From positions 3,906,001 to 3,970,000 of the forward strand of contig NC_009445.1 in assembly GCF_000026145.1 (NCBI RefSeq): a stretch of 64,000 bases of DNA, written 5' to 3'. The DNA is from Bradyrhizobium sp. ORS 278 (GTDB taxonomy: Bacteria > Pseudomonadota > Alphaproteobacteria > Rhizobiales > Xanthobacteraceae). A model generated the notes under the pieces. The model did not search any database and had not been told where the DNA came from. It saw only the letters and a list, made by a program, of their open reading frames with translations. Both the position numbers and the translations under genes were made by a program. This document shows, one piece after another, positions 1-64,000 of the stretch (the stretch's first letter is position 1; every line of letters begins with the position of its first letter).

Positions 1-1239
1 ATCGCCTACGTTCTGAGCGATTGCGGCGCGCGCCTGCTGTTGCATGAGGCCGCGCTGGCGGACCGGCTGCCGGCCGCAGCTGAGATGCCCGACCTCGCGG
101 GCCGCCTCGCGGTCGACAATGATCCCGTTCGGTCGAATTTCGCCGAACTCGCCGATCACGAGCCCGATGCCACGGAAGCCACTGTGGCCGAGGAGGACAT
201 TGCAATGATCCTCTATACGTCGGGCACGACCGGCCGGCCGAAGGGGGCGATGCTTGCCCACTGCAATATCGTCCACTCCTCGATGATCTACGAGGCGTGC
301 CTCGGCCTGACGCCCTCCGACCGGTCGATCGCGGCCGTGCCGCTCGGCCACGTCACCGGCGTGGTCGCCAACGTGACCAGCATGGTGCGCTGCGCCGGCA
401 CCTTGATTATCATGCCGGAGTTCAAGGCCGGCGACTATCTCAAGCTCGCCGCGCGCGAGCGCGTGACCTACACGGTGATGGTGCCGGCGATGTATAATCT
501 CTGCCTGCTGCAGAGCGATTTCGACAGCCACGATCTGTCGTCGTGGCGCATCGGCGGCTTCGGCGGCGCGCCGATGCCGGTCGCGACGATCGAGAAGCTG
601 GCGGCGAAGATCCCGGGCCTGCGCCTGGTCAACGCTTACGGCTCCACCGAGACCACCTCGCCCTCGACCCTGATGCCGCCCGCGCTGACGGCTCGCCACA
701 TCGACAGCGTCGGCTTGCCCTGTCCCGGCGCCAGTATCCTGGTGATGGATGCTCAGGGTCGGGAGTTGCCGCGCGGCGAGATCGGCGAGATCTGGATCGG
801 CGGCGGCCAGGTCATCAAAGGCTATTGGAGCCGTCCGGAGGCGACAGCCGAGAGCTTCACGGCGGGCTACTGGCATTCGGGCGACCTCGGGTCCATCGAT
901 GCCGATGGCTTCGTCAGGGTATTCGACCGCCAAAAGGACATGATCAACCGCGGTGGGCTGAAGATCTACTCGGCCGAGGTCGAGTCTGTGCTTGCTGGCC
1001 ATCCGGCCGTGATCGAGAGTGCGATCGTCGCGCGCCCGTGCCCGGTGCTGGGCGAGCGGGTCCATGCCGTCGTGGTGACCCGCGCGCCGGCCGAAGCGGA
1101 GGATCTGCGCCGCTGGTGTGCCGAGCGGCTGTCCGACTATAAGGTGCCGGAAACCCTGATCGTGACGCCGGACCCTTTGCCGCGCAATGCCAACGGCAAG
1201 GTGATGAAACGGCAGTTGCGCGAAGCCTTGACTGCGTGA
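1..1239 (+). CDS. Acyl-CoA synthetase (AMP-dependent ligase), 5' end missing
   Basis: The frame is open from base 1, so the N-terminus lies outside the window. The protein belongs to the class I adenylate-forming superfamily, which activates a carboxylic acid with ATP and passes it to CoA. Visible motifs are the P-loop YTSGTTGRPKG near bases 211-243, the YGSTETT motif near 637-657, the GYWHSGDLG motif with its ATP-binding Asp, the hinge segment DRQKDMINRGGLKIYS, and the C-terminal NGK whose Lys (1198-1200) is the adenylation lysine. All catalytic motifs are intact, so it should be active. The substrate cannot be told from sequence; a medium- or long-chain fatty acid or aromatic acid is possible. 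The downstream gene is 177 bases away and looks unrelated. Confidence 0.9.
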   Translation: MAYVLSDCGARLLLHEAALADRLPAAAEMPDLAGRLAVDNDPVRSNFAELADHEPDATEATVAEEDIAMILYTSGTTGRPKGAMLAHCNIVHSSMIYEACLGLTPSDRSIAAVPLGHVTGVVANVTSMVRCAGTLIIMPEFKAGDYLKLAARERVTYTVMVPAMYNLCLLQSDFDSHDLSSWRIGGFGGAPMPVATIEKLAAKIPGLRLVNAYGSTETTSPSTLMPPALTARHIDSVGLPCPGASILVMDAQGRELPRGEIGEIWIGGGQVIKGYWSRPEATAESFTAGYWHSGDLGSIDADGFVRVFDRQKDMINRGGLKIYSAEVESVLAGHPAVIESAIVARPCPVLGERVHAVVVTRAPAEAEDLRRWCAERLSDYKVPETLIVTPDPLPRNANGKVMKRQLREALTA

Positions 1240-1416
1240 TAGCCGGCCTCCGACCCTCGGCAACGGGGAACGCGCGTAACGCCTTGATTCGGCTGCACGT
1301 GCCTTGCCACCGCCATACCGATGCGGTATCCGCGCCGGCGCGTGGGCAGTGGGCGGCTCGCGCGGCACTTCAAATCCATTCGCGCGCTCGCGGCGAACCC
1401 TATGGGATATCTTTAA

Positions 1417-2070
1417 GTGTCTGAATTTATTGATGAAGTTGATGAAGAGGTCCGCCGGGAACAGCTCAAGAAGCTGTGGGACCGCTATTCGATCTTTATC
1501 ATCGCCGTCGCGGTTCTGATCATCGCCGGTGTCGGCGGCTGGCGCGGCTACCAGTATCTGGAGGCCCAGAAGGCTGCCGAGGCCGGCGCGGCCTTCAACA
1601 AGGCGCTCGAACTGTCCGAGCAGAACAAGCACGCCGAGGCCGAGAAGGCGTTTGCCGACGTCGCGGCGACCGCCCCCTCCGGATACCGTATGCTGGCCCG
1701 CTTCCATCAGGCGGCTGAAGCTGCTGTGCGCGACAAGGCCGCCGCAGTGAAGCTGTATGATGACCTCGCGGCCGACCGCGGCATCGGTGCCGAACAGCAA
1801 TCCATGGCGCGCCTGCGGGCCGCGGGCCTGCTTGTCGACACCGCGCCTTACGCTGACCTCAAGCCGCGGTTGGAGGGTGAGACCGCCGCCGGGGCTCCAT
1901 TCCGTCATGCCGCACGCGAGCTTCTGGCGCTGTCGGCGTGGAAAGCCAATGATGCGGCCGCCGCCCGCCAATGGCTCGACATGATCGCATTGGATGGTGA
2001 GACCCCGCCGGGCCTGCGCTCGCGCGCCGAGGCGTTGCAGGCGCTGTTGCCTGCGGTCGCCAAGAGCTGA
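1417..2070 (+). CDS. YfgM-like membrane-anchored TPR protein
   Basis: This 217-residue protein starts at a GTG. It has a short charged cytoplasmic N-terminus rich in Glu, one transmembrane helix at about residues 27-46, and then an Ala-rich helical region that reads as tetratricopeptide-like repeats facing the periplasm. That is the layout of E. coli YfgM, the ancillary SecYEG subunit linked to periplasmic chaperones. The gene order supports the call: YfgM-type gene, lipoprotein gene, der, as in the yfgM-bamB-der cluster of other proteobacteria. The three genes run in one direction with 63-85 base gaps and are probably co-transcribed. The role in secretion is inferred from the family. Confidence 0.75.
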   Translation: MSEFIDEVDEEVRREQLKKLWDRYSIFIIAVAVLIIAGVGGWRGYQYLEAQKAAEAGAAFNKALELSEQNKHAEAEKAFADVAATAPSGYRMLARFHQAAEAAVRDKAAAVKLYDDLAADRGIGAEQQSMARLRAAGLLVDTAPYADLKPRLEGETAAGAPFRHAARELLALSAWKANDAAAARQWLDMIALDGETPPGLRSRAEALQALLPAVAKS

Positions 2071-2142
2071 TCCAGAAGCCGAAGGTGAGCCGATCGCGGC
2101 CTTCGCGATGGCGAAACTGAGTTTGATCGGAAGATGACCATC

Positions 2143-2676
2143 ATGCGCCGCCCGCAACGCCTCATCGCCCTGTCCGTCGTCGTCGCGCTCGCAGGCGCGC
2201 TCGGCGGCTGCGCCAGCGGCGGCAGCTTCGACCCGTCCGACCTGCTCGACTTCCTGGACACCAAGAAGAAGCTGCCCGGCGACCGCAAGCCCGTGTTCCC
2301 CGAGGGCGTCCCCGGCCTGGAGCAAGGTGTGCCGAAGGAGCTCTACAAGGGCGCCCAGCAGCAGCCGACGGAGGATCCGGCGGCACAGGCCGCCGCGCCG
2401 ACCCCGCCCGTGGAGCCGCCCACCAAAGGCAAGAAGGGCGCCAAGGGCCGCCAGCAGGCGGCCGTGAGCAATCCGGCGCCGGCCGCCGACCCGCAGCCGC
2501 AGGACGGCGAGGCGGCCGCAGTCGAGGAGGGCGCGGCCGCCGTGCCGGCAGCCCCGAAGCCGAAGAAGATCGTCCGCCGCCGCACCACCGCTCCGCCGGC
2601 GGATGACGCCGCGCCCGCGCAGCAATCCAGCGGCCAATTTCCGGCCCCGATGCCGAGCGGCTCCTTCAGCCGTTAA
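2143..2676 (+). CDS. Small Pro/Ala-rich lipoprotein in the bamB position
   Basis: I chose the ATG at 2143 because the GGAAG at 2129-2133 is nine bases away; the ATG at 2134 directly abuts that site. The product (177 residues) starts with a basic, hydrophobic signal ending in the lipobox LGGC, so it should be a lipoprotein. After a short conserved-looking segment (about residues 20-65, with the run GDRKPVFPEGVPGLEQGVPK) the rest is low-complexity Pro/Ala/Lys, probably disordered. In other proteobacteria this slot between yfgM and der holds bamB, a WD-like beta-propeller of about 380 residues; no propeller repeats are visible here. Function unknown. A remnant or replacement of BamB is possible but unproven. 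Confidence 0.7.
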   Translation: MRRPQRLIALSVVVALAGALGGCASGGSFDPSDLLDFLDTKKKLPGDRKPVFPEGVPGLEQGVPKELYKGAQQQPTEDPAAQAAAPTPPVEPPTKGKKGAKGRQQAAVSNPAPAADPQPQDGEAAAVEEGAAAVPAAPKPKKIVRRRTTAPPADDAAPAQQSSGQFPAPMPSGSFSR

Positions 2677-2760
2677 TCTCATCGGCGAATCGGCCGATCG
2701 CCCGTTCGGTTTTACGGTCGGATGCGCTAAAGCTGCGCGCCAACGCGCGCTCGGATCATC

Positions 2761-4131
2761 ATGTCTTTTACCATCGCCATCATCGGCCGGCCCAATGTCG
2801 GCAAATCGACCCTGTTCAACCGTCTGGTGGGGCAGAAGCTGGCGCTCGTCGACGACATGCCTGGCGTGACCCGCGACCGCCGCGAGGGCGAGGCGAAGCT
2901 GCACGACCTGCATTTCACGATCATCGACACCGCCGGCCTTGACGAGGGCCCGAAGGGCTCGCTGACGGCGCGGATGCAGGAGCAGACGGAGACCGCGATC
3001 GCGCTCGCCGATGCCCTGTTCTTCGTCATCGATGCCCGCGTTGGCTTGACACCGGCCGACCGCGCCTTCGCCGATTTCGCCCGCCGCGCCGACAAGCCGG
3101 TGCTGCTGCTCGCCAACAAGAGCGAAGGCAAGCATGGCGAACTCGGCGCGATGGAGTCCTACGCGCTCGGTCTCGGCGATCCGATTCAGATCTCGGCCGA
3201 GCATGGCGAGGGCATGGGCGAGCTCTACGATGCACTCAGCAAGATCGTACCGCCCTCGGACGACGAGGATGACGAGCGCGAGGAGACCGACGAGGAGCGC
3301 GCCAGCCGGCCGATCCGCGTCGCCATCGTCGGTCGTCCCAATGCCGGCAAGTCGACCCTGATCAACCACCTGCTCGGCGAGGAGCGCCTGCTGACCAGCC
3401 CCGAGGCCGGCACCACCCGCGACTCGATCGCCGTCGAGGTCGAATGGAAGGGCCGCGGCTTCCGCATCTTCGATACCGCCGGCCTGCGGCGGCGGTCGCG
3501 GATCGAGGAGAAGCTGGAGAAACTCTCGGTGGCGGATGCGCTGCGGGCGGTGCGGTTTGCCGAGGTCGTGGTGCTGATGTTGGACGCGCAGAACCGCTTC
3601 GAGGAGCAGGATCTTCGCATCGCCGACCTGGTCGAGCGCGAGGGGCGGGCGCTGGTGCTGGCGGTCAACAAATGGGACCTGATGGAGGCCCAGCCCGGAC
3701 AGATCTCGGCGCTGCGCCGGGATGCCGACCATTGGCTGCCGCAGATCACCGGCGCGCCGATCGTGGCAGTGTCCGGCCTGATGGGCGAGGGCATCGACCG
3801 GCTGATGCAGGCGATCGTCGAGGCCTACGCGGTCTGGAATCGGCGCGTGCCGACGGCGGCGCTGAACCGCTGGTTCGAGGGCGCGATCGCTAACAATCCG
3901 CCGCCTGCCGTGTCGGGCCGCCGCCTCAAGCTGAACTACATCACCCAGACCAAGGCGCGGCCGCCGAGCTTCGTGCTGTTCTGCTCGCGCGCCGACGCGA
4001 TCCCGCAATCCTATCTGCGCTACCTCGTCAACTCGATGCGCGAGACCTTCGAGCTGCCGGGCACGCCGGTGCGCATCACCTTGCGCGAGAAGGCCAACCC
4101 ATTCGCCCACAAGCGCAAGCGGCCGAACTGA
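2761..4131 (+). CDS. der: Ribosome biogenesis GTPase Der (EngA)
   Basis: Der is an essential double GTPase that acts in 50S subunit maturation. The 456-residue protein shows both G domains: G1 motif GRPNVGKST at residues 9-17 and a second GRPNAGKST near residue 191. DTAG motifs follow each, and NKWD near residue 303 is the G4 motif of domain two. The first domain has NKSE in place of NKxD as its G4. An acidic linker ([13 protein letters not shown]) joins the domains, and a C-terminal KH-like domain ends in a Lys/Arg-rich tail. Length is normal for the family. It is the last gene of the probable yfgM-lipoprotein-der unit. Confidence 0.97.
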
Positions 4132-4196
4132 TCGGCTTGCTACAGGCCGCGCGTCTGGACTTTTGATCTGATCGCGACAAGCGTCCATTCCTCGCC

Positions 4197-5663
4197 TCAA
4201 TCCGACGAAAACCCGAACGGTACCGACGATGTCCTGAAATCATCTGGCAGGATCTCCCGCCCGATCGGCGGCGCCGAGCGGGCGGCGCATTTCGGCCGGT
4301 GACAGACGCGGCAGGCGGTGCCGATCGGCGTCGGCGCGTCGGCATCCGGTCCGTGGCCGTCGCGGGTGTAGATCAATTGCCCGGCGTGCTCCGCCGCGCA
4401 GCCGACGGCAATGGCGCGCTCGACGCGGACCGCGCCGTAGGAGCCGCCGCCGGCGGTCACGGTGCGCGCGATCGAGAAGAAGCGGCGGCCGTCCGGCAGC
4501 TCCAGCCATTGCGTGACGATCTGGCGCGGCGTCTTGAAGATTCCGTGCACCGACCACAGCGGGCAGGCGCCGCCGTGCCGCGCGAACGGAAAGCCGGCGC
4601 CGTCCAGGAGCTTCGAGACGTTGCCGGCGGGATCGACGCGGATCAGGAAGAACGGGATCTTCTCCGCGCCCGGCTTCTGCAAGGTCGTGACGCGATGGGC
4701 TGTCTGCTCGAAGCTGGTGCCGAACTGCCGCGCCAGCGCTTCGAGATCGTAGGCTCTGGCATCGACCGCTTTGGCGAAGATCGAGTAGGGCATGATGATC
4801 GCCGCCGCCGCATAGGCCGCGAGCGCGCGCCGTGCCAGCAGCTCGGCGGTCTTGCTGGCGAACTTGCCGTCCTCCAGCGCCGCGCTGATCTCATTGTCGA
4901 GTTCGAGATAAGCGAGCTGCCGCGCCAGTTCGAACTTCAGGCTCGCGCTGTCGAGCGAATCCTCGATCAGCAATTGACGGCGATGCAGATCGAGCCGCCT
5001 GAGCGAGCCGAGCATCACGTTCGGCGGCATGTAGCGGACTTGCAGCTTGTGCTTCTCGCGGAAGCGCTCGATGAAGCCGGCGGGGCTCGCCGAGACTTGC
5101 GGCGAGCCGGTCGCCGAGCCCTGGAAGACCGCCTGCGCCAAGCGCTCCGCGGCGTCGTCGAGCCCCGCGAAATAATTGCGGCGGGCGGCGAGGAAGCGCC
5201 GGACATCGGCGACAGGATCGTTGGCGTCAAAACCCTCCGGCAGCGGCGCGCCGCCGGAGATCGAAGGCGCCCGCTCGGCCAGCGCCAGCTGCTCCTCGCG
5301 ATAGGCGGTGTAGAGCCGCAGGAAGGCCTCGGCCATGCCGGGATAGCTGACGGCGAGGTCTGAAATTTCCAGCGCGGGGATGTCGATGTCCGAGAACATC
5401 GGGTCCTTCAGCACCGACTGCATCCGCGCGGTGTGGTCGGCGCCGCCGTCGCCGGCTAGGTCGGCGAGGTCGATCTTGTAGGTGCGGGCCAGCCGCAGCA
5501 GCATGTCGGCCGTGACCGGCCTCTGGTTGCGCTCCAACAACGCCACGTAAGGTGCTGATATTTCGAGGTCCGCGGCCATGTCGGCCTGGGTCAGGCCGAG
5601 CTCGCGGCGCAGCCGTCGCAGGCGCGGGCCCATGAAGATCGAGCGTGCCGTGGCGGTACTCAT
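4197..5663 (-). CDS. XRE-family regulator of the RamB/ScfR type, divergent from aceA
   Basis: The 488-residue protein has an XRE helix-turn-helix at about residues 12-70 (LGLTQADMAADLEISAPYV), then a region related to the ImmA/IrrE fold, and a C-terminal domain with a Cys pair (CRVCHRPKC) typical of short-chain-fatty-acid regulators. The place where ImmA proteases carry HExxH reads FELARQLAY, so peptidase activity is unlikely. Family members such as RamB of Corynebacterium control glyoxylate-cycle and acetate genes. Here the gene is divergent from aceA, with 146 bases between the two starts and a perfect palindrome inside, so aceA is the likely target and self-control is possible. The ligand is unknown; an acyl-CoA or acetate signal is an inference. 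Confidence 0.85.
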   Translation of the reverse strand: MSTATARSIFMGPRLRRLRRELGLTQADMAADLEISAPYVALLERNQRPVTADMLLRLARTYKIDLADLAGDGGADHTARMQSVLKDPMFSDIDIPALEISDLAVSYPGMAEAFLRLYTAYREEQLALAERAPSISGGAPLPEGFDANDPVADVRRFLAARRNYFAGLDDAAERLAQAVFQGSATGSPQVSASPAGFIERFREKHKLQVRYMPPNVMLGSLRRLDLHRRQLLIEDSLDSASLKFELARQLAYLELDNEISAALEDGKFASKTAELLARRALAAYAAAAIIMPYSIFAKAVDARAYDLEALARQFGTSFEQTAHRVTTLQKPGAEKIPFFLIRVDPAGNVSKLLDGAGFPFARHGGACPLWSVHGIFKTPRQIVTQWLELPDGRRFFSIARTVTAGGGSYGAVRVERAIAVGCAAEHAGQLIYTRDGHGPDADAPTPIGTACRVCHRPKCAARSAPPIGREILPDDFRTSSVPFGFSSD

Positions 5664-5680
5664 GGCAGGTCAACTCCCGT

Positions 5681-5720
5681 CTGTAAGCTCCTTACAGCTA
5701 TACACGGGATATCTGTAAAG
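5681..5720. promoter_or_regulatory. Candidate operator between regulator and aceA
   Basis: A perfect 7-bp inverted repeat, CTGTAAG-CTC-CTTACAG, lies at 5681-5697. A further half-site, CTGTAAAG, follows at 5713-5720, 32 bases from the first left arm, which is about three helical turns. Both lie between the regulator start (5663) and the aceA start (5810). Assigning them to the divergent XRE regulator is inference from position and symmetry. Confidence 0.5.
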
Positions 5721-5809
5721 TGTGACAAGTTTTCCGCGCAATGGCTAGTCCGCTGTCGCAACGTGCTTAAAACAGGTCCCAGGTTGTCGTTAACCAAGGG
5801 ATCACGGAC

Positions 5810-7447
5810 ATGAACTTCCAACCGCGTGGACTGAACGACCAGGCTCTCCAAGGCTCCTCGTCCTACCAGGCCGAGGTCGAGGCGGCGCGTGCGCTGCTCG
5901 AGACCAACCCGACCTGGAACGGCGTCACCGCCGAGGCCGTGGCGCGCATGCGCCTGCAGAACCGCTTCAAGACCGGTCTCGACGTGGCCCGCTACACCGC
6001 GGCCGTGATGCGCGCCGACATGGCCGCCTACGATGAGGACAGCACCAAGTACACGCAGTCGCTCGGCTGCTGGCACGGCTTCATCGCGCAGCAGAAGCTG
6101 ATCTCGATCAAGAAGCATTTTGGCCGCACCGACCGCCGCTACCTCTATCTCTCCGGCTGGATGATCGCGGCGCTGCGCTCCGAGTTCGGCCCGCTGCCGG
6201 ACCAGTCGATGCACGAGAAGACCTCGGTGCCCGCGCTGATCGAGGAGCTCTATACCTTCCTGCGCCAGGCCGACTCGCGCGAGCTCAACGATCTGTTCCG
6301 CACGCTCGACGCCGCCCGCAAGGCCGGCGACAAGGCGAAGGAGACCGAGATCATCGCCAAGATCGACGGCTTCCAGACCCACGTCGTCCCGGTCATCGCC
6401 GACATCGACGCCGGCTTCGGCAATGCGGAAGCGACCTATCTGCTCGCCAAGAAGATGATCGAGGCGGGCGCCTGCGCGCTGCAGATCGAGAACCAGGTCT
6501 CGGACGAGAAGCAGTGCGGCCATCAGGACGGCAAGGTCACCGTGCCGCATGACGTCTTCCTGGCCAAGATCCGCGCCTGCCGCCACGCCTTCCTGGAGCT
6601 TGGCGTCGAGGACGGCATCATCGTCACCCGCACCGACTCGCTCGGCGCTGGTCTCACGCAGCAGATCGCCTATTCGAGCCAGCCGGGCGATCTCGGCGAC
6701 CAGTACAACAGCTTCCTCGACTGCGAGGAAGTGACGCCGGAGACCGCGCGCAGCGGCGACGTCATCATCAACCAGAATGGCAAGATGGTCAGGCCGAAGC
6801 GGCTGCCCTCGAACCTCTATCAGTTCCGTCCCGGCACCGGTGAGGACCGTTGCGTGCTCGACTGCATCACCTCGCTGCAGAACGGCGCCGACCTCTTGTG
6901 GATCGAGACCGAGAAGCCGCATATCGAGCAGATCGCCAAGATGGTCGACCGCATCCGCAAGGTCATCCCGAACGCCAAGCTCGCCTACAACAACTCGCCG
7001 TCGTTCAACTGGACCCTCAACTTCCGTTGGCAGGTCTACGACGCGATGAAGGAGGCGGGTCAGGACGTCAGCAAGTACAACCGCGCCGAGCTGATGAAGG
7101 CGGAGTATGACGACACCCCGCTGGCGAAGGAAGCCGACGAGCGCATCCGCACCTTCCAGGCGGATTCAGCCAAGCGCGCCGGCATCTTCCACCACCTGAT
7201 CACTCTGCCGACCTACCACACGGCCGCGCTCTCGACCGACAACCTCGCCCGCGAGTATTTCGGCGAGCAGGGCATGCTGGGCTACGTCAAGAACGTCCAG
7301 CGCGCCGAAATCCGCCAGGGCATCGCCTGCGTCAAGCACCAGAACATGGCCGGCTCCGATATCGGCGACGACCACAAGGAATACTTCGCCGGCGAGAAGG
7401 CCCTGAAGGCCGGCGGCGCGCACAACACGATGAATCAGTTCGGCTGA
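5810..7447 (+). CDS. aceA: Isocitrate lyase, long form
   Basis: Isocitrate lyase splits isocitrate into glyoxylate and succinate, the first step of the glyoxylate shunt used on acetate or fatty acids. The product is 545 residues, longer than the roughly 430 of the E. coli enzyme and close to the long bacterial and eukaryotic forms. The catalytic segment reads KQCGHQDGK with the active Cys near residue 236; the classic enzyme has KKCGH. Mg-binding acidic residues occur in DIDAGFGN. Start: ATG with AAGGGA at 5796-5801, eight bases upstream. A terminator-like hairpin follows. Control by the divergent regulator is likely. Malate synthase is not in the window. Confidence 0.96.
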   Translation: MNFQPRGLNDQALQGSSSYQAEVEAARALLETNPTWNGVTAEAVARMRLQNRFKTGLDVARYTAAVMRADMAAYDEDSTKYTQSLGCWHGFIAQQKLISIKKHFGRTDRRYLYLSGWMIAALRSEFGPLPDQSMHEKTSVPALIEELYTFLRQADSRELNDLFRTLDAARKAGDKAKETEIIAKIDGFQTHVVPVIADIDAGFGNAEATYLLAKKMIEAGACALQIENQVSDEKQCGHQDGKVTVPHDVFLAKIRACRHAFLELGVEDGIIVTRTDSLGAGLTQQIAYSSQPGDLGDQYNSFLDCEEVTPETARSGDVIINQNGKMVRPKRLPSNLYQFRPGTGEDRCVLDCITSLQNGADLLWIETEKPHIEQIAKMVDRIRKVIPNAKLAYNNSPSFNWTLNFRWQVYDAMKEAGQDVSKYNRAELMKAEYDDTPLAKEADERIRTFQADSAKRAGIFHHLITLPTYHTAALSTDNLAREYFGEQGMLGYVKNVQRAEIRQGIACVKHQNMAGSDIGDDHKEYFAGEKALKAGGAHNTMNQFG

Positions 7448-7478
7448 TCTCCGCCGGGTGAAGCGCTGAACTGATGAG

Positions 7479-7513
7479 ACCCGTCTGGGGCGGCAACGCT
7501 CCAGGCGGGTTTT
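7479..7513 (+). terminator. Terminator after aceA
   Basis: An inverted repeat (ACCCGTCTGGGGC at 7479-7491 against GCTCCAGGCGGGT at 7498-7510, one G-U and one mismatch) is followed by TTTT, 32 bases past the aceA stop. This is the usual shape of an intrinsic terminator. Confidence 0.7.
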
Positions 7514-7600
7514 GCTTTGGCGCGGACGATCCAAGGCGCAGCTCGGTACTCTTATGGTCAGCGCGCTTGACATCAGCACAGTGTAGCGACGGCCTCATGT

Positions 7601-7714
7601 CTCATTCCTCATGGTGGGGAGCGCCGCCCTTGCGGCGCGTCTCGAACCATGAGGCCACGGTTTGGGCCTCGCCCTTCGAGACGCCCGCCTGCGGCGGGCT
7701 ACTCAGGGTGAGGG
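7601..7714. repeat. Dispersed palindromic repeat, copy 1
   Basis: Two adjacent palindromic blocks carry the words GTCTCGAACCATGAGGCC and CTTCGAGACGCCCGCC. Related blocks recur in opposite orientation at 12634-12820. The element sits in the 478-base gene-free stretch 7448-7925 together with the aceA terminator and a second repeat type. I see no gene in that stretch. Such elements are common between genes in Bradyrhizobium; their function is not known to me. Confidence 0.7.
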
Positions 7715-7736
7715 TTGAGGGCGGGGGCAGATCCGC

Positions 7737-7876
7737 GTAGCCCGGATGAGCGCCAGCCGACGCCTTTTCGGCGTTGGCGTCAGCGATATCCGGGTTCACC
7801 GGCGAGAGCGCGTGAGAACCGGGATGTCGCGACCGCTTACGCCCTTCGGGCTGCAGCGTCCGCTCATCCGGGCTAC
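7737..7876. repeat. Inverted repeat element bounded by GTAGCCCGGATGAGCG
   Basis: A perfect 16-bp inverted repeat (7737-7752 and 7861-7876) encloses 108 bases with further internal GC-rich palindromes, such as CGACGCC-TTTT-GGCGTTG. This is a separate repeat type from the one just upstream. No ORF with credible start signals lies inside. Confidence 0.7.
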
Positions 7877-7925
7877 GCTTGTCTCCATGGTCCGGTGCGC
7901 TGCGTGTCATGTCCGCGCAATGTCC

Positions 7926-8546
7926 TCACCGCTCACTCAGCGCCAGCCGCGCCCCGAGCAAAGCAAAACCGCCGGCGAACGCCCGGCGCAGCCACGCCAT
8001 CACCCGCGGACGGCTGACGACCCGGTCGCGAACCGCCGCCGCGAACAGCCCGTAGACCACAAACACCGCGAACGTCATCGCCATGAATGTGGCCGACAGC
8101 TCCAGCATGGCGGCGAGCGGATGCGCCTCGTCAGCCGCGATGAACTGCGGCAGGAAGGCGAGGAAGAAGATCGACAGTTTGGGATTGAGGATGTTGATCA
8201 GGAAGGCGGTCAGCACCACGCGTCCGGCTGACCGCGTCTGGCCCTTCTTGGCTCCAGCCTCGACCGACAGTGCGCCGCGCTCGCCGAGCGTCTGCCAGGC
8301 CATGTACAGCAGATAGACGACACCGCAATATTTCAGCGCAGCAAAGGCAAGCGCGCTGGTGTGCAGCACCGCCGCGAGGCCGACGATCGCAGCGAGCATT
8401 GCCGGGATGATGCCGAGCGTGCAGCCGAACGCGGCGGCGACGCTCATGCGTGAGCCCCGCGTCAGCGCCACTGCGAGCGTATAGAGCACGCCGGTGCCGG
8501 GCGAGGCGACCACGATCAGCGAGGTCAGCAGGAAGGCAGTGGACAT
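7926..8546 (-). CDS. LysE/RhtB-family exporter
   Basis: The 206-residue inner-membrane protein has about six hydrophobic helices and the family's N-terminal SPGTGVLYTLAVALTRG segment. LysE/RhtB proteins export amino acids or related small molecules. The start is an ATG with GGGAG seven bases upstream on the minus strand. It stands alone, with no adjacent LysR-type regulator in the window. The substrate cannot be told. A second, distinct member of the family is encoded at 24631-25245. Confidence 0.85.
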   Translation of the reverse strand: MSTAFLLTSLIVVASPGTGVLYTLAVALTRGSRMSVAAAFGCTLGIIPAMLAAIVGLAAVLHTSALAFAALKYCGVVYLLYMAWQTLGERGALSVEAGAKKGQTRSAGRVVLTAFLINILNPKLSIFFLAFLPQFIAADEAHPLAAMLELSATFMAMTFAVFVVYGLFAAAVRDRVVSRPRVMAWLRRAFAGGFALLGARLALSER

Positions 8547-8845
8547 CGGTGGGCTCCCAGAGGTACCCGGCGCCGTGCCTTGAAGGGGCCGGCCGGCTCA
8601 TTTGAACAACGAACACCAGCATTTCACACCACGCGGCGACCGATAGCCGGTCGGACTTCACGCGCCGGCGAGTGCCTCTCATTGGCAGCGATGCCGATCA
8701 TCGACGTCGCCTCCGCGAGTGAATTTCTTGATGGTCCAATTGGTGCGCCGTCCCCGATCCTGTTCCGTGGACATACTCGTTCCTTCCTTTCGAGGTGGAT
8801 CAAAACGGAACAACAACATGCTGTAGTCCGCACCTTGAAAAGGCC

Positions 8846-10015
8846 ATGCAGTTACGATTGATTGCAGTTGGCGGCTCTATATCGCGTTTCCTGAACGTTG
8901 TTGTTTTGCCTTGCCTTTGGCCCAAAACCATCGACGAGCGCAAGGTGGGTTCGCTGCTAGTGACGAAATCGTCGCCGAAGCACTATCTCGGGGTGTTCTG
9001 TTTCAGTGCGTGTCTCATGGCCGTGCTGGGGTTCATCTCGGGGGGTGGCGGCGATCATTTTGCCTCGATCCCGAGTGCCGCTGGGCCAACTTGGTATCGC
9101 GATCTCAGCGGGGACGCGGTTTCCGAGATCCAGGACCAGGACATCTTTTTCCATAACATCGGTTCCTCGATCGAAAATCTGCGGAAGGCCGACATCGTCA
9201 TGCTCGGTTCGTCGCTCGTCGCGTTCGGCCTGGACTCCGAAGTCGTCAGAAAGCAGATTAAGGATCGATACAATCTGAATTTTTACAACCTGTCTTTTGT
9301 CGGCATTACGAGCGGTGATTTCGCAAGGCTGATTCTGAATAAATACCGTATCAAGCCGAAGCTCTTGATCATCAACGCGGACGATGGTGGAGGCGGTGGC
9401 AGTTTTTTCAGCGAAGGATTGCGTCGCTCATTCGGGGGCAACACCATTCCGATCCCCTCGCTTGGCTACAGCCGTATCGAGGCCTTCAGGCAGGTGATCC
9501 GGAAGAACTTGCGCTGGCGGCTCGAGGGGCTAATGCGGGATGTTCTCGGCTCCGATATTCTGGTGAATGCGAACCGGTTCGCGCTGCACAGTTTCTACCG
9601 TGATGCTGAAACGGGCATGTACGACATGAGCGATATGCCCAACTTCCACTCGGACACAAACCCTGTCGTGGCGATCAAAACCAATGGGCCGCGTCACGCC
9701 GCTGCGGAGATCATCAAACACGCAAGGGAATTTGTCGCCGGCAGTGCCGACCACGTTGTCCTCACCCTGGTGCCCAACACCTATTACGACGCACAGCAGG
9801 CGGGCGAAATCGCGTCGGCCGTCGGGGCTGAATTGGTGCTCACAGGGATGGTCGACTATTCAACCTGGGACTTCGGTGGTCATCTCGATCATCAGGGCGC
9901 GATTCATTTTACCAAAGATCTGATTGGAGCCCTGGAAAAGAGCCAAGCGTTCCAATCGCTGCTGGCGCAATCCGGTTCCGCTCGCTCCTCGCAGACCAGT
10001 ACCGCAGGGCGGTAA
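8846..10015 (+). CDS. Membrane-anchored SGNH-like protein of unknown role
   Basis: The ATG at 8846 gives 389 residues; a GTG at 8795 in the same frame is an alternative. A hydrophobic helix (about residues 43-60) is followed by an extracytoplasmic domain. The segment DIVMLGSSLVAFGLDSE resembles the nucleophile block of SGNH hydrolases, and GHLDHQGAIHFT near the C-terminus resembles their HL-x-x-x-GA-x-x-FT block V, as in AlgJ/AlgX-type proteins and DUF1574-like families. The expected Asp before the His is shifted (DFGGH), so activity is uncertain. The DNA is clearly AT-richer than its neighbours and the gene is not next to any polysaccharide O-acetylation gene. It looks acquired. Precise function unknown. 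Confidence 0.6.
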   Translation: MQLRLIAVGGSISRFLNVVVLPCLWPKTIDERKVGSLLVTKSSPKHYLGVFCFSACLMAVLGFISGGGGDHFASIPSAAGPTWYRDLSGDAVSEIQDQDIFFHNIGSSIENLRKADIVMLGSSLVAFGLDSEVVRKQIKDRYNLNFYNLSFVGITSGDFARLILNKYRIKPKLLIINADDGGGGGSFFSEGLRRSFGGNTIPIPSLGYSRIEAFRQVIRKNLRWRLEGLMRDVLGSDILVNANRFALHSFYRDAETGMYDMSDMPNFHSDTNPVVAIKTNGPRHAAAEIIKHAREFVAGSADHVVLTLVPNTYYDAQQAGEIASAVGAELVLTGMVDYSTWDFGGHLDHQGAIHFTKDLIGALEKSQAFQSLLAQSGSARSSQTSTAGR

Positions 10016-10449
10016 GCATGATGAGGTCTTCGTCCGTCGCGCAGCGCTCACCCCTGCACGCAGCGGGCGGCCGCCAGCCCGGATAGAACCCCGACGACAT
10101 CAGAAGATTCCAGCGAGAAGCTTCAGCATGGTCTCGGTTCATTGCCTGACCGATCGACCTTGAGGAATCTCCCCGGTGTCCGGCTTGATGGCCACCGCGG
10201 CGTGGACAGAAGACCAGCTAGTAAGAACCTGCGCGAAAATCGAGGATGCATTGAATATCCGCCTTTGTGAATAGGTCATTATGCGGGATCGCTAGTTGAA
10301 TCGGCTGGTAACCTTAGGACAGGCGACGGTTCCGGAGCTGGAAAGCGTAATTGCGGAACTACTTCTTTCATCTCCGCAAACGCGGCGGTTGAGGCTGCAG
10401 GTAATTGGTCTTTCGCAGGATCGGACGGTAGCAAAAATCTTACCTGGAA
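10016..10449. other. Gene-poor stretch
   Basis: No convincing gene is seen. A short plus-strand frame (10296-10532) begins with a TTG and gives a plausible 35-residue helical stretch, then runs into low-quality Arg/Ala text over the next pseudogene. It may be another gene remnant. Composition is mixed and lower in GC than the core regions. Confidence 0.4.
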
Positions 10450-10930
10450 GTGATTTCGAGAGAGGAGGCGCGAGAGCGGGGGCTGAAGCGGTATTTCACG
10501 GGCGTGCCGTGCAAGCACGGGCATGTTGTTGAGCGGCTTGTGTGCAACAGGAGTTGCATGAAGTGCGGCCCCGAAAGAGTCCTCGCCAGGGATGCCAAAC
10601 TCCGTGCGGACCCGGTCCAAGGCGCGCCTGCGAGCGCGGGCGCGCTCCCGCTACGCAGACCCCGTCCGGGGTGAGATCATGCGCGAGCAGTGCCGCGCCC
10701 GTCGCGCAGACCCCGTCCGAGGCGAGATCATGCGCGAGCAGCGCCGCGCCAGCAAAGCCAAAAGGCGCGCTGACCCGATCAAAGGACCCAAGATCGCAGC
10801 AGACGAAAGGGCCTCGACACACAAGCGTCGCGCGATTATCGCCAACGCCCCGCCGATGGCTCCAGAGGACGAAAAAAACCTGAGGGCGATCAGCTTCACG
10901 TGCGGTCCGATGAACCTGCTCGGTGAATGA
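10450..10930 (+). pseudogene. Frameshifted gene with endonuclease-VII-like zinc motif and 17-residue repeats
   Basis: From a GTG at 10450 the frame encodes ISREEARERGLKRYFTGVP followed by CKHGH and CNRSCMKC. This is the Cys/His pattern found in phage and bacterial proteins related to recombination endonuclease VII. The frame then loses sense after RADPVQ. In the next frame the text resumes as RYADPVRGEIMREQ repeats (17 residues, 51 bases) up to a stop at 10930. The repeat unit starts at about 10606, 10655 and 10706: the first spacing is 49 bases and the second 51. A two-base loss in the first unit therefore explains the frameshift. The gene is probably a decayed phage or mobile-element relic; the original function is not certain. 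Confidence 0.6.
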
Positions 10931-11309
10931 CATTGCGTGGAGCGCATCGTTGCGCAGCGAGCTGCTGGAGGCTTAGGCGTAGTTCTGCGCAATTCGGCGC
11001 TGACACAGCCCATGAGGAATGAGGGGATATTCGCAAATCGCGCGGATTAAACAGAGCGCGCTCAAAGGGTTCGCGTCATAGGGCGCCACAACATCCGCTA
11101 TTCTACTCCCCTCCCAAGGGAGTTCCTGTGGATAATCAGCCATCTCATGCGGTCTTCACGACTGACAACTGATAGTCCTTTCAATGGGTCAGCGCTCTTT
11201 TTCTTATTTCTCACAGCGTCGTGATTGTGCCATCTGTTGACGCAATCGGCCGAACTGCCCCCTATGACCAAAGGTCGCTCTCGATGATTTCAATGGAGAG
11301 GTGCGACCT
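10931..11309. other. Gene-poor, AT-richer stretch
   Basis: I see no gene here. The sequence is clearly lower in GC than the flanking core DNA and ends in a good ribosome binding site for the small ORF at 11310. Confidence 0.4.
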
Positions 11310-11420
11310 ATGGAATATCTATATATTGGTTATCTACTGCACGGCCTTGCGCACGTTCTGGCCGAAAGTCGCAAGCTTCTAATTAGTCTGCGACGCAAGC
11401 GAGCCCGTAAAAGCCCGTAG
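11310..11420 (+). CDS. 36-residue ORF with strong ribosome binding site
   Basis: The site GGAGAGG at 11295-11301 is eight bases before the ATG. The peptide starts MEYLYIGYLLHGLAHVLAES and ends in a very basic tail (SLRRKRARKSP), so it is a hydrophobic, possibly amphipathic N-terminus followed by a positive end. A hairpin with a short T-run lies eight bases after the stop. The combination of start site, short reading frame and terminator supports a real small gene, but I recognise no family. It lies in the low-GC accessory patch. A membrane-active peptide, such as a toxin or phage peptide, is one possibility and is inference only. Confidence 0.45.
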   Translation: MEYLYIGYLLHGLAHVLAESRKLLISLRRKRARKSP

Positions 11421-11428
11421 CCCCGCGA

Positions 11429-11460
11429 CCGCCTCCGTTGCAGGCGGAGCTAGGTCTTTT
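11429..11460 (+). terminator. Possible terminator after the 36-residue ORF
   Basis: The arms CCGCCT (11429-11434) and AGGCGG (11442-11447) pair, with a 7-base loop, and TCTTTT follows at 11455-11460 after a short gap. The stem is short, so this is tentative. Confidence 0.4.
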
Positions 11461-11595
11461 AGACGCCTCGCCGAGTTTTGGATGCGGGGCGATGGGGAAT
11501 CACCCGGAGGAAGCGTTTGCAAGCGACTTGGCCAGGAGTTGCTGAGACTCGCCTAGAACGCTAGATAGAGTCCTCAACCAGAATGGCGCTTTCCA

Positions 11596-12210
11596 ATGGA
11601 TGCTCGGGATTGGATCGTGGGAATCTCAAGCCTTGGAGCACTCGTCGTAAGCGCTTTGAAGCTATATGCGGACTGGCCCAAGAAAACTGAAGAAGGCAAA
11701 GTTTCTCGTGTTTCACCCCTAGTGGTCGTCTGCGCTCTAGCAGCAGTAGTCTTGTCAGTGGTTGGGTATGACATCTACGACCGCAGGCAAATTACGGCAG
11801 GGCCTTCTTTGGTTAGTTGGGGCGGAGACCCTAACGCCTTCCATATGACGGTAACAACTCAGGGCCTTCAAGAATACGCCAAGACACACCGCTTGTTGCT
11901 CATCGTCCGACCGAACCTCATAGGCGTCGATCCGATGACAGATATGAACATCGGAAAGAGTCCACTTTTCACCATCGCGGGGCCTGTTGTGACGCTGGCG
12001 ATTCCGGGCCGCGTTCCGCTACACATGGTGCCTAACCAGGTCAATATGCTAGACTTCTACGCGGCCCGCGTGCCTGTCGGCGTGACAGCCGATCGTATTC
12101 ACTCTGTAGGGGACATTGCCGACCTCGGAGGGGCAATCGTGCTCAGGGCGGGCGCTGGAATAATGGCGGGGCCTCCCGTCGATCAGTCTCCATCGCCGAC
12201 GTTAAGATAG
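11596..12210 (+). CDS. Hypothetical two-helix membrane protein
   Basis: The 204-residue product has two hydrophobic helices (about residues 7-24 and 43-60) with a charged loop between them, then a roughly 140-residue C-terminal domain rich in beta-type residues (VTLAIPGRVPLHMVPNQVN). The pattern suggests two membrane passes and a soluble domain. I recognise no family. GC content is lower than in core genes and no good Shine-Dalgarno site precedes the ATG. It lies just beyond the 3' end of the tRNA-Lys gene, consistent with accessory DNA. Confidence 0.6.
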   Translation: MDARDWIVGISSLGALVVSALKLYADWPKKTEEGKVSRVSPLVVVCALAAVVLSVVGYDIYDRRQITAGPSLVSWGGDPNAFHMTVTTQGLQEYAKTHRLLLIVRPNLIGVDPMTDMNIGKSPLFTIAGPVVTLAIPGRVPLHMVPNQVNMLDFYAARVPVGVTADRIHSVGDIADLGGAIVLRAGAGIMAGPPVDQSPSPTLR

Positions 12211-12328
12211 CCGTCAACGGGGCAACCGAACAAGACTGCTGGTGCAGCGTGTTGCCCCCAGCGTGACCCCGGGCGAATATCGACCCGAAACCAACAGACC
12301 CCGCATCGTCGTAAATGCTTGATAAGGT

Positions 12329-12404
12329 TGGTGAGCGCGCCGGGACTCGAACCCGGGACCCCATGATTAAAAGTCACGTGCTCTACCGGCTGAGCTACGC
12401 GCTC
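12329..12404 (-). tRNA. tRNA-Lys (anticodon UUU)
   Basis: On the minus strand the sequence folds as a 76-base tRNA. The 7-bp acceptor stem is GAGCGCG/CGCGCTC, the D-arm is GCTC...GAGC, the anticodon loop is CTTTTAA, and the T-arm is CCGGG-TTCGAGT-CCCGG. The 3' ACCA end is encoded (12329-12332). The anticodon TTT makes it lysine-specific. Its 3' end faces the low-GC accessory patch on the left. Confidence 0.97.
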
Positions 12405-12633
12405 GCTTCCTTCGGAAGCGGTGTGACGGCTTGAACCGTCACTGTCCGGATCGTCGGCAGGTCACCACCAGAACGCTTGCGGCGGGGCTGTGGTTCACTG
12501 CGGTATTGGGAACGGGACGGTGGAGCCCCGGCCTCGGGCCGCATGCTGACGTGGGCGCTGTGTAGGGGGTGGGTCCGTCCCGGTCAATAGGGCGGGCGGG
12601 GGAAACCACAGCGGCGGGTGACGCGGCAGCGGG

Positions 12634-12820
12634 GGCCTCGTGGTTCGAGACGCGCCGCCAGGCGGAGGCGCTCCTCACCAAGAGGGTTTAGAGTGGGCTG
12701 CGCGGCCTGGGCGCTAGCGTCGTCGGATGAGGGTCTCGGAGCCGCCATATACTCCCTTTGCCGCATACTTCGCCCTCATCCTGAGGAGCCCGCCGGAGGC
12801 GGGCGTCTCGAAGGATGGCC
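12634..12820. repeat. Dispersed palindromic repeat, copy 2
   Basis: Blocks at about 12634-12690 and 12770-12820 are reverse complements of the two blocks at 7601-7714 (shared words GGCCTCGTGGTTCGAGACGC and GGGCGTCTCGAAGG). They fill the gene-free stretch 12405-12890. That stretch also has a perfect 7-bp inverted repeat at 12423-12442 (GTGACGG/CCGTCAC) just upstream of the tRNA on its strand. No gene is seen there. Confidence 0.65.
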
Positions 12821-12890
12821 GCGGGCGGGATGCCCCAGGAATGGCATGGGACTGGCCCAGGAGTCGGCCTGTCGGCCTGCGCCCTGGGTC

Positions 12891-15593
12891 CTACACCTTC
12901 TCCGCCGCCTTCGTCGCCGCCGCGCTCAGCGGCGCCGGCTGCATCGGCTGCAGCATCCCTGGCCCGGCGAGCTCCGGCACCCAGACCGGGCGCAGGCCGA
13001 TCAGCTCGGCGGTTCGGATGGTGGCGTGGCGCCAGAAGTCGAAGGAGTTGATGCGGGACAGCTCCAGGATGGCGATCGCGACGGCCGAGAGGAACGGCAG
13101 GCTCTCCAGGATCAGGACGGCGGCGAAGATGTAGAGCTCGGTGATCCCAAGGTAATTGGTGGTGATCAGGATGGCGGCGCCGATCAGGAGCAGGGCGCCG
13201 ATGACGGCCTCCCAGAACGCCTGGAACTCGATCGACATCCGCGACAGGCCGCCCTTGGACGTGCGGGCGAAGGCGAGATGCTCGGTGATCAGGCCCTGCG
13301 CCACGGCGCGGCTCACCGTCCATTGCACACTCATGGCCGCGATCATCGCACCCAGCATCTGCCACGGCTTCACCGCGACGCGAAGGCGGTAGAGGATCAG
13401 GAAGTGCGCCAGCGAGACCACGAAGGCGGCGATGATCGGGATGGTCAGGATCTTGTCGGGGATTGCGATGCCGGCAAACGCCACGATCGGCACCCAGATC
13501 AGGTTGAGGATCGCGACGACCACGCCGAGGCTCTCGGCGCCGAGCCAGTTGAGCCAGCCGAGCGAGAACTCGCGCTTCTGATCTGATGTCAGGCGGCTGC
13601 GGCCGGGCAGGAAGCGCTGCCAGTGTTTCTTGACGATCTGGAAGCCGCCATAGGCCCAGCGGTGGCGCTGCTTCTTGAACGCCTCGTAGGTGTCCGGCAG
13701 CAGGCCCGAGCCGTAGCGGGTGGCGGTGTAGTGGGTCTGCCAGCCCAGCTCCTGGATGGCGAGGCCGAGGTCGGTATCCTCGCAGATCGTGTCGCTCGAC
13801 CAGCCGCCGGCCATGTCCATCGCGGCGCGGCGGATCAGGCACATCGTGCCGTGCACGATGATCGCGTTCTCCTCGTTGCGCTGGACCATGCCGATGTCGA
13901 AGAACCCGGCATACTCGCCGTTCATGATGTAGTGCATCAGCGACAAGTCCTCGTCGCGATGCTCCTGCGGCGCCTGCACAAGGCCCACGGCGGGGTCGGC
14001 GAAGGCCGGCACGAGGTCGGACAGCCAGTCGGGCGTCACGACATAGTCGGCGTCGATGATGCCGATGATCTCGGCATCGGCCGCGGTGCGCTCCATGGCG
14101 ATGCGCAGGGCGCCGGCCTTGAAGCCCTTGACCTTCTCGGCGTTGATGAACTTGAAGCGCTCGCCGAGCATGCGGCAGTGATCCTGGATCGGCTGCCAGA
14201 ATGCCGGGTCGGGCGTGTTGTTGATGATGCAGACGACCTCGTAGTTCGGGTAGTCGAGTCGGGCCAGCGCATCCAGCGTCTGCTTCATCATCTCGACCGG
14301 CTCGAAATAGGCCGGCACGTGGATCGAGACCTTCGGGCAATAGCCCGCAGGCATCGCGGCGCGGTCGCGCGCGACCTTGTCGCGGGTGAGCAGCCGGCGC
14401 GGCGCGCGGCCGAAGGCGATCGCGGCGATCTCCTCGATGCGGGCCATCGCGATGAGAATCAGCGGGACCAGGAGCGTGAGGCCGAGGGTGAGCGCGAAGG
14501 CCGAGCCCCAGACGAAATAGTGCACGTTCCAATAGGCGAAGACGTTGGAGACCCAGGCGCCGACGCCATGCGCCGTGATCGCCAGCACCATCGCCTGCAG
14601 CACCGTCGGCTGGCGCAGCCGCACGATCGGCAGCGACAGCAGCACGCCGACCAGGAGCGCGATGGTCGCGAGTTTCCAATAGTCGGGGTTCACGATCGGG
14701 CCGGTCCAGGAGAACTTGGCCTCGCGCGAGGCGTTCAGCACGCCCCAATACGGGCCGACGCCGCCCTCGAAGAACTTCCAGGGCTGATCGATGCCCTCGA
14801 CGATGTTGTACTCCATGCCGATGGCTTCGGCGCGGGTGACGAAATTGCGCAGCACCCAGGCCTGCTGGAACGGCCCGGGATCGGCGATGCCGCGGTTGTA
14901 GCCCTCGCTCGGCCAGCCGAACTCGGCGATGACGATGCGCTTGCCGGGAAACTTTTCGCGCAAGAGCTGGTAGCGCTCGACCGCCTGGTCGACGGCCTGG
15001 GTATGGTTGAAGAACTCCCAGTAGGGCAACACGTGAGCGGCAATGAAATCGACGCTGGAGGCGAGTTGCGGATAGTCGCGCCACAGGTTCCAGATCTCGC
15101 CGGTCGTGACGGGCACGCTGACCGACTTCTTGACCTTCTTGATGTAGCCGATCAGCTCGTCCGGCTTGAGCTCGCCACGGTACAGCGTCTCGTTGCCGAC
15201 GACGACGCCGATGACGTTGCTGTTGCGGCGGGCGAGCTGCACGGCGGCGGCGATCTCGCGCTCGTTGCGGTCTTCGTTCTTGTCGATCCAGACGCCGAGC
15301 ATGACCTTCAGCCCGACCTCGGCCGCGATCGGCGGCACCAGCTCGACGCCGCCGGTCGACGAGTACAGGCGGATGGCGCGGGTGATGGTGGCGAGCTTCT
15401 TCAGGTCGGAACGGATGCGCTCGGCGTTGGGGATGTTGTCGACGTCGGGATGCTCGGTGCCTTCGAACGGCGCGTAGGACACGCTCGGCAGCATGCCGGT
15501 GAAATCGGGCGCGCTCTGCTTGGTCTGCAGGACGCCCCACAGCGCGGCATGGGCTGCTGTGACGAACAGGATGACGGCTGCGATCAAGCGCAT
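12891..15593 (-). CDS. ndvB: Cyclic beta-1,3-glucan synthase, GH17-like domain fused to GT2
   Basis: The ATG at 15593 starts directly on a signal-anchor helix; a GTG at 15698 would add 35 residues. The 900-residue product has a periplasmic GH17-like domain (about residues 35-290) with the family's two Glu residues, in VGNE (135) and AEFGWPSE (224). Four or so helices follow, then a GT2 domain with DAD (514-516), CEDTDLG (ED 605-606) and QRHRW (642-646), the motifs of processive beta-glycan synthases, and more C-terminal helices. This matches NdvB of Bradyrhizobium japonicum in size and design, which makes cyclic beta-(1,3)/(1,6)-glucan for osmotic adaptation and nodulation. The ndvD candidate and ndvC lie just upstream. 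Confidence 0.9.
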   Translation of the reverse strand: MRLIAAVILFVTAAHAALWGVLQTKQSAPDFTGMLPSVSYAPFEGTEHPDVDNIPNAERIRSDLKKLATITRAIRLYSSTGGVELVPPIAAEVGLKVMLGVWIDKNEDRNEREIAAAVQLARRNSNVIGVVVGNETLYRGELKPDELIGYIKKVKKSVSVPVTTGEIWNLWRDYPQLASSVDFIAAHVLPYWEFFNHTQAVDQAVERYQLLREKFPGKRIVIAEFGWPSEGYNRGIADPGPFQQAWVLRNFVTRAEAIGMEYNIVEGIDQPWKFFEGGVGPYWGVLNASREAKFSWTGPIVNPDYWKLATIALLVGVLLSLPIVRLRQPTVLQAMVLAITAHGVGAWVSNVFAYWNVHYFVWGSAFALTLGLTLLVPLILIAMARIEEIAAIAFGRAPRRLLTRDKVARDRAAMPAGYCPKVSIHVPAYFEPVEMMKQTLDALARLDYPNYEVVCIINNTPDPAFWQPIQDHCRMLGERFKFINAEKVKGFKAGALRIAMERTAADAEIIGIIDADYVVTPDWLSDLVPAFADPAVGLVQAPQEHRDEDLSLMHYIMNGEYAGFFDIGMVQRNEENAIIVHGTMCLIRRAAMDMAGGWSSDTICEDTDLGLAIQELGWQTHYTATRYGSGLLPDTYEAFKKQRHRWAYGGFQIVKKHWQRFLPGRSRLTSDQKREFSLGWLNWLGAESLGVVVAILNLIWVPIVAFAGIAIPDKILTIPIIAAFVVSLAHFLILYRLRVAVKPWQMLGAMIAAMSVQWTVSRAVAQGLITEHLAFARTSKGGLSRMSIEFQAFWEAVIGALLLIGAAILITTNYLGITELYIFAAVLILESLPFLSAVAIAILELSRINSFDFWRHATIRTAELIGLRPVWVPELAGPGMLQPMQPAPLSAAATKAAEKV

Positions 15594-15924
15594 CTGGCGG
15601 GACACCGTGGCGGGCGGAGAGGGAGGAGCGGCGGATCCAGCGCGAGAGTGCGCGGCCGCGCCGGCAGCGCGCTCGGCCCACGTGCTGCCCAGGCACATCA
15701 GGCGAAGCGCGGCTTCGATCTGGCACCGGCAGCGCCGTCTTTGGCGCTGGCCCGGTGGTCACATTAAGGCGGGTTCATCGCTGAACGAGGGCTGAACCGC
15801 CTGACAGATCGAGGCCGAACCACCTGCGACACGATAACGCTGCAGCGCAATTAAACAACTGCGGCGGCGCTGCCCTCCGCCTGGATCTGCCCTGCCGGCA
15901 CAGCGGGCGGGCAGGGCAATCTTG
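15594..15924. other. Leader/intergenic region upstream of ndvB
   Basis: No gene is seen in this stretch of about 330 bases. A GC-rich inverted repeat (GCCCTGCC at 15889-15896, GGCAGGGC at 15910-15917) lies just past the stop of the upstream minus-strand gene. It has no T-run after it, so it is only a weak terminator candidate. Promoter elements for ndvB could not be picked out with confidence. Confidence 0.4.
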
Positions 15925-16497
15925 TTACTGCTTCGCCGGCTGCGGCGAGGGCGAGGCCTGCGGCGCGGCCGGCTGGGCGGCCTGCGGCGCGGAGCCCGCG
16001 GGAGCCGGAGGCGTCGCGGCCGCCGGCGCGGCGGCGGCCTGCGGCTTGGCGTCCGGATTGATCCAGCAGGCGTGGACGTGGTTGTTCAGCGAGTTCGGCA
16101 CCTTGTCGTCGATCTGGCCGACGAATCGGGTAAGGCAGCGGAACGACGCCTGGATGTGGCCGCCGGGGCAGCCGAACCGGTCATAAAGGTCGAGATGGCG
16201 GAACGCGGTATCGAGGTCGTCGCGGTACATCAACTGCACGACGCGGCGGCCGAGCCAGACGCATTCCGGATTGCCGGCGGGCCCGCCGCTCAGCGCCTGC
16301 GCCGCCTCGGTGAACTCGTCGGCCTTGCGCTGATTTTCCTTGAGGTCGGCCGGGCTGGACGCCTGCGGCTTTTGGTCCTGGGGATGGTCGTTGCCGCTCT
16401 GGGCGAAGGCGCCGGGGGCGGCAACCAGGACCGCAAGACCGACAGACGCGACAAGGCGCGAAACCGTAAACTTGGACTGGAGCACGCGTCGACCCAT
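15925..16497 (-). CDS. Periplasmic beta-glucan biosynthesis protein, NdvD candidate
   Basis: The 190-residue protein has a Sec signal peptide (cleavage likely after AFA), a core with Cys residues in PECVW, FGCPGG, FRCLTR and HACWI, and an Ala/Pro/Gln-rich tail of about 40 residues that should be disordered. The four Cys could form two periplasmic disulfides. It lies between ndvB and ndvC, as described for the third glucan gene ndvD of Bradyrhizobium japonicum. I recall similar proteins being annotated as beta-1,3/beta-1,6-glucan biosynthesis proteins. The molecular role is unknown; an accessory factor for the synthase in the periplasm is inference. Confidence 0.65.
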   Translation of the reverse strand: MGRRVLQSKFTVSRLVASVGLAVLVAAPGAFAQSGNDHPQDQKPQASSPADLKENQRKADEFTEAAQALSGGPAGNPECVWLGRRVVQLMYRDDLDTAFRHLDLYDRFGCPGGHIQASFRCLTRFVGQIDDKVPNSLNNHVHACWINPDAKPQAAAAPAAATPPAPAGSAPQAAQPAAPQASPSPQPAKQ

Positions 16498-16874
16498 AAA
16501 TTCCCCGAAATGTTGCCTTCATGCCGTCCCCTGGGGGACGCAGTGTTGATGCCGATCAAATCGGCCCCGATTGCGGCGGGAGGTTGATTCCGACCCCTCG
16601 TGCGGTGTTCCTAAACTGCCGTTCCTAACGGGCGGGTGAACGGCTCAAGACAGCGGGCGCAGAGAGCGAGGCAACCGGGGATTCCCAATGACTGGAATCT
16701 CGGATTTTGTCCAGCAACGCCCGAACTTTCTCGCGTCATCGTAAAAGCCGGATTGGGACCGGGCGGCGCCGACGCCTCGGGGAGCTGCGACATCCCGCCG
16801 GTCGCCACCCGATCGCCTACTTGGCAGATCGCCGCCGACCGGGTAATCGACACCTCCCTGCCTGGAGAACGGAA
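16498..16874. other. Divergent promoter region between ndvD candidate and ndvC
   Basis: This 377-base region separates two divergent glucan genes and must hold both promoters, but no clear -35/-10 pair or operator stands out. The ndvC reading frame is open upstream to a TTG at 16707, but the Arg-rich translation there does not look like protein. Confidence 0.4.
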
Positions 16875-18491
16875 CTGAAATCCCTTCGTACGCCGCTGGC
16901 GCTTCTGCTCATATCCTTGGGTGTCATCGCCGCGGCCTGGTGGTGGCTGGCCAAGCCCATCACGCTTGCCCGCGCGCCGATCGAGCTCGATTCGAAGGTG
17001 CAGTGCGTGTCCTACGCGCCGTTCCGCGGCCAGCAGAGCCCGCTCGACCCGACCACCCATATCGACGCCGAGCAGATCGAGCAGGATCTGGTGCAACTCG
17101 CCAAGATCTCCGAATGCGTGCGCACCTATTCGATCGAGAACGGCCTCGACCAGGTGCCGGCGATCGCCGCCCGCGTCGGCATCAAGGTCATTCAGGGCAT
17201 CTGGCTCGGCTCGAACAAGATCAAGAACCAGCAGCAGATCGGCATCGCCGTCGACCTGATCAAGCGCTATCCGCAGGTGATCACCGGCGTCGTGGTCGGC
17301 AATGAGGTGCTGCTGCGCGGCGAGATGACGACGGCCGACCTCGCCGCCACCATCCGCAGCGTCAAGGGGCAGGTCCAGGTGCCCGTCACCTATGCCGACG
17401 TCTGGGAATACTGGCTGCGCAACCGCGAGCTCTACGACATCGTCGACTTCGTGACCGTGCACATCCTGCCTTATTGGGAGGACATGCCGGTGCGCGCCAA
17501 ATTCGCCGCCTCGCATGTCGACACCATCCGCCAGCAGGTCGGCGTCGCGTTTCCCGGCAAGGAGATCCTGATCGGCGAGACCGGCTGGCCGAGCGAAGGA
17601 CGGATGCGCGAGGGCGCACTGCCGTCGCGCGCCAACCAGGCGCGCGTGGTGTCGGAGATCCTCAGCCTCGCCAAGCGCGAGAATTTCCGCGTCAACCTGA
17701 TCGAGGCCTATGACCAGCCCTGGAAGCGCAAGCTCGAGGGCACGGTCGGCGGCTATTGGGGCCTGATCAGCGACGACACGCGGGCGCTGAAATATCCGCC
17801 CGGTGAGCCGGTCAGCAACTACCCGCAGTGGAAGCTGCAGATGGCGGCCGGCATGATCCTGTCCTTCATCGTATTCCTGGCCGGCTGGCTGACGGTGCGC
17901 CGCCGGCCCTGGCCGCCGCACGTCTCGGCCTGGATCGGGGTCGGCATATCAGCGACGACGGCGGGCGTGCTGTTCGGCATGGCCGCGGACAAGATGTATT
18001 ACGAGAGCCTCGGCTTCGGCGGCTGGCTGCAATGGGGCGCGCTGCTCGCCGCCGGCGTTCTGGCGCCGATCCTGGCCGCCAATGCCGCCATGGCCGGCCG
18101 ACCGTTGCCGACCTTCCTTGACCTGCTAGGCCCGGATGACGGCCGCAAGCAGCTCAAGATCACCTACGCGCTGGGCCTGGTGCTGATCGTCACGGTGCTG
18201 ATCGCGGCGCAGACGGCGCTCGGCTTCGTGTTCGACCCGCGCTATCGCGACTTTCCGTTCGCGAGCTTGACCATGGCGGTGGTGCCGTTCGCAATCCTGC
18301 TCGGCAACCGCCCGGCGCAAGGCGGCCGGCCGATCGCGGAGGCGAGCTTCGCCGGCCTGCTCGCGATCTCGTCGCTCTATGTGATCTACAATGAAGGCCG
18401 CGACAATTGGCAGGCGCTGTGGACCTGCGTGATGTACCTGACGCTCGCGTTCACGCTGTGGCGGGCGCGGGCCGCGCAAAGCCGAGGATGA
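16875..18491 (+). CDS. ndvC: Beta-glucan synthesis protein NdvC, GH17-like domain with membrane region
   Basis: I place the start at a CTG (16875) because GGAG at 16864-16867 is seven bases upstream and the signal-anchor helix begins at once. The in-frame TTG codons at 16707 and 16821 lack this support. The 538-residue product has an N-terminal helix, a GH17-like domain with Glu in VGNE (134) and GETGWPSE (225), and six to eight C-terminal membrane helices. There is no GT2 domain. It matches NdvC of Bradyrhizobium japonicum (about 62 kDa), which is needed for the beta-(1,6) linkages of cyclic glucan. Its 3' end overlaps the next, convergent gene by 41 bases. Confidence 0.88.
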   Translation: MKSLRTPLALLLISLGVIAAAWWWLAKPITLARAPIELDSKVQCVSYAPFRGQQSPLDPTTHIDAEQIEQDLVQLAKISECVRTYSIENGLDQVPAIAARVGIKVIQGIWLGSNKIKNQQQIGIAVDLIKRYPQVITGVVVGNEVLLRGEMTTADLAATIRSVKGQVQVPVTYADVWEYWLRNRELYDIVDFVTVHILPYWEDMPVRAKFAASHVDTIRQQVGVAFPGKEILIGETGWPSEGRMREGALPSRANQARVVSEILSLAKRENFRVNLIEAYDQPWKRKLEGTVGGYWGLISDDTRALKYPPGEPVSNYPQWKLQMAAGMILSFIVFLAGWLTVRRRPWPPHVSAWIGVGISATTAGVLFGMAADKMYYESLGFGGWLQWGALLAAGVLAPILAANAAMAGRPLPTFLDLLGPDDGRKQLKITYALGLVLIVTVLIAAQTALGFVFDPRYRDFPFASLTMAVVPFAILLGNRPAQGGRPIAEASFAGLLAISSLYVIYNEGRDNWQALWTCVMYLTLAFTLWRARAAQSRG

Positions 18492-18831
18492 GCAGGCCGA
18501 TCGCCAGGCCCGACAGCACGATATTGTAGAGCACGATGCCGAGGCCTGCGGCGATCAGCCCGCCGGTCAGAAGCACGATCGACGGCCGCATCACGTGCAG
18601 CACCGCGATGACGAGCGCGGTCGCGCCGAACACCGAATTCTTGAACAGCGTGGTTGCCACCGCCCGGCTCTTGCAGGCGAGCGTCTGCAGGCCGGCGTCA
18701 CAGGCGAGCGCAACGCTCGACAGCTCGATCGCGAGATAGCGCAGATACAGGGCGTAGCCGACGGTGACGAAGCCGACGATCAGGAGCCATTGCACCTGAT
18801 ACGGCGAGAGGCGGAACGGGGTCTTTTTCAT
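18451..18831 (-). CDS. Small four-helix membrane protein, unknown function
   Basis: The ATG at 18831 gives 126 residues starting MKKTPFRLSPYQVQWLL; an upstream in-frame start at 18885 gives a less natural N-terminus. Hydropathy by eye shows about four membrane helices covering most of the protein, with two Cys (ACDAG, LACKS) in the loop between helices one and two that may form a disulfide. I recognise no named family. It converges on ndvC and the two coding ends overlap by 41 bases. Confidence 0.65.
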   Translation of the reverse strand: MKKTPFRLSPYQVQWLLIVGFVTVGYALYLRYLAIELSSVALACDAGLQTLACKSRAVATTLFKNSVFGATALVIAVLHVMRPSIVLLTGGLIAAGLGIVLYNIVLSGLAIGLLILGFARPAPATA

Positions 18832-18938
18832 GCGCGGGACTATGCTGCGGAACGGTTCGCCGGACAAGCCGCAAAGCCGCTTCACGGACTGCTTTCACAG
18901 TCCGCGCCAACCGGCTTTCGGAGCGGGATGATTCGGCC

Positions 18939-20318
18939 TCAGGAGCGGCGGAAGAACGATGACAGCGCCGACGGCTGCTCGGGCTTTGGCGCCTCCGCGG
19001 GCGGCGCTGCGGGGGCCGCGGCGGCGGACGGGGGGGGCTCCTCGCGCTTGCCATGGCGCTGTGCTTGCGGCGGCAGGAACCGTCGACGCTGCCCCGGGCC
19101 CGGCTTCTGCGCCGCAGTCGCCGGCGTCACCGGCTTCGCCTCAGCGCCCTCGGGCTCCTCGCCGACAGCCAGGCGCTGGCCGTCATAGACTGTGGTTTCA
19201 CATGGGCGCTGGGTCTCGGCCAGCGCGGCGCAGATGCGCGCGGCCGCGGCTGCATCGGTGAGCGGGCCCGCGCCGAGCCGCAACTGCATGCCGGCGCCGC
19301 CGCGGGCTTCCTTGACCATCATGATCGGCTTGAGCGCGGCCAGATCGGGATTGGTTTTCGCCAGACCGCGCCACAGGTTGCGAAGACCGCCGATCGTATT
19401 GGCGCCGCCGAGGTCGACCGCGAACTCGGTCTTCTGGATGGCCATCACCGCGTCCGCGGCCTCACTGCCCTTGGCGGCGGCTGGATCCGCGACATCCGCC
19501 TTGACCAGCCGGTCCGGCTCCGGCTTGGCGGCCGTGTCCGTTGGCGCGACCGATCTGGAGCCCGCGGCAGCGGCAGCGCCGCCGGCGGGGAGCGGGCTCG
19601 GCGACGGTCCCGCCACCGGTGCGGCGGTGCCGGTGATCGCCACCGAAAGGCCCTTCGAAGGTTCAGGCTTCGGCTTGTCCGCGCTGACGCCGGCGACGGG
19701 TGCCGCCGCGATCGCTCCGGGTTGACCAGGACTGGCCGCAGCAGCCGAGCCCGGGACGGGCATGAACGGCGACAGATTGGGGAAGGCGGGCAGCGGGCTG
19801 GGCTGGGCGGAGCTCGGTGCGGGCACCGCCGGCGGCTGCGATTCGACGGCCGCGATCTGCGGCGCCGGAGCCGGGGTCGGCTTGCTTCCGGAACTCGAAG
19901 CCGCGCTGGCCTGGGCGCTCTGCTTGGCCAGCGCGCCCGTCACCAGCTCGACATTCTGCTCGAGGATGGTCACGCGACGATAGAGCTGGTCGCGATCGGT
20001 GTTCAGCGTCTCGATCGCGGAGCCGAGCTGCCGCGCCTCGCTTTGCGTCTCCCTGGCGAGCGATTGCAGCAGCTGGGCCTGGCGCGAGAGATCGGCCGCG
20101 GAAATACGGTCCTTGCGCCACCCCTGGGCGGCCTGATTGACGAAAATGGCCAGCCCAACGGCCCCGACCGCACCCGCGCCCCACCAGCCGAGGCGCCACA
20201 GCCCACGGCGATCGAGCTCGTTTTCATCCGCAAACAGTCCGGACAGCGTTCCGCCGGTCTTCTCAGCTCCATGTGCGCCTCCATGTGCGCCGGCTGATTT
20301 GTGGGAGTCCCTAGCCAT
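18939..20318 (-). CDS. Membrane protein with coiled coil and SPOR-like C-terminal domain
   Basis: The 459-residue protein has a cytoplasmic N-terminus of about 45 residues, one transmembrane helix (WWGAGAVGAVGLAIFV), a coiled-coil stretch at about 70-130 (QLLQSLARETQSEARQLGSA), a long Pro/Ala/Ser linker, and a folded domain at about 290-400. That domain has the look of a SPOR-type domain: EFAVDLGGANTIGGLRNLW, then MQLRLGAGPLTDAAAAARICAAL. SPOR domains bind denuded peptidoglycan at division sites. The tail is again low complexity and basic. It is divergent from glmU. A role at the cell envelope is inferred, and the domain match needs a profile search. Confidence 0.65.
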   Translation of the reverse strand: MARDSHKSAGAHGGAHGAEKTGGTLSGLFADENELDRRGLWRLGWWGAGAVGAVGLAIFVNQAAQGWRKDRISAADLSRQAQLLQSLARETQSEARQLGSAIETLNTDRDQLYRRVTILEQNVELVTGALAKQSAQASAASSSGSKPTPAPAPQIAAVESQPPAVPAPSSAQPSPLPAFPNLSPFMPVPGSAAAASPGQPGAIAAAPVAGVSADKPKPEPSKGLSVAITGTAAPVAGPSPSPLPAGGAAAAAGSRSVAPTDTAAKPEPDRLVKADVADPAAAKGSEAADAVMAIQKTEFAVDLGGANTIGGLRNLWRGLAKTNPDLAALKPIMMVKEARGGAGMQLRLGAGPLTDAAAAARICAALAETQRPCETTVYDGQRLAVGEEPEGAEAKPVTPATAAQKPGPGQRRRFLPPQAQRHGKREEPPPSAAAAPAAPPAEAPKPEQPSALSSFFRRS

Positions 20319-20455
20319 GAACCTGCCTTAATCGAATCACGAAGCGAACATTATCAGGAAAACCAGTATGGGTTTCAGCCGGCGCAGCTTGCCGCGCGCC
20401 GAAAACGATTTATGACAGCGTCAATTGTGTCGCTCCGTGATTTTCAGGGTGCTTG

Positions 20456-21802
20456 ATGACCGCTCGATCCAGTCTGACCATCGTGCTTGCGGCGGGCGAG
20501 GGCACGCGGATGCGCTCGAGCCTCCCGAAGGTGCTGCATCCCATCGCCGGCGAATCAATGCTGGCGCATGTGCTGGCGGCAGCGCCGCAGGGCGACGGCG
20601 CGGCGATCGCGGTCGTGATCGGGCCCGGCCATGACGCCGTCGAGAAGGAGGCGAAGCGCCTGTGTCCCGACGTTGCGATCTTCGTACAGCGCGAGCGGCT
20701 GGGCACGGCGCATGCCGTCCTCGCCGCGCGCGAGGCGATCGCGCGCGGTGCCGACGATCTCCTCGTCGCGTTCGGCGACACCCCGCTGATCACGGCCGAA
20801 ACCTTCGCGCGGCTGCGCGCGGCGCTGGCTCAGGGCGCCGCCCTTGCGGTGCTCGGTTTCCGCGCGGTTGATCCCACCGGCTACGGCCGGCTGCTGCTGG
20901 ACGGATCGAAGCTGGTCGCCATCCGGGAGCACGCCGATGCGTCGGAGGCGGAGCGCGCGATCACGCTGTGCAATGCCGGGGTGATGGCGATGGACGGCCG
21001 GCGCGCGCTGGCCATCCTCGACAAGATCGGCAACACCAACAGCAAGGGCGAATACTATCTCGTCGATGCGGTGGCGATCGCGCGCAGTCAGGGACTCGAC
21101 GCGGTCGTGATCGAGACCTCCGAGGACGAGGTGCGCGGCATCAACACCAAGGCCCAGCTGGCGCAGGCCGAGGCCGCGATGCAGGCGCGGCTGCGGCAGG
21201 CGGCGATGGACGCCGGCGTGACGTTGATTGCGCCGGAGACCGTCTATCTCGCGGCGGACACCACGTTCGGCAGGGATGTCACCATCGAGCCGTTCGTCGT
21301 GATCGGCCCCGGCGTGTCGATCGGCGACGGGGCGGTGGTGCATTCGTTCTCGCACGTCGTGCAGTCGAAGCTCGGCAGCAACACGCTGCTCGGACCGTTC
21401 GCACGCCTGCGGCCGGGCACCTCGCTCGGCGACGGCGCCAAGATCGGCAATTTCGTCGAGGCCAAGGCCGCGGTGCTCGAGCCCGGCGTCAAGGTGAATC
21501 ACTTGTCGTATATCGGCGACGCCCATGTCGGCGCTCATTCCAACATCGGCGCGGGCACCATCACCTGCAACTATGACGGCTTCAACAAGCACAAGACGCG
21601 GATCGGCGAGGGCGCCTTCATCGGCACCAACACCTCGCTGGTGGCGCCGATCAACATCGGCGCCCGCGCCTATATCGGCTCGGGATCGGTGATCACGCGC
21701 GACGTACCTGACGATGCGCTGGCGCTGGAGCGCAGCCCGCAGACCACGAAGGAAGGCGCGGCGGCGCGCTTCCGGAACGCGAAGCTGCGCCAGACGAAGT
21801 GA
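20456..21802 (+). CDS. glmU: Bifunctional GlmU (GlcN-1-P acetyltransferase / GlcNAc-1-P uridyltransferase)
   Basis: GlmU makes UDP-GlcNAc, the precursor of peptidoglycan and lipid A. I use the ATG at 20456, not the adjoining TTG. The N-terminal uridyltransferase domain shows [19 protein letters not shown] (about residues 10-28) and FGDTPL. The C-terminal half is a left-handed beta-helix acetyltransferase with hexapeptide repeats and the segments [17 protein letters not shown] and [11 protein letters not shown]. Length (448) is normal. A small membrane-protein gene follows 22 bases later and glmS, the first enzyme of the same pathway, lies 0.7 kb downstream. Confidence 0.97.
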
Positions 21803-21824
21803 GAGCGCGGAAGGGACGGCGAGC

Positions 21825-22013
21825 GTGGAGATCGGTCAGCTCGTCTTTGACCTGATCATCGAGGCGCTGATCGCGATCGCGCGGCTGGGAACGTTCTCCG
21901 GCCGCATGCTCTACGCCGTGCTCGGTCTCGCGCCGGCGCGCGAGATCATGTTCCTCACCGGAAGCGGTCTTTGGGTCCTGATCGGCGCGCTCGCCTGGGC
22001 CTGGCTGCGCTGA
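21825..22013 (+). CDS. 62-residue membrane protein between glmU and glmS
   Basis: Translation starts at a GTG with AAGGGA at 21811-21816, eight bases upstream. The peptide is largely hydrophobic, with two segments (FDLIIEALIAIARLGTFSG and GLWVLIGALAWAWL) and a short polar link. It follows glmU by 22 bases and is probably co-transcribed. No family recognised. The good start site and membrane-protein composition make it more than a chance frame. Confidence 0.55.
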   Translation: MEIGQLVFDLIIEALIAIARLGTFSGRMLYAVLGLAPAREIMFLTGSGLWVLIGALAWAWLR

Positions 22014-22033
22014 TTGCGGATCGCCGCGTGCGG

Positions 22034-22261
22034 CTAGCCCTCGTCGTCCTGGAACTCGGCGAACATCTCGCGGGTCAGGCGCCAGCCGCGCCGGGTGGCG
22101 TGCTTGACGGGCTCGTTGGTGCGATGCTTGATCGGCATCGGTTTGAGCTCGTGGGCCAGGGTCGGCGGCGGCCAATGCGCGAGATGGCTGCCGGACGTGG
22201 GGTGCGACAAGCTGAGCGAACTGGTGCCCTTGGGATCAGTTGGGCGGCGGTTATAGGTCAT
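22034..22261 (-). CDS. 75-residue basic hypothetical protein
   Basis: The minus-strand ATG at 22261 has GGAGAGG five bases upstream. The product is polar, His/Pro-rich in the middle (HLAHWPPPTLAHELKPMP) and ends with a helical segment followed by an acidic tail (GWRLTREMFAEFQDDEG). It probably is a small soluble protein. No family recognised. It converges on the small glmU-side gene with a 20-base gap. Confidence 0.55.
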   Translation of the reverse strand: MTYNRRPTDPKGTSSLSLSHPTSGSHLAHWPPPTLAHELKPMPIKHRTNEPVKHATRRGWRLTREMFAEFQDDEG

Positions 22262-22492
22262 GGCGTCCTCTCCGACGCGGCAGTTTCGCGGTGAAAGCGT
22301 TGACCGGACGTTAAGCGCACGCTGAACTGCACCTCCGCGTCGAACCGGAGTTGCGCGCCGGCCTGCGCGGTCAGGGCTTCAACTTAACCCTGTCGCAATC
22401 CGCAATAATTATTGAATCCTGAAAGCGCGCGGTTTTCGTTAAGACAATGCCACGCATTTGAATCTCTCTCGACGATTTGGGGACTAGCGCTG

Positions 22493-24319
22493 ATGTGCGG
22501 AATCATCGGGATCCTGGGACGCGGGCCGGTTGCCGAGCATCTCGTCGATTCCCTGAAACGTCTTGAGTATCGCGGCTACGACTCTGCTGGCGTTGCGACG
22601 CTCGAGGGCGATCAGATCGATCGCCGACGTGCCGAGGGCAAGCTGAAGAATCTCGAGAAGCGCCTGGAGCGCGAGCCGCTCAAGGGCCATGCCGGCATCG
22701 GCCATACCCGCTGGGCGACGCATGGCAAGCCGACTGAGAGCAACGCCCATCCGCACGCAACTGATAACGTCGCGGTCGTCCACAACGGCATCATCGAGAA
22801 CTTCCGCGAGCTCCGCGCCGAGCTCGAGAAGCAGGGCGCCAAGTTCGCCTCCGAGACCGACACCGAGACGGTCGTCCATCTCGTCAACTCCTACCTGCTC
22901 AAAGGTCATACGCCGCAGCAGGCGGTCGCCGCTTCACTGCCGCATTTGAAGGGCGCGTTCGCACTCGCCTTTCTGTTCAAGGGTCATGGCGATCTCCTGA
23001 TCGGTGCCCGCAAGGGCTCTCCGTTGGCGATGGGCTATGGCGATGGCGAGATGTTCCTCGGCTCCGACGCGATCGCGCTGGCGCCGTTCACGGATACGAT
23101 CAGCTATCTCGACGATGGCGACTGGGTCGAGATCACCCGCGACTCCGGCATCATCCACGACGCCTCGGGCGCGGTGGTGAAGCGCGAGGTGCTGAAGTCA
23201 GGCGCATCGTCGTTCCTGGTCGACAAGGCGAACTATCGCCACTTCATGGCCAAGGAAATCCACGAGCAGCCGGAGGTGGTCGGCCACACGCTGGCGCGCT
23301 ATGTCGACATGGGCACCGAGCGCGTCGCGCTGCCGGCGCGGCTGCCGTTCGACTTCACCGACATCCAGCGCATCTCGATCACCGCCTGCGGCACCGCGAG
23401 CTATGCCGGCTTCGTCGCCAAATACTGGTTCGAGCGCTTCGCGCGGGTGCCGGTCGAGCTCGATGTCGCCTCGGAATTCCGCTACCGCGAGGCGCCGCTG
23501 CGCAAGGGCGATCTCGCCATCTTCATCTCTCAGTCGGGCGAGACCGCCGACACCCTGGCGGCGCTGCGCTATGCCAAGTCACAGGGCGTGCACACGCTCT
23601 CGGTCGTCAACGTGCCGACCTCGACGATCGCGCGCGAGAGCGAGATCGTGATGCCGACGCTCGCCGGTCCCGAGATCGGCGTCGCCTCGACCAAGGCGTT
23701 CACCTGCCAGCTGATGGTGCTCGCGGCGCTGGCGATCGCCGCCGGCCGTGGCCGCGGCGAACTCTCCGAAGCCGACGAGACCAAGCTGGTGCATGGTCTC
23801 GTCGAGGTGCCGCGCCTGATCGCGTCAGCGCTGACGACGGAGCCGCAGATCGAGAAGCTGGCGCGCGAGATCGCCAAGTCCAAGGATGTGCTGTATCTCG
23901 GCCGCGGCACCTCCTATCCGCTGGCGCTCGAAGGCGCGCTGAAGCTGAAGGAGATCTCCTACATCCACGCCGAGGGCTATGCCGCCGGTGAGCTCAAGCA
24001 CGGTCCGATCGCGCTGATCGACGAGACCATGCCGGTCGTCGTGATCGCGCCCTATGACAAGGTGTTCGAGAAGACCGTGTCGAACATGCAAGAGGTCGCC
24101 GCGCGCGGCGGCAACATCATCCTGATGACCGACGCCAAGGGCGCCGAGGAGGCGACCGTGGACTCGCTGGTCACGATCACCATGCCCGACATGGCCGCGA
24201 CCTTCACGCCGATCGTCTACGCGATCCCGGTGCAGCTGCTGGCCTATCACACGGCGGTCGTGATGGGCACCGACGTCGACCAGCCGCGCAATCTGGCGAA
24301 GTCGGTGACGGTGGAGTAG
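22493..24319 (+). CDS. glmS: Glutamine-fructose-6-phosphate aminotransferase
   Basis: GlmS makes glucosamine-6-phosphate from fructose-6-phosphate and glutamine, the entry step to amino-sugar synthesis. The start is fixed by MCGIIGILG: removal of Met exposes the catalytic Cys. The 608-residue protein has the N-terminal amidotransferase domain (GHTRWATHG, HNGIIENF) and two SIS domains (CGTASYAG; LGRGTSYPLALEGALKLKEISY), and it ends in the family's AKSVTVE. Length is normal. It lies downstream of glmU with two small genes between. No ribozyme-like leader was recognised in the 231 bases upstream. Confidence 0.97.
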   Translation: MCGIIGILGRGPVAEHLVDSLKRLEYRGYDSAGVATLEGDQIDRRRAEGKLKNLEKRLEREPLKGHAGIGHTRWATHGKPTESNAHPHATDNVAVVHNGIIENFRELRAELEKQGAKFASETDTETVVHLVNSYLLKGHTPQQAVAASLPHLKGAFALAFLFKGHGDLLIGARKGSPLAMGYGDGEMFLGSDAIALAPFTDTISYLDDGDWVEITRDSGIIHDASGAVVKREVLKSGASSFLVDKANYRHFMAKEIHEQPEVVGHTLARYVDMGTERVALPARLPFDFTDIQRISITACGTASYAGFVAKYWFERFARVPVELDVASEFRYREAPLRKGDLAIFISQSGETADTLAALRYAKSQGVHTLSVVNVPTSTIARESEIVMPTLAGPEIGVASTKAFTCQLMVLAALAIAAGRGRGELSEADETKLVHGLVEVPRLIASALTTEPQIEKLAREIAKSKDVLYLGRGTSYPLALEGALKLKEISYIHAEGYAAGELKHGPIALIDETMPVVVIAPYDKVFEKTVSNMQEVAARGGNIILMTDAKGAEEATVDSLVTITMPDMAATFTPIVYAIPVQLLAYHTAVVMGTDVDQPRNLAKSVTVE

Positions 24320-24347
24320 GGCAGGCCGCCTCCACACACTCTGCGTC

Positions 24348-24493
24348 ATCCCGGCGAAAGCCGGGATCCATAACCACCGTCCTCGGTGGTTTGCAGCTCT
24401 GGTAGCTCCAGCGTGCCGCAAAGCACCTTGCGGGAGTCTGGGTCCCGGATCGGCGCCCGCCAACGCTTTCGCGTTGCCGGGCTTGTCCGGGAC
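24348..24493. repeat. Palindromic repeat element after glmS
   Basis: Two palindromes lie in the 311-base gene-free stretch 24320-24630. One is the 8-bp stem ATCCCGGC-GAAA-GCCGGGAT (24348-24367), 29 bases after the glmS stop. The other is an outer pair GTCCCGGA (24442-24449) and TCCGGGAC (24486-24493) around the inner palindrome GCAACGCGAAAGCG, read in reverse. The first hairpin could help end glmS transcription, though no T-run follows. The arrangement resembles dispersed intergenic elements of rhizobia. Confidence 0.65.
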
Positions 24494-24630
24494 GACGCCG
24501 GTTTTTACTCGTGCTCATCCAAAGTCGCGGCGAGCTCCCCCCACTTGCCATCCGATCCAAGATCCGACATCAGCGTCTGCGATGACTGGGCAGCGCATCC
24601 GTCGGTCCGCTTGATCAAAGGGAAACCCGA

Positions 24631-25245
24631 TTGGCTCTCGACACTTGGTTTCTGTTCCTGCTGACGAGCATCGGGATCTCGATCACGCCCGGGCCCAATG
24701 GCCTGCTGGCCCTGACACACGGCGCGCTGCATGGCGGGCGGAAGACGCTGTTCACGATCGCCGGCGGCCTGATCGGCTTCGTCCTGATCATGGCGCTGTG
24801 CATGTTCGGGATCGGCGCGCTGGTGCAGTCCTCGATCACCTGGCTCTCCGTGCTGAAGTGGATCGGCGGGCTTTATCTCGCCTGGCTCGGCGTCAAGCTG
24901 TGGCGCTCGCCACCGGTCGCCGTCGATGTCAGCGACAAGCCGGTCACGGCGCGCGGGCGTGTGCTGTTTCGCCAGGGTTTCCTGACGGCCGCGACCAACC
25001 CGAAATGCCTGCTGTTCTTCAGCGCGCTATTGCCGCAATTCATCGATCCCGCGCGTAGCCTCGCCGTGCAGTTCGCGATCGTCGCCACCACCTATACGGT
25101 CACGGAGTTCGTGACCGAGCTCGCCATCGCCAGCACCGCCGCCCGGGTGCGTCCCTGGCTGGCGCGGACCGGGCGGCGCTTCAACCAGGTCTGCGGCGGC
25201 ATCTTCGTGGCTGTGGGCCTCGCCTTGCCGTTGCGCAGCGCCTGA
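24631..25245 (+). CDS. LysE/RhtB-family exporter, second copy
   Basis: Translation starts at a TTG with AAGGGAA at 24618-24624, six bases upstream. The 204-residue product has the family start (LTSIGISITPGPNGLLALTHGA), about six membrane helices and the typical FRQGFLTAATNPKCLLFF segment. These proteins export amino acids or similar small molecules; the substrate here is unknown. It differs clearly from the exporter at 7926-8546, so the two are paralogues and not a recent duplication. Confidence 0.87.
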   Translation: MALDTWFLFLLTSIGISITPGPNGLLALTHGALHGGRKTLFTIAGGLIGFVLIMALCMFGIGALVQSSITWLSVLKWIGGLYLAWLGVKLWRSPPVAVDVSDKPVTARGRVLFRQGFLTAATNPKCLLFFSALLPQFIDPARSLAVQFAIVATTYTVTEFVTELAIASTAARVRPWLARTGRRFNQVCGGIFVAVGLALPLRSA

Positions 25246-25396
25246 CGGCTGCTTTTGCACGCCCTGCGCTGGCAGGGCCGCGGGACCAGCCCGCCACAGC
25301 GGGCCGGCAAAGCGCGGATGTGTCGGAAAGAGGGCCTTGCCCTTCCAAAAATCTGCTAAGACCCTAGCTGAGATGTGATCCGACCCGGAAGTCCGC

Positions 25397-26194
25397 ATGA
25401 GTTCCCGCGACGACCTGCCGCCTGAGACCGATCCCTTGGCCGATGTCGAAGCCGAGACGCCCCACCATGGGTTGATGTTCCGGTTTCGCAACTATTTCCT
25501 GACCGGCCTGGTGGTCGCCGGACCGGTCGCGATCACCCTGTATCTGACCTGGTGGTTCGTGACCTGGGTCGACAACCTGGTGCGTCCGTTCGTTCCGCTG
25601 GCATACCGCCCGGAGACGTACCTACCTTTCGGCGTGCCCGGCTCAGGCTTGATCGTGGCGGTGATCGGCCTGACCCTGGTCGGCTTTCTCGCCGCGAACC
25701 TGATCGGCCGCACGCTGGTCGATCTCGGCGAGCGGCTGCTCGGCCGCATCCCGGCGGTGCGCGCTATCTATCGCGGCCTCAAGCAGGTGTTCGAGACATT
25801 GTTCTCGGGCAAGGGCTCGAGCCTGCGCCGCGTCGGCCTCGTCGAGTTTCCTTCGCCCGGCATGTGGTCGATCGTGCTGATCTCGCAGCCTCCCAGCCTG
25901 GAGATCGCGAACCGGCTGCCGGGCGATGACGAGCAGATCTCGGTGTTCCTGCCCTGCGCCCCGAACCCGACGACGGGCTTCTTCTTCTACCTGCCGAAGA
26001 GCAAGATCATCGAGGTCGACATGAGCGCCGAGGATGCGGCGACCCTGATCATGTCCTGCGGCGTGGTGCAGCCGGGCTCCGACGCGCAGAAGAAGGCCGC
26101 CGCGCTCGCCACCATGGCCAACGCCGCGCGCATCGCGAACGCTCCGGCGCAGCCGTCTCCGAGCCTGGAGCCGGAGCCGGCCAAGGCCGATTGA
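25397..26194 (+). CDS. DUF502 family membrane protein
   Basis: The 265-residue protein has two membrane helices (FLTGLVVAGPVAITLYLTWWF at about 34-54 and GLIVAVIGLTLVGFLAANLIG at about 80-100) and the conserved run PAVRAIYRGLKQVFETLFS with a following VVLVEFP-type strand (RRVGLVEFPSPGMWSI). This is the DUF502 signature. The C-terminus is Pro/Ala-rich. Function is not established for the family. It stands between an exporter gene and a convergent VOC-family gene, with no clear operon partner. Confidence 0.85.
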   Translation: MSSRDDLPPETDPLADVEAETPHHGLMFRFRNYFLTGLVVAGPVAITLYLTWWFVTWVDNLVRPFVPLAYRPETYLPFGVPGSGLIVAVIGLTLVGFLAANLIGRTLVDLGERLLGRIPAVRAIYRGLKQVFETLFSGKGSSLRRVGLVEFPSPGMWSIVLISQPPSLEIANRLPGDDEQISVFLPCAPNPTTGFFFYLPKSKIIEVDMSAEDAATLIMSCGVVQPGSDAQKKAAALATMANAARIANAPAQPSPSLEPEPAKAD

Positions 26195-26220
26195 ATCAGG
26201 CTGATCGAGACCGATCGGAC

Positions 26221-26595
26221 CTAGGCGGCGTCCTGCGGCACGAACACGCGCAAGCGGTGCCCATCCGGATCAAGCGCGACGAAGGTGGTGCCGAAATCCA
26301 TTCTCGTCGGCGCTTGGAGGATGGATAGGCCGCGCGCCTTCCACTCGTCGTGAATGCGCGACACGTCGGCGGCTTCGCCGACCGTGAAGGCGACCTCGCT
26401 GAATCCCGGTGCGCCAGCCGCCGCAGGCTCCACCGTGTGCCGCGACCATAGTCCCAACATGACGCCATCGCGCAGCGGCAGCATCGCAAAGGTCGGCGAC
26501 TGCTCGATGATGGGACGGCCGAGCAGGTCGGCGTAGAATGCCGCGCTGGCGGGCGGGTTGTCCACATAGAGGATCAGGAAGCTGAACTCGGGCAT
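26221..26595 (-). CDS. VOC-family (glyoxalase-fold) protein
   Basis: The ATG at 26595 has GGAGAG six bases upstream, giving 124 residues; the frame is open much further upstream but that part does not look like protein. The start MPEFSFLILYVDNPPASAAFYADLLG and the end FVALDPDGHRLRVF are typical of the vicinal-oxygen-chelate fold, which includes glyoxalases, dioxygenases and antibiotic-binding proteins. The metal-ligand pattern is incomplete at the first position, so enzyme activity cannot be assumed. Substrate unknown. Confidence 0.8.
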   Translation of the reverse strand: MPEFSFLILYVDNPPASAAFYADLLGRPIIEQSPTFAMLPLRDGVMLGLWSRHTVEPAAAGAPGFSEVAFTVGEAADVSRIHDEWKARGLSILQAPTRMDFGTTFVALDPDGHRLRVFVPQDAA

Positions 26596-27023
26596 ATCTG
26601 GCTCTCCGGTGAGGGCGCCAACGGCGGCGCATGCGCATGGGATTAGCCGAGCCTGGTGCCAGATTCTGTCAGCAGCGTTTGCGGCCGCACTGCGCAGGGC
26701 GGGCAAAGGCGAATGCGTGCTGCTGCAACTTGCGAGATCGCTGCGGCGCCGTGCCCACCATCGCTCGGTCCGTTCAACAGCAAGACGGCGGGCACGGCGC
26801 CACCCGGAGTCGTGCGTGAGGAGAGGGCGTGACCACGCCCTTTCCTCCATACAGTGCGCCGAGCGGCCGGATGTCCGCAGGACGGCGCTTTCGCGCTGCA
26901 TGATGATGCGGGAAAGGCACATGCAGCAGCGGCGTCGTTGCTGCAACCGGAAGGCGGTAGTTTTCCCGTCGGTCACCATGGAAACATCGGGCAAACAAAT
27001 GTAAGGCGTAGGGGAAGCGTGAA
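26596..27023. other. Gene-free promoter region before the autotransporter gene
   Basis: No gene is seen. A hairpin AGGGCGT-GACC-ACGCCCT lies at 26824-26841, extended by three weaker pairs. The region must carry the promoters of the divergent VOC and autotransporter genes, but no clear boxes stand out. Confidence 0.4.
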
Positions 27024-28901
27024 ATGAGGCGTGTGAGTAGGACGCTGTTGTGCGTCGTTGCGTTGTCGGGAGCCGTGTTGCCGCTGGTCGAGCCGACGTC
27101 CGCCCAAACCACCTACTCGCGCATCCAGGCCTTTGGTGACAGCTACGCCGACACTGGCAATCTCTGGACCTTCACTGGCGGCATCGGCAAATTGCCGCTG
27201 TACCCGACAGGGCGCTTCAGCGGCGGCACCAACTTTGTTGACACCACTTCGGCGCTACTCGGCATTCCCCAACTGAACTACGCCATCGGCGGAGCCACCA
27301 GCGGCGCGACCAACGTCGCTGGCCCCGGCATTCCCGGGTTTTTCCAGGAGTGGAGCGGACTGACCGGTTTCTCCGGCAAGATCTCCTCGACCGACCTCGT
27401 CGAAGTCTCGATTGGCGGCAACGACGCGCGCGCCTACTACCGTGCAGGCGGCTCGTTCGCCGCCGCACCGACCGCAGCCGCCGTCACCGCGCAGCAGGCG
27501 ATGGCGGGCATCAATGCACTGGTCGGCGCCGGCGCCCGCAGCATCGTGTTCACGGCCGGCGATGTCAGCACCTTGCCCGAGGCGGTGGGCAACGCCAATG
27601 CCCCGACCGGCAAGCTGTATAGCACGACCTACAATGCGCTGATGCAGGCCTCGCTCGCGAATGTCGCACGCTCCGGCGTGCGCGTCGAATATGTCGATAC
27701 GGCCCTGATCGGCACGCTGATCCAGGCCAACCCGCAGCGCTATGGCTTCAGCAATGTCGGCGCCTGTCCGGTCGCCTGCATCGGCAACCCGGCGCTGCAG
27801 CAGCAGTATCTGTTCTATGTCGACGGCGTGCACCTGACCTCGCACGGCTTCGACGTGCTGGGCCAGTATATCGTCAACCGCCTCAATGCGCCGCTGACCT
27901 TCGCCCCGCAGGGGGAGGTGGCCTCGATCTCAGCGATGGGCTTCGCTGCGACGCTGATCGGCAAGCTCGACATGTTCCGCGAGACCAGCGGCTTTGCGCC
28001 GTCGACCATGAACTCGTTCGCCGCCTTGACCAAGGCGCCGTCGACCAAGGCGCCGCCGCTCGCACCTGTCAGTCCATGGTCTTTCTACATGCAGGGCAAT
28101 GGCGGCCTGAGCAATCGCCAGGGCAACGTCGCGTCGACCGGTTTCAATCTCGACAGCATCGGCGGCACCATCGGCGTCGATTACCGGCTGTCGCCGAACG
28201 CGATGATCGGTGCCGCCTTCGACTACTCCAATCCGAAGGCCAAGCTGTTCAACAATGCAGGCACGACGGATGCCAACTCCTATCAGCTCGGCTTCTACGG
28301 TGTGTGGGCCAACAGCAATCTGTTCGCCGAGGCGCTCGCGACCATCGGCAAGCAGGACTATCGCAATACACGGCTCGGCGTCGTCGATACGATCACCTCG
28401 AATCCTGGCGGCACCACCTTCGTGGTCGCCGGCAAGACCGGCTATCTGTTCGATGCCGGCACGGCGAAGCTCGGACCGATCGCCGGCCTGACCTACGCCC
28501 GCGCCCGCGTCGACGGCTTCACCGAGGCCGGCGATCCCGCGCTGACGCTCACGGTCGGTCCGCAGACGGCCGAAACCCTGGTCGGCAGCGTCGGCGTGCA
28601 GCTGCGCACGCCGTTTCAGGTGCAGGGCGCGACCGTGCATCCGTATCTGAACCTGACGCTCGACGACGATCTCATCGGCAACGGTCGGCTGATTCAGTAC
28701 AGCGCCACCTCGGCGCCCTTGATCGTCAACAACTGGAACGTCCCGAGCGCAAGCTCGCACAACGTGTATGGCCGGGTCAGCGCCGGCATCGTGGCGCCGT
28801 TCTGGAGCAACGTCGCGCTGACGGCGAACGTCTCGCGCACCATCGGCCGCACCGGCGGCGACGACTTCTTCGGTAGCGGGGGCTTGAAGATTTCGTTCTG
28901 A
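27024..28901 (+). CDS. Autotransporter with GDSL (SGNH) lipase/esterase passenger
   Basis: The 625-residue protein starts with a Sec signal peptide (cleavage near TSAQ). The passenger, about residues 30-300, has the SGNH blocks: GDSYADTGN (nucleophile Ser), the Gly block NYAIGGAT, GGND, and block V DGVHL with the catalytic Asp and His. The last 270 or so residues form the autotransporter beta-barrel, with alternating aromatic strands and a terminal Phe (LKISF). EstA-type enzymes of this design display an esterase on the cell surface and hydrolyse short acyl esters or lipids. Start: GGGGA about eight bases before the ATG. A strong terminator follows. Confidence 0.92.
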   Translation: MRRVSRTLLCVVALSGAVLPLVEPTSAQTTYSRIQAFGDSYADTGNLWTFTGGIGKLPLYPTGRFSGGTNFVDTTSALLGIPQLNYAIGGATSGATNVAGPGIPGFFQEWSGLTGFSGKISSTDLVEVSIGGNDARAYYRAGGSFAAAPTAAAVTAQQAMAGINALVGAGARSIVFTAGDVSTLPEAVGNANAPTGKLYSTTYNALMQASLANVARSGVRVEYVDTALIGTLIQANPQRYGFSNVGACPVACIGNPALQQQYLFYVDGVHLTSHGFDVLGQYIVNRLNAPLTFAPQGEVASISAMGFAATLIGKLDMFRETSGFAPSTMNSFAALTKAPSTKAPPLAPVSPWSFYMQGNGGLSNRQGNVASTGFNLDSIGGTIGVDYRLSPNAMIGAAFDYSNPKAKLFNNAGTTDANSYQLGFYGVWANSNLFAEALATIGKQDYRNTRLGVVDTITSNPGGTTFVVAGKTGYLFDAGTAKLGPIAGLTYARARVDGFTEAGDPALTLTVGPQTAETLVGSVGVQLRTPFQVQGATVHPYLNLTLDDDLIGNGRLIQYSATSAPLIVNNWNVPSASSHNVYGRVSAGIVAPFWSNVALTANVSRTIGRTGGDDFFGSGGLKISF

Positions 28902-28975
28902 GGTCGGCCGCAGCAGCCGGCGCTGGTTTGGAGGGCTCTTGGGGGAGAGCGGCGCTGAGGATGCGGCCAAGGCGA

Positions 28976-29005
28976 GGGCAGCCCGGAAGGGCTGCCCTTC
29001 GTTTT
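28976..29005 (+). terminator. Terminator after the autotransporter gene
   Basis: A perfect 9-bp stem (GGGCAGCCC at 28976-28984, GGGCTGCCC at 28989-28997) with a GGAA loop is followed by TTCGTTTT. It ends 75 bases past the stop codon. Confidence 0.85.
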
Positions 29006-29085
29006 CGTGCCTTCAGTTTTGTCATCGGCTGCGCATAGTCTGCGGGACGCTTCTTGGAGTTGAATCTTGGAATTGGAGTCCGCCC

Positions 29086-29937
29086 ATGCCCCCCAGCATT
29101 GCCGTCATCGCGCCCGGCGCCATGGGCAGCGCCATCGCCGCCCGTCTCAATGAGCACGGCTGCAAGGTGCTGACGCTGCTCGACGGCCGCAGCGCCGCGA
29201 CGCGCGCGCGGGCGGCCGCGTCCGGCATGACGGGCGCCAGCGAGTCCGAGATCGCCAGCTGCGACATCATCCTGTCGATCGTGCCGCCGGGCGAGGCAGT
29301 GGCGTTGGCCGAGCAGCTCGCCACCGTGATCAATCGTTCGACGAAGAAGCCGGTGATCGTCGACTGCAACGCCGTCAACGTCGAGACGATCCGGACCATC
29401 GAGGACATCGTGCTGTCCTCCGGCGCGCGCCTCGTGGATGCCGCCATCATCGGCCTGCCGCCGAAGCCCGGCACGAAGGGACCGGCCTTGTACGTCAGCG
29501 GCGAGGCGTCGGGGGAAATCGCCGTGCTCGGCCAGCTCGGGCTCGATTTGCGCCAAATCGAGGGACCGATCGGCGCCGCCTCGGCGCTGAAGATGTCCTA
29601 TGCCGGGATCAACAAGGGCCTGACCGGGCTCGGCGCCGCGATGGTGCTGGCCGCCACCCGCGCCGGCGCGGCGGATGCCTTGCGCGACGAGCTCGCGTCG
29701 AGCCTGCCGCACGTTCAGGCGCGGCTCGCTAACGCGCTGCCGGACATGCTGCCCAAGGCCTATCGTTGGGTCGCCGAGATGCGCGAGATCGCAGGCTTCC
29801 TGGGCGAGGATCATCCGGCGGCGCTGATCTACGAAGGCTTTGCGCAACTGTTCGAGCACATCGCGGCGGACGTGCAGGGCGAGGGCTTCGATGCGGCGCA
29901 GCTGGTGGCATTCGCGGAGAGCTGCAAGGCGAAATAG
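29086..29937 (+). CDS. NAD(P)-binding oxidoreductase with DUF1932 C-terminal domain
   Basis: The ATG at 29086 has GGAG seven bases upstream, giving 283 residues. The N-terminus shows a Rossmann start (IAVIAPGAMGSAIAARL) of the 6-phosphogluconate dehydrogenase / 3-hydroxyisobutyrate dehydrogenase type, and the C-terminal half is the helical DUF1932 domain (ALKMSYAGINKGLTGLGAAM) with the conserved Lys that follows SxxK in this superfamily. It should oxidise or reduce a hydroxy acid with NAD(P), but the substrate is unknown. It stands alone, downstream of the autotransporter terminator and convergent with recG. Confidence 0.82.
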   Translation: MPPSIAVIAPGAMGSAIAARLNEHGCKVLTLLDGRSAATRARAAASGMTGASESEIASCDIILSIVPPGEAVALAEQLATVINRSTKKPVIVDCNAVNVETIRTIEDIVLSSGARLVDAAIIGLPPKPGTKGPALYVSGEASGEIAVLGQLGLDLRQIEGPIGAASALKMSYAGINKGLTGLGAAMVLAATRAGAADALRDELASSLPHVQARLANALPDMLPKAYRWVAEMREIAGFLGEDHPAALIYEGFAQLFEHIAADVQGEGFDAAQLVAFAESCKAK

Positions 29938-29950
29938 ACGATTTCAGCTC

Positions 29951-30104
29951 GTCGTTCCGGGCAAGCCACGACGCGCGAAGCGCGTCGCGGCGCCGACCCG
30001 GGGCCCATACGCCGCAGTGGTTGCGAGGTGCGAAAGAGCCAATCGCCAGCCTGCCTCAAACTGCTCCCTGGGGGTATGGGTCCGGGCTCGGAGGCCGGGA
30101 CGAC
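29951..30104. repeat. Imperfect inverted repeat element before recG end
   Basis: The ends GTCGTTCCGGGC (29951-29962) and GCCGGGACGAC (30094-30104) are near-complementary. Inside are palindromes such as GACGCGC-GAA-GCGCGTC and the paired words GGGCCCATAC and GTATGGGTCC. It fills the gap between two convergent genes and resembles another dispersed rhizobial element. Confidence 0.6.
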
Positions 30105-30132
30105 AGCGGAGTTTGTTGATGCACCGCCTCAA

Positions 30133-32235
30133 TCACCCCGCCGTGAGCAGCGGGATCGCCTCGTCGCGTTCGTAGAGATACAGCAGACAGCGCAGCGCAT
30201 CGCTGCGCGGTCCCTTCAGCTTGGGATCGTCCTTCAGGATCCGTAACGCCTCGTCGCGGGCCTGCGTGATCAGCTGCGCATGCACCTCGGGCCGGGCGAT
30301 GCGGTAGCCGGGCAGGCCGCTCTGGCGGATGCCCAGCACGTCGCCTTCGCCGCGCAGCTTGAGATCCTCCTCGGCGATGCGGAAGCCGTCGGTGGTCTCG
30401 CGGATGACGGCGAGCCGCGCCTTCGACATCTGGCCGAGCGGCTCGTGATAGAGCAGGATGCAGGTCGAGGCTTCCGAGCCGCGGCCGATGCGGCCGCGCA
30501 GCTGATGCAACTGGGCGAGGCCGAAGCGCTCGGCATTCTCGATCACCATGATGCTCGCGGCGGGCACGTCGACTCCGACCTCGACGACCGTCGTGGCAAC
30601 GAGCAGCCGCAGTTCATGCGCCGCGAAGCGGTTCATGACGTCGTCCTTCTCGCTGCCCTTCATCTTGCCGTGGACGAGGCCGACACGCTCGCCGAAGCGC
30701 TCGCGCAGGCTTTCGTAGCGGTCGGTGGCGTTGGTGAGATGATCGATGCCTTCGGCCTCGGACTCCTCGACCAGCGGGCAGATCCAGTACACCAGCTTGC
30801 CGGCGTCGAGCGCGCGGCCGACGGCGTCGATGACCTCGGTGCGCCGGGTGTCAGCCACCGCGCGGGTGTCGATCGGCTGCCGGCCGGCCGGCTTCTCGCG
30901 TAGCTCGGAAATGTCCATGTCGCCGAAATAGGTGAGGACCAGCGTGCGCGGGATCGGCGTCGCGGACAGCACGAGCACGTCGACGGCCTCGCCCTTGGAG
31001 GTCAGCGCCAGCCTCTCGCGCACCCCGAAGCGATGCTGCTCGTCGACGATGGCGAGCGCCAGCGATTTGAACATGACGTCGTCTTGGATCAGCGCATGGG
31101 TGCCAATCAGGACGTCGATCTCGCCGGCCTCCAGGCGGGCAAGGATGTCGCGGCGCTCCTTAACTTTCTCGCGGCCGGTGAGAATGGCGACGCTCATGCC
31201 CGCGCGCTCGGCGAGCGGCGCGATGGTCTTGGCATGCTGTCGCGCCAGGATTTCGGTCGGCGCCATCAGCGCGGCCTGCTTGCCGGCCTCGGCCACGGCC
31301 GCCGCGGCGAGCAGCGCGACCACCGTCTTGCCCGAACCGACGTCGCCCTGCAGCAGCCGGAGCATGCGCACGGGCTTTTCCAGATCGGCGGCGATCGCCT
31401 CGATCGCCTGGGCCTGCGAGTTGGTCAGCGCATAGGGAAGGGCATCGATGATCCTGCGGCGCAGGCGGCCGTCGCCGGCGTGGCGGTTGCCCGCGGGACG
31501 GCGCAATTGCGCGCGCACCAGCGCCAGGGCCAATTGGCCGGCAAGCAGCTCGTCAAAGGCGAGGCGCGACCAGAACGGATTTTCGGGCAGTATATCCGTC
31601 AGCTCTTGCGGGACGTGCACCCGCGTCAGCGCCTCCCTCAGCGACGGGAAATTGCAGCGGCTCAGCACCTCCGGGCTGATCCATTCCGGCAGCTCCGGCA
31701 GCTTGGTCAGCGCCGCCGCGATCGCCCGCCGCAGCGAGCCGAGCGCGAGGCCTTCGGTGAGCGGATAGACCGGGTCGATTCCTGACAGTTTGGCGAAGCC
31801 GGCTTCATCGAGGATGCGGTCGGGGTGCACGATCTGCGGGATACCGTCGTACATCTGCACGGTGCCGGAGACGTAGCGCTTGGCGCCGACCGGCAGCATC
31901 TTCTCGATGTAGTCGCCCTTGGGCCGAAAAAACGTCAGCACGACGTCGCCGGTGTCGTCGCTGGCGTAAACCAGATAAGGGGCGCGCGCGTTACGCGACG
32001 GACGATGGCGATCGACCGTCACCTCCAGGGTCACCACGGTGCCGACCTCGACGTCGCGGACCTTGGGCCGGTTCCGGCGGTCGATGACGCTGGCCGGCAG
32101 ATGCAGCAGCAGGTCGACGAGCCGCGGCGTCTCGCTGCAGCTCAGCAGGTAGCGCAGCAGCTTGTCCTGCTTCGGCCCGACACCCGAGAGGGTCGTGACC
32201 GGCGCAAACAGCGGGTTGAGGATGGCAGGGCGCAT
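30133..32235 (-). CDS. recG: ATP-dependent DNA helicase RecG
   Basis: RecG remodels stalled replication forks and branched recombination intermediates. The ATG at 32235 gives 700 residues, close to the 693 of E. coli; the frame extends 53 codons upstream without protein-like text. The N-terminal wedge/OB domain (VEVGTVVTLEVTVDRHRPS) is followed by helicase motifs: GDVGSGKT (Walker A), VDEQHRFG (motif II, DEQH), SATPIPRT (motif III), and QLRGRIGRGSE (motif VI). It is divergent from sdhE-mfd, with 197 bases between starts, so two DNA-repair translocases sit side by side. Confidence 0.97.
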   Translation of the reverse strand: MRPAILNPLFAPVTTLSGVGPKQDKLLRYLLSCSETPRLVDLLLHLPASVIDRRNRPKVRDVEVGTVVTLEVTVDRHRPSRNARAPYLVYASDDTGDVVLTFFRPKGDYIEKMLPVGAKRYVSGTVQMYDGIPQIVHPDRILDEAGFAKLSGIDPVYPLTEGLALGSLRRAIAAALTKLPELPEWISPEVLSRCNFPSLREALTRVHVPQELTDILPENPFWSRLAFDELLAGQLALALVRAQLRRPAGNRHAGDGRLRRRIIDALPYALTNSQAQAIEAIAADLEKPVRMLRLLQGDVGSGKTVVALLAAAAVAEAGKQAALMAPTEILARQHAKTIAPLAERAGMSVAILTGREKVKERRDILARLEAGEIDVLIGTHALIQDDVMFKSLALAIVDEQHRFGVRERLALTSKGEAVDVLVLSATPIPRTLVLTYFGDMDISELREKPAGRQPIDTRAVADTRRTEVIDAVGRALDAGKLVYWICPLVEESEAEGIDHLTNATDRYESLRERFGERVGLVHGKMKGSEKDDVMNRFAAHELRLLVATTVVEVGVDVPAASIMVIENAERFGLAQLHQLRGRIGRGSEASTCILLYHEPLGQMSKARLAVIRETTDGFRIAEEDLKLRGEGDVLGIRQSGLPGYRIARPEVHAQLITQARDEALRILKDDPKLKGPRSDALRCLLYLYERDEAIPLLTAG

Positions 32236-32432
32236 GGACCGAACACTTAATTCGCTTTGCGGGCCGGAATAGCCGCGATCGTCGAGACATCCACCTCTTT
32301 TTTCCCCGGTTTGAGGCGGCCCGACATGCCGGTTCTGCACCCTGGGAGGGCTGACATGGGCTCTGCGCGCCGCTATATGAACCGCGCCCGGCACCGTCCG
32401 GGCTTTTGGCGTTGTCCTGCAGGAAGATCGCG

Positions 32433-32720
32433 ATGACCGGAACGACCCGTTCGAGCCAAGGCCTAGACGACCGCCGCAAGCGGCTCTTGTTCCGCTGCTG
32501 GCATCGCGGCACCCGTGAGATGGACCTGATTCTCGGCCGCTTTGCCGATGCCGAGATCGGCACGCTGACCGAGAGCGAGCTGGACCAGCTCGAACAGCTC
32601 CTGGAGGTCTCCGACCCCGACTTCTACGCCGCGATCACCGGCGCCCGGCCGCTGCCGCCGGAGCAGACGCCGGCGCTGTTCGAACGCATCAAGAGCTTCC
32701 GCGCGGTGGACGCCGATTGA
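32433..32720 (+). CDS. sdhE: Succinate dehydrogenase assembly factor SdhE
   Basis: SdhE (YgfY/Sdh5, DUF339) helps attach FAD covalently to the succinate dehydrogenase flavoprotein. The 95-residue product starts at an ATG preceded by AGGAAG. It shows the hallmark RGxxE motif as CWHRGTREMD, and the helical run FADAEIGTLTESELDQLEQLLEVSDPDFYAAI. The stop codon shares a base with the mfd start (TGATG), so translational coupling is likely. This recG / sdhE-mfd order is common in alphaproteobacteria. Confidence 0.95.
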   Translation: MTGTTRSSQGLDDRRKRLLFRCWHRGTREMDLILGRFADAEIGTLTESELDQLEQLLEVSDPDFYAAITGARPLPPEQTPALFERIKSFRAVDAD

Positions 32721-35700
32721 TGAAGAGTCCGGTCAAGTCGCCCGCCGAGCATCTCGCCCCGGGGCGCGCGCTCACGCTCGCCAATGTCGCCGAGGGGGCC
32801 GAGGGTCTCGTCGTCTCCGATCTGGCGCGCGCCATCGCCGCCCGGCCGAAGCCGCCGGCCGTCAGCCTCGCCGTGGTCTGCCGCGACGGCAACCGGATGC
32901 AGCAGCTGGCGCGGGCGCTCGACTTCTTCGCGCCGGATCTTCCTGTCATGCAGTTCCCGGCCTGGGACTGCCAGCCTTATGACCGCGTCTCGCCGCATGG
33001 TGGCATCCTGGCACAGCGCGTGACGACACTCGCGCGGCTGTCGCGCCTCGCCGGCAGCGACAAGCCGCTGATCGTGCTGACCACCGTCAACGCCATCGTC
33101 CAACGCGTGCCGTCGCGCGACACCATGGCCGGCCAGGCGCTGTCGGTGGCGCCGGGGCACGTCGTGCCGATGGATTCCGTCGTCGCGTGGCTCGAGCATA
33201 ACGGCTACGTCAGAGCTTCTACCGTGCGCGAGAGCGGCGAATATGCCGTGCGCGGCGGCATCCTCGACCTGTTTCCCGCCGGCCTCGACCAGCCCGTGCG
33301 GTTCGACTATTTCGGCGACAGCCTGGAATCGATCCGCACCTTCGACGCCGAGACGCAGCGCACCTTGCTTGACATGCGCTCGCTCGATCTCGTGCCGGTC
33401 TCCGAATTCCAGCTCGTCACCGACACCATCCGCCGTTTCCGCATGGGCTATGTCGCCGAGTTCGGCGCGCCCGAGCGCGACGACGCGCTGTATGAGGCCG
33501 TCAGCGAAGGCCGCCGCTATCCCGGCATGGAGCACTGGCTACCGCTGTTCCACGACAAGATGGAGACGCTGTTCGACTATCTGCCGAACACGCCCATCGT
33601 GATCGAGCCGCAGGGCGAGGACGCCGCGCGCGAGCGCTTCAAGCAGATCATCGACTACTACGACGCGCGCCGCGAGGCGATGGAGCATCCCGGCGGCGGC
33701 GCGATCTACAAGCCGCTGACGGTCGACCGGCTGTATCTGACATCGACGGAATGGGCGGACCGGCTGGCCGCCGTGCCTCTCGCGCGCGTGACGCCATTCG
33801 CAGTGCCCGAGGGCTCTAGCGTCGTCGATATCGGCGCGCGGGCCGGCCGCAACTTCGCGCCGGAGCGCAACGACGCCGCGGTCAACGTGTTCGAGGCCGT
33901 GGTGGCGCACGTGCAGGCGCTGCAATCGGTGCGCAAGAAGGTCGTGATCGCGCTGTGGAGCGAAGGCTCGCGCGACCGCATGGCCTCCATGTTGAAGGAT
34001 CACAAGCTGATACATGTCACCAGCGTCAACGCCTGGCGCATGGTGCAGGCGACGCCGCGCAACGAGACCATGCTCGCGGTGCTCGGCCTGGAAACCGGCT
34101 TCGAGACCGACCAGATCGCGGTCATTTCCGAGCAGGACATCCTCGGCGACCGCCTGGTCCGGCCGCGCCGCGCCAGCCGGAAGCTCGACAATTTCATCTC
34201 GGAGGTGACGAGCCTCGCCATCGGCGACATCGTCGTGCACGTGGACCATGGCATCGGCCGCTTCGTCGGCCTGCAGACGCTGGAGGTCGCCGGCGCGCCG
34301 CATGACTGTCTCGAGCTGCGCTATGCCGGCGAGACCAAGCTGTATCTGCCGGTCGAGAACATCGAGCTGCTGTCGCGCTACGGCTCCGACCAGACCAATG
34401 TCGAGCTCGATAAGCTCGGCGGCTCGGGCTGGCAGACGCGCAAGGCCAAGCTGAAGAACCGCATCCGCGAGATGGCCGGCGAGCTGATCAAGATCGCCGC
34501 CGAGCGCATGCTGCACGAGGCGCCGAAGATGCCGGTGCAGGCCGGCCTCTACGACGAGTTCTGCGCGCGCTTCCCCTATGACGAGACCGAGGATCAGCTT
34601 GCCGCGATCCAGGCGACGCTCGGCGATCTCGAAGCGGGACGGCCGATGGACCGCCTCGTCTGCGGCGACGTCGGTTTCGGCAAGACCGAGGTGGCGCTGC
34701 GGGCGGCCTTCGCGGTCGCGCTCGACGGCAAGCAGGTCGCCGTGGTCGTGCCGACCACGCTGCTCGCGCGCCAGCACGCGAAAACCTTCACCGAGCGCTT
34801 CAGGGGCTTTCCCGTCAACGTCGCGCAGGCCTCGCGCCTCGTCTCGACCAAGGAGCTCAACCAGGTCAAGAAGGGCCTCGCCGACGGCTCGGTCGACATC
34901 GTCGTCGGCACGCATGCTCTGCTCGGCAAGACCGTGAAATTCCGCGACCTCGGCCTCGTCATCGTCGACGAGGAGCAGCACTTCGGCGTCAGCCACAAGG
35001 AGCGGCTGAAGCAGCTGCGCGCGGAGGTCCACGTGCTGACCTTGTCCGCGACGCCGATCCCGCGCACCTTGCAGCTGGCGCTGACCGGCGTGCGAGAGCT
35101 GTCGATCATCGCCTCGCCGCCGGTCGATCGTCTCGCCGTGCGCACCTTCGTCGCGCCGCACGATCCCGTGATGATCCGCGAGGCCTTGTTGCGCGAGCGC
35201 TATCGCGGCGGCCAGGCGTTCTACGTCGTGCCGCGCATCGACGATCTCGCCGAGGTCAAGGAATTCCTCGACAAGACCGTGCCGGAGATGAAGGTCGCGG
35301 TCGCCCACGGCCAGATGGCGCCCACCGTGATCGAGGACATCATCTCGGCGTTCTACGACGGCAAGTTCGACATCCTGTTGTCGACCACGATCGTCGAATC
35401 CGGCCTCGACATTCCCCGCGCCAACACGCTGATCGTGCATCGCGCCGACATGTTCGGTCTCGCGCAGCTCTATCAGCTGCGCGGCCGCGTCGGCCGCTCC
35501 AAGTTGCGCGCCTATGCGCTATTCACCCTGCCGTCGACCCACAAGGTCAGCGCGCAGGCCGAGAAGCGCCTGGGCGTGCTGCAATCGCTGGAGACGCTGG
35601 GCGCGGGCTTCCAGCTCGCCAGCCACGACCTCGACATCCGCGGCGCCGGCAATCTGCTCGGCGACGAGCAGTCCGGCCACATCAAGGAGGTCGGCTTCGA

Positions 35701-36235
35701 GCTCTATCAGTCGATGCTGGAGGAGGCGATCGAGAACCTCAAGGCCGGCATCACCGAGCCGACCGTCGACCGCTGGTCGCCGCAGATCACCATCGGCATG
35801 CCCGTGCTGATTCCGGAGGACTACGTCTCCGACCTGTCGGTGCGGCTGTCGCTGTATCGCCGCCTCGCCGATCTCGAGACCGACGAGGAGATCGAGAACT
35901 TTGCCGCCGAGCTACGCGACCGCTTCGGCAAGCTGCCGGACGAGACGCGCTATCTGTTCAAGGTCGCGGCGATCAAGAACTACTGCCGTAGAGCCAATGT
36001 CGAGAAGGTCGACGCCGGCCCGAAGGGCGCCGTCATCGCCTTCCGCGACAACAGTTTTGCCTATCCCGACCGCCTGGTTGCCTTCATCAAGCGCCATGGC
36101 CAGGCCGCCAAGGTGCGCCCCGATATGAAGGTGGTGTTCCTGCAGGTCTGGGAGACGCCGGAGGAGCGGCTGGCGGGCACGACGGATATTCTGAAGGAGC
36201 TGGCGGAGCTCGCGGAGAAGAAGAAGGCGGCGTAG
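32720..36235 (+). CDS. mfd: Transcription-repair coupling factor Mfd
   Basis: Mfd pushes stalled RNA polymerase off damaged DNA and recruits UvrA. The ATG at 32720 overlaps the sdhE stop. The 1171-residue protein has the UvrB-homology module at the N-terminus (QPYDRVSPHGGILAQRV), the RNA-polymerase-interaction domain (DIVVHVDHGIGRFVGL near residue 500), then helicase motifs: GDVGFGKTEVALRAAF (Walker A, about 650), VDEEQHFGV (about 748), SATPIPRTLQLAL, and YQLRGRVGRSKLRAYA. The C-terminal TRCF domain follows. Size and order are normal. Confidence 0.97.
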   Translation: MKSPVKSPAEHLAPGRALTLANVAEGAEGLVVSDLARAIAARPKPPAVSLAVVCRDGNRMQQLARALDFFAPDLPVMQFPAWDCQPYDRVSPHGGILAQRVTTLARLSRLAGSDKPLIVLTTVNAIVQRVPSRDTMAGQALSVAPGHVVPMDSVVAWLEHNGYVRASTVRESGEYAVRGGILDLFPAGLDQPVRFDYFGDSLESIRTFDAETQRTLLDMRSLDLVPVSEFQLVTDTIRRFRMGYVAEFGAPERDDALYEAVSEGRRYPGMEHWLPLFHDKMETLFDYLPNTPIVIEPQGEDAARERFKQIIDYYDARREAMEHPGGGAIYKPLTVDRLYLTSTEWADRLAAVPLARVTPFAVPEGSSVVDIGARAGRNFAPERNDAAVNVFEAVVAHVQALQSVRKKVVIALWSEGSRDRMASMLKDHKLIHVTSVNAWRMVQATPRNETMLAVLGLETGFETDQIAVISEQDILGDRLVRPRRASRKLDNFISEVTSLAIGDIVVHVDHGIGRFVGLQTLEVAGAPHDCLELRYAGETKLYLPVENIELLSRYGSDQTNVELDKLGGSGWQTRKAKLKNRIREMAGELIKIAAERMLHEAPKMPVQAGLYDEFCARFPYDETEDQLAAIQATLGDLEAGRPMDRLVCGDVGFGKTEVALRAAFAVALDGKQVAVVVPTTLLARQHAKTFTERFRGFPVNVAQASRLVSTKELNQVKKGLADGSVDIVVGTHALLGKTVKFRDLGLVIVDEEQHFGVSHKERLKQLRAEVHVLTLSATPIPRTLQLALTGVRELSIIASPPVDRLAVRTFVAPHDPVMIREALLRERYRGGQAFYVVPRIDDLAEVKEFLDKTVPEMKVAVAHGQMAPTVIEDIISAFYDGKFDILLSTTIVESGLDIPRANTLIVHRADMFGLAQLYQLRGRVGRSKLRAYALFTLPSTHKVSAQAEKRLGVLQSLETLGAGFQLASHDLDIRGAGNLLGDEQSGHIKEVGFELYQSMLEEAIENLKAGITEPTVDRWSPQITIGMPVLIPEDYVSDLSVRLSLYRRLADLETDEEIENFAAELRDRFGKLPDETRYLFKVAAIKNYCRRANVEKVDAGPKGAVIAFRDNSFAYPDRLVAFIKRHGQAAKVRPDMKVVFLQVWETPEERLAGTTDILKELAELAEKKKAA

Positions 36236-36251
36236 GCCGCCCGACTTTAGG

Positions 36252-36362
36252 TTATAGAAGTTGCCAGCCGAAATGCAGAGCAAGGCTTGCGATCAGGAAC
36301 ACCGCGACGATCGCAACGACGCTGACCCAATCGGTCTCCTCGCGAGATTGCCGGTTTTGCAT
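36252..36362 (-). CDS. 36-residue single-helix membrane peptide
   Basis: On the minus strand an ATG at 36362 with GGAG eight bases upstream opens a 36-residue frame: a charged N-terminus (MQNRQSREETDWVS), one clear membrane helix (VVAIVAVFLIASLALHF) and GWQLL before TAA. The charge pattern and helix are typical of real small membrane proteins, and the frame is embedded in non-coding sequence, not a shadow of another gene. It converges on mfd and follows no obvious partner. Function unknown. Confidence 0.55.
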   Translation of the reverse strand: MQNRQSREETDWVSVVAIVAVFLIASLALHFGWQLL

Positions 36363-36444
36363 GACGCATGCTCCGCTTCGTGAGAAGCCCTCAGTCGACT
36401 TGGAAGCTCAGCAGACGACTGAGGCAAATGCGCGGCCGCGCCTC

Positions 36445-37845
36445 TCAACGTGTCCCGCGCAGCGGCGCAAGTCCGGGCTGGGCATTGACGAAGAACACGG
36501 CGCTCGATGATGGGCTCGTCTTGTGCGTGTCGCCCTCGAACCGCATGACATAAGCTCCGGGCTGGCGCGGGGCGGTCCAACGCGCCGGGATGTGCGTGAT
36601 CTCAGGTCCCTGATAGTCCAGCGGCAGCGCCGCGCCATAGGCAACGAGAGCCGCCTTGGCGGCACCGCTTCGCGCGCCCGGACGGGGCGCCGCGCTGACG
36701 GTCAGCTGCCCCTTGATGGTGGTGGTTGGCGTGTCCGGGATGATCAGCATCTGCATGGACTCGCCGGGTGCAAAGCTGTGCTTGTGAAGATTGATCGTGA
36801 TGCCCGGCTCGGCCATCAGGAACGCCCGCATGCGCGACAGGCCGAAGATCTCGTCCAGCGCATCCGACAGCTGCACTGTGCCGAGAATTCCGACATGGCT
36901 GCCCGGAATCGAATATTTTCCGGAATAGCTGCCGGCAAGGGCGCTGTAGACAGGCACCGTACCGTCGCCGTCGACTGTGATGTTCTCGACAAACTCGGTG
37001 CCACGATAGAGATAAGCATTGGAGGTGCTGAGGCCCGTGCCGGCGATGAGATAGTATGTGACATGGGCCGGCCGCTGCGTGATGTCGAGTTGCTGCCATG
37101 AGGTCGCTGCCGCCAGCGCACTCGAGGCCGTCAGCTCGTATTTGCCGGCCACGGCAGGGTCGTACACGTCCTGCTCCGGAGGCGTGATGCTGGTGTCGAG
37201 CAGGACATCCGTCTCGGGCATCGGAAAGCACTGGAAGCAGGCCGGGTATCTCGGATCGTTGGCGACGGTTCGCAAATCGTCTCGGCTCATGCCGAGCGAG
37301 CCGGCTTCGCAACCCAGCGCCTGTCCCAGAGCGGTCGCAGCGCCCAGATGCGGTCCGCAGAGGCAGATCAGACGCGTGATCTTTCCGAACCACGGCTCGT
37401 TCCGGTATCTCCGGCTTTCGAGCATCAGCCGAGCCACCAGATTGCCCATGGAATGGCAGACCAGCGTGATCGTCGTCGCCCCATCGTGAACGGCCTGCGC
37501 GATACGCCGGGCCAGCATCTCGGACGAGGCGACGAACGGCGCGTTCGCCTGCCACAGATCCACACGCCAGTCATAGTAGAAGTCGATGCGGCTGGCCGCC
37601 GGGGAGAGCCGCGCTGCGATCTCATCCAGCTTGGTCATGATCGGGCGATAGACCGGATAAGTGTAGCCGTCGAACACCGGAAGCTCGGCCCAAATCCCGG
37701 TCGCCGTCGCGCTCGGATCGCGCAGCTCGCCGATCCGGTGATAGCCCTCCCAGACGATTTCGTCGATCGTTGGCGGCCATACCTGGGTCTCACCGATGCT
37801 GAGGCACGAGCCCGTGATGCCGGGGACCAGAATGATCGTCTCCAT
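36445..37845 (-). CDS. LCAT-like alpha/beta hydrolase (lipase/acyltransferase)
   Basis: The 466-residue protein starts IILVPGITGSCLS, the oxyanion-hole region of lecithin:cholesterol-acyltransferase-like hydrolases. The nucleophile elbow is CHSMG (Ser near residue 139). A later DGDGTVPVYSAL gives the Asp and PGSHVGILG the His, so a full Ser-Asp-His triad is present. No signal peptide is seen, so it may be cytoplasmic or use another route. The C-terminal 100 residues look like a beta-rich extra domain. Start: ATG with GGGAGAG upstream. The substrate could be a phospholipid or other ester; this is inference. Confidence 0.82.
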   Translation of the reverse strand: METIILVPGITGSCLSIGETQVWPPTIDEIVWEGYHRIGELRDPSATATGIWAELPVFDGYTYPVYRPIMTKLDEIAARLSPAASRIDFYYDWRVDLWQANAPFVASSEMLARRIAQAVHDGATTITLVCHSMGNLVARLMLESRRYRNEPWFGKITRLICLCGPHLGAATALGQALGCEAGSLGMSRDDLRTVANDPRYPACFQCFPMPETDVLLDTSITPPEQDVYDPAVAGKYELTASSALAAATSWQQLDITQRPAHVTYYLIAGTGLSTSNAYLYRGTEFVENITVDGDGTVPVYSALAGSYSGKYSIPGSHVGILGTVQLSDALDEIFGLSRMRAFLMAEPGITINLHKHSFAPGESMQMLIIPDTPTTTIKGQLTVSAAPRPGARSGAAKAALVAYGAALPLDYQGPEITHIPARWTAPRQPGAYVMRFEGDTHKTSPSSSAVFFVNAQPGLAPLRGTR

Positions 37846-38157
37846 CGATCTCTCCCTGGTGCTTCGACCGACCGCGTAGTCCTGTCGACGGCCGGTCCCT
37901 CACTGCCAGAGAGAGGCTATGTGTATTCAACGAGAAAAACAATCTGAAATTGTGTGTCTTTTGTTGATCATCAGCAGGGGCTCGCGGCAAGATCGCAGGC
38001 GCGCTCGAGGCCGGCTGCCGAACTGATGCTGATCGTCGAGCCCGATGATGAGCCTCGAACCGGTGGGCACGGCGCAAACTGATAGCTTGTATGTGACGAG
38101 GCTTTGTATGCGGTTCGACGTCGGCGATCTGAATGGGGCGCGGGCTGATCTTGATTG

Positions 38158-38232
38158 CGTCATTGCGAGCGTGGCGAATCTATCCAAGGCGTCGGTGGGA
38201 CTCTGGATTGCTTCGCTGCGCTCGCAATGACG
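38158..38232. repeat. Inverted repeat element with CGTCATTGCGAGCG ends
   Basis: A perfect 14-bp inverted repeat bounds a 75-base element (38158-38171 and 38219-38232) containing GGATTGCTTCGC. Elements with these ends are scattered between genes in many alphaproteobacteria and often create false ORFs reading HCERSEAIQ. It lies in the 409-base gene-free stretch 37846-38254, whose other part (about 37915-37970) is AT-rich and holds no gene that I can see. Confidence 0.75.
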
Positions 38233-38254
38233 TAGGACTAGCTGTGCCTCGATC

Positions 38255-39487
38255 TCACGACGCCGCGCGTTGCGCCTCGCCGTAGACGCGGGCCAGCAGC
38301 GTCCGCGCCGTGTCATTCGGCTGCAGTGCCGCCACGGTGATCGAGGGCTCGCTGCGCGTGTCGCGCTTGCCGTGAGAGGTGTGGCGCATCACGCTGGAGA
38401 GGCGGCGGGCGATGGCGTGGGCGGAGCGGAGGTCGGTTTCGGCGAACACGACCACGACGGAGCCGTTGTCCTCGTGAGTGCCGAAATCCATCCGCCGCAT
38501 CAGGCGGCTGATGATGCGGGCGCCGTCATATTGTGCGCGCGGATTGACCGGGTCGAAGGCGAAGCGGGCGACCGCGAGGCTGCCGCCGCTCTTCTGAGTC
38601 TGGCTGACGGCGGTGGCGAAATCGCGCGCAAAGGCGCTCCTGGTGAGAAGCCCCGTCAAGGGATCGAGCATGCCGCCGGCTTCGATCGCGCGCAGCGTGC
38701 GATTGAGCCGGGTCTCGAAGGCGTGCTGGCGGATCAGCGGCAGCGCATGCGCCGCGATGCGCTGCGGATCGCCGGCGATGATCTCGAGATTGGCGAGCTC
38801 CTGGAACGGCGCCGGCTGGTTCGCGGTGACGACGACGCCGAGATTGCGGAAGCGGGTGTCCTCGGCGAGCACGGCGAGGAACGCATCGACCACCCGCGGC
38901 GAAAAACCTTCGCCGAGCACGATGCCGTCGATGTCGCGGCTCGACAGATGTTTTGCCGCCGCCTCGATTCTGAGCGCGCCGACCACGGCCATGCGCTCGC
39001 CGAGCGCAACGGAGAGTCCGGGCATCGAGGCACCGCGGCCGAGCAGCAGGACGGTGGCGTCGTTCAGTGGATCGGTGTCGGGCAGCACGGCGTCCGGCGT
39101 CTTCTTCTCATCGAGACGGCGCAGAACGGTCGTATGCAGCGTGCGGACGCGCAGCGCGGCGCGCAGCCGCGCCAGCAGCCGCTCATGATTGTCGCTGCCG
39201 TGCAGGGGAATGGCGTTGTCGGGCAGAGCGGCGTCGCCAGGCGCGATCGCGATCATCGGGATGTAGGGCTTGCGTGCGCCGACATGACGCGACAGCGCGG
39301 CGATATCGGAGGCGTCGGCGCCGTCCATCACGGCGAGCACGGCGGCCGGTTGAACCCGGGATATCGCACTGGCCGCATCGGCCCAGCGCGCTTCCGTGGT
39401 CGGGAGAATTTGCGCTGCCGCGAGGGCCGCTGTCAGCGAAGGCCGCGTGGACGGAGAGACGATGAGAAGCGGGCCTTGTTGGGACAT
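38255..39487 (-). CDS. GGDEF-family protein lacking the GGDEF motif, with receiver-like N-terminus
   Basis: The 410-residue protein has an N-terminal half that reads like two receiver-type domains (alternating hydrophobic strands, RVQPAAVLAVMDGAD and RDIDGIVLGEGFSP), as in PleD. The C-terminal domain has the GGDEF-domain entry DPLTGLLTRSAFARDF. At the active-site loop, where GGDEF should stand, it reads EDNGSVVVVFAETD. The catalytic signature is therefore lost and cyclic-di-GMP synthesis is unlikely. It may act as a non-enzymatic receptor or partner; that is inference. It stands alone between a repeat element and a ligase-like gene. Confidence 0.75.
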   Translation of the reverse strand: MSQQGPLLIVSPSTRPSLTAALAAAQILPTTEARWADAASAISRVQPAAVLAVMDGADASDIAALSRHVGARKPYIPMIAIAPGDAALPDNAIPLHGSDNHERLLARLRAALRVRTLHTTVLRRLDEKKTPDAVLPDTDPLNDATVLLLGRGASMPGLSVALGERMAVVGALRIEAAAKHLSSRDIDGIVLGEGFSPRVVDAFLAVLAEDTRFRNLGVVVTANQPAPFQELANLEIIAGDPQRIAAHALPLIRQHAFETRLNRTLRAIEAGGMLDPLTGLLTRSAFARDFATAVSQTQKSGGSLAVARFAFDPVNPRAQYDGARIISRLMRRMDFGTHEDNGSVVVVFAETDLRSAHAIARRLSSVMRHTSHGKRDTRSEPSITVAALQPNDTARTLLARVYGEAQRAAS

Positions 39488-39600
39488 CCAGGGAACTCAG
39501 GATACGCTGACGATACTGTCGCGATCCTAGGTCGCTCCCGTTAACGCGCCGTCAACACTGTTCCGAACACGCACGCACCGCATTCGCCCGGACGGCAGCT

Positions 39601-41109
39601 TCAGCCGCCTGAGCCGGCGCGGTCGCGGAAGGCCTCGACCATCAGCGGATTGAGTCCGAGCTCGGCCAACGCCTCGCGCGCGCGGGCATTGTCCATTGCG
39701 CGGCCCGCAAGCCGATGGCCGCTCAGACGGTCGGGCAGGGCCGTCAGCAGCGCGCCCTGGCCGAGGCGCCGCGACCATTCGTGCAGGTCTTGTGCAAGGA
39801 AGCGGTAGCCGCCCACGGCCATCACGCCGGCCGGCGGCGCGGTGATCGAGATCGTGTCGTGGACGCGGTCGAGCCGCACGGCGTATTCGGTGTCGACGAA
39901 ATCACGCGGCGGCGCCGGCATCAGCGAGTCGCTCGGAGGCGGCGGCGGCGCATAGGCGGCCACCACGACCATCGGTCCACGCAGGCCGAGCGTCCCCTTG
40001 GGCGTCACCAGGATCTCGCCGGCGATCGACGATCCCGGCTGCTCGCGCGGGGCACCCTGGCGACCCGGCTTGACCGGACCGGGACTGCCGTCAGCCGAGG
40101 TCCGGCGGATGGCGAACAGTCCGGCCTCGCCGAACAGATAGACGTCGGTCAGCTCGATCGCGTGGGTCTTCCAGGCCGGGCTCGAGGCGACCTGCTCGGG
40201 CGCGCGCCACATGCCGAGCACATAGCGCAGGCTGGGCAGGCGGGCCGCGAGCTCGCCTTCGTCGAGACGGAACGCGAGCTGCGCCGGCACGATCAGGGTA
40301 TCGCAGCCGAGCTGCGCGAGCTGCTGCTCCAGGGCGTCGGCATCGAACGGATGATGCAGCGCGAGGCTGCCGCCCGACAGCAGCCAGGTGACGACGGAGG
40401 CGGCGAGCCCGGCGAAGGACGACGGCAGGAACGCCGACATCATATTCACGCCCTGCGGCAGATCGCTTTCGAGCGAGACCGCGAGCCCGCCGGCGATCAG
40501 GCTGAGATGCGTCCGTGGCACCGCGCGAAAACCATCGGCCGTGACGTCGAACGACACGATCGCTGCCTTGCGACCGTCCGGCATGATCCCGCGCGTCGAG
40601 CGGGAGGGCTTTGCGATCGACTGGTCGAGCGAATACATGCCCTCGGGCAGATCGCTGCCGAAACCGCAGACGTGCCGGATCGAGAACGCCTCCGCGGCGG
40701 CGTTCATCGCGAGATCCGCGTGGATGACGCCGTCGATCTTGGACATGGTCACGATCGCGCGCGCGCTGGTGCGGTTGAGCGCCGCGACCAGCTCGGACTG
40801 ACGCCACAGCAACGGGAACACAGCGACGACGAGGCCGGCGCGGTGCGCGGCGAGCACCGTCAGCACAAACTCGATCGTGTTGGGCAGTTGCACGGCGATC
40901 ACCGAATGCGCGGGCAGTCCGGCGTCAATGAAATGCGCTGCCAGCGCCGAGATCACGCGATCGGCTTCGGAGTAGGTGAGCCGCATCGGGGGACGCCCGG
41001 TGACGCGCTGCTTGTTGCTCGGATCGACGAGGGCGACGGCATCCGGCTTGCGCGCCAGGATGCGTTGAAACAACGCGTCGAGCGTCGGCGACGTATTGGC
41101 CTGATTCAC
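39601..41109 (-). CDS. Adenylate-forming enzyme homologue with degenerate active site
   Basis: I use the GTG at 41109 (a TTG at 41145 is also possible), giving 502 residues. The N-terminal half follows acyl-CoA ligases: LTYSEADRVISALAAHFIDAGL, then VIAVQLPNTIEFVLTVLAAHRAGLV. But the P-loop position (normally YTSGTTGxPKG) reads SFDVTADGFRAVPRTH, and the C-terminal domain has no PRxxxGK catalytic lysine and no clear GD motif. The fold is probably kept while adenylation is lost. It may be a pseudoenzyme with a binding or scaffolding role. It is 50 bases downstream of the peptide-binding-protein gene on the same strand. Confidence 0.7.
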   Translation of the reverse strand: MNQANTSPTLDALFQRILARKPDAVALVDPSNKQRVTGRPPMRLTYSEADRVISALAAHFIDAGLPAHSVIAVQLPNTIEFVLTVLAAHRAGLVVAVFPLLWRQSELVAALNRTSARAIVTMSKIDGVIHADLAMNAAAEAFSIRHVCGFGSDLPEGMYSLDQSIAKPSRSTRGIMPDGRKAAIVSFDVTADGFRAVPRTHLSLIAGGLAVSLESDLPQGVNMMSAFLPSSFAGLAASVVTWLLSGGSLALHHPFDADALEQQLAQLGCDTLIVPAQLAFRLDEGELAARLPSLRYVLGMWRAPEQVASSPAWKTHAIELTDVYLFGEAGLFAIRRTSADGSPGPVKPGRQGAPREQPGSSIAGEILVTPKGTLGLRGPMVVVAAYAPPPPPSDSLMPAPPRDFVDTEYAVRLDRVHDTISITAPPAGVMAVGGYRFLAQDLHEWSRRLGQGALLTALPDRLSGHRLAGRAMDNARAREALAELGLNPLMVEAFRDRAGSGG

Positions 41110-41158
41110 CTTCTGCCCCGTACTTTCACGGATCCGGCCGACCAACTGCCCCGGTTGG

Positions 41159-43024
41159 TCATTTCGATGCCGGCTCCGGCCGCTGCCACCAGCTCTCCGG
41201 GAGCGCTCCCGTCAAAGCTGTTCTCTTGGGCCGTTCTATACGATTCCACCGAGCGATCCATTCCTCGGCGGCATTGAGCACTGGAATAGCGTAGAACCCC
41301 GCCATCAGGGTACGGTCCAATGCGCGAACGGTCGAGATAAATTCCGGCCTGTCGCGGGCCCGCAACAGCGCGGCGATCATGGCATCGATCGCCGGATCCT
41401 TGGCGCCCATGTAGTTCCGCGTTCCGGTCCGGTCTGCCGCCTCGCTGCCCCAGTAGAACGCCTGCTCGTTGCCCGGCGACAGCGACTGGTCCCAGCGGTT
41501 CTGGATCATGTCGAACTCGAAGGAGAGCCGGCGCTGGTCGAACTGCACGGGATCGACCACACGGATCGATGCGGTGATACCGGCCCGCTTGAGGCTGCCG
41601 GCATAGGCGAGGGCGATGCGCTCCTGGTCGCGCGTCGTCACGAGAATCTCGAATGCCAAGGGCGCCTGCGTCGCCCGGTGCCGCAACACGGTGCCTTCGA
41701 GGCCGTAACCGGCGTCGGCAAGCAGATCGAGGGCGGCCTTGAGCGTGGCACGATCGCGCCCCGAGCCATCCGTGACGGGGAGGCGATAGCTGCCGTCCAT
41801 GATGTCGGTCGGAATCTGCGCTGCGAATGGCTTCAGCAGCTCGCGCTCGGTGGCGTCGGCCGCGCGGCCATAGGCCGACAGCTCGGAGCCCGCGAAATAG
41901 CCGCCGCTGCGGCGGTACAGCCCGAAGAAGTAGTTGCGGTTGATCCATTCGAAGTCGAACAACAAGGTCAACGCACGGCGCACCCTGATGTCGGCGAATA
42001 CCGGACGGCGGGTGTTGAACACCAGGAACTGCGACGGCTGCGGCATCCCCGAGGTGGAGCTGTCGCGGATGACCTCGCCATTGCGCGCAGCCGGGAAGTC
42101 GTAGCCGTCGTGCCAGCGCAGCGGCTCGGTCTCGACGCGGAAATCGTACAGGCCGCGCTTGAACGCCTCGAACTGGCCGTTGGATTCGCGGTAATAATCG
42201 AGCCGCACCTCGTCGAAGTTCCACAGCCCGCGGTTGACCGGGAGATCGCGGCCCCAATAGTCGGGATTGCGGGTCAAGGTGACGCTGGAGCCCGGCTGCA
42301 CCGCGCTGACGCGATATGGGCCGGAACCGAGCGGCGCGGTCATCGTCGTATTCTCGAAGCTCGCAACGTCAGTGGCGTGCTTCGGCAGGATCGGCATCAG
42401 CCCGAGAATCAGCGGCAGCTCGCGATCCCCGGTGCCGCCGAAGTCGAACCGGATCGTCAGGGGATCGAGCACATCGGCCTTCGCGACCTTGCCGTAGAAT
42501 TGCCGGTGGTTGGGACGGCCATGATCGCGCAGCAGCGCGAAGGAGAACGCCACGTCATCGGCCACGACCTGCGTGCCATCGGAGAAGCGGGCGCGGGGGT
42601 CGAGGTGGAACGTGACATAGGTCCTGCGGTCATCCGTCTCGACGCTGCGGGCGAGCAGGCCATAGAGCGTGAACGCCTCGTCATTGCCGCGGGTGAGCAG
42701 GCTCTCTACCACATGGCTACGGATCTGCTGCACCGCAACGCCGCGGACGATGAACGGATTCAGGCTGTCGAAGGTGCCGAGAAGCCCCCAGACGAGCCGG
42801 CCGCCCTTGGGAGCATCCGGATTCACATAGGGCATGTGATCGAAGCCGGCCGGCATGGCCGGCGCGCCGTGCATGGCGATTGCCGCAGTTTCGGCGGCGT
42901 TTGCGCCGCAACTGTAGACTGGCTGCAACAGCGCCAGAATCGCGCCGGCCAGCGCCGCGCCGGCGCCCGACATGCGCTGCAGCTTCAGGATCAAGGCGCA
43001 AGCAATTGATTCGAAACGGGCCAC
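41159..43024 (-). CDS. ABC transporter substrate-binding protein, family 5 (oligopeptide type)
   Basis: The 621-residue protein starts at a GTG, with a signal-type hydrophobic stretch (AALAGAILALLQPVYSCGANAAE). The mature part matches the YejA/OppA family: FDHMPYVNPDAPKGGRLVWGLLGTFDSLNPF, and the domain text FHLDPRARFSDGTQVVADDVAFSFALL. Such proteins capture peptides or similar solutes in the periplasm for an ABC importer. No permease or ATPase genes are adjacent, so it is an orphan here. The next gene on the strand, the degenerate ligase, begins 50 bases downstream and may be co-transcribed. Confidence 0.88.
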   Translation of the reverse strand: MARFESIACALILKLQRMSGAGAALAGAILALLQPVYSCGANAAETAAIAMHGAPAMPAGFDHMPYVNPDAPKGGRLVWGLLGTFDSLNPFIVRGVAVQQIRSHVVESLLTRGNDEAFTLYGLLARSVETDDRRTYVTFHLDPRARFSDGTQVVADDVAFSFALLRDHGRPNHRQFYGKVAKADVLDPLTIRFDFGGTGDRELPLILGLMPILPKHATDVASFENTTMTAPLGSGPYRVSAVQPGSSVTLTRNPDYWGRDLPVNRGLWNFDEVRLDYYRESNGQFEAFKRGLYDFRVETEPLRWHDGYDFPAARNGEVIRDSSTSGMPQPSQFLVFNTRRPVFADIRVRRALTLLFDFEWINRNYFFGLYRRSGGYFAGSELSAYGRAADATERELLKPFAAQIPTDIMDGSYRLPVTDGSGRDRATLKAALDLLADAGYGLEGTVLRHRATQAPLAFEILVTTRDQERIALAYAGSLKRAGITASIRVVDPVQFDQRRLSFEFDMIQNRWDQSLSPGNEQAFYWGSEAADRTGTRNYMGAKDPAIDAMIAALLRARDRPEFISTVRALDRTLMAGFYAIPVLNAAEEWIARWNRIERPKRTALTGALPESWWQRPEPASK

Positions 43025-43245
43025 GAAGGGCTTTTACCACAGCGCCGCGCGCGCTAAACGGCGTCTCCGAGATGGCGTCGCGGCATTGATCTTTCCGTGT
43101 ACCACGTTATGAAAGCGGTCAATTGAGCAGCGCGGCAACGCCTGTCACTTATCCGCCTCATTTCCTGAGGAGACAGCCGCTTCAACGGCTTGGTGTGGCG
43201 CCTTTGGCGGTCTCGGGCGCTGCCGTTCAGAAAGGGTTTTCCGCA

Positions 43246-44028
43246 ATGAATTTCCGTGACTTGGCCTCGTCGGTTGGGCCGCGTGGGCGGCTCGTCGCCC
43301 TGCTGGCAGTCACCGCGCTGGCCGTTTCGTTCGCCTCGGAGGTGCAGGCGCAGGCCCAGCCGCCCGCGGCACCCAAGGCGAAGGCTCCGGCTCCGGCCGC
43401 TCCCAAGGCTCCCGCTCCGGCCGCGCAGGCGCCGGCCGCTCCTCCCGCCGCCGGCCAGCCTCAGCAGCAGGCGCAGCAGCAGGAAATGCCGCAGCTGATC
43501 TATGCGCCCTGGACCAAGTTCTGCCTCAAGGGCCAGGACGCCAATGCCAAGCAGGTCTGCTTCATCGGCAAGGACGGGCGTATCGAATCCGGTCAGCCTG
43601 TGGTTGCAGCCGTCATCATCGAGCCGGAAGGCGAGCCGAAGAAGATCCTGCGCGTGACCCTGCCGCTCGGCATGCAGCTGCAGCCCGGCACCCGTATCGT
43701 GGTCGACAGCAACCAGGCGCTGCAGAGCCCCTATGTGATCTGCTTCCAGAACGGTTGCATGTCCGACTACGAAGCGACCGCGGACTTCCTCGGCAGCCTC
43801 AAGAAGGGCCAGACCCTCTACGTGCAGGCGATCAACTCCAACGGCACCGCGCTGACCCTGCCGCTGCCGCTGCAGGAAGGCAACAGCAGCTTCGCCAAGG
43901 CCTATGACGGCCCGCCGACCGATCCGAAGGAGTTCGAGAAGACCCAGCAGAAGCTGCAGGAAGAGCTGCAGAAGCGCGCCGAGGAGCAGCGCAAGAAGCT
44001 GGAGCAGACGCAGCCTCCGGCGAAGTAG
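43246..44028 (+). CDS. Invasion-associated locus B (IalB) family protein
   Basis: The ATG at 43246, preceded by AAAGGG, gives 260 residues: a signal peptide (cleavage near VQAQA), an Ala/Pro-rich linker of about 45 residues, and an IalB domain (about 80-220) with YAPWTKFC and three more Cys (QVCFIG, YVICFQNGC) that probably form two disulfides. A coiled, Gln/Glu/Lys-rich tail ends it (EEQRKKLEQ). IalB was first described in Bartonella as affecting erythrocyte invasion. In environmental rhizobia the family is widespread and its role is unknown. A strong terminator follows. Confidence 0.88.
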   Translation: MNFRDLASSVGPRGRLVALLAVTALAVSFASEVQAQAQPPAAPKAKAPAPAAPKAPAPAAQAPAAPPAAGQPQQQAQQQEMPQLIYAPWTKFCLKGQDANAKQVCFIGKDGRIESGQPVVAAVIIEPEGEPKKILRVTLPLGMQLQPGTRIVVDSNQALQSPYVICFQNGCMSDYEATADFLGSLKKGQTLYVQAINSNGTALTLPLPLQEGNSSFAKAYDGPPTDPKEFEKTQQKLQEELQKRAEEQRKKLEQTQPPAK

Positions 44029-44063
44029 TAACGCCGCCAGGGTTCGATGCATCGACACGCAAA

Positions 44064-44090
44064 AGGCGCTCCGGTCGGAGCGCCTTTTTT
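44064..44090 (+). terminator. Terminator after the IalB-family gene
   Basis: A perfect 10-bp stem (AGGCGCTCCG / CGGAGCGCCT, 44064-44085) with a GT turn is followed by a six-base T-run. It ends 62 bases past the stop codon. Confidence 0.92.
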
Positions 44091-44191
44091 ATTCAGGTCA
44101 GGATTTGTTGGTGAACACCGCGCGCGAGGCGCCTCACCTTGCCTCGGGCCAAGTTGCGGCCGAACGCCGGTGGTGCTCAGTTTCGCCGCGA

Positions 44192-44524
44192 TCAGTTCAA
44201 CAGCGGATTGCGGGGACGATAGCCGCCGGACTTGTCCTTGATGAAGATCTCGGCCACCTGAGAGTGCCGAATGGGCTCGCCCGACTCGTCCGGAACGAGG
44301 TTCTGCTCGGACACATAGGCGACGTATTCGGATTCCGCGTTCTCGGCCAGCAGATGGTAGAACGGCTGGTCCTTATGCGGACGAACCTCCTCGGGGATGG
44401 AGAGCCACCATTCCTCGGTGTTGTTGAACTCAGGGTCGATGTCGAAGATCACGCCCCGGAACGAGAACACTCGGTGCCGGACGATCTGGCCGATCTGAAA
44501 CTTGGCAGTTCGCGCTTTGATCAT
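44192..44524 (-). CDS. hspQ: Heat shock protein HspQ
   Basis: HspQ (YccV) binds hemimethylated DNA and acts as a specificity factor for Lon in enterobacteria. The 110-residue product contains the family core: FQIGQIVRHRVFSFRGVIFDIDPEF, then PFYHLLAE and YVSEQNL. The length fits. It is transcribed towards the IalB terminator and is divergent from the AEC transporter gene. The function here is inferred from the family. Confidence 0.93.
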   Translation of the reverse strand: MIKARTAKFQIGQIVRHRVFSFRGVIFDIDPEFNNTEEWWLSIPEEVRPHKDQPFYHLLAENAESEYVAYVSEQNLVPDESGEPIRHSQVAEIFIKDKSGGYRPRNPLLN

Positions 44525-44643
44525 TCTAGTCGAATAGACCAGGATTGAGGCCGATGCTAGTGCCCGGGCGGCGGATTTAATCTGGACACCGCCTGATTCG
44601 CGCCCCGCATTCCAAGGCCCCCGACGGGCCTCCGCAAAGACCC

Positions 44644-45597
44644 ATGTTCGACATTCTCAATCTCGCCCTGCCGTATTTCGGCGTCGTTTTCATAGGGTTC
44701 GCCTGCGGTAAATGGAAGGGGCTGCCGGAGTCCGGACTGTCCTGGATGAACTTCTTCCTGCTCTACGTGTCGCTGCCTGCCTTGATGTTCAACCTCATCG
44801 CACGCACGCCATTCGCGGAACTGAGCAACCCTCCCTTCCTGGTTGCAACGACGCTTGCGACCATGCTCACCTTCACGCTGGCGCTGGTGCTGGGCAAGCT
44901 GATCGGCCGGCTGTCGCTGCGCGAGGCGACGATGGCCGGGCTCGCCGGCGGCTACGGCAATATCGGCTATATGGGGCCGGGGCTGGCGCTCGCCGTGCTC
45001 GGGCCGAAGGCCGCCGCGCCCACAGCGCTGATCTTCTGCTGCGACAGCATCTTCCTGTTCTCGATCGTGCCGCTGCTGGTGGAGCTCACCGAACGCGACC
45101 ATGCCTCGTTGGGGCATGCCGTGCGCACCGTGCTGCAGCAGATCCTGCGGAACCCGCTGATCATGGCGACCGCGGCGGGCATCCTCGCGGCGGCATTGCA
45201 GCTGCATCCGCCGACCGTGATCGATCGCACCCTGCAGTTCCTGCAGAACGCCGCGGCGCCGACGGCGCTGTTCGCGCTGGGCGTGACGGTGGCGCTTCGC
45301 CCGTTCGAGCGGCTGCCTTGGGAGGTGCCGGTGCTCACGGTCGTGAAGCTCGTGATTCACCCGCTGGTATCGTTGGCCCTGATGCTGCTGTTCGGGCCGT
45401 TCGCGCAGCCCTGGGCCGCGACCGCGGTGCTGATGGCGGCGCTGCCGCCCGCGCTCAACGTGTTCGTGATCGCGCGCCAGCACGACAGCTGGATCGAGCC
45501 GGCGTCATCGGCAGTGCTGATCGGCACCTTCGCTTCCGTCCTGACACTCACGACGGCGATGTGGCTGATCCAGAGCGGCCGGCTGGCGTTCCCGTAG
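44644..45597 (+). CDS. AEC-family transporter
   Basis: The 317-residue protein has about ten hydrophobic helices in two similar halves, as in the auxin-efflux-carrier (AEC) family. Family features are the start FDILNLALPYFGVVFIGFACG and the Asn-Gly-containing segment GGYGNIGYMGPGL in helix four or five. AEC members carry malonate, malate or other small acids; which one applies here is unknown. It converges on the monooxygenase gene with a gap of only seven bases. Confidence 0.88.
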   Translation: MFDILNLALPYFGVVFIGFACGKWKGLPESGLSWMNFFLLYVSLPALMFNLIARTPFAELSNPPFLVATTLATMLTFTLALVLGKLIGRLSLREATMAGLAGGYGNIGYMGPGLALAVLGPKAAAPTALIFCCDSIFLFSIVPLLVELTERDHASLGHAVRTVLQQILRNPLIMATAAGILAAALQLHPPTVIDRTLQFLQNAAAPTALFALGVTVALRPFERLPWEVPVLTVVKLVIHPLVSLALMLLFGPFAQPWAATAVLMAALPPALNVFVIARQHDSWIEPASSAVLIGTFASVLTLTTAMWLIQSGRLAFP

Positions 45598-45604
45598 TCC
45601 GCTC

Positions 45605-46819
45605 TCAGCCGGCCTTGCGGGACGTGCGCCAGGACGGCGCCAGACCCTCACGCATCGCCAGCCGCCGCAGCGGCCCGATGCCGCCGATCAGATGCATGCC
45701 GACCGCGCGTACCGACTGCATCGGCAGGAGGTCGCTGAGCAGCGAGCGATTGGCGACGTCGATCACGAAGGTACGGCTCAGGATATCGGCGCGGCGCGCG
45801 GCGCCATAGCGGGCGATCACCTGCTGTGCGCCGGGATCCTCGCCGGCCGCCTTGGCCTTGGCCACGACGGCAGCGATGTCGATGCCGTCGCGCAGTCCGA
45901 GATTGAGGCCCTGCGCGCCGATCGGCGGCACCACATGCGCGGCCTCGCCGATCAGAGCGATGCGGTTCTGCGCGTAGCGTTGCGGCCGCTCGATCGCGAG
46001 CGGAAACACATGACGGCCGGGCTCGACATGGACACGGCCGAAGATCGAATGCGATTGCCGCTCGGCCGCCGCCGACAGCGCGTCGTCGTCGAGCCCCTGC
46101 AGTCGCTCCACGTCCTTCGGCGAAGCCACCCATACGACGCTGCAGCGGTCGCCGGGCAACGGTACGAATACGCACGGACCGTGTGGTGTGTGGAATTCCG
46201 TCGAGACGTTATGGTGCGGGCGCGCGTGGCTGATGTTGAACGTCAGCGCCGCCTGCTGCAGCGGACGCCGGCTGACGCCGATGCCGGCCGCCTCGCGGCA
46301 CAGCGAATGCCGGCCGTCGGCGCCAACCACGAGCGCCGCGCTCAGCATGTGGCCGGACGCAGTGGTGACGGTGACCGCATCAATGCCGCTCTGAACGCTT
46401 TCCGCGTCCTCCGCGATCCGCACCAATTCGTTGATCTCGGCGGCGCGCTTTTCAAGCGCTTCGACCAGCACCGCATTGGCGATGTTGTAGCCGAACACGT
46501 CGAGCCCGATCTCCTCGGCGACGAACCGCACCTCGGGCGCGCGGATCAGCCGGCCGGTATCGTCGACCAGCCGCATCGTCTTCAGGCCGGCGGCGCGATC
46601 ACGGCACGACGACCAGACGCCGATCTCGTCGAGAAAATCGACCGAGCCGCCGAGCAGGGCGGTGGTGCGGTTGTCCGCATAGGGGGCATGCCGGGCGACG
46701 AGCGCGGTCCGGGCGCCGGTCTGCGCAAGCGCGATCGCGGCCGCGAGCCCCGCGGGGCCGCCGCCGACGACGATGACGTCGAAGCTGGTGTGTTCGGAGC
46801 TGGTGTCTGCCTGGGTCAT
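45605..46819 (-). CDS. UbiH/UbiF/Coq6-type FAD monooxygenase
   Basis: The ATG at 46819 gives 404 residues. The N-terminus has the Rossmann FAD motif (DVIVVGGGPAGLAAAIALAQTG), then LVVGADGRHS (the DG motif) and, near the C-terminus, ALIGEAAHVVPPIGAQGLNLGLRDG (the GD-type FAD ribose motif). Members hydroxylate the ubiquinone ring, or act on other aromatics. The text is closest to ubiquinone hydroxylases, but which ring position is modified cannot be decided from sequence. It is divergent from pcs, with 118 bases between starts. Confidence 0.87.
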   Translation of the reverse strand: MTQADTSSEHTSFDVIVVGGGPAGLAAAIALAQTGARTALVARHAPYADNRTTALLGGSVDFLDEIGVWSSCRDRAAGLKTMRLVDDTGRLIRAPEVRFVAEEIGLDVFGYNIANAVLVEALEKRAAEINELVRIAEDAESVQSGIDAVTVTTASGHMLSAALVVGADGRHSLCREAAGIGVSRRPLQQAALTFNISHARPHHNVSTEFHTPHGPCVFVPLPGDRCSVVWVASPKDVERLQGLDDDALSAAAERQSHSIFGRVHVEPGRHVFPLAIERPQRYAQNRIALIGEAAHVVPPIGAQGLNLGLRDGIDIAAVVAKAKAAGEDPGAQQVIARYGAARRADILSRTFVIDVANRSLLSDLLPMQSVRAVGMHLIGGIGPLRRLAMREGLAPSWRTSRKAG

Positions 46820-46937
46820 GCCGGAACATTTGACGTTCCCGCCGGCATTTTCAAGAGTGATCCCGCGCGCCTGCGCGGCGCATCGCCGCAAGCGGCGATA
46901 TGCAATTCGCTCCGATTCCTGATAGCAGTGAGCCAGC

Positions 46938-47672
46938 ATGGATCAGGTCAGACCAGAGAGCGCGGTATCCCCGACGCCCGCGCATCGCGCGGCCGCGTTT
47001 TCGGTCCATGTGTTCACGGCGCTTGGCGCCGGCGTCGCGCTGCTTGCCATGCTCGAGGCGGTGCGCGAGCACTGGACCGCGATGTTCTGGTGGCTCGGCG
47101 TCGCGCTGGTCATCGACGGCATCGATGGTCCCTTCGCGCGCTGGCTCGACGTCGTCCATGTGCAGCCGGACTGGTCGGGGGACGTGCTCGATCTCGTCGT
47201 CGACTTCACGACTTATGTGTTCGTGCCGGCCTATGCGATCACCGCAAGCGGCCTGCTGCTGCCGCTGGCAGCACCGGTGATCGGCGTCGGCATCGCGGTG
47301 ACCGGCGCGCTGTATTTCGCCGACCGCCGCATGAAGAGCGACGACAATCATTTCCGAGGCTTCCCCGGCCTGTGGAACATTGCCGCGCTGTATCTGTTCC
47401 TGCTGCATCCCTCGCCGCTGCTCGCCACGCTCGGCCTCGCGCTCCTGATCGCGCTCACCTTTGCACCATTCCACGTCATCCATCCGGTACGCGTGCAGCG
47501 GCTGCGCTGGCTGACGCTGCCGCTGGTCGTGCTGTGGGGCGTGCTGGTGATTTACGCTCTCCGGCAGAACTTCATTGTGCACCCGGCCGTGACGGTCCTG
47601 CTGTGCGCGATCGGCCTTTACATCGTCGCGAGCGACTCCGCGATCCGCCTGTTGAGATCCTTGAAAGCATGA
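46938..47672 (+). CDS. pcs: Phosphatidylcholine synthase
   Basis: Pcs condenses CDP-diacylglycerol with choline to make phosphatidylcholine, a major membrane lipid of rhizobia that is needed for symbiosis in some species. The 244-residue protein has about eight hydrophobic helices and the CDP-alcohol phosphotransferase motif in its Pcs form: DGIDGPFARWLDV, then SGDVLDLVVDF. The last four bases overlap the next start (ATGA), so terC is probably translated with it. Confidence 0.93.
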   Translation: MDQVRPESAVSPTPAHRAAAFSVHVFTALGAGVALLAMLEAVREHWTAMFWWLGVALVIDGIDGPFARWLDVVHVQPDWSGDVLDLVVDFTTYVFVPAYAITASGLLLPLAAPVIGVGIAVTGALYFADRRMKSDDNHFRGFPGLWNIAALYLFLLHPSPLLATLGLALLIALTFAPFHVIHPVRVQRLRWLTLPLVVLWGVLVIYALRQNFIVHPAVTVLLCAIGLYIVASDSAIRLLRSLKA

Positions 47673-48394
47673 TCGACCTTCTCACCAGTCCCGAAGCCTG
47701 GGCGGCTTTGCTGACGCTGACCGCGCTGGAAATCGTTCTCGGCATCGACAACGTCATCTTCCTGTCGGTGATCACCGCGCGCATCCCCGAGCCGCAGTCG
47801 ACGCGCGCCCGGCAGATCGGGCTGGCGCTGGCGCTGATCTTCCGCATCATGCTGCTCAGCGTGCTGGTCTGGCTGATCGGCCTCACCCAGCCGGTATTCT
47901 CGATCGGCAAGCTCGGCTTCTCCTGGCGCGACATCATCCTGATCGGCGGCGGCCTGTTCCTGATCGCCAAGGCGACGCACGAGATCCACGCCGAGGTCGA
48001 GGCCCGGGAGGAGGAGGGGCCGCAGGCCGGCGGGCGCAGCAGCTTCTTCTGGGTGATCGCACAGATCATCGTCATCGATCTCGTGTTTTCGCTCGACTCG
48101 ATCATCACGGCGATCGGCATGGCGCAGGATCTCGAGATCATGATCGCGGCGGTGATCATCGCGGTCGTGATCATGTACGTTTCGTCCGGGCCGGTCGCGC
48201 GCTTCGTCGCCAATCATCCGACCACCAAGATGCTGGCGCTTGCCTTCCTGGTGCTGATCGGCGTCGCGCTGGTGGCCGACGGCTTCGAGTTCCACATCCC
48301 GCGCGGCTACATCTACTTCGCAATCGCCTTCGCACTCGCGGTCGAGGCCTTCAACGTCATGGCCTCGCGCAACCGCAGGAAGCGCCGAGGCTGA
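47669..48394 (+). CDS. TerC-family membrane protein
   Basis: The ATG at 47669 overlaps the pcs stop, giving 241 residues and about seven helices. Family motifs are EIVLGIDNVIFLSV near the N-terminus and DLVFSLDSIITAIGMAQ in the middle, each with a buried Asp, as in TerC/Alx proteins. TerC relatives are linked to tellurite resistance and to manganese export or metal loading of exported proteins. A short basic tail (RNRRKRRG) ends it. Coupling with phosphatidylcholine synthesis is seen in position only; a functional link is unproven. Confidence 0.9.
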   Translation: MIDLLTSPEAWAALLTLTALEIVLGIDNVIFLSVITARIPEPQSTRARQIGLALALIFRIMLLSVLVWLIGLTQPVFSIGKLGFSWRDIILIGGGLFLIAKATHEIHAEVEAREEEGPQAGGRSSFFWVIAQIIVIDLVFSLDSIITAIGMAQDLEIMIAAVIIAVVIMYVSSGPVARFVANHPTTKMLALAFLVLIGVALVADGFEFHIPRGYIYFAIAFALAVEAFNVMASRNRRKRRG

Positions 48395-48596
48395 GACTGA
48401 GGCTGAGGCCGAGATGCCGCCGGGCCGAGTTGACAAGGCTCGCTTGATCGCCTTGGCTTGACGCGCCGGCCGGCCGAAAGCGCGCGCCGGCCCGCGCGAC
48501 GAACCGAATGTCCGCCGAGAATCAGGTAATTATCAAAGCTTCTTGCGCCGGATTCTCAGATGCGGCCGGGAGGGAGTCCGAAGGGGAGATCGCGGG

Positions 48597-49571
48597 ATGG
48601 CCAAGGCGGTGCGCGTGCACAAGGTGGGTGGGCCGGAGGCGCTCGTCTACGAGCCGGTCGATCTGGCCGCCCCCGGGCCGGGCGAGGTCCGCATCCGCCA
48701 GCATGCGATCGGCCTGAACTTCATCGACGTGTATTATCGCACCGGCCTGTACAAGGCGCCTGGTCTTCCATTCGTGGCCGGCAACGAGGCGGCGGGCGAG
48801 GTGATCGCGGTCGGCCCCGGCGTGACGCACTTCCATCCCAGCGACCGCGTCGCCTACTACGAAAATCTGGGCGGCTACGCCACCGAGCGCAACATCGGCT
48901 GGCAGCGCCTGGTCAAGCTGCCCGACCACATCACCTATGAACAGGGCGCCGTGCTGATGCTCAAGGGGTTGACCGTGTGGTACCTGCTGCACAAGACCTT
49001 CAAGGTCGAACCGCATCATCGTGTACTGATCCACGCCGCCGCCGGCGGCATCGGCCTCTTGGCCTGCCAATGGGCGCGCGCGCTCGGCGCGCATGTGATC
49101 GGCACCGTCGGCTCCAAGGCCAAGGCCGATCTCGCGCTCGCCAATGGCTGCGATCACGTCATCCTCTACAATGAAGAGGATTTCGTCGCGCGGGTGAAGC
49201 AGATCAGCCGCGGGGAAGGATGCGACGTGGTCTATGACGGCGTCGGCAAGTCGACCTTCCCGGGATCGCTGTCCTGCCTCAAGCCGCGCGGCCTGTTCGT
49301 CAGCTTCGGCAACGCCTCGGGTCCGGTACCACCATTCTCGATCGCCGAGTTGAACAGCCACGGCTCGCTGTTCGCGACCCGGCCGAAGCTCAACGACTAT
49401 GTCGGCAAGCGCTCGGAACTGCTGGAAGGCGCGGACACGCTGTTCTCCGCGGTGATCAGCGGCAAGCTACACGTGCCGATCAATCACGCCTACGCGCTGA
49501 AGGACGCCGCGCGCGCCCATGCCGATCTCGAGAGCCGCGCCACCACGGGCGCGTCGATCCTGAAGCCGTGA
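48597..49571 (+). CDS. Quinone oxidoreductase (QOR type)
   Basis: The ATG at 48597 is preceded by AAGGGGA and gives 324 residues. It is a zinc-free medium-chain dehydrogenase: the start MAKAVRVHKVGGPEALVYEPV, then GLNFIDVYYRTGLY, and the NADPH site HAAAGGIGLLACQWARALGAHVIGTVGS. QOR-type enzymes reduce quinones with NADPH by one electron. The catalytic-zinc Cys of alcohol dehydrogenases is absent. It converges on the YkgJ-type gene. Confidence 0.93.
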   Translation: MAKAVRVHKVGGPEALVYEPVDLAAPGPGEVRIRQHAIGLNFIDVYYRTGLYKAPGLPFVAGNEAAGEVIAVGPGVTHFHPSDRVAYYENLGGYATERNIGWQRLVKLPDHITYEQGAVLMLKGLTVWYLLHKTFKVEPHHRVLIHAAAGGIGLLACQWARALGAHVIGTVGSKAKADLALANGCDHVILYNEEDFVARVKQISRGEGCDVVYDGVGKSTFPGSLSCLKPRGLFVSFGNASGPVPPFSIAELNSHGSLFATRPKLNDYVGKRSELLEGADTLFSAVISGKLHVPINHAYALKDAARAHADLESRATTGASILKP

Positions 49572-49587
49572 TGCGCGAGGCCGTGGC

Positions 49588-50337
49588 TCAAGCCTCGTCG
49601 CGGAGGGCGGCCTCGTCGCCGGCCGCCCGGCTCCAGAACACCTGATCCGTCTGGGCCGCCATGGCCGGCTCGATCCGCGCCGGCGCGAGGCTATCCTCTC
49701 CGCGGCGCCAGGCGCTCTCGCGCTTGGGATCCTCGAGCGCCAGTGCAAGCCCCTGGTTCAGCTCATAGAGCCCCGAGGCGAGTCCTGCCGAATCCAGCGC
49801 CGCCCGAAGCGAATCCTGCACCAGGCTGCGCAGCGCGACATGCGGCGCCGAGACCGGCACCTCGACATCCCGCCCGGCCATCGCCTGCGCGCAGGCGCGA
49901 CGATCGAACGAGGCATGCCCGCGACAGGCGAGCGGGCGCACCGCATGAATGATGCAGCCGCCGCGGACCACGAATGGACAGGGCTGGCGCAGCGCCATCC
50001 GCTCGGTCTCGCCGAGGCCACGTGTGGTGCGATTGGCCAGTTTGACTCGGCGCGCCAGCGAGCCGAGCGCCGTGGCCGCCATGCGCGTGTCGATCTGGCG
50101 GATGTAGCGGGCGAGCAGAAAGATTTCGGGTGCGGTGGCCGTGACCCGCAGCGCGCAGCATGAGGGACAGCCCTTGGCGCAGGCGAGTGCCGGCAGATGC
50201 GCCGTCTGCGCATCGATGTTGGCTTCGAACAGATCGAAGGCCCGATCGGCCAGCGTGTCCGCCAGGTTCGGCCCGGCGGTCGAGGCAACAAGCGCAGCGA
50301 AACTGCGCTGCAGTTCACGAAAGGCCGCGTCGCTCAT
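49588..50337 (-). CDS. YkgJ-type cysteine-cluster protein
   Basis: I choose the ATG at 50337 because GGAGG is six bases upstream; the ATG two codons earlier abuts that site. The 249-residue protein carries CAKGCPSCC near residue 57 and later CPF...GGCIIH...PLACRGH, a Cys cluster like the zinc- or iron-chelating YkgJ family. The C-terminal third is helical. No partner gene shows its role. The metal and function are unknown. Confidence 0.8.
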   Translation of the reverse strand: MSDAAFRELQRSFAALVASTAGPNLADTLADRAFDLFEANIDAQTAHLPALACAKGCPSCCALRVTATAPEIFLLARYIRQIDTRMAATALGSLARRVKLANRTTRGLGETERMALRQPCPFVVRGGCIIHAVRPLACRGHASFDRRACAQAMAGRDVEVPVSAPHVALRSLVQDSLRAALDSAGLASGLYELNQGLALALEDPKRESAWRRGEDSLAPARIEPAMAAQTDQVFWSRAAGDEAALRDEA

Positions 50338-50457
50338 CCCCATCCTCCGCCATTGCCGTGACGATGAACGCCAGCGGCCGCGGCGCACCCGGCGCGCCGC
50401 GGTCGACAGGAATGAGGCGGAGAGGACGCTCACCGCCTCATTCGAAACGAGCCTCGA

Positions 50458-50739
50458 TCAGGCCGCGACGTCCTTGAGGATCGCCTCGAAGCAGGGGCGG
50501 GGAATGCGGAAGAAGCCGCGGCCGCCGGCGAACGTCTGATAATGCGGACGGGCGACGTCCAGCAGCCGCTCGTACCACTGGTTGGCGGTCAGGCCGGCGG
50601 GCTTCTCGCCGATCATGTTGATGTCGGAATTCGGGAAGAAGCGGACGTGGATCAACACTTCTTCAGTGGCGGCAGCGGGGGCGATGTGGCTGCGCGTGTC
50701 CTCGACGGGCAGCACCCGCGCCAGATTGTCTCTCGCCAT
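50458..50739 (-). CDS. 93-residue hypothetical protein
   Basis: The ATG at 50739 has AAGGAG eight bases upstream. The product is a compact soluble protein (MARDNLARVLPVEDTR..., then LIHVRFFPNSDINMIGEKPAG, and PHYQTFAGGRGFFRIPRP) with mixed strand/helix character. The text looks conserved and not low-complexity, so I believe the gene is real. I do not recognise the family. It is divergent from the luciferase-like gene with 223 bases between. Confidence 0.6.
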   Translation of the reverse strand: MARDNLARVLPVEDTRSHIAPAAATEEVLIHVRFFPNSDINMIGEKPAGLTANQWYERLLDVARPHYQTFAGGRGFFRIPRPCFEAILKDVAA

Positions 50740-50962
50740 ATTTGCATCTCCTTCTTGCGTGCCGACGTCGTTGTCGGCGGGATGATCATCAGCTTGGTCC
50801 GGCAAGCCTCGTCCCTGACGAGCTGATCACATCCCGTACGACGCTATATCCCGTGAGATACAACGTCATGCATCGGATCGCAGGTGTTTGGCCCCGCCAA
50901 GATCGTTGTTCCAAGGGGTATTTGTCTTTGATCTGGGTCAATCGGCTGGAAAGCCGCTGAGG

Positions 50963-51964
50963 ATGTCGGTAGACTTCGGCGTCATGACTCCTGTGCGCAT
51001 TGGCATCTTCTGCCCCTACGACAATCACGGCCACGGCCATGCCGCGGCCATTCAGGCCGAAACCGATCTGGTGCTCAAGGCTGAGGCACTCGCCTTCGAC
51101 GAGGCCTGGATCTCGGAGCATCATTTCGACGCCGGCAGCTCGAGCCCGTCGATCTCTCCGCTGCTCGGCTATCTCGCCGCGCGAACCTCAAGGATCCGTC
51201 TGGGCACGGCGGCCGTGCTGCTGCCGTTCCGCCGGCCCATCGAGGTCGCCGAGGACATCGCCACGATCGACATCCTGAGCAATGGGCGGCTTGATTTCGG
51301 CGTCGCGCGCGGCGGGCCGTTTCCGGAGCAGAACCGGAATTTCGGAGTGCCGCCCGAGGAGACGCGCCCGCGCATGCTCGAGGCGCTGCATCTGATCCAA
51401 CGTCTACTGACGGAGGACGAGGTCTCGCACCACGGCCATTACTTTCGGGTCGATCGTCTCAGGCTGACGCCGCGCCCGCTGCAGCAGCCGGTTCCGACCT
51501 GGATCGCATCGGCCAGCGATGTCGCGCTCGATGACGCGGCCGCGCATGGTCATGGGCTGATGGCCGGGCTGACCTCGACGATCGATGACGTCAGACAGAT
51601 GCTGCGAAGCTATCAGGCACGGCGCCCCGGCGCCGATCCGCGCCTTGCGGTGTCGCGCTTCTATTGCAGCGCTCGGACGCGGGAGGCGGCCATGACCGAG
51701 GCGGCCCCGTTCCTGCAACAATTCTTCGATCGCCGCCGCCGGCTGTCCGCCGCTCCCGGCGCCGAAGTGCCGCCGACCAACGTCGACGGCTTCCTCGCGC
51801 GCTCACTGATCGGCAGCCATGACGAGGTCCGCGCCAAGCTCGTCGAGCTCGCCACGGCTGGCCCGCGCAGCGTGCTGCTGGTCCCGACCAGCACCGACGC
51901 GCTGCGCCGCTGCGAGCTGCTCGAAACGTTCCGCACCCACGTCCTGGAGGGGCGGCCCGGCTGA
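50963..51964 (+). CDS. LLM-class flavin-dependent oxidoreductase
   Basis: The product (333 residues from the ATG at 50963, or 326 from 50984) is a luciferase-like monooxygenase of the bacterial TIM-barrel type: VRIGIFCPYDNHGHG, then LAFDEAWISEHHF, RLGTAAVLLPFRRPIEVAEDIATIDILSNGRLDFGVARGG and ETRPRMLEALHLI. Such enzymes use reduced FMN or F420 and oxygen on various substrates, including sulfonates and alkanes. The substrate is unknown. It converges on the aminotransferase gene. Confidence 0.9.
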   Translation: MSVDFGVMTPVRIGIFCPYDNHGHGHAAAIQAETDLVLKAEALAFDEAWISEHHFDAGSSSPSISPLLGYLAARTSRIRLGTAAVLLPFRRPIEVAEDIATIDILSNGRLDFGVARGGPFPEQNRNFGVPPEETRPRMLEALHLIQRLLTEDEVSHHGHYFRVDRLRLTPRPLQQPVPTWIASASDVALDDAAAHGHGLMAGLTSTIDDVRQMLRSYQARRPGADPRLAVSRFYCSARTREAAMTEAAPFLQQFFDRRRRLSAAPGAEVPPTNVDGFLARSLIGSHDEVRAKLVELATAGPRSVLLVPTSTDALRRCELLETFRTHVLEGRPG

Positions 51965-51993
51965 CGCGGCACCGCCGCTTTGGACCAGCCTGC

Positions 51994-53190
51994 TCAGGCC
52001 ACGCAGCGCGCCGCGCCGGTCTTGGTCAGGATGCCATCCAGCATCTCGATCATCGCCGCGATCTCGTCGCGCGTGACGTTGAGCGCCGGCATGAAGCGCA
52101 GCGTATCCGGCCGGGGCGCGTTCAAGAGCAGGCCGAGTTCGAATGCATGCGCCACGATCGAGGGAGCGATCGGCCTGACGACGTCGAGCGCCAGCAGCAG
52201 GCCGTGACCGCGCACCTGGCCCAGGCCGTGCCGCGCCGACAAACGCTGCAGCTCGCTTTCCAGATAGAGGCCGTTGTCGGTCACGGCCTTGAGAAACTCC
52301 GGCTTGGCGACGATGTCGAGGATGGCGAGGCCGGCCGCACACATCAGCGGGTTGCCGTTGAAGGTGCCTCCCTGATCGCCATGCTCGAAGCAGGACGCCT
52401 CGCTGGTCGCGAGCAGGGCGGCGAGCGGGACGCCGCCGCCGATGCCCTTGCCGAGCGTCATGATGTCCGGAAGGACGTCGGCATGCTCATAGCCGAACAG
52501 CTTGCCGGTCCGGCCCATCCCGGTCTGGATCTCGTCGACGATCAGCAGCAGGCCGTGCCTGGTGGTGAGCGTCTGCAGCTGCTGCAGGAACTTGTCCGTC
52601 GCCGGCCACACGCCGGCTTCGCCCTGGATCGGCTCCAGCATGATCGCGACGGTGCTGTCGGAGACCAGCGCCTCGACCGAGGCGATATCGTTCAGGCGCG
52701 CCTTGGGGAAGCCCGGCACCTTCGGCTCGAACAGCGGCTCGAACGCCTTCTTGCCGGAGGCTGACATGGTGGCGAGCGTCCGGCCATGAAAGCCGCCCTC
52801 GAAGGTGATGATCTCATAGGCGCCGTTCTTGCGCAGCGCGCCGTACTTGCGCGCCAGCTTGATGGCGCCCTCATTGGCCTCCGCGCCCGAGTTCGCGAAG
52901 AACACCTGGTCGAAGCAGGAGCGCTCGGTGAGTGCTTTCGCCAGTTGCAGGCTGGTGTCGTTGAAACAGGCCGGGCTCGGTGTGATCAGCCGGGCCGCCT
53001 GGTCCGCGAGCGCCTTGGCTAGCTCGGGCGGGGCATGGCCGAGCGTATTTACCGCCCAGCCCTGGATGAAGTCGAGATAGCGCTTGCCGCCGTCGTCCCA
53101 CAGCCAGGAGCCCTTGCCCTGGACGAAGACGGTGCGCGGACGCGCCGTGATCTCCATCAGAGCGTCGTACGGATGCGAGGCGGTCAGCAT
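51994..53190 (-). CDS. argD: ArgD-like class III aminotransferase (acetylornithine/succinyl-DAP type)
   Basis: The ATG at 53190 has AGGAGA six bases upstream, giving 398 residues. The PLP enzyme shows class III motifs: [34 protein letters not shown], the Asp in [12 protein letters not shown], and the PLP Lys in TLGKGIGGG. Length and text fit acetylornithine aminotransferase (ArgD), which makes acetylornithine for arginine synthesis and can also act in lysine synthesis. It is not followed by argF, the usual partner. Its upstream region has a leader-peptide-like ORF, a promoter and a terminator hairpin, so attenuation is a candidate control. Another omega-type aminotransferase role cannot be excluded. 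Confidence 0.85.
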
Positions 53191-53224
53191 GGTCGGTCTC
53201 CTGTGCTCGAGGGGAAGGTGGGGG

Positions 53225-53268
53225 CGCAAAAGCGAGAAGGCCGCTCCTTTGCGGGAGCGGCCTTCTCG
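53225..53268 (-). terminator. Strong hairpin/attenuator candidate upstream of argD-like gene
   Basis: A perfect 15-bp inverted repeat (53233-53247 with 53254-53268) with a 6-base loop lies between the leader ORF and the aminotransferase start. On the minus strand it is followed by GCTTTTG. Reading on the plus strand it has no T-run, so it terminates minus-strand transcription, that is, transcripts heading into the aminotransferase gene. Confidence 0.75.
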
Positions 53269-53296
53269 AAAACCTGGAGCTGATGAGCTTAACTGA

Positions 53297-53389
53297 TCAG
53301 CAACGTCTTCGGACATGGCGCGCCCCGACATCGTCACGGCGGTGACGACGGCAAACGGCGGCGCGGCGGTTGGTCCGGTTGAAGATCAT
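53297..53389 (-). CDS. Arginine-rich 30-residue leader peptide candidate
   Basis: On the minus strand an ATG at 53389 opens a 30-residue frame ending in TGA, of which 11 residues are Arg. The frame starts [20 protein letters not shown] and its last codons before the final Cys are CGA AGA CGT, the first two being rare in this GC-rich genome. The predicted transcription start coincides with the ATG, so the message would be leaderless, as described for trpL of Sinorhizobium. It precedes a 15-bp terminator and a gene of arginine synthesis. Out-of-frame text in this genome is often Arg-rich, which lowers the weight of composition alone. Confidence 0.4.
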
Positions 53390-53395
53390 GTAGCG

Positions 53396-53425
53396 GCCAT
53401 ACAGGGAAACCGGGAGGGCTGTCAA
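53396..53425 (-). promoter_or_regulatory. Sigma-70-type promoter for the leader/argD-like unit
   Basis: On the minus strand TTGACA (53425-53420) and TATGGC (53401-53396) are 18 bases apart; shifted by one, GTATGG gives 17. The -10 is followed by six bases and then the ATG at 53389, so transcription should begin at or next to the start codon. Confidence 0.55.
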
Positions 53426-53615
53426 CATACGGCGTTGCCGGGATCGTGTGAGCGAGGCGGCCGAGCTCGCTCGTTGGGTGAGCACATCACATCCGGCTGG
53501 CGCAACAGCAACCGGGATAGTCCTGGCGTGCAACCCTTTAGTTCAATTTTTACCAAACATTTAGCGGCAGGATTTACCGTGCTGTCGGATCAAACCCTCC
53601 CGCTCAGGACGAGCG

Positions 53616-54743
53616 ATGCCAAACCCGCATCTTTCCATCGCCGATGAAGTCCAGGCGGCGATCGCCACCGGCTCAGCCGAACGCTGCTCCGGCGTGGCCG
53701 AGCGGGTGGCATCGCTGTTCATCGCATCCGCGGGCAACATGGACGTCGAGCAGCACGCTCTGTTCGCCGACGTGTTCGAACGTCTGGTCAACACGATCGA
53801 GCTGCGGGCTCTGGCGGACGTCGGTGCGCGGATCGCGCTCGCCGAGCTCAGCGCCCAGCTCGCGCCAGTGCCGCAGACGCCCGTCACCGTCATCCGGCGG
53901 CTCGCGCATCACGACGACATCGCCGTCGCCGGCCCGGTGCTCTCGGAGTCGCCGCGGCTCAGCAATGACGATCTGATCGAGATTGCCGGCAGTTGTGGCG
54001 AGAGGCACCTGATCGCGATCGCCGGGCGCTGGTGGCTTCAGGAGGTGGTGACCGACGCGCTGCTGGCCCGGCGCTTTCCGAGCGTCAGCCGCAAGCTGAT
54101 GAAGAACCCGGGCGCTCGCATTTCGGCGGCCGGCTTCTCCATCATCCTGGCGCAGGCGGCCGGCGATCCCGAGCTGGCCATTGCCACGGGCATTCGCGCC
54201 GATCTGCCGGCCGCGCTGCGCCGGGCCTTGTTGCAGGGCGCAAGCGAGGCGGTGAAAACGAGGCTGCTCGCCTCGGCGCCGCCACACCTCTACGAGGAGA
54301 TTCGTGGCGCGATCGCCTCGGCGACGGCGGATACGGACCGGGATATGTCGCGTTGCCGCGACTTCGGCGGGGCCAAGCTGACCATCGGGCAGCTGCGTCA
54401 GAGCGGCAAGCTCAACGAGGCCATGCTGTTCGATTTCGCGCGGCAGCGGCGCTACACGGAGACCATTGCGGCGATCGCGGAGCTGGCGAAATGCAGCATC
54501 GAGCTCGTGCGCCCGCTGATGCAGAGCCTGCGCAGCGATGGCATCCTCGTGCCCTGCAAGGCGGCAGGACTAAGTTGGACCACTGTCGCAGCAATCCTCG
54601 ACAGCCGTTTCGTTTCCGGCGCGACCAAACCGGACGAGCTGACGAAGCTGAAGGCCAAATATCTCGAGCTCACGCTCGACGAGGCGACACGGCTCATCAA
54701 GCTGTGGAACGTCAGAGCGGGCTCGTCGGCGAGCGGTGCATGA
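53616..54743 (+). CDS. DUF2336 domain protein
   Basis: The 375-residue protein is almost wholly helical with repeated Ala/Leu-rich segments (ADVFERLVNTIELRALADVGARIALAELSAQLAP, HDDIAVAGPVLSESPRLSNDDLIEIA). This HEAT-like pattern with the phrase VAGPVLSESPRLSNDDL is the mark of DUF2336 proteins of alphaproteobacteria. It has no signal peptide or membrane helix. Function is not established; a helical scaffold for protein binding is plausible. Its end lies eight bases from the stop of the convergent rimO gene. The 190 bases upstream (53426-53615) hold no gene. Confidence 0.85.
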   Translation: MPNPHLSIADEVQAAIATGSAERCSGVAERVASLFIASAGNMDVEQHALFADVFERLVNTIELRALADVGARIALAELSAQLAPVPQTPVTVIRRLAHHDDIAVAGPVLSESPRLSNDDLIEIAGSCGERHLIAIAGRWWLQEVVTDALLARRFPSVSRKLMKNPGARISAAGFSIILAQAAGDPELAIATGIRADLPAALRRALLQGASEAVKTRLLASAPPHLYEEIRGAIASATADTDRDMSRCRDFGGAKLTIGQLRQSGKLNEAMLFDFARQRRYTETIAAIAELAKCSIELVRPLMQSLRSDGILVPCKAAGLSWTTVAAILDSRFVSGATKPDELTKLKAKYLELTLDEATRLIKLWNVRAGSSASGA

Positions 54744-54750
54744 GCCGGGA

Positions 54751-56088
54751 TCAGAACCCCGCCACAGTGCCGTGCAGGTCGTATTCGTCGGCGCGCTCGA
54801 TCTTGGCCGTGACGATCTCGCCGGCCCGCAGCGGCCTCCGGCTGGAGAGATAGACGGCCCCGTCGATCTCCGGTGCATCAGCCTTTGAACGCCCCTTGGC
54901 GACGGTCGGACCGACCTCGTCGATGATGATCTGCTGCCGGGTTCCGACTTTCCGCTTCAGCCGCCGCGCGGAGATCTTCTGCTGGCGCGCCATCAAGGCG
55001 TTCCAGCGCTCCTGCTTGACCTCGTCGGGCACCTGGCCGGGCAGCGCGTTCGACGTCGCGCCGGCCACCGGCTCATATTTGAAGCAGCCGAGCCGGTCGA
55101 TCTCCGCCTCGTCCAGCCAGTCCAGCAGATAGGCGAAATCCTCGTCGGTCTCGCCGGGGAAGCCGACGATGAAGGTCGAGCGCAGCGCCAGATCCGGGCA
55201 GGCCCCGCGCCAGGCCTTGATGCGGTCCAGCGTCTTGTCCTGCGCCGCCGGCCGCCGCATGGCCTTCAGCACGTTGGGGCTGGCATGCTGGAACGGGATG
55301 TCGAGATAAGGCAGCACCTTGCCGTCGGTCATGAGGCCGATGACCTCGTCGACATGCGGGTAGGGGTAGACATAGTGCAGCCGCACCCAGGCGCCGAGCT
55401 CGCCGAGCTCACGGGCCAAGTCGAGGAAACGGGCCCGGACGCTGCGGTCCTTCCACGGGCTCTCGGCGTATTTGATGTCGAGGCCATAGGCGGACGTGTC
55501 CTGCGAGATGACCAGCAGCTCCTTGACGCCGGCTGCGACCAGCCGCTCAGCCTCGCGCAGCACATCCGCAGCCGGCCGCGAGACCAGATCACCGCGCAGC
55601 TTCGGGATGATGCAGAAGCTGCACCTGTTGTTGCAGCCTTCGGAAATCTTCAGATAGGCGTAGTGCCGGGGCGTCAGCTTGATGCCCTGGGGAGGAACCA
55701 GATCCAGATGAGGGTTGTGCACGGGCGGCGACGCGCGGTGAACGGCGTCCAGGACGCTTTCGTACTGCTGGGGACCGGTGATCGACAGCACGCCGGGATA
55801 GGCCTGCTCGATCTGCTCGGGCTCGGCGCCCATGCAGCCGGTGACGATCACCTTGCCGTTCTCGGCCATGGCCGAGCCGATCGCCGCCAGCGATTCCTGC
55901 TTGGCGCTGTCGAGGAAGCCGCAGGTGTTGACGATGACGACGTCGGCGCCGTCATGCTTGCGGGCGAGCTCGTAGCCCTCGGCGCGAAGCCGCGTGATGA
56001 TGCGCTCGGAATCGACCAACGCCTTCGGACAACCGAGCGAAACAAAGCTGATCTTGGGCGCGGAATTGGGCGCGGAACCCTGCTGCAT
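54751..56088 (-). CDS. rimO: Ribosomal protein uS12 methylthiotransferase RimO
   Basis: RimO adds a methylthio group to the beta-carbon of Asp89 in ribosomal protein S12 using radical SAM chemistry. The 445-residue protein shows the N-terminal UPF0004 domain with three cluster Cys ([23 protein letters not shown]), the radical SAM motif CNNRCSFC (near residue 155), and a C-terminal TRAM domain (ending [10 protein letters not shown]). Length matches the family; the phrase [12 protein letters not shown] separates it from MiaB. Confidence 0.97.
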
Positions 56089-56199
56089 CTTGGAACTGCC
56101 TGATGGGATACGCGTCAGCTAGTCCGAATTGCTCAGAAAGACAAGGCTTTAAGCCGGTGGCGTCCATGCTATGGATTCGGTCCGGACAACTGGTGAACG

Positions 56200-56790
56200 A
56201 TGAGCGCCGAGCAGTCGCCTAAAATCGTGATCGTCGACGAGAGCCCGATCCGCGCCGCCATCCTGGAGGAGGGTCTGCGGGAGGCGGGATTTACCGGCGT
56301 CGTGCATGTGAGCGAGATGCAGGGCCTGCTGGCGCGGATCTATGCGCTGGACCCTGACGTCATCGTCATCGACCTGGAAAACCCGAGCCGCGACGTGCTC
56401 GAGCAGATGTTCCAGGTGAGCAGGGCGGTCCGACGGCCGATCGCGATGTTCGTCGATCAGAGCGATGCCGCCTCGATCCAGGCGTCGGTCGAGGCCGGCG
56501 TGTCGGCCTACATCGTCGATGGTCTGAAGAAGGAGCGGATCAAGCCGATCCTCGACCTCTGCATCTCGCGCTTCAATGCCTTCTCGAAGCTGCAGGACGA
56601 GCTGGAGCGCACCAAGTCCGCGCTGGAGGATCGCAAGGTCATCGACCGCGCCAAGGGCATTCTGATGAAGATGAAGGGCTTCACCGAGGAGGAGGCCTAT
56701 GTGCTGCTGCGCTCCACGGCGATGCGCGAGAAGAAAAAGATCGGTGAGATCGCGCAGTCGATCCTGACCGCCTCGGAGATGCTGAAATGA
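56200..56790 (+). CDS. nasT: Nitrate/nitrite-responsive antiterminator NasT (REC-ANTAR)
   Basis: NasT binds leader RNA and prevents transcription termination of nitrate/nitrite assimilation genes; NasS holds it inactive until nitrate or nitrite is sensed. The 196-residue protein has an N-terminal receiver-like domain (IVIVDESPIRAAILEEGL; Asp in VIVIDLENP) and a C-terminal ANTAR domain (about 130-190: VIDRAKGILMKMKGFTEEEAYVLLRSTAM). The usual acidic pair of receiver domains reads DE and the conserved Lys region is altered, fitting NasT's control by NasS in place of phosphorylation. It overlaps nasS by four bases. The RNA target is probably the leader at 58.1 kb. Confidence 0.93.
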   Translation: MSAEQSPKIVIVDESPIRAAILEEGLREAGFTGVVHVSEMQGLLARIYALDPDVIVIDLENPSRDVLEQMFQVSRAVRRPIAMFVDQSDAASIQASVEAGVSAYIVDGLKKERIKPILDLCISRFNAFSKLQDELERTKSALEDRKVIDRAKGILMKMKGFTEEEAYVLLRSTAMREKKKIGEIAQSILTASEMLK

Positions 56791-57941
56791 CCGGGTCGCT
56801 TCGCATTGGCTTCATTCCGCTGGTCGATGCCGCGGCGCTGATCGTCGCCGTCGACAAGGGCTTCACGGCCGCCGAAGGGCTCGACGTCACGCTGGTGCGC
56901 GAGGTCTCCTGGTCCAACGTCCGCGACAAGCTCAACATCGGCCTGTTCGATGCCGCGCATCTGCTGGCTCCGGTCGCGATCGCTTCCAGTCTCGGCATCG
57001 GCCATGTGAAGGTTCCGATCGTGGCGCCGTTCAGTCTCGGCGTGAACGGCAACGCGATCACGGTCACGCCGGCGCTGCATGCCGAGCTCATGGCGCATCT
57101 CGACGGCGATCGCTTCGATCCGATGGCCACCGCGCTGGCGCTCTCGCGCGTGGTGGCCGCGCGCCGCAAGGCCGGTGCCGAGCCGCTGACCTTCGGCATG
57201 ACGTTTCCGTTCTCGACCCACAACTACCAGCTCCGGTTCTGGATGGCGGCCGGTGGCGTCGATCCAGACGAGGACGTTCGCTTGGTGGTGCTGCCGCCAC
57301 CCTACATGGTCGAGAGCATCGCCAACGGTCACGTCGACGCCTTCTGCGTCGGCGCGCCCTGGAATTCGATCGCCGTCGATCTTGGAATTGGCCACATCCT
57401 GCATTTCGTCTCGGACGTCCTGGTCCGCGCGGCCGAGAAGGTTCTGGCGGTCAGGCAGAGTTGGGCGGACAAGAACCGCGATGCCTTGGCCGCCCTCGTC
57501 CGGGCCTGCGCCCGCGCCGCTGACTTCATCGAGCAGAACCACGACGACGCGGCGCGGGTCCTGGCCCAACCGGAGCGGATCGGCGTCGACGCCGAGGTGC
57601 TCAAGCGAACGCTCGATGGCCGGCTGAAGATCTCGCCGGACGGCACCTTTCGTGACAGCGCTCGCTATTTGCTGATCGGCCGCGAGGGGGCGGCGCGGCC
57701 GGAAAAGATCCAGGCGGCCTGGCTGTACGCGCAGATGGTCCGCTGGAGCCAGACGCCGCTCAGCAGCGAAGCGCTGAGCACGGCGATGGGAGTGTTCCGC
57801 CCGGATATCTATGATGCGGCGCTTGGCACCCAGGGGCAGGCCCAGGATGCCGCCATCGGCGCCTTCGCCGGCCCGCCGTTCGCGGCGGACGATGTCCTGG
57901 GCCATCTGAAGGCCTTCAAGATTCGCCGCTGGACGGCCTGA
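56787..57941 (+). CDS. nasS: Nitrate sensor NasS (CmpA/NrtA-like, cytoplasmic)
   Basis: The 384-residue protein belongs to the NrtA/CmpA nitrate-binding family, with the start LRIGFIPLVDAAALIVAVDKGFTAAEGLDVTLVREVSW and HLLAPVAIASSLGIG. It has no signal peptide or lipobox, which separates NasS from transporter-bound NrtA and fits a cytoplasmic sensor. It starts inside the last codons of nasT (ATGA), so the two are coupled. Known NasS releases NasT when it binds nitrate or nitrite. The nirA leader lies downstream, 344 bases from the nasS stop to the nirA ATG. Confidence 0.92.
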   Translation: MTGSLRIGFIPLVDAAALIVAVDKGFTAAEGLDVTLVREVSWSNVRDKLNIGLFDAAHLLAPVAIASSLGIGHVKVPIVAPFSLGVNGNAITVTPALHAELMAHLDGDRFDPMATALALSRVVAARRKAGAEPLTFGMTFPFSTHNYQLRFWMAAGGVDPDEDVRLVVLPPPYMVESIANGHVDAFCVGAPWNSIAVDLGIGHILHFVSDVLVRAAEKVLAVRQSWADKNRDALAALVRACARAADFIEQNHDDAARVLAQPERIGVDAEVLKRTLDGRLKISPDGTFRDSARYLLIGREGAARPEKIQAAWLYAQMVRWSQTPLSSEALSTAMGVFRPDIYDAALGTQGQAQDAAIGAFAGPPFAADDVLGHLKAFKIRRWTA

Positions 57942-58087
57942 TTTTTCGTCCGGATAGAAAGCAGGCAGAGCTCTTCGCCGATCAAAAATTGGGCGGGGTG
58001 CTCGCGTTTGAGGGCTTGAGGCCGCCATCGCGGGGCTAATGATTCGTTCAGGCTCCTGATAATCCTCATATTTCCTGACCGTCGCGG

Positions 58088-58104
58088 CTGGCACGCAACT
58101 TGAA
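58088..58104 (+). promoter_or_regulatory. Sigma-54 type promoter upstream of nirA
   Basis: CTGGCACG-CAAC-TTGAA matches the -24/-12 pattern (YTGGCACG-N4-TTGCW) with correct spacing; only the base after TTG differs (A for C). Transcription should start near 58115, giving a leader of about 170 bases before nirA. Sigma-54 control would tie nirA to nitrogen limitation through NtrC. Confidence 0.65.
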
Positions 58105-58112
58105 TATTGCAG

Positions 58113-58231
58113 TGCAGTCAGCCGCCGCAGATGCCGCTGGCTGCAATCCATGTCGGATTTCCGCAGCAACGAAGCTGGTCGGATCGCTCTCCTGAAGAAG
58201 GCCAAGGCTGGCCGTTCGGGCGCCGCGATCC
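58113..58231 (+). promoter_or_regulatory. Candidate NasT (ANTAR) antitermination leader
   Basis: Three stems are visible. P1 (58113-58122 with 58136-58145) is a 10-bp hairpin with a 13-base loop. P2 (58160-58183) has a hexaloop AACGAA with A in position 1 and G in position 4, the ANTAR signature, over an 8-bp stem with a 2-base bulge. A third structure pairs GGATCGC (58181-58187) with GCGATCC (58225-58231) around an inner GGCCA/TGGCC. The right arm of P2 shares bases 58181-58183 with this third stem, so they exclude each other. The third stem lacks a T-run, so it is not a standard terminator. Confidence 0.55.
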
Positions 58232-58285
58232 TCATCCCATCCCCCGACGCCAATCGCCATGGCCGCTGGAGCTTCGTCCGCCATC

Positions 58286-60076
58286 ATGAAAATCGAGCCG
58301 TTGTCTGTCGACTTCAACGACGAGCAGAAGCGCTATCTGGAAGGCTTGGCCGCCGGCCTGAAGGTCACGCTCGCCGGACGTGGCCAGTCTGCTGCTGCTG
58401 TCGCAACCGAGCCGACCGGGCCGGACGCCCTTCATATCAAAGCGCAGGACAAGCTGCTCGCGGCAGGCCGCAAGCTCGCCGACCAGGAAAAAATCAAGCG
58501 CGAGCTGCATCCGTTCGACGCCTATGAGCGGCTGAAGGCGCAGGCCCGCAGCAATGCCGCACCTTCGGCCGCCGACAATTTCCGCTGGCGCTATCACGGC
58601 CTGTTCCACGTCGCGCCGGCGCAGAACTCCTACATGTGCCGGCTGCGCATTCCCAACGGCATCATGAAGCATTGGCAGCTGTCCGGCCTCGCCGATCTCG
58701 CCGATCGGCTCTGCGGTCCTTACAGCCACGTCACGACGCGCGCCAATCTGCAGCTGCGCGAAATCCCGCCCAAGCATGCTGTGATGCTGCTTGAAGGCCT
58801 CTCCGATCTCGGCCTCACCGCGCGCGGCTCGGGCGCCGACAACATCCGCAACGTCACGGGCACTCCGACCGCCGGCATCGATCCGCAGGAGCTCTTGGAT
58901 ACACGGCTCTATGCGCGCGAGTGGCACTTCCACATCCTCAACGACCGCTCGCTCTACAGCCTGCCGCGCAAGTTCAACGTCGCCTTCGACGGCGCCGGCC
59001 GCATCGCTGCGCTCGAGGACACCAACGACATCGCGTTCTCCGCGGTCGAGGTGAAGGACGGCTTTGGCGTTGCGCCGGGCGTTTGGTTCAGGCTCGGCCT
59101 CGGTGGCATCACCGGCCATAAGGACTTTGCCAAACCGACTGGCATCATTGTCGAGCCGGACAAGGCGACCGAGGTCGCTGATGCCATCGTGCGGCTGTTC
59201 ATCGAGACCGGCGACCGCACCAATCGGCTGAAGGCCCGGCTGAAATACGTTCTCGACAGCATGGGCCATGACAAGTTCATGGAGGCCGTCGAGGCGAGGC
59301 TCGGCCGCACGCTCGCGCGTGTGCCGGACGAGGCGCTGAAGCCAAGGCCCGAGGCGGACCGCATGGCGCATATCGGCGTGCACCCTCAGAAACAGTCTGG
59401 GCTCAACTGGATCGGCGTCGTGCTGCCGCTGGGCAAGCTGACGAGCGATCAGATGCGCGCGCTCGCAAAGATCGCGGCCGATCTCGGTGACGGCGACATC
59501 CGGCTGACGGTCTGGCAGAACCTGCTGCTGTCCGGTGTGAGCGACGACAAAGTCAGCTTGGCCAGTGCGGCGATCGCGCAGATCGGGCTCGCCACGACAG
59601 CCTCGCACATCCGCGCCGGGCTGATCGCCTGCACGGGCAATGCCGGCTGCAAATTCGCCGCGGCCAACACCAAGAAGCACGCGGCCGAGATCGCCGACTG
59701 GTGCGAGGGCAGGGTGGGGATGGACACGCCGCTGAACATCCATCTCACCGGCTGCCATCACTCCTGCGCCCAGCACTACATCAGCGACATCGGCATGATC
59801 GCGGCCAAGGTGCCGGTCGGCGACGGCGATGACACGGTCGAGGGCTATCATCTGTTCGCCGGTGGCGGCTTCGGTCCGCAGGCCGATATCGGCCGCGAGG
59901 TGTATCGCGACCTCAAAGCTGAGGACGCGCCGGGTACCGTCGAGAAGCTGCTCAAGGCCTATCTCGCCCATCGCACTTCGCCGGAAGAGACCTTCTTGTC
60001 GTTTGCCCGCCGCCATGACGGCGACGCTCTTCGCAAGCTCGCCGAAGCCCAGACCTCGTCCGAGGTGTCAGCATGA
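58286..60076 (+). CDS. nirA: Ferredoxin-type nitrite (or sulfite) reductase, NirA family
   Basis: The ATG at 58286 gives 596 residues; an ATG at 58259 is also possible. The protein is a siroheme/4Fe-4S reductase of the NirA/CysI superfamily, which reduces nitrite to ammonia (or sulfite to sulfide) with six electrons. Cluster ligands are seen in ACTGNAGCKFA and TGCHHSCAQHYISDIG (CX5C and CX3C). The half-domains with GIDPQELLDT and NIRNVTGTP are typical. Gene context, with nasT-nasS upstream and a reductase overlapping by four bases, argues for assimilatory nitrite reduction. The substrate is an inference from context. Confidence 0.85.
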   Translation: MKIEPLSVDFNDEQKRYLEGLAAGLKVTLAGRGQSAAAVATEPTGPDALHIKAQDKLLAAGRKLADQEKIKRELHPFDAYERLKAQARSNAAPSAADNFRWRYHGLFHVAPAQNSYMCRLRIPNGIMKHWQLSGLADLADRLCGPYSHVTTRANLQLREIPPKHAVMLLEGLSDLGLTARGSGADNIRNVTGTPTAGIDPQELLDTRLYAREWHFHILNDRSLYSLPRKFNVAFDGAGRIAALEDTNDIAFSAVEVKDGFGVAPGVWFRLGLGGITGHKDFAKPTGIIVEPDKATEVADAIVRLFIETGDRTNRLKARLKYVLDSMGHDKFMEAVEARLGRTLARVPDEALKPRPEADRMAHIGVHPQKQSGLNWIGVVLPLGKLTSDQMRALAKIAADLGDGDIRLTVWQNLLLSGVSDDKVSLASAAIAQIGLATTASHIRAGLIACTGNAGCKFAAANTKKHAAEIADWCEGRVGMDTPLNIHLTGCHHSCAQHYISDIGMIAAKVPVGDGDDTVEGYHLFAGGGFGPQADIGREVYRDLKAEDAPGTVEKLLKAYLAHRTSPEETFLSFARRHDGDALRKLAEAQTSSEVSA

Positions 60077-61680
60077 ACCAGATCACACCGATGCCGAAGC
60101 TCGAGATCATTCCTCCGACCGCGCCGTTCTCGGAAGCGCAGCGCTCCTGGCTCAACGGCTTCCTCGCCGGCGCGCTCGGCCTCGACGGCTCGACGCCATT
60201 GGCTCCTGCGCAGAACGGCACCGCGCTTGCTCCCGCCGGCGACGGCGATGACGGCGAGGCGCCGTGGCACGATCAGACCATGCCAATCACCGAGCGCATG
60301 AAGCTTGCCGAAGGCCGCCCGCTGCGCCGTCGTATGATGGCGGCGATGGCGCAGCAGGACTGCGGCCAGTGCGGCTACAATTGCAGCGACTACTCGGACG
60401 CGATCGCCGATCACAGCGAGACGCGCCTCAATCTGTGCGTCCCCGGCGGCAAGGAAACCGCGCGGATGCTGAAGGCGCTGTATGAGGAGATCGACAAGGC
60501 TTCGCCTGCCGCCAAGCCGGCGGCCGTGACCGCGACGCCGGCCAACGTCTCCGTTGTCGTCAGCGCGCCCGGCCGCTCGCGCGACAATCCGGTCGAGGCG
60601 ACGTTCCTGTCGCGGCGGCTGCTGAACAAGCCGGGCTCGGAGAAGGAGACCTGGCACATCGAGTTCGATCTCGCGGAGGCCGGGCTCGACTACGTCGTCG
60701 GCGATTCCTTCGGCATCTTTGCCAAGAACGATCTCGGCCTCGTCGACCAGATCATCGCGTTGCTCGGCGCCTCGCACATGACCGAGGTCAACGGCAAGCC
60801 GCTGCGGCAGTGCCTGCTCGAGGACGTCTCGCTGTCACCGGCGCCGGATTCGCTATTCGAGCTGATCTCCTTCATCACCGGCGGCGCCACGCGCGAGAAG
60901 GCGCGGCGGCTGGCGCAGGGCGAGGATCCCGATGGCGATGCCGCGACGCTCGACGTCATGGCTGTGCTGCAGAAGTTCTCCGGCGTCCGGCCGCATCCGG
61001 AAGCGTTCGTCGAGGCGCTGGAGCCGCTGCAGCCGCGGCTGTACTCGATCTCCTCGTCGCACAACGCCACGCCCGGCAAACTCTCGCTCACCGTCGACTG
61101 CGTCCGCTACGTCATCGGCAAGCGCAAGCGGCTTGGCCTTGCCTCGACGTTCCTCGCCGAGCGTATCAATCCCGGCGACAGACTGCGCGTCTACGTGCAG
61201 AAGGCGCACGGCTTTGCACTGCCGGCCGATCCGAAGACGCCGATCATCATGGTCGGCCCGGGCACCGGCATCGCGCCGTTCCGCGCCTTCCTGCATGATC
61301 GCAGGGCGACCGGTGCGCCGGGCAAGAACTGGCTGTTCTTCGGCCACCAGCGCAGCGACTGCGACTTCTTCTACGCCGATGAGCTCAATGCGATGAAGAC
61401 CTCTGGCCTGTTGACGCGGCTGTCGCTGGCGTGGTCGCGCGACGGCGACAAGAAGTTCTACGTCCAGGACCGCATGCGCGAGGTCGGTCGCGAGGTGTGG
61501 ACCTGGCTCGCCGGCGGCGCGCATCTCTACATCTGCGGCGACGCTAAGCGCATGGCCAAGGATGTCGAGCGCGCGCTCGTCGACATCGTCGCCCAGTTCG
61601 GCGCCCGCTCGACCGACGAGGCCGTCAGCTTCGTCGCGGACCTCAAGAAGAAAGGCCGGTTCCAGCTGGACGTTTATTAA
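60073..61680 (+). CDS. FAD/NAD(P)H reductase with N-terminal Fe-S motif, partner of NirA
   Basis: The 535-residue product overlaps nirA by four bases. The N-terminal 110 residues contain DCGQCGYNC followed later by a fourth Cys in NLCVPGG, the pattern of a 4Fe-4S domain. After a Pro/Ala linker comes a CysJ-like FAD and NAD(P)H module: YSISSSHNATPGKLSLTVDCVRY (FAD), GPGTGIAPFRAFLHDR (NAD(P)), GAHLYICGDAKRMAKDV, and a C-terminal DVY aromatic end. The FMN flavodoxin domain of real CysJ is missing. It probably passes NAD(P)H electrons through FAD and Fe-S to NirA; this is inference. Confidence 0.82.
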   Translation: MNQITPMPKLEIIPPTAPFSEAQRSWLNGFLAGALGLDGSTPLAPAQNGTALAPAGDGDDGEAPWHDQTMPITERMKLAEGRPLRRRMMAAMAQQDCGQCGYNCSDYSDAIADHSETRLNLCVPGGKETARMLKALYEEIDKASPAAKPAAVTATPANVSVVVSAPGRSRDNPVEATFLSRRLLNKPGSEKETWHIEFDLAEAGLDYVVGDSFGIFAKNDLGLVDQIIALLGASHMTEVNGKPLRQCLLEDVSLSPAPDSLFELISFITGGATREKARRLAQGEDPDGDAATLDVMAVLQKFSGVRPHPEAFVEALEPLQPRLYSISSSHNATPGKLSLTVDCVRYVIGKRKRLGLASTFLAERINPGDRLRVYVQKAHGFALPADPKTPIIMVGPGTGIAPFRAFLHDRRATGAPGKNWLFFGHQRSDCDFFYADELNAMKTSGLLTRLSLAWSRDGDKKFYVQDRMREVGREVWTWLAGGAHLYICGDAKRMAKDVERALVDIVAQFGARSTDEAVSFVADLKKKGRFQLDVY

Positions 61681-61713
61681 CCCGCCGGAACCTCAAGAAA
61701 GGCGGCGGATAAA

Positions 61714-61746
61714 ATTCTCGGCCGGAACTCCGGCCGAGAATGTTTT
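61714..61746 (+). terminator. Terminator of the nirA operon
   Basis: A perfect 12-bp stem (61714-61725 with 61730-61741) with an AACT loop is followed by GTTTT. It lies 33 bases past the reductase stop. The A-run before it makes it plausible in both directions. Confidence 0.88.
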
Positions 61747-61854
61747 GGTTCCCTGCAGATCCGAAACAGGAGTCTTGTCGTTATTTGCCCGGTTGCCTTG
61801 CATCGACCTGCGAGAACGCTTTTCTCTCGTGGTCGGAACTCCAGGAGACCGGCC

Positions 61855-62004
61855 ATGCAGACGATCACGACGCCCTTGCGCCCGACGCCCCAGGCCCGGG
61901 CGATGCGCGAGCGGAACACGACGGCGGCACTGGTCGCATTCTATGGGGCCGTGGCCCTGATCGCAGCGATCACGCTGGGCATGCCGTTCACGCATCCGTT
62001 CTGA
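61855..62004 (+). CDS. 49-residue membrane peptide after the nirA operon
   Basis: AGGAGA is six bases before the ATG at 61855. The peptide has a polar start (MQTITTPLRPTPQARAMRERN) and one membrane helix (AALVAFYGAVALIAAITLG) before a short end (MPFTHPF). The strong ribosome binding site and clean helix support a real gene. It lies past the nirA terminator, so it is probably transcribed separately. It converges on pxpA. Function unknown. Confidence 0.55.
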   Translation: MQTITTPLRPTPQARAMRERNTTAALVAFYGAVALIAAITLGMPFTHPF

Positions 62005-62019
62005 TCAAGCTCCTTCTCC

Positions 62020-62793
62020 TCACGGCGCCCTCTTGAACGGCGCCACCTTGATGCCCGCCGCGTCGAGCGCCTGGCGCACCTCGCGGGCGATCTCGACGGC
62101 GCCGGCGGTATCGCCGTGAATGCAGACGGTGTCGGTGCGCATCTTCATCACCTTGCCCGTCACCGAGACGACAGCGCCGTCCTGGACCATGCGCACGACG
62201 CGGTCGGCAATCTGCTTGGGATCGTGCAGCACGGCGCCGGGCTTGCTGCGTGAGACCAGCAGGCCGTTGTCGTCATAGGCGCGATCGGCGAACACCTCGT
62301 GCGCCATCGACAGGTTCGCCTTCTCGCCCGCAGTCACCAGCTTCGAATTGGCCAGCACGACGAAGATCAGGCTGGGATCGACGGCCTTGATCGCCTTCGC
62401 GATCGCGTTCGCCGTCATGTCGTCCTCGCAGGCGACGTTGGACAATGCGCCATGCGCCTTCACATGCGTGACCTTGTGGCCGGCGGCAGTCGCGATCGCC
62501 TGCAGCGCGCCGATCTGATAGGCGACGAGGTTCTCGATCTCCGATGATTTCAGACCGGGCACCGGACGGCGGCCGAAGCCGTGCAGATCGCGATAGCCGG
62601 GATGCGCGCCGATGCTGACGCCTTTGGCCTTCGCCATCTCGACCGTCCGGCGCATGATGTCGGCATCGCCGGCATGGAAGCCGCAGGCCACGTTGACCGA
62701 CGTCGCCAGTTCGATCATTGCGGCGTCGTTGCCCATCTCCCAAGGGCCAAAGCTTTCTCCGAGGTCGCAGTTCAGGTCGACGGTGCTGGTCAT
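62020..62793 (-). CDS. pxpA: 5-oxoprolinase subunit A (LamB/YcsF family)
   Basis: PxpA with PxpB and PxpC forms the ATP-dependent bacterial 5-oxoprolinase, which opens pyroglutamate to glutamate. The 257-residue product shows the YcsF family text: [60 protein letters not shown], and [22 protein letters not shown]. It is the third gene of a unit read from right to left (pxpB, pxpC, pxpA). Confidence 0.95.
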
Positions 62794-62844
62794 GTCAGGG
62801 CTCCGCGCGTTGAGGGGTCGGAAACAGCGTTAGCGGCGATCAGG

Positions 62845-63879
62845 TTAATCGGGCGTCACTCCGGGCCAGGTGGTGACGTCGGTTGCGCTGACGGCATGCC
62901 CGGCCACGTTGGCCGTGAACAGCGCGTCCACGTCGAACTCGCTGCTCGTCAGCTCGCGGACACGATCCGGCAGGCTGCGCAGCAGATCCCTGTAGCGCCG
63001 CAGTTCGGCCTGGGCCTCGGCCATGCTCACCGCCTGGAAGCGGAACGGCGTGCCGGCCGGCGTCTGCGCCAGACGGCCGAAATCAGCAGTGATGACGGTC
63101 GCGATCTTCGGATAGCCGCCGCTGGTGCCGCGGTCGGACATCAGCACGATCGGCGAGCCGTTGCCGGGCACCTGGATGCTGCCCTCCACGGTGCCGTCGG
63201 AAACGATGTTGTGGCCGTGCAAATGACGGATCACCGGACCTTCGAGGCGATAGCCCATGCGGTCGCTGGTTGCCGAGACCGTCCAGTCGCTGCCCAGGAA
63301 CAGCGCCTTCATCTCGTTGCTGAACTCGTCGTCCTGCGGCCCCATGACGACCCGGATCGCGCCGCTTGTCTTCGGGAGCTCGATCCGCATCTCCGGGGTC
63401 TGACTCGCAGGCGCCGTCTGGAACACATCGCCCGACTGCAGCGGGCGCGGGTAGGGGCTGCCCAGTCCCGCACGCGCATTGACCGACAAACTGTCGAACA
63501 TCGGCTCACCGGCGATGCCGCCTTCGATGGCGAGATAGCTGAACGAGCCGCCGCGCGCGAAGCCGAGCGTCAGCCTGTCGCCCTCGTTCAAGGTGACCGA
63601 CGTATTCATCTCGACAGGACGTTTGGCCACATCAGCGGGCCGCGCTGCGCCGGACAGCGCCACGCGCAAAGCGCCGCCCCTGGCGACAAACGTCGCACCG
63701 AACGGACCGATCTCGATCGCGGCGGCCGTCAGCGCGTTGCCGACGAGGCTGTTCGCCGCCGCCAGCGCCAGCTTATCCATCGCGCCCGATGGCGTCAGCC
63801 CGTAGCGCTGCGCGCCGAAGCGGCCACCATCCTGCACCGAGCTTGCCGGACCGATCTGCGCAACGACGAGCATGCTCAT
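62845..63879 (-). CDS. pxpC: 5-oxoprolinase subunit C (biotin-dependent carboxyltransferase-like)
   Basis: The 344-residue protein has the PxpC/KipA text: GPASSVQDGGRFGAQRYGLTPSGAMD, YLAIEGGIAG, RPLQSGDV, RVVMGPQDDEFS, and SDRMGYRLEGP, with QVPGNGSPIVLMSDRGTSGGYPKIATV in the second half. This is the family wrongly once called allophanate hydrolase subunit 2. Its start overlaps the stop of pxpB (ATGA). The start could also be the second Met two codons later. Confidence 0.94.
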   Translation of the reverse strand: MSMLVVAQIGPASSVQDGGRFGAQRYGLTPSGAMDKLALAAANSLVGNALTAAAIEIGPFGATFVARGGALRVALSGAARPADVAKRPVEMNTSVTLNEGDRLTLGFARGGSFSYLAIEGGIAGEPMFDSLSVNARAGLGSPYPRPLQSGDVFQTAPASQTPEMRIELPKTSGAIRVVMGPQDDEFSNEMKALFLGSDWTVSATSDRMGYRLEGPVIRHLHGHNIVSDGTVEGSIQVPGNGSPIVLMSDRGTSGGYPKIATVITADFGRLAQTPAGTPFRFQAVSMAEAQAELRRYRDLLRSLPDRVRELTSSEFDVDALFTANVAGHAVSATDVTTWPGVTPD

Positions 63880-64000
63880 GCCGCGATCCGCTCCGCGATG
63901 AGCTCGCCGGCTGCGGCCGCGCGCTCCTGCTCGGCGAAGATCTTCTCGTCCACCGCCGTGAAGCTGACCTCGTCGCCCGGCTCGAGCAGGAAGGTCGGCT
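63876..64000 (-). CDS. pxpB: 5-oxoprolinase subunit B, C-terminal end only
   Basis: The last 41 codons of a minus-strand gene that runs off the right edge. The text PTFLLEPGDEVSFTAVDEKIF fits the C-terminus of PxpB/KipI, where a P-x-x-LL-x-PGD motif is usual. Its stop overlaps the pxpC start by three bases. Identity rests partly on position in the pxpBCA unit. Confidence 0.8.
   Translation of the reverse strand, partial: PTFLLEPGDEVSFTAVDEKIFAEQERAAAAGELIAERIAA

Follow-up and report, generated by a model that had tools for sequence, protein, structure and literature searches.

What is a short reading frame, in which more than a third of the codons specify arginine, doing directly ahead of a gene for arginine synthesis? 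In other words, is the DNA upstream of this argD-like gene a device that reads the cell's supply of arginine, and if so, which of its parts does the reading? We have tried to answer with the DNA itself: the window (the whole 64,000-nt stretch that was analysed), the same locus in relatives, and models of how its RNA might fold around a ribosome. Our answer, to which we give a probability of about 0.8, is that the locus controls a second argD by ribosome-mediated transcription attenuation, with charged tRNA-Arg as the signal that it senses.

The leader, its gene and their surroundings

All of the parts lie on the minus strand, in an order that the initial annotation had described and that reads back at the same places: TTGACA (53425-53420), 18 nt, TATGGC (53401-53396), 6 nt and an ATG at 53389. 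The frame that opens there does contain 30 codons, 11 of them for Arg, and closes at 53297 with CGA AGA CGT TGC TGA, that is, with the three Arg codons reported just before the last Cys codon and the stop. Twenty-eight nt past that stop come the arms of the reported 15-bp stem (53268-53254 with 53247-53233), and then the ATG of the gene at 53190, whose ArgD-like character is borne out by its match to the NF002985/PRK03715 acetylornithine transaminase profile (668.7 bits, cut-off 568). The parts, including the pairing regions to which we return below, are as follows.

53420..53425, minus strand: -35 element TTGACA, read back and present in 67/67 fetched loci and 113/114 loci of a pattern scan; the other scan locus, L098, is truncated 24 nt upstream of its ATG
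53396..53404, minus strand: -10-like element CTGTATGGC, read back and compared among loci
53297..53389, minus strand: Arg-rich leader ORF, putatively leaderless or nearly so
53373..53377, minus strand: CGGAC, 5' arm of the outer helix of the termination-competent fold, invariant in 66 sequences
53342..53350, minus strand: 5' arm of the in-frame hairpin, with Arg14-Arg15-His16 as the probable main control codons (codon conservation and fold)
53329..53337, minus strand: 3' arm of the in-frame hairpin, 94.5% of its cells paired and two pairs changed on both sides
53317..53327, minus strand: region 2, the putative antiterminator 5' arm, within the ORF (pairing and stall modelling)
53310..53314, minus strand: GTCCG, 3' arm of the outer helix of the termination-competent fold, invariant in 66 sequences
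53279..53301, minus strand: stop hairpin GCTGAT...ATCAGC enclosing the UGA stop, arms GCTGA/TCAGC invariant (one gap), loop length variable
53252..53262, minus strand: region 3, the putative antiterminator 3' arm, overlapping the terminator 5' arm (pairing computation)
53233..53268, minus strand: terminator hairpin, 15-bp stem, 6-nt loop, then CTTTT (read back, shuffles, alignment)
51994..53190, minus strand: argD-like acetylornithine transaminase gene, 398 aa

Within the window, the leader is the sole case of TTGACA-N29-33-ATG, and none of 200 shuffles folds as well as the 200 nt of leader and terminator (z -5.3). The TGTA of the -10-like element is kept in at least 95% of 30 related loci and is not universal outside the genus. 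A simple consensus scanner, run from 52500 to 54000, returned no promoter-like and no terminator-like site, a result that we attribute to a poor -10 element and to a T tract that is only CTTTT. An Rfam search at the leader returned nothing above cut-off, and no described riboswitch or T-box family was matched. The tiny GCTGA/TCAGC hairpin (53296-53301 with 53279-53284) perhaps serves stop-codon pausing or ribosome release.

Because the genome holds another argD-like gene elsewhere (G000:C1:7037446, 366.6 bits, with what by eye is argF after it), the gene behind the leader is a second argD. It appears to stand as a single-gene unit, with a convergent LLM-class gene downstream and, ahead of it (window 53616-54743, plus strand), a divergent gene that is weakly SpbR-like (76 bits, cut-off 400). 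For the canonical argD (L186), inspection of 420 nt by eye showed no Arg-rich leader. Near 7038700 (L186:3197-3219, minus strand) it has a promoter-like TTGACT-N17-TACAAT with a hairpin directly after it, made of GTGCCGCCTT...AAGGCGGCAC and ATTTTGTTTT and placed about 45 nt ahead of the start codon, and this may be a second, different 5' element that works without a leader ORF.

Conservation and spread with argD

Could the frame be an accident of GC-rich DNA that happens to lie ahead of an ordinary terminator? The initial annotation had worried that chance frames in this genome are Arg-rich. That much is true, in that Arg averages 14.4% over the window's 174 frames of 25-34 codons that run from an ATG to a stop, but the leader's own Arg fraction is reached by no other frame in that set. 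What takes the probability of chance to nearly nil is conservation. A DNA search with the leader stretch through 60 relatives gave 30 loci (L001-L030), all 30 of them with TTGACA, an ATG 36 or 38 nt past the start of the -35 element and an Arg-rich frame of 28-30 codons. These loci were found by similarity to the leader stretch itself, so the fair count is the one made through the gene. Among 296 genomes of one family, 37 carry a PRK03715 argD over the cut-off (27/27 sampled from the genus, plus ten from six other genera), and all 37 have the leader before it, with TTGACA, an ATG 35-38 nt on, a frame of 27-30 codons and the hairpin. Two of the 37 (G000, G009) were already among the first 30, and two further genus members bring the total to 67 loci.

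The attenuator interpretation had been staked on conservation of the Arg codons, the start codon and the hairpin in relatives. These are kept, together with the stop codon and the -35 element, in 66 of the 67 loci. The remaining locus, L035, comes from another genus and is strongly diverged (MQYASTNARRRRRARRFSAGAWDMRTR), and it retains the order of -35 element, ATG, Arg run and hairpin. The distance from the start of the -35 element to the ATG is 38 nt in 50/67 loci and 36 nt at the window locus; its full range is 35-38 nt in the 67 loci and 35-39 nt in 113 loci from the scan described next, which share species with them. Such spacing suggests a 5' UTR of 0-4 nt. Three of 36 same-genus genomes (G032, G033 and G035, one of which is only 80% complete) have neither a leader DNA match nor an argD over the cut-off; the two are absent jointly, and so they seem to be gained or lost together.

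A scan of 84,980 species genomes for the conserved core pattern matched 114 stretches. Among the 80 named matches listed, most are Bradyrhizobium, and there are also metagenome-assembled genomes named Tardiphaga, Rhodoplanes, Hyphomicrobiales, Acetobacteraceae and others. In 113 of the 114, argD begins 93-133 nt past the leader stop and is 70-80% identical to the argD of the window, which again speaks against chance. (Presence of the leader is partly by construction both here and in L001-L030, which were chosen by leader pattern and by DNA similarity, respectively, and the scan loci overlap in species with the other genome samples, making the counts not independent.) The exception, L086 (L086:6662-6813), has an intact leader and neither terminator nor argD within 152 nt past the stop; an insertion, a rearrangement or an assembly join are all options for the sequence that follows.

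Farther afield, the element thins out quickly. An RNA model that scores the leader itself at 146.6 bits found no credible second copy in its own genome. A 28.5-bit match (L183) proved on reading to be a terminator behind another gene, another match lay on the opposite strand of the leader terminator itself, and a further partial match reached 14.3 bits; within the window there was a 16.5-bit match at 59131-59250, with weaker ones besides. A class-wide search with the model (289 genomes, strict filters) matched 35 other genomes, none above 36 bits. We read 10 of the 29 new loci, which by eye resemble generic hairpins, and a script found frames with four or more Arg near L197 and L202, neither in the layout of the leader. 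In other classes of the phylum, none of 19 loci of the same gene family (18 of them over the cut-off) has an Arg-rich leader, taken here as a frame of 10-47 aa with at least 25% Arg and an RR, within 350 nt. As far as this distribution can tell, the leader seems to have arisen within the family examined and to travel with argD.

The open frame, its arginine codons and the competing folds

Conservation by itself does not say whether it is a peptide, a set of codons or an RNA that is being kept. We compared the leaders in two ways. Alignment A1 holds 66 of the 67 loci; L035 does not align and was therefore analysed alone. A codon test used 121 distinct leaders with long argD, taken from the 30 and the 114 loci, with a tree built from argD; L031-L067, for which only about 100 nt of argD had been fetched, stood outside it.

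The frame stays open. Among 621 changes inferred in the 121 leaders, none makes an in-frame stop, against 10.6 +/- 3.1 expected (the leaders were chosen as open frames, and an internal stop was in no case a ground for rejection), and the two other frames acquire 23 and 29 stops (nulls 9.9 and 23.2). All 60 gaps inside the ORF in A1 are 3 nt long, and those past the stop are 1 to 8 nt long. Within this open frame, the 121 leaders show no purifying selection on the whole peptide (180 synonymous changes, 178.9 expected), and it is frame +1 that has a synonymous excess (186 against 159.2, P 0.0075). An open frame with drifting residues is the pattern that one expects if only control codons count; it is no proof of coding.

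The arginines themselves are kept. They make up 38.4% of leader residues, compared with the 14.4% of chance frames in the window, and number 8-13 per leader. At nine positions, Arg conservation stands at 94% or higher, and the triplet Arg14-15-16 is present in 119/121 leaders, the window having His at position 16. Changes at the nine positions are synonymous in 21 cases and not in 15. At the seven best kept (5, 9, 14, 15, 16, 24 and 27, picked post hoc), 18 are synonymous and 4 are not, with 15 of the 18 at codon 14. If any Arg codon is counted, 26 of 64 changes keep Arg. Codon choice is also unusual: CGA and CGT account for 17.3% and 18.7% of leader Arg codons and for 3.1% and 4.6% of those in argD genes, which makes them about four to six times commoner in the leaders than in the gene downstream. 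The third positions of the conserved Arg codons are mostly fixed, and constraint on the RNA alone could thus explain part of their retention.

How much could the RNA explain? In the termination-competent fold, an outer helix (CGGAC/GUCCG) and an inner hairpin over the Arg triplet are followed by the UGA hairpin and the terminator, and across 63 distinct rows 98.4% of cells pair. Two-sided changes fill 16 cells compared with 2.2 in shuffles (0/500 as high), a count that comes from related sequences and so carries no probability. In L001 and L005, the change from Arg16 to His is accompanied by a compensating pair. The 15-bp stem of the terminator is near-invariant, with two covarying pairs, and the T tract is weak; termination is predicted from this anatomy.

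One might take these helices to be the whole story, with a structured RNA (riboswitch-like or bound by a protein) that is translated weakly or not at all and whose CG-rich helices happen to spell Arg codons. The pairing and the two-sided changes just described are what such an RNA would show, as are the invariant third positions of several core Arg codons, the compensated Arg16 and the lack of an in-frame synonymous excess. An RNA with no use for its frame is harder to square with 621 changes that never put a stop in it while the other frames gain 23 and 29, with ORF gaps that come only in threes, with an ATG held 35-39 nt from the -35 element in 180 loci, with the failure of any Rfam family to match above cut-off and with L035, which retains its Arg codons without aligning. 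We consider a purely structural role quite improbable.

Ribosome-mediated attenuation requires a second pairing, one that competes with the terminator, and the helix that competes here joins region 2 (codons 21-25) to region 3, in the 5' arm of the terminator. In the window, CGGGGCG-c-GCC (53327-53317) pairs with GGCCGC-t-CCCG (53262-53252) over 10 bp at -18.0 kcal/mol, and the energy ranges from -9.6 to -18.8 kcal/mol across the alignment. The initial annotation had seen only a 6-bp antiterminator and called it the weak point of its proposal. Those 6 bp turn out to join the same two stretches in another register, and the longer helix eases the difficulty, although covariation by columns is not significant (118/500 shuffles as high). 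Six of the nine antiterminator pairs never vary. In each of the 63 distinct leaders, no stretch pairs better with region 3 than region 2 does, and the energy of that pairing lies at a mean z of -1.7 relative to shuffles. Swapping the arms between leaders makes pairing slightly worse (P = 0.033), and a region 2 of the window type pairs better with a G-type arm than with its own.

We then asked what a ribosome would do to these pairings by folding the transcript to the end of region 3 in the 63 distinct leaders and masking the ribosome footprint codon by codon. With the A site at the Arg triplet, which lies 17 to 15 codons ahead of the stop in most leaders, the model forms a mean of 8.1-8.7 of 9 antiterminator pairs if pairing across the ribosome is allowed and 8.6-8.8 if downstream sequence alone is counted. 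With the ribosome anywhere from nine codons before the stop through the stop itself, it forms 0-0.12 pairs, and with no ribosome at all, 3.4. When six footprint sizes were tried, a ribosome on the middle Arg codon left 8.1-8.7 pairs and one at the stop 0.0-0.9; at the stop, 0 to 6 of the 63 leaders exceeded 3 pairs. Stalls slightly upstream of the triplet also antiterminate in the model, and they do so at any codon, not only at Arg.

The attenuator proposed for this locus thus finds support in modelling, where a stall at the triplet favours the antiterminator and translation to the stop does not, and from the modelled stalls we infer that a shortage of arginine would open argD. The course of events would be the following. 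Transcription would start on the leader AUG or a few bases from it, and ribosomes would load on the RNA end. With arginine short, a ribosome would stall early in the frame, in its first half, at Arg codons 8-9 and, above all, 14-16, leaving region 2 free to pair with region 3, and RNA polymerase would continue into argD. With arginine ample, the ribosome would pass region 2 toward the UGA, region 2 would be masked or would refold with sequence upstream of it, and the terminator would form.

Two extensions of the model bear on whether sequence or codon placement is being kept. Under a wider metric, in which region 3 may pair with any leader base, synonymous recodings of ten leaders form a mean of 3.4-6.1 pairs at the triplet, and the natural sequences form 8.0-9.0 in nine of the ten. 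The tenth, L031 (L031:389-547), is a weaker switch, with 5.9 pairs and no advantage over its own recodings. By the same metric, only three of the ten leaders combine an antiterminator at the triplet with almost no pairs at the stop, where the rest hold 1.5-4.8 (4.8 in L013, 4.0 in L031). The diverged L035 forms 6.8-8.0 pairs with a stall anywhere up to codon 16, the end of its RRRRRARR run, and 2.3 or fewer from codon 17 on, which in modelling terms is the best sign that well-placed Arg codons, rather than one RNA sequence, are what is kept.

There remains the far end of the frame. A modelled stall at the late Arg codons (24, 27, 28 and 30) terminates, and the model therefore leaves their strong conservation unexplained. 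(In the window, these codons fall in 53297-53320, leader codons 24-30.) Certain arrest leaders, SpeFL with ornithine and the fungal AAP with arginine, are said to stall ribosomes at the stop. Might the C-terminal VRRxR act likewise and, when arginine or a related molecule is high, arrest the ribosome there, fixing the RNA fold? Columns 26-28 (V R R) and 30, beside the stop, are conserved at 94-100% in the 121 leaders without being needed for stalling at codons, and a ribosome held at the stop does terminate in the model. Yet the end is not kept in L035, where it reads WDMRTR, the last residue may be R, S or C, the peptide shows no overall selection, and the GUCCG helix arm with the stop hairpin can explain a conserved end without any arrest. 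We regard arrest by the nascent peptide as unlikely. Control by ribosomes that stall for want of arginine, as the initial annotation had interpreted the locus, we regard as a well-supported prediction, short of demonstration.

Known attenuators and the meaning of a probable arginine one

Ribosome-mediated attenuators of the trp, his and leu type control biosynthetic operons, and the argD leader has their general anatomy: a short ORF rich in codons for the product, a competing antiterminator and terminator, and the terminator before the structural gene. It departs from them in its use of arginine, in an antiterminator 5' arm that lies inside the ORF (codons 21-25) and in a stop enclosed by a conserved hairpin of its own. 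Leader peptides are well known to attenuate operons for Trp, His, Leu, Ile/Val, Phe and Thr, and bacterial arginine synthesis is usually under repressors or T-boxes; T-boxes are also named in PMC1262725.

The nearest relatives in how they act are the rhizobial leaderless trpL, the cysS leader of Rhodobacterales and Arg-sensing leaders with another mode of action (speF orf34, rbfL). In trpL of Sinorhizobium and Bradyrhizobium, the leader RNA has been shown to begin at the AUG (PMC7298713). The argD leader resembles it in its putative start at the AUG and in belonging to the same bacterial order, Bradyrhizobium having its own peTrpL, and differs in that trpL has Trp codons and 14-19 aa ahead of trpE (same source), whereas the argD leader has 27-30 aa and no sequence relation to it by eye. 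Products of that leaderless attenuator, rnTrpL and peTrpL, act in trans (PMC7298713), and one could therefore imagine that the argD leader is chiefly the source of a small RNA or an Arg-rich peptide that acts elsewhere, its control of argD being incidental. Its tight linkage to argD and the free drift of the variable peptide positions make this very improbable.

Other leaders share single traits with this one. The uORFC-8-2 leader of cysS in Rhodobacterales is likewise an alphaproteobacterial candidate found through conservation, with tandem control codons, but they are Cys codons, the gene is for a tRNA synthetase and the order is another (PMC8632094). In orf34 of Salmonella speF, a 34-codon leader, consecutive Arg codons pause the ribosome and sense low arginine; unlike the argD leader, it controls a polyamine gene, and does so by way of Rho, RNase G and the accessibility of the speF ribosome-binding site (PMC6386406). 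Leader Arg codons also sense arginine limitation in rbfL of S. aureus, which differs in blocking translation initiation of a biofilm regulator (PMC13009471), and P. aeruginosa carA has a leader peptide before a gene common to arginine and pyrimidine synthesis (PMC4997734).

Has anyone described this before? The initial annotation knew of no such arginine attenuator in rhizobia, and our full-text literature search, which covered main texts and few subscription papers, gave among the matches listed no Arg-codon attenuator of an arginine-biosynthesis gene. The accessible parts of the B. japonicum transcript papers (PMC4842269, PMC5082802) mention neither such an attenuator nor this leader, and the same is true of those of the S. 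meliloti papers (PMC10117765, PMC3616915), of an attenuator survey (PMC2965389), an RNA-motif survey (PMC8632094) and an actinobacterial survey (PMC1262725), and of the first part of a review (PMC12857756). From sequence and modelling, we file the locus as a ribosome-mediated amino-acid attenuator with arginine as a new specificity, its translation and its response to arginine being predicted. A bolder version, in which this is the first known attenuator of an arginine-biosynthesis gene through Arg codons and, in addition, the leaderless RNA released by termination and the free Arg-rich peptide work in trans on other genes, as those of rhizobial trpL do, strikes us as doubtful.

Were the prediction to hold, a large genus of nitrogen-fixing symbionts would possess a conserved arginine attenuator, which would extend the attenuation list by one amino acid, would explain how a duplicate argD can be held off until arginine is depleted and would supply a ready sensor of arginine supply, one that could be read in nodules.
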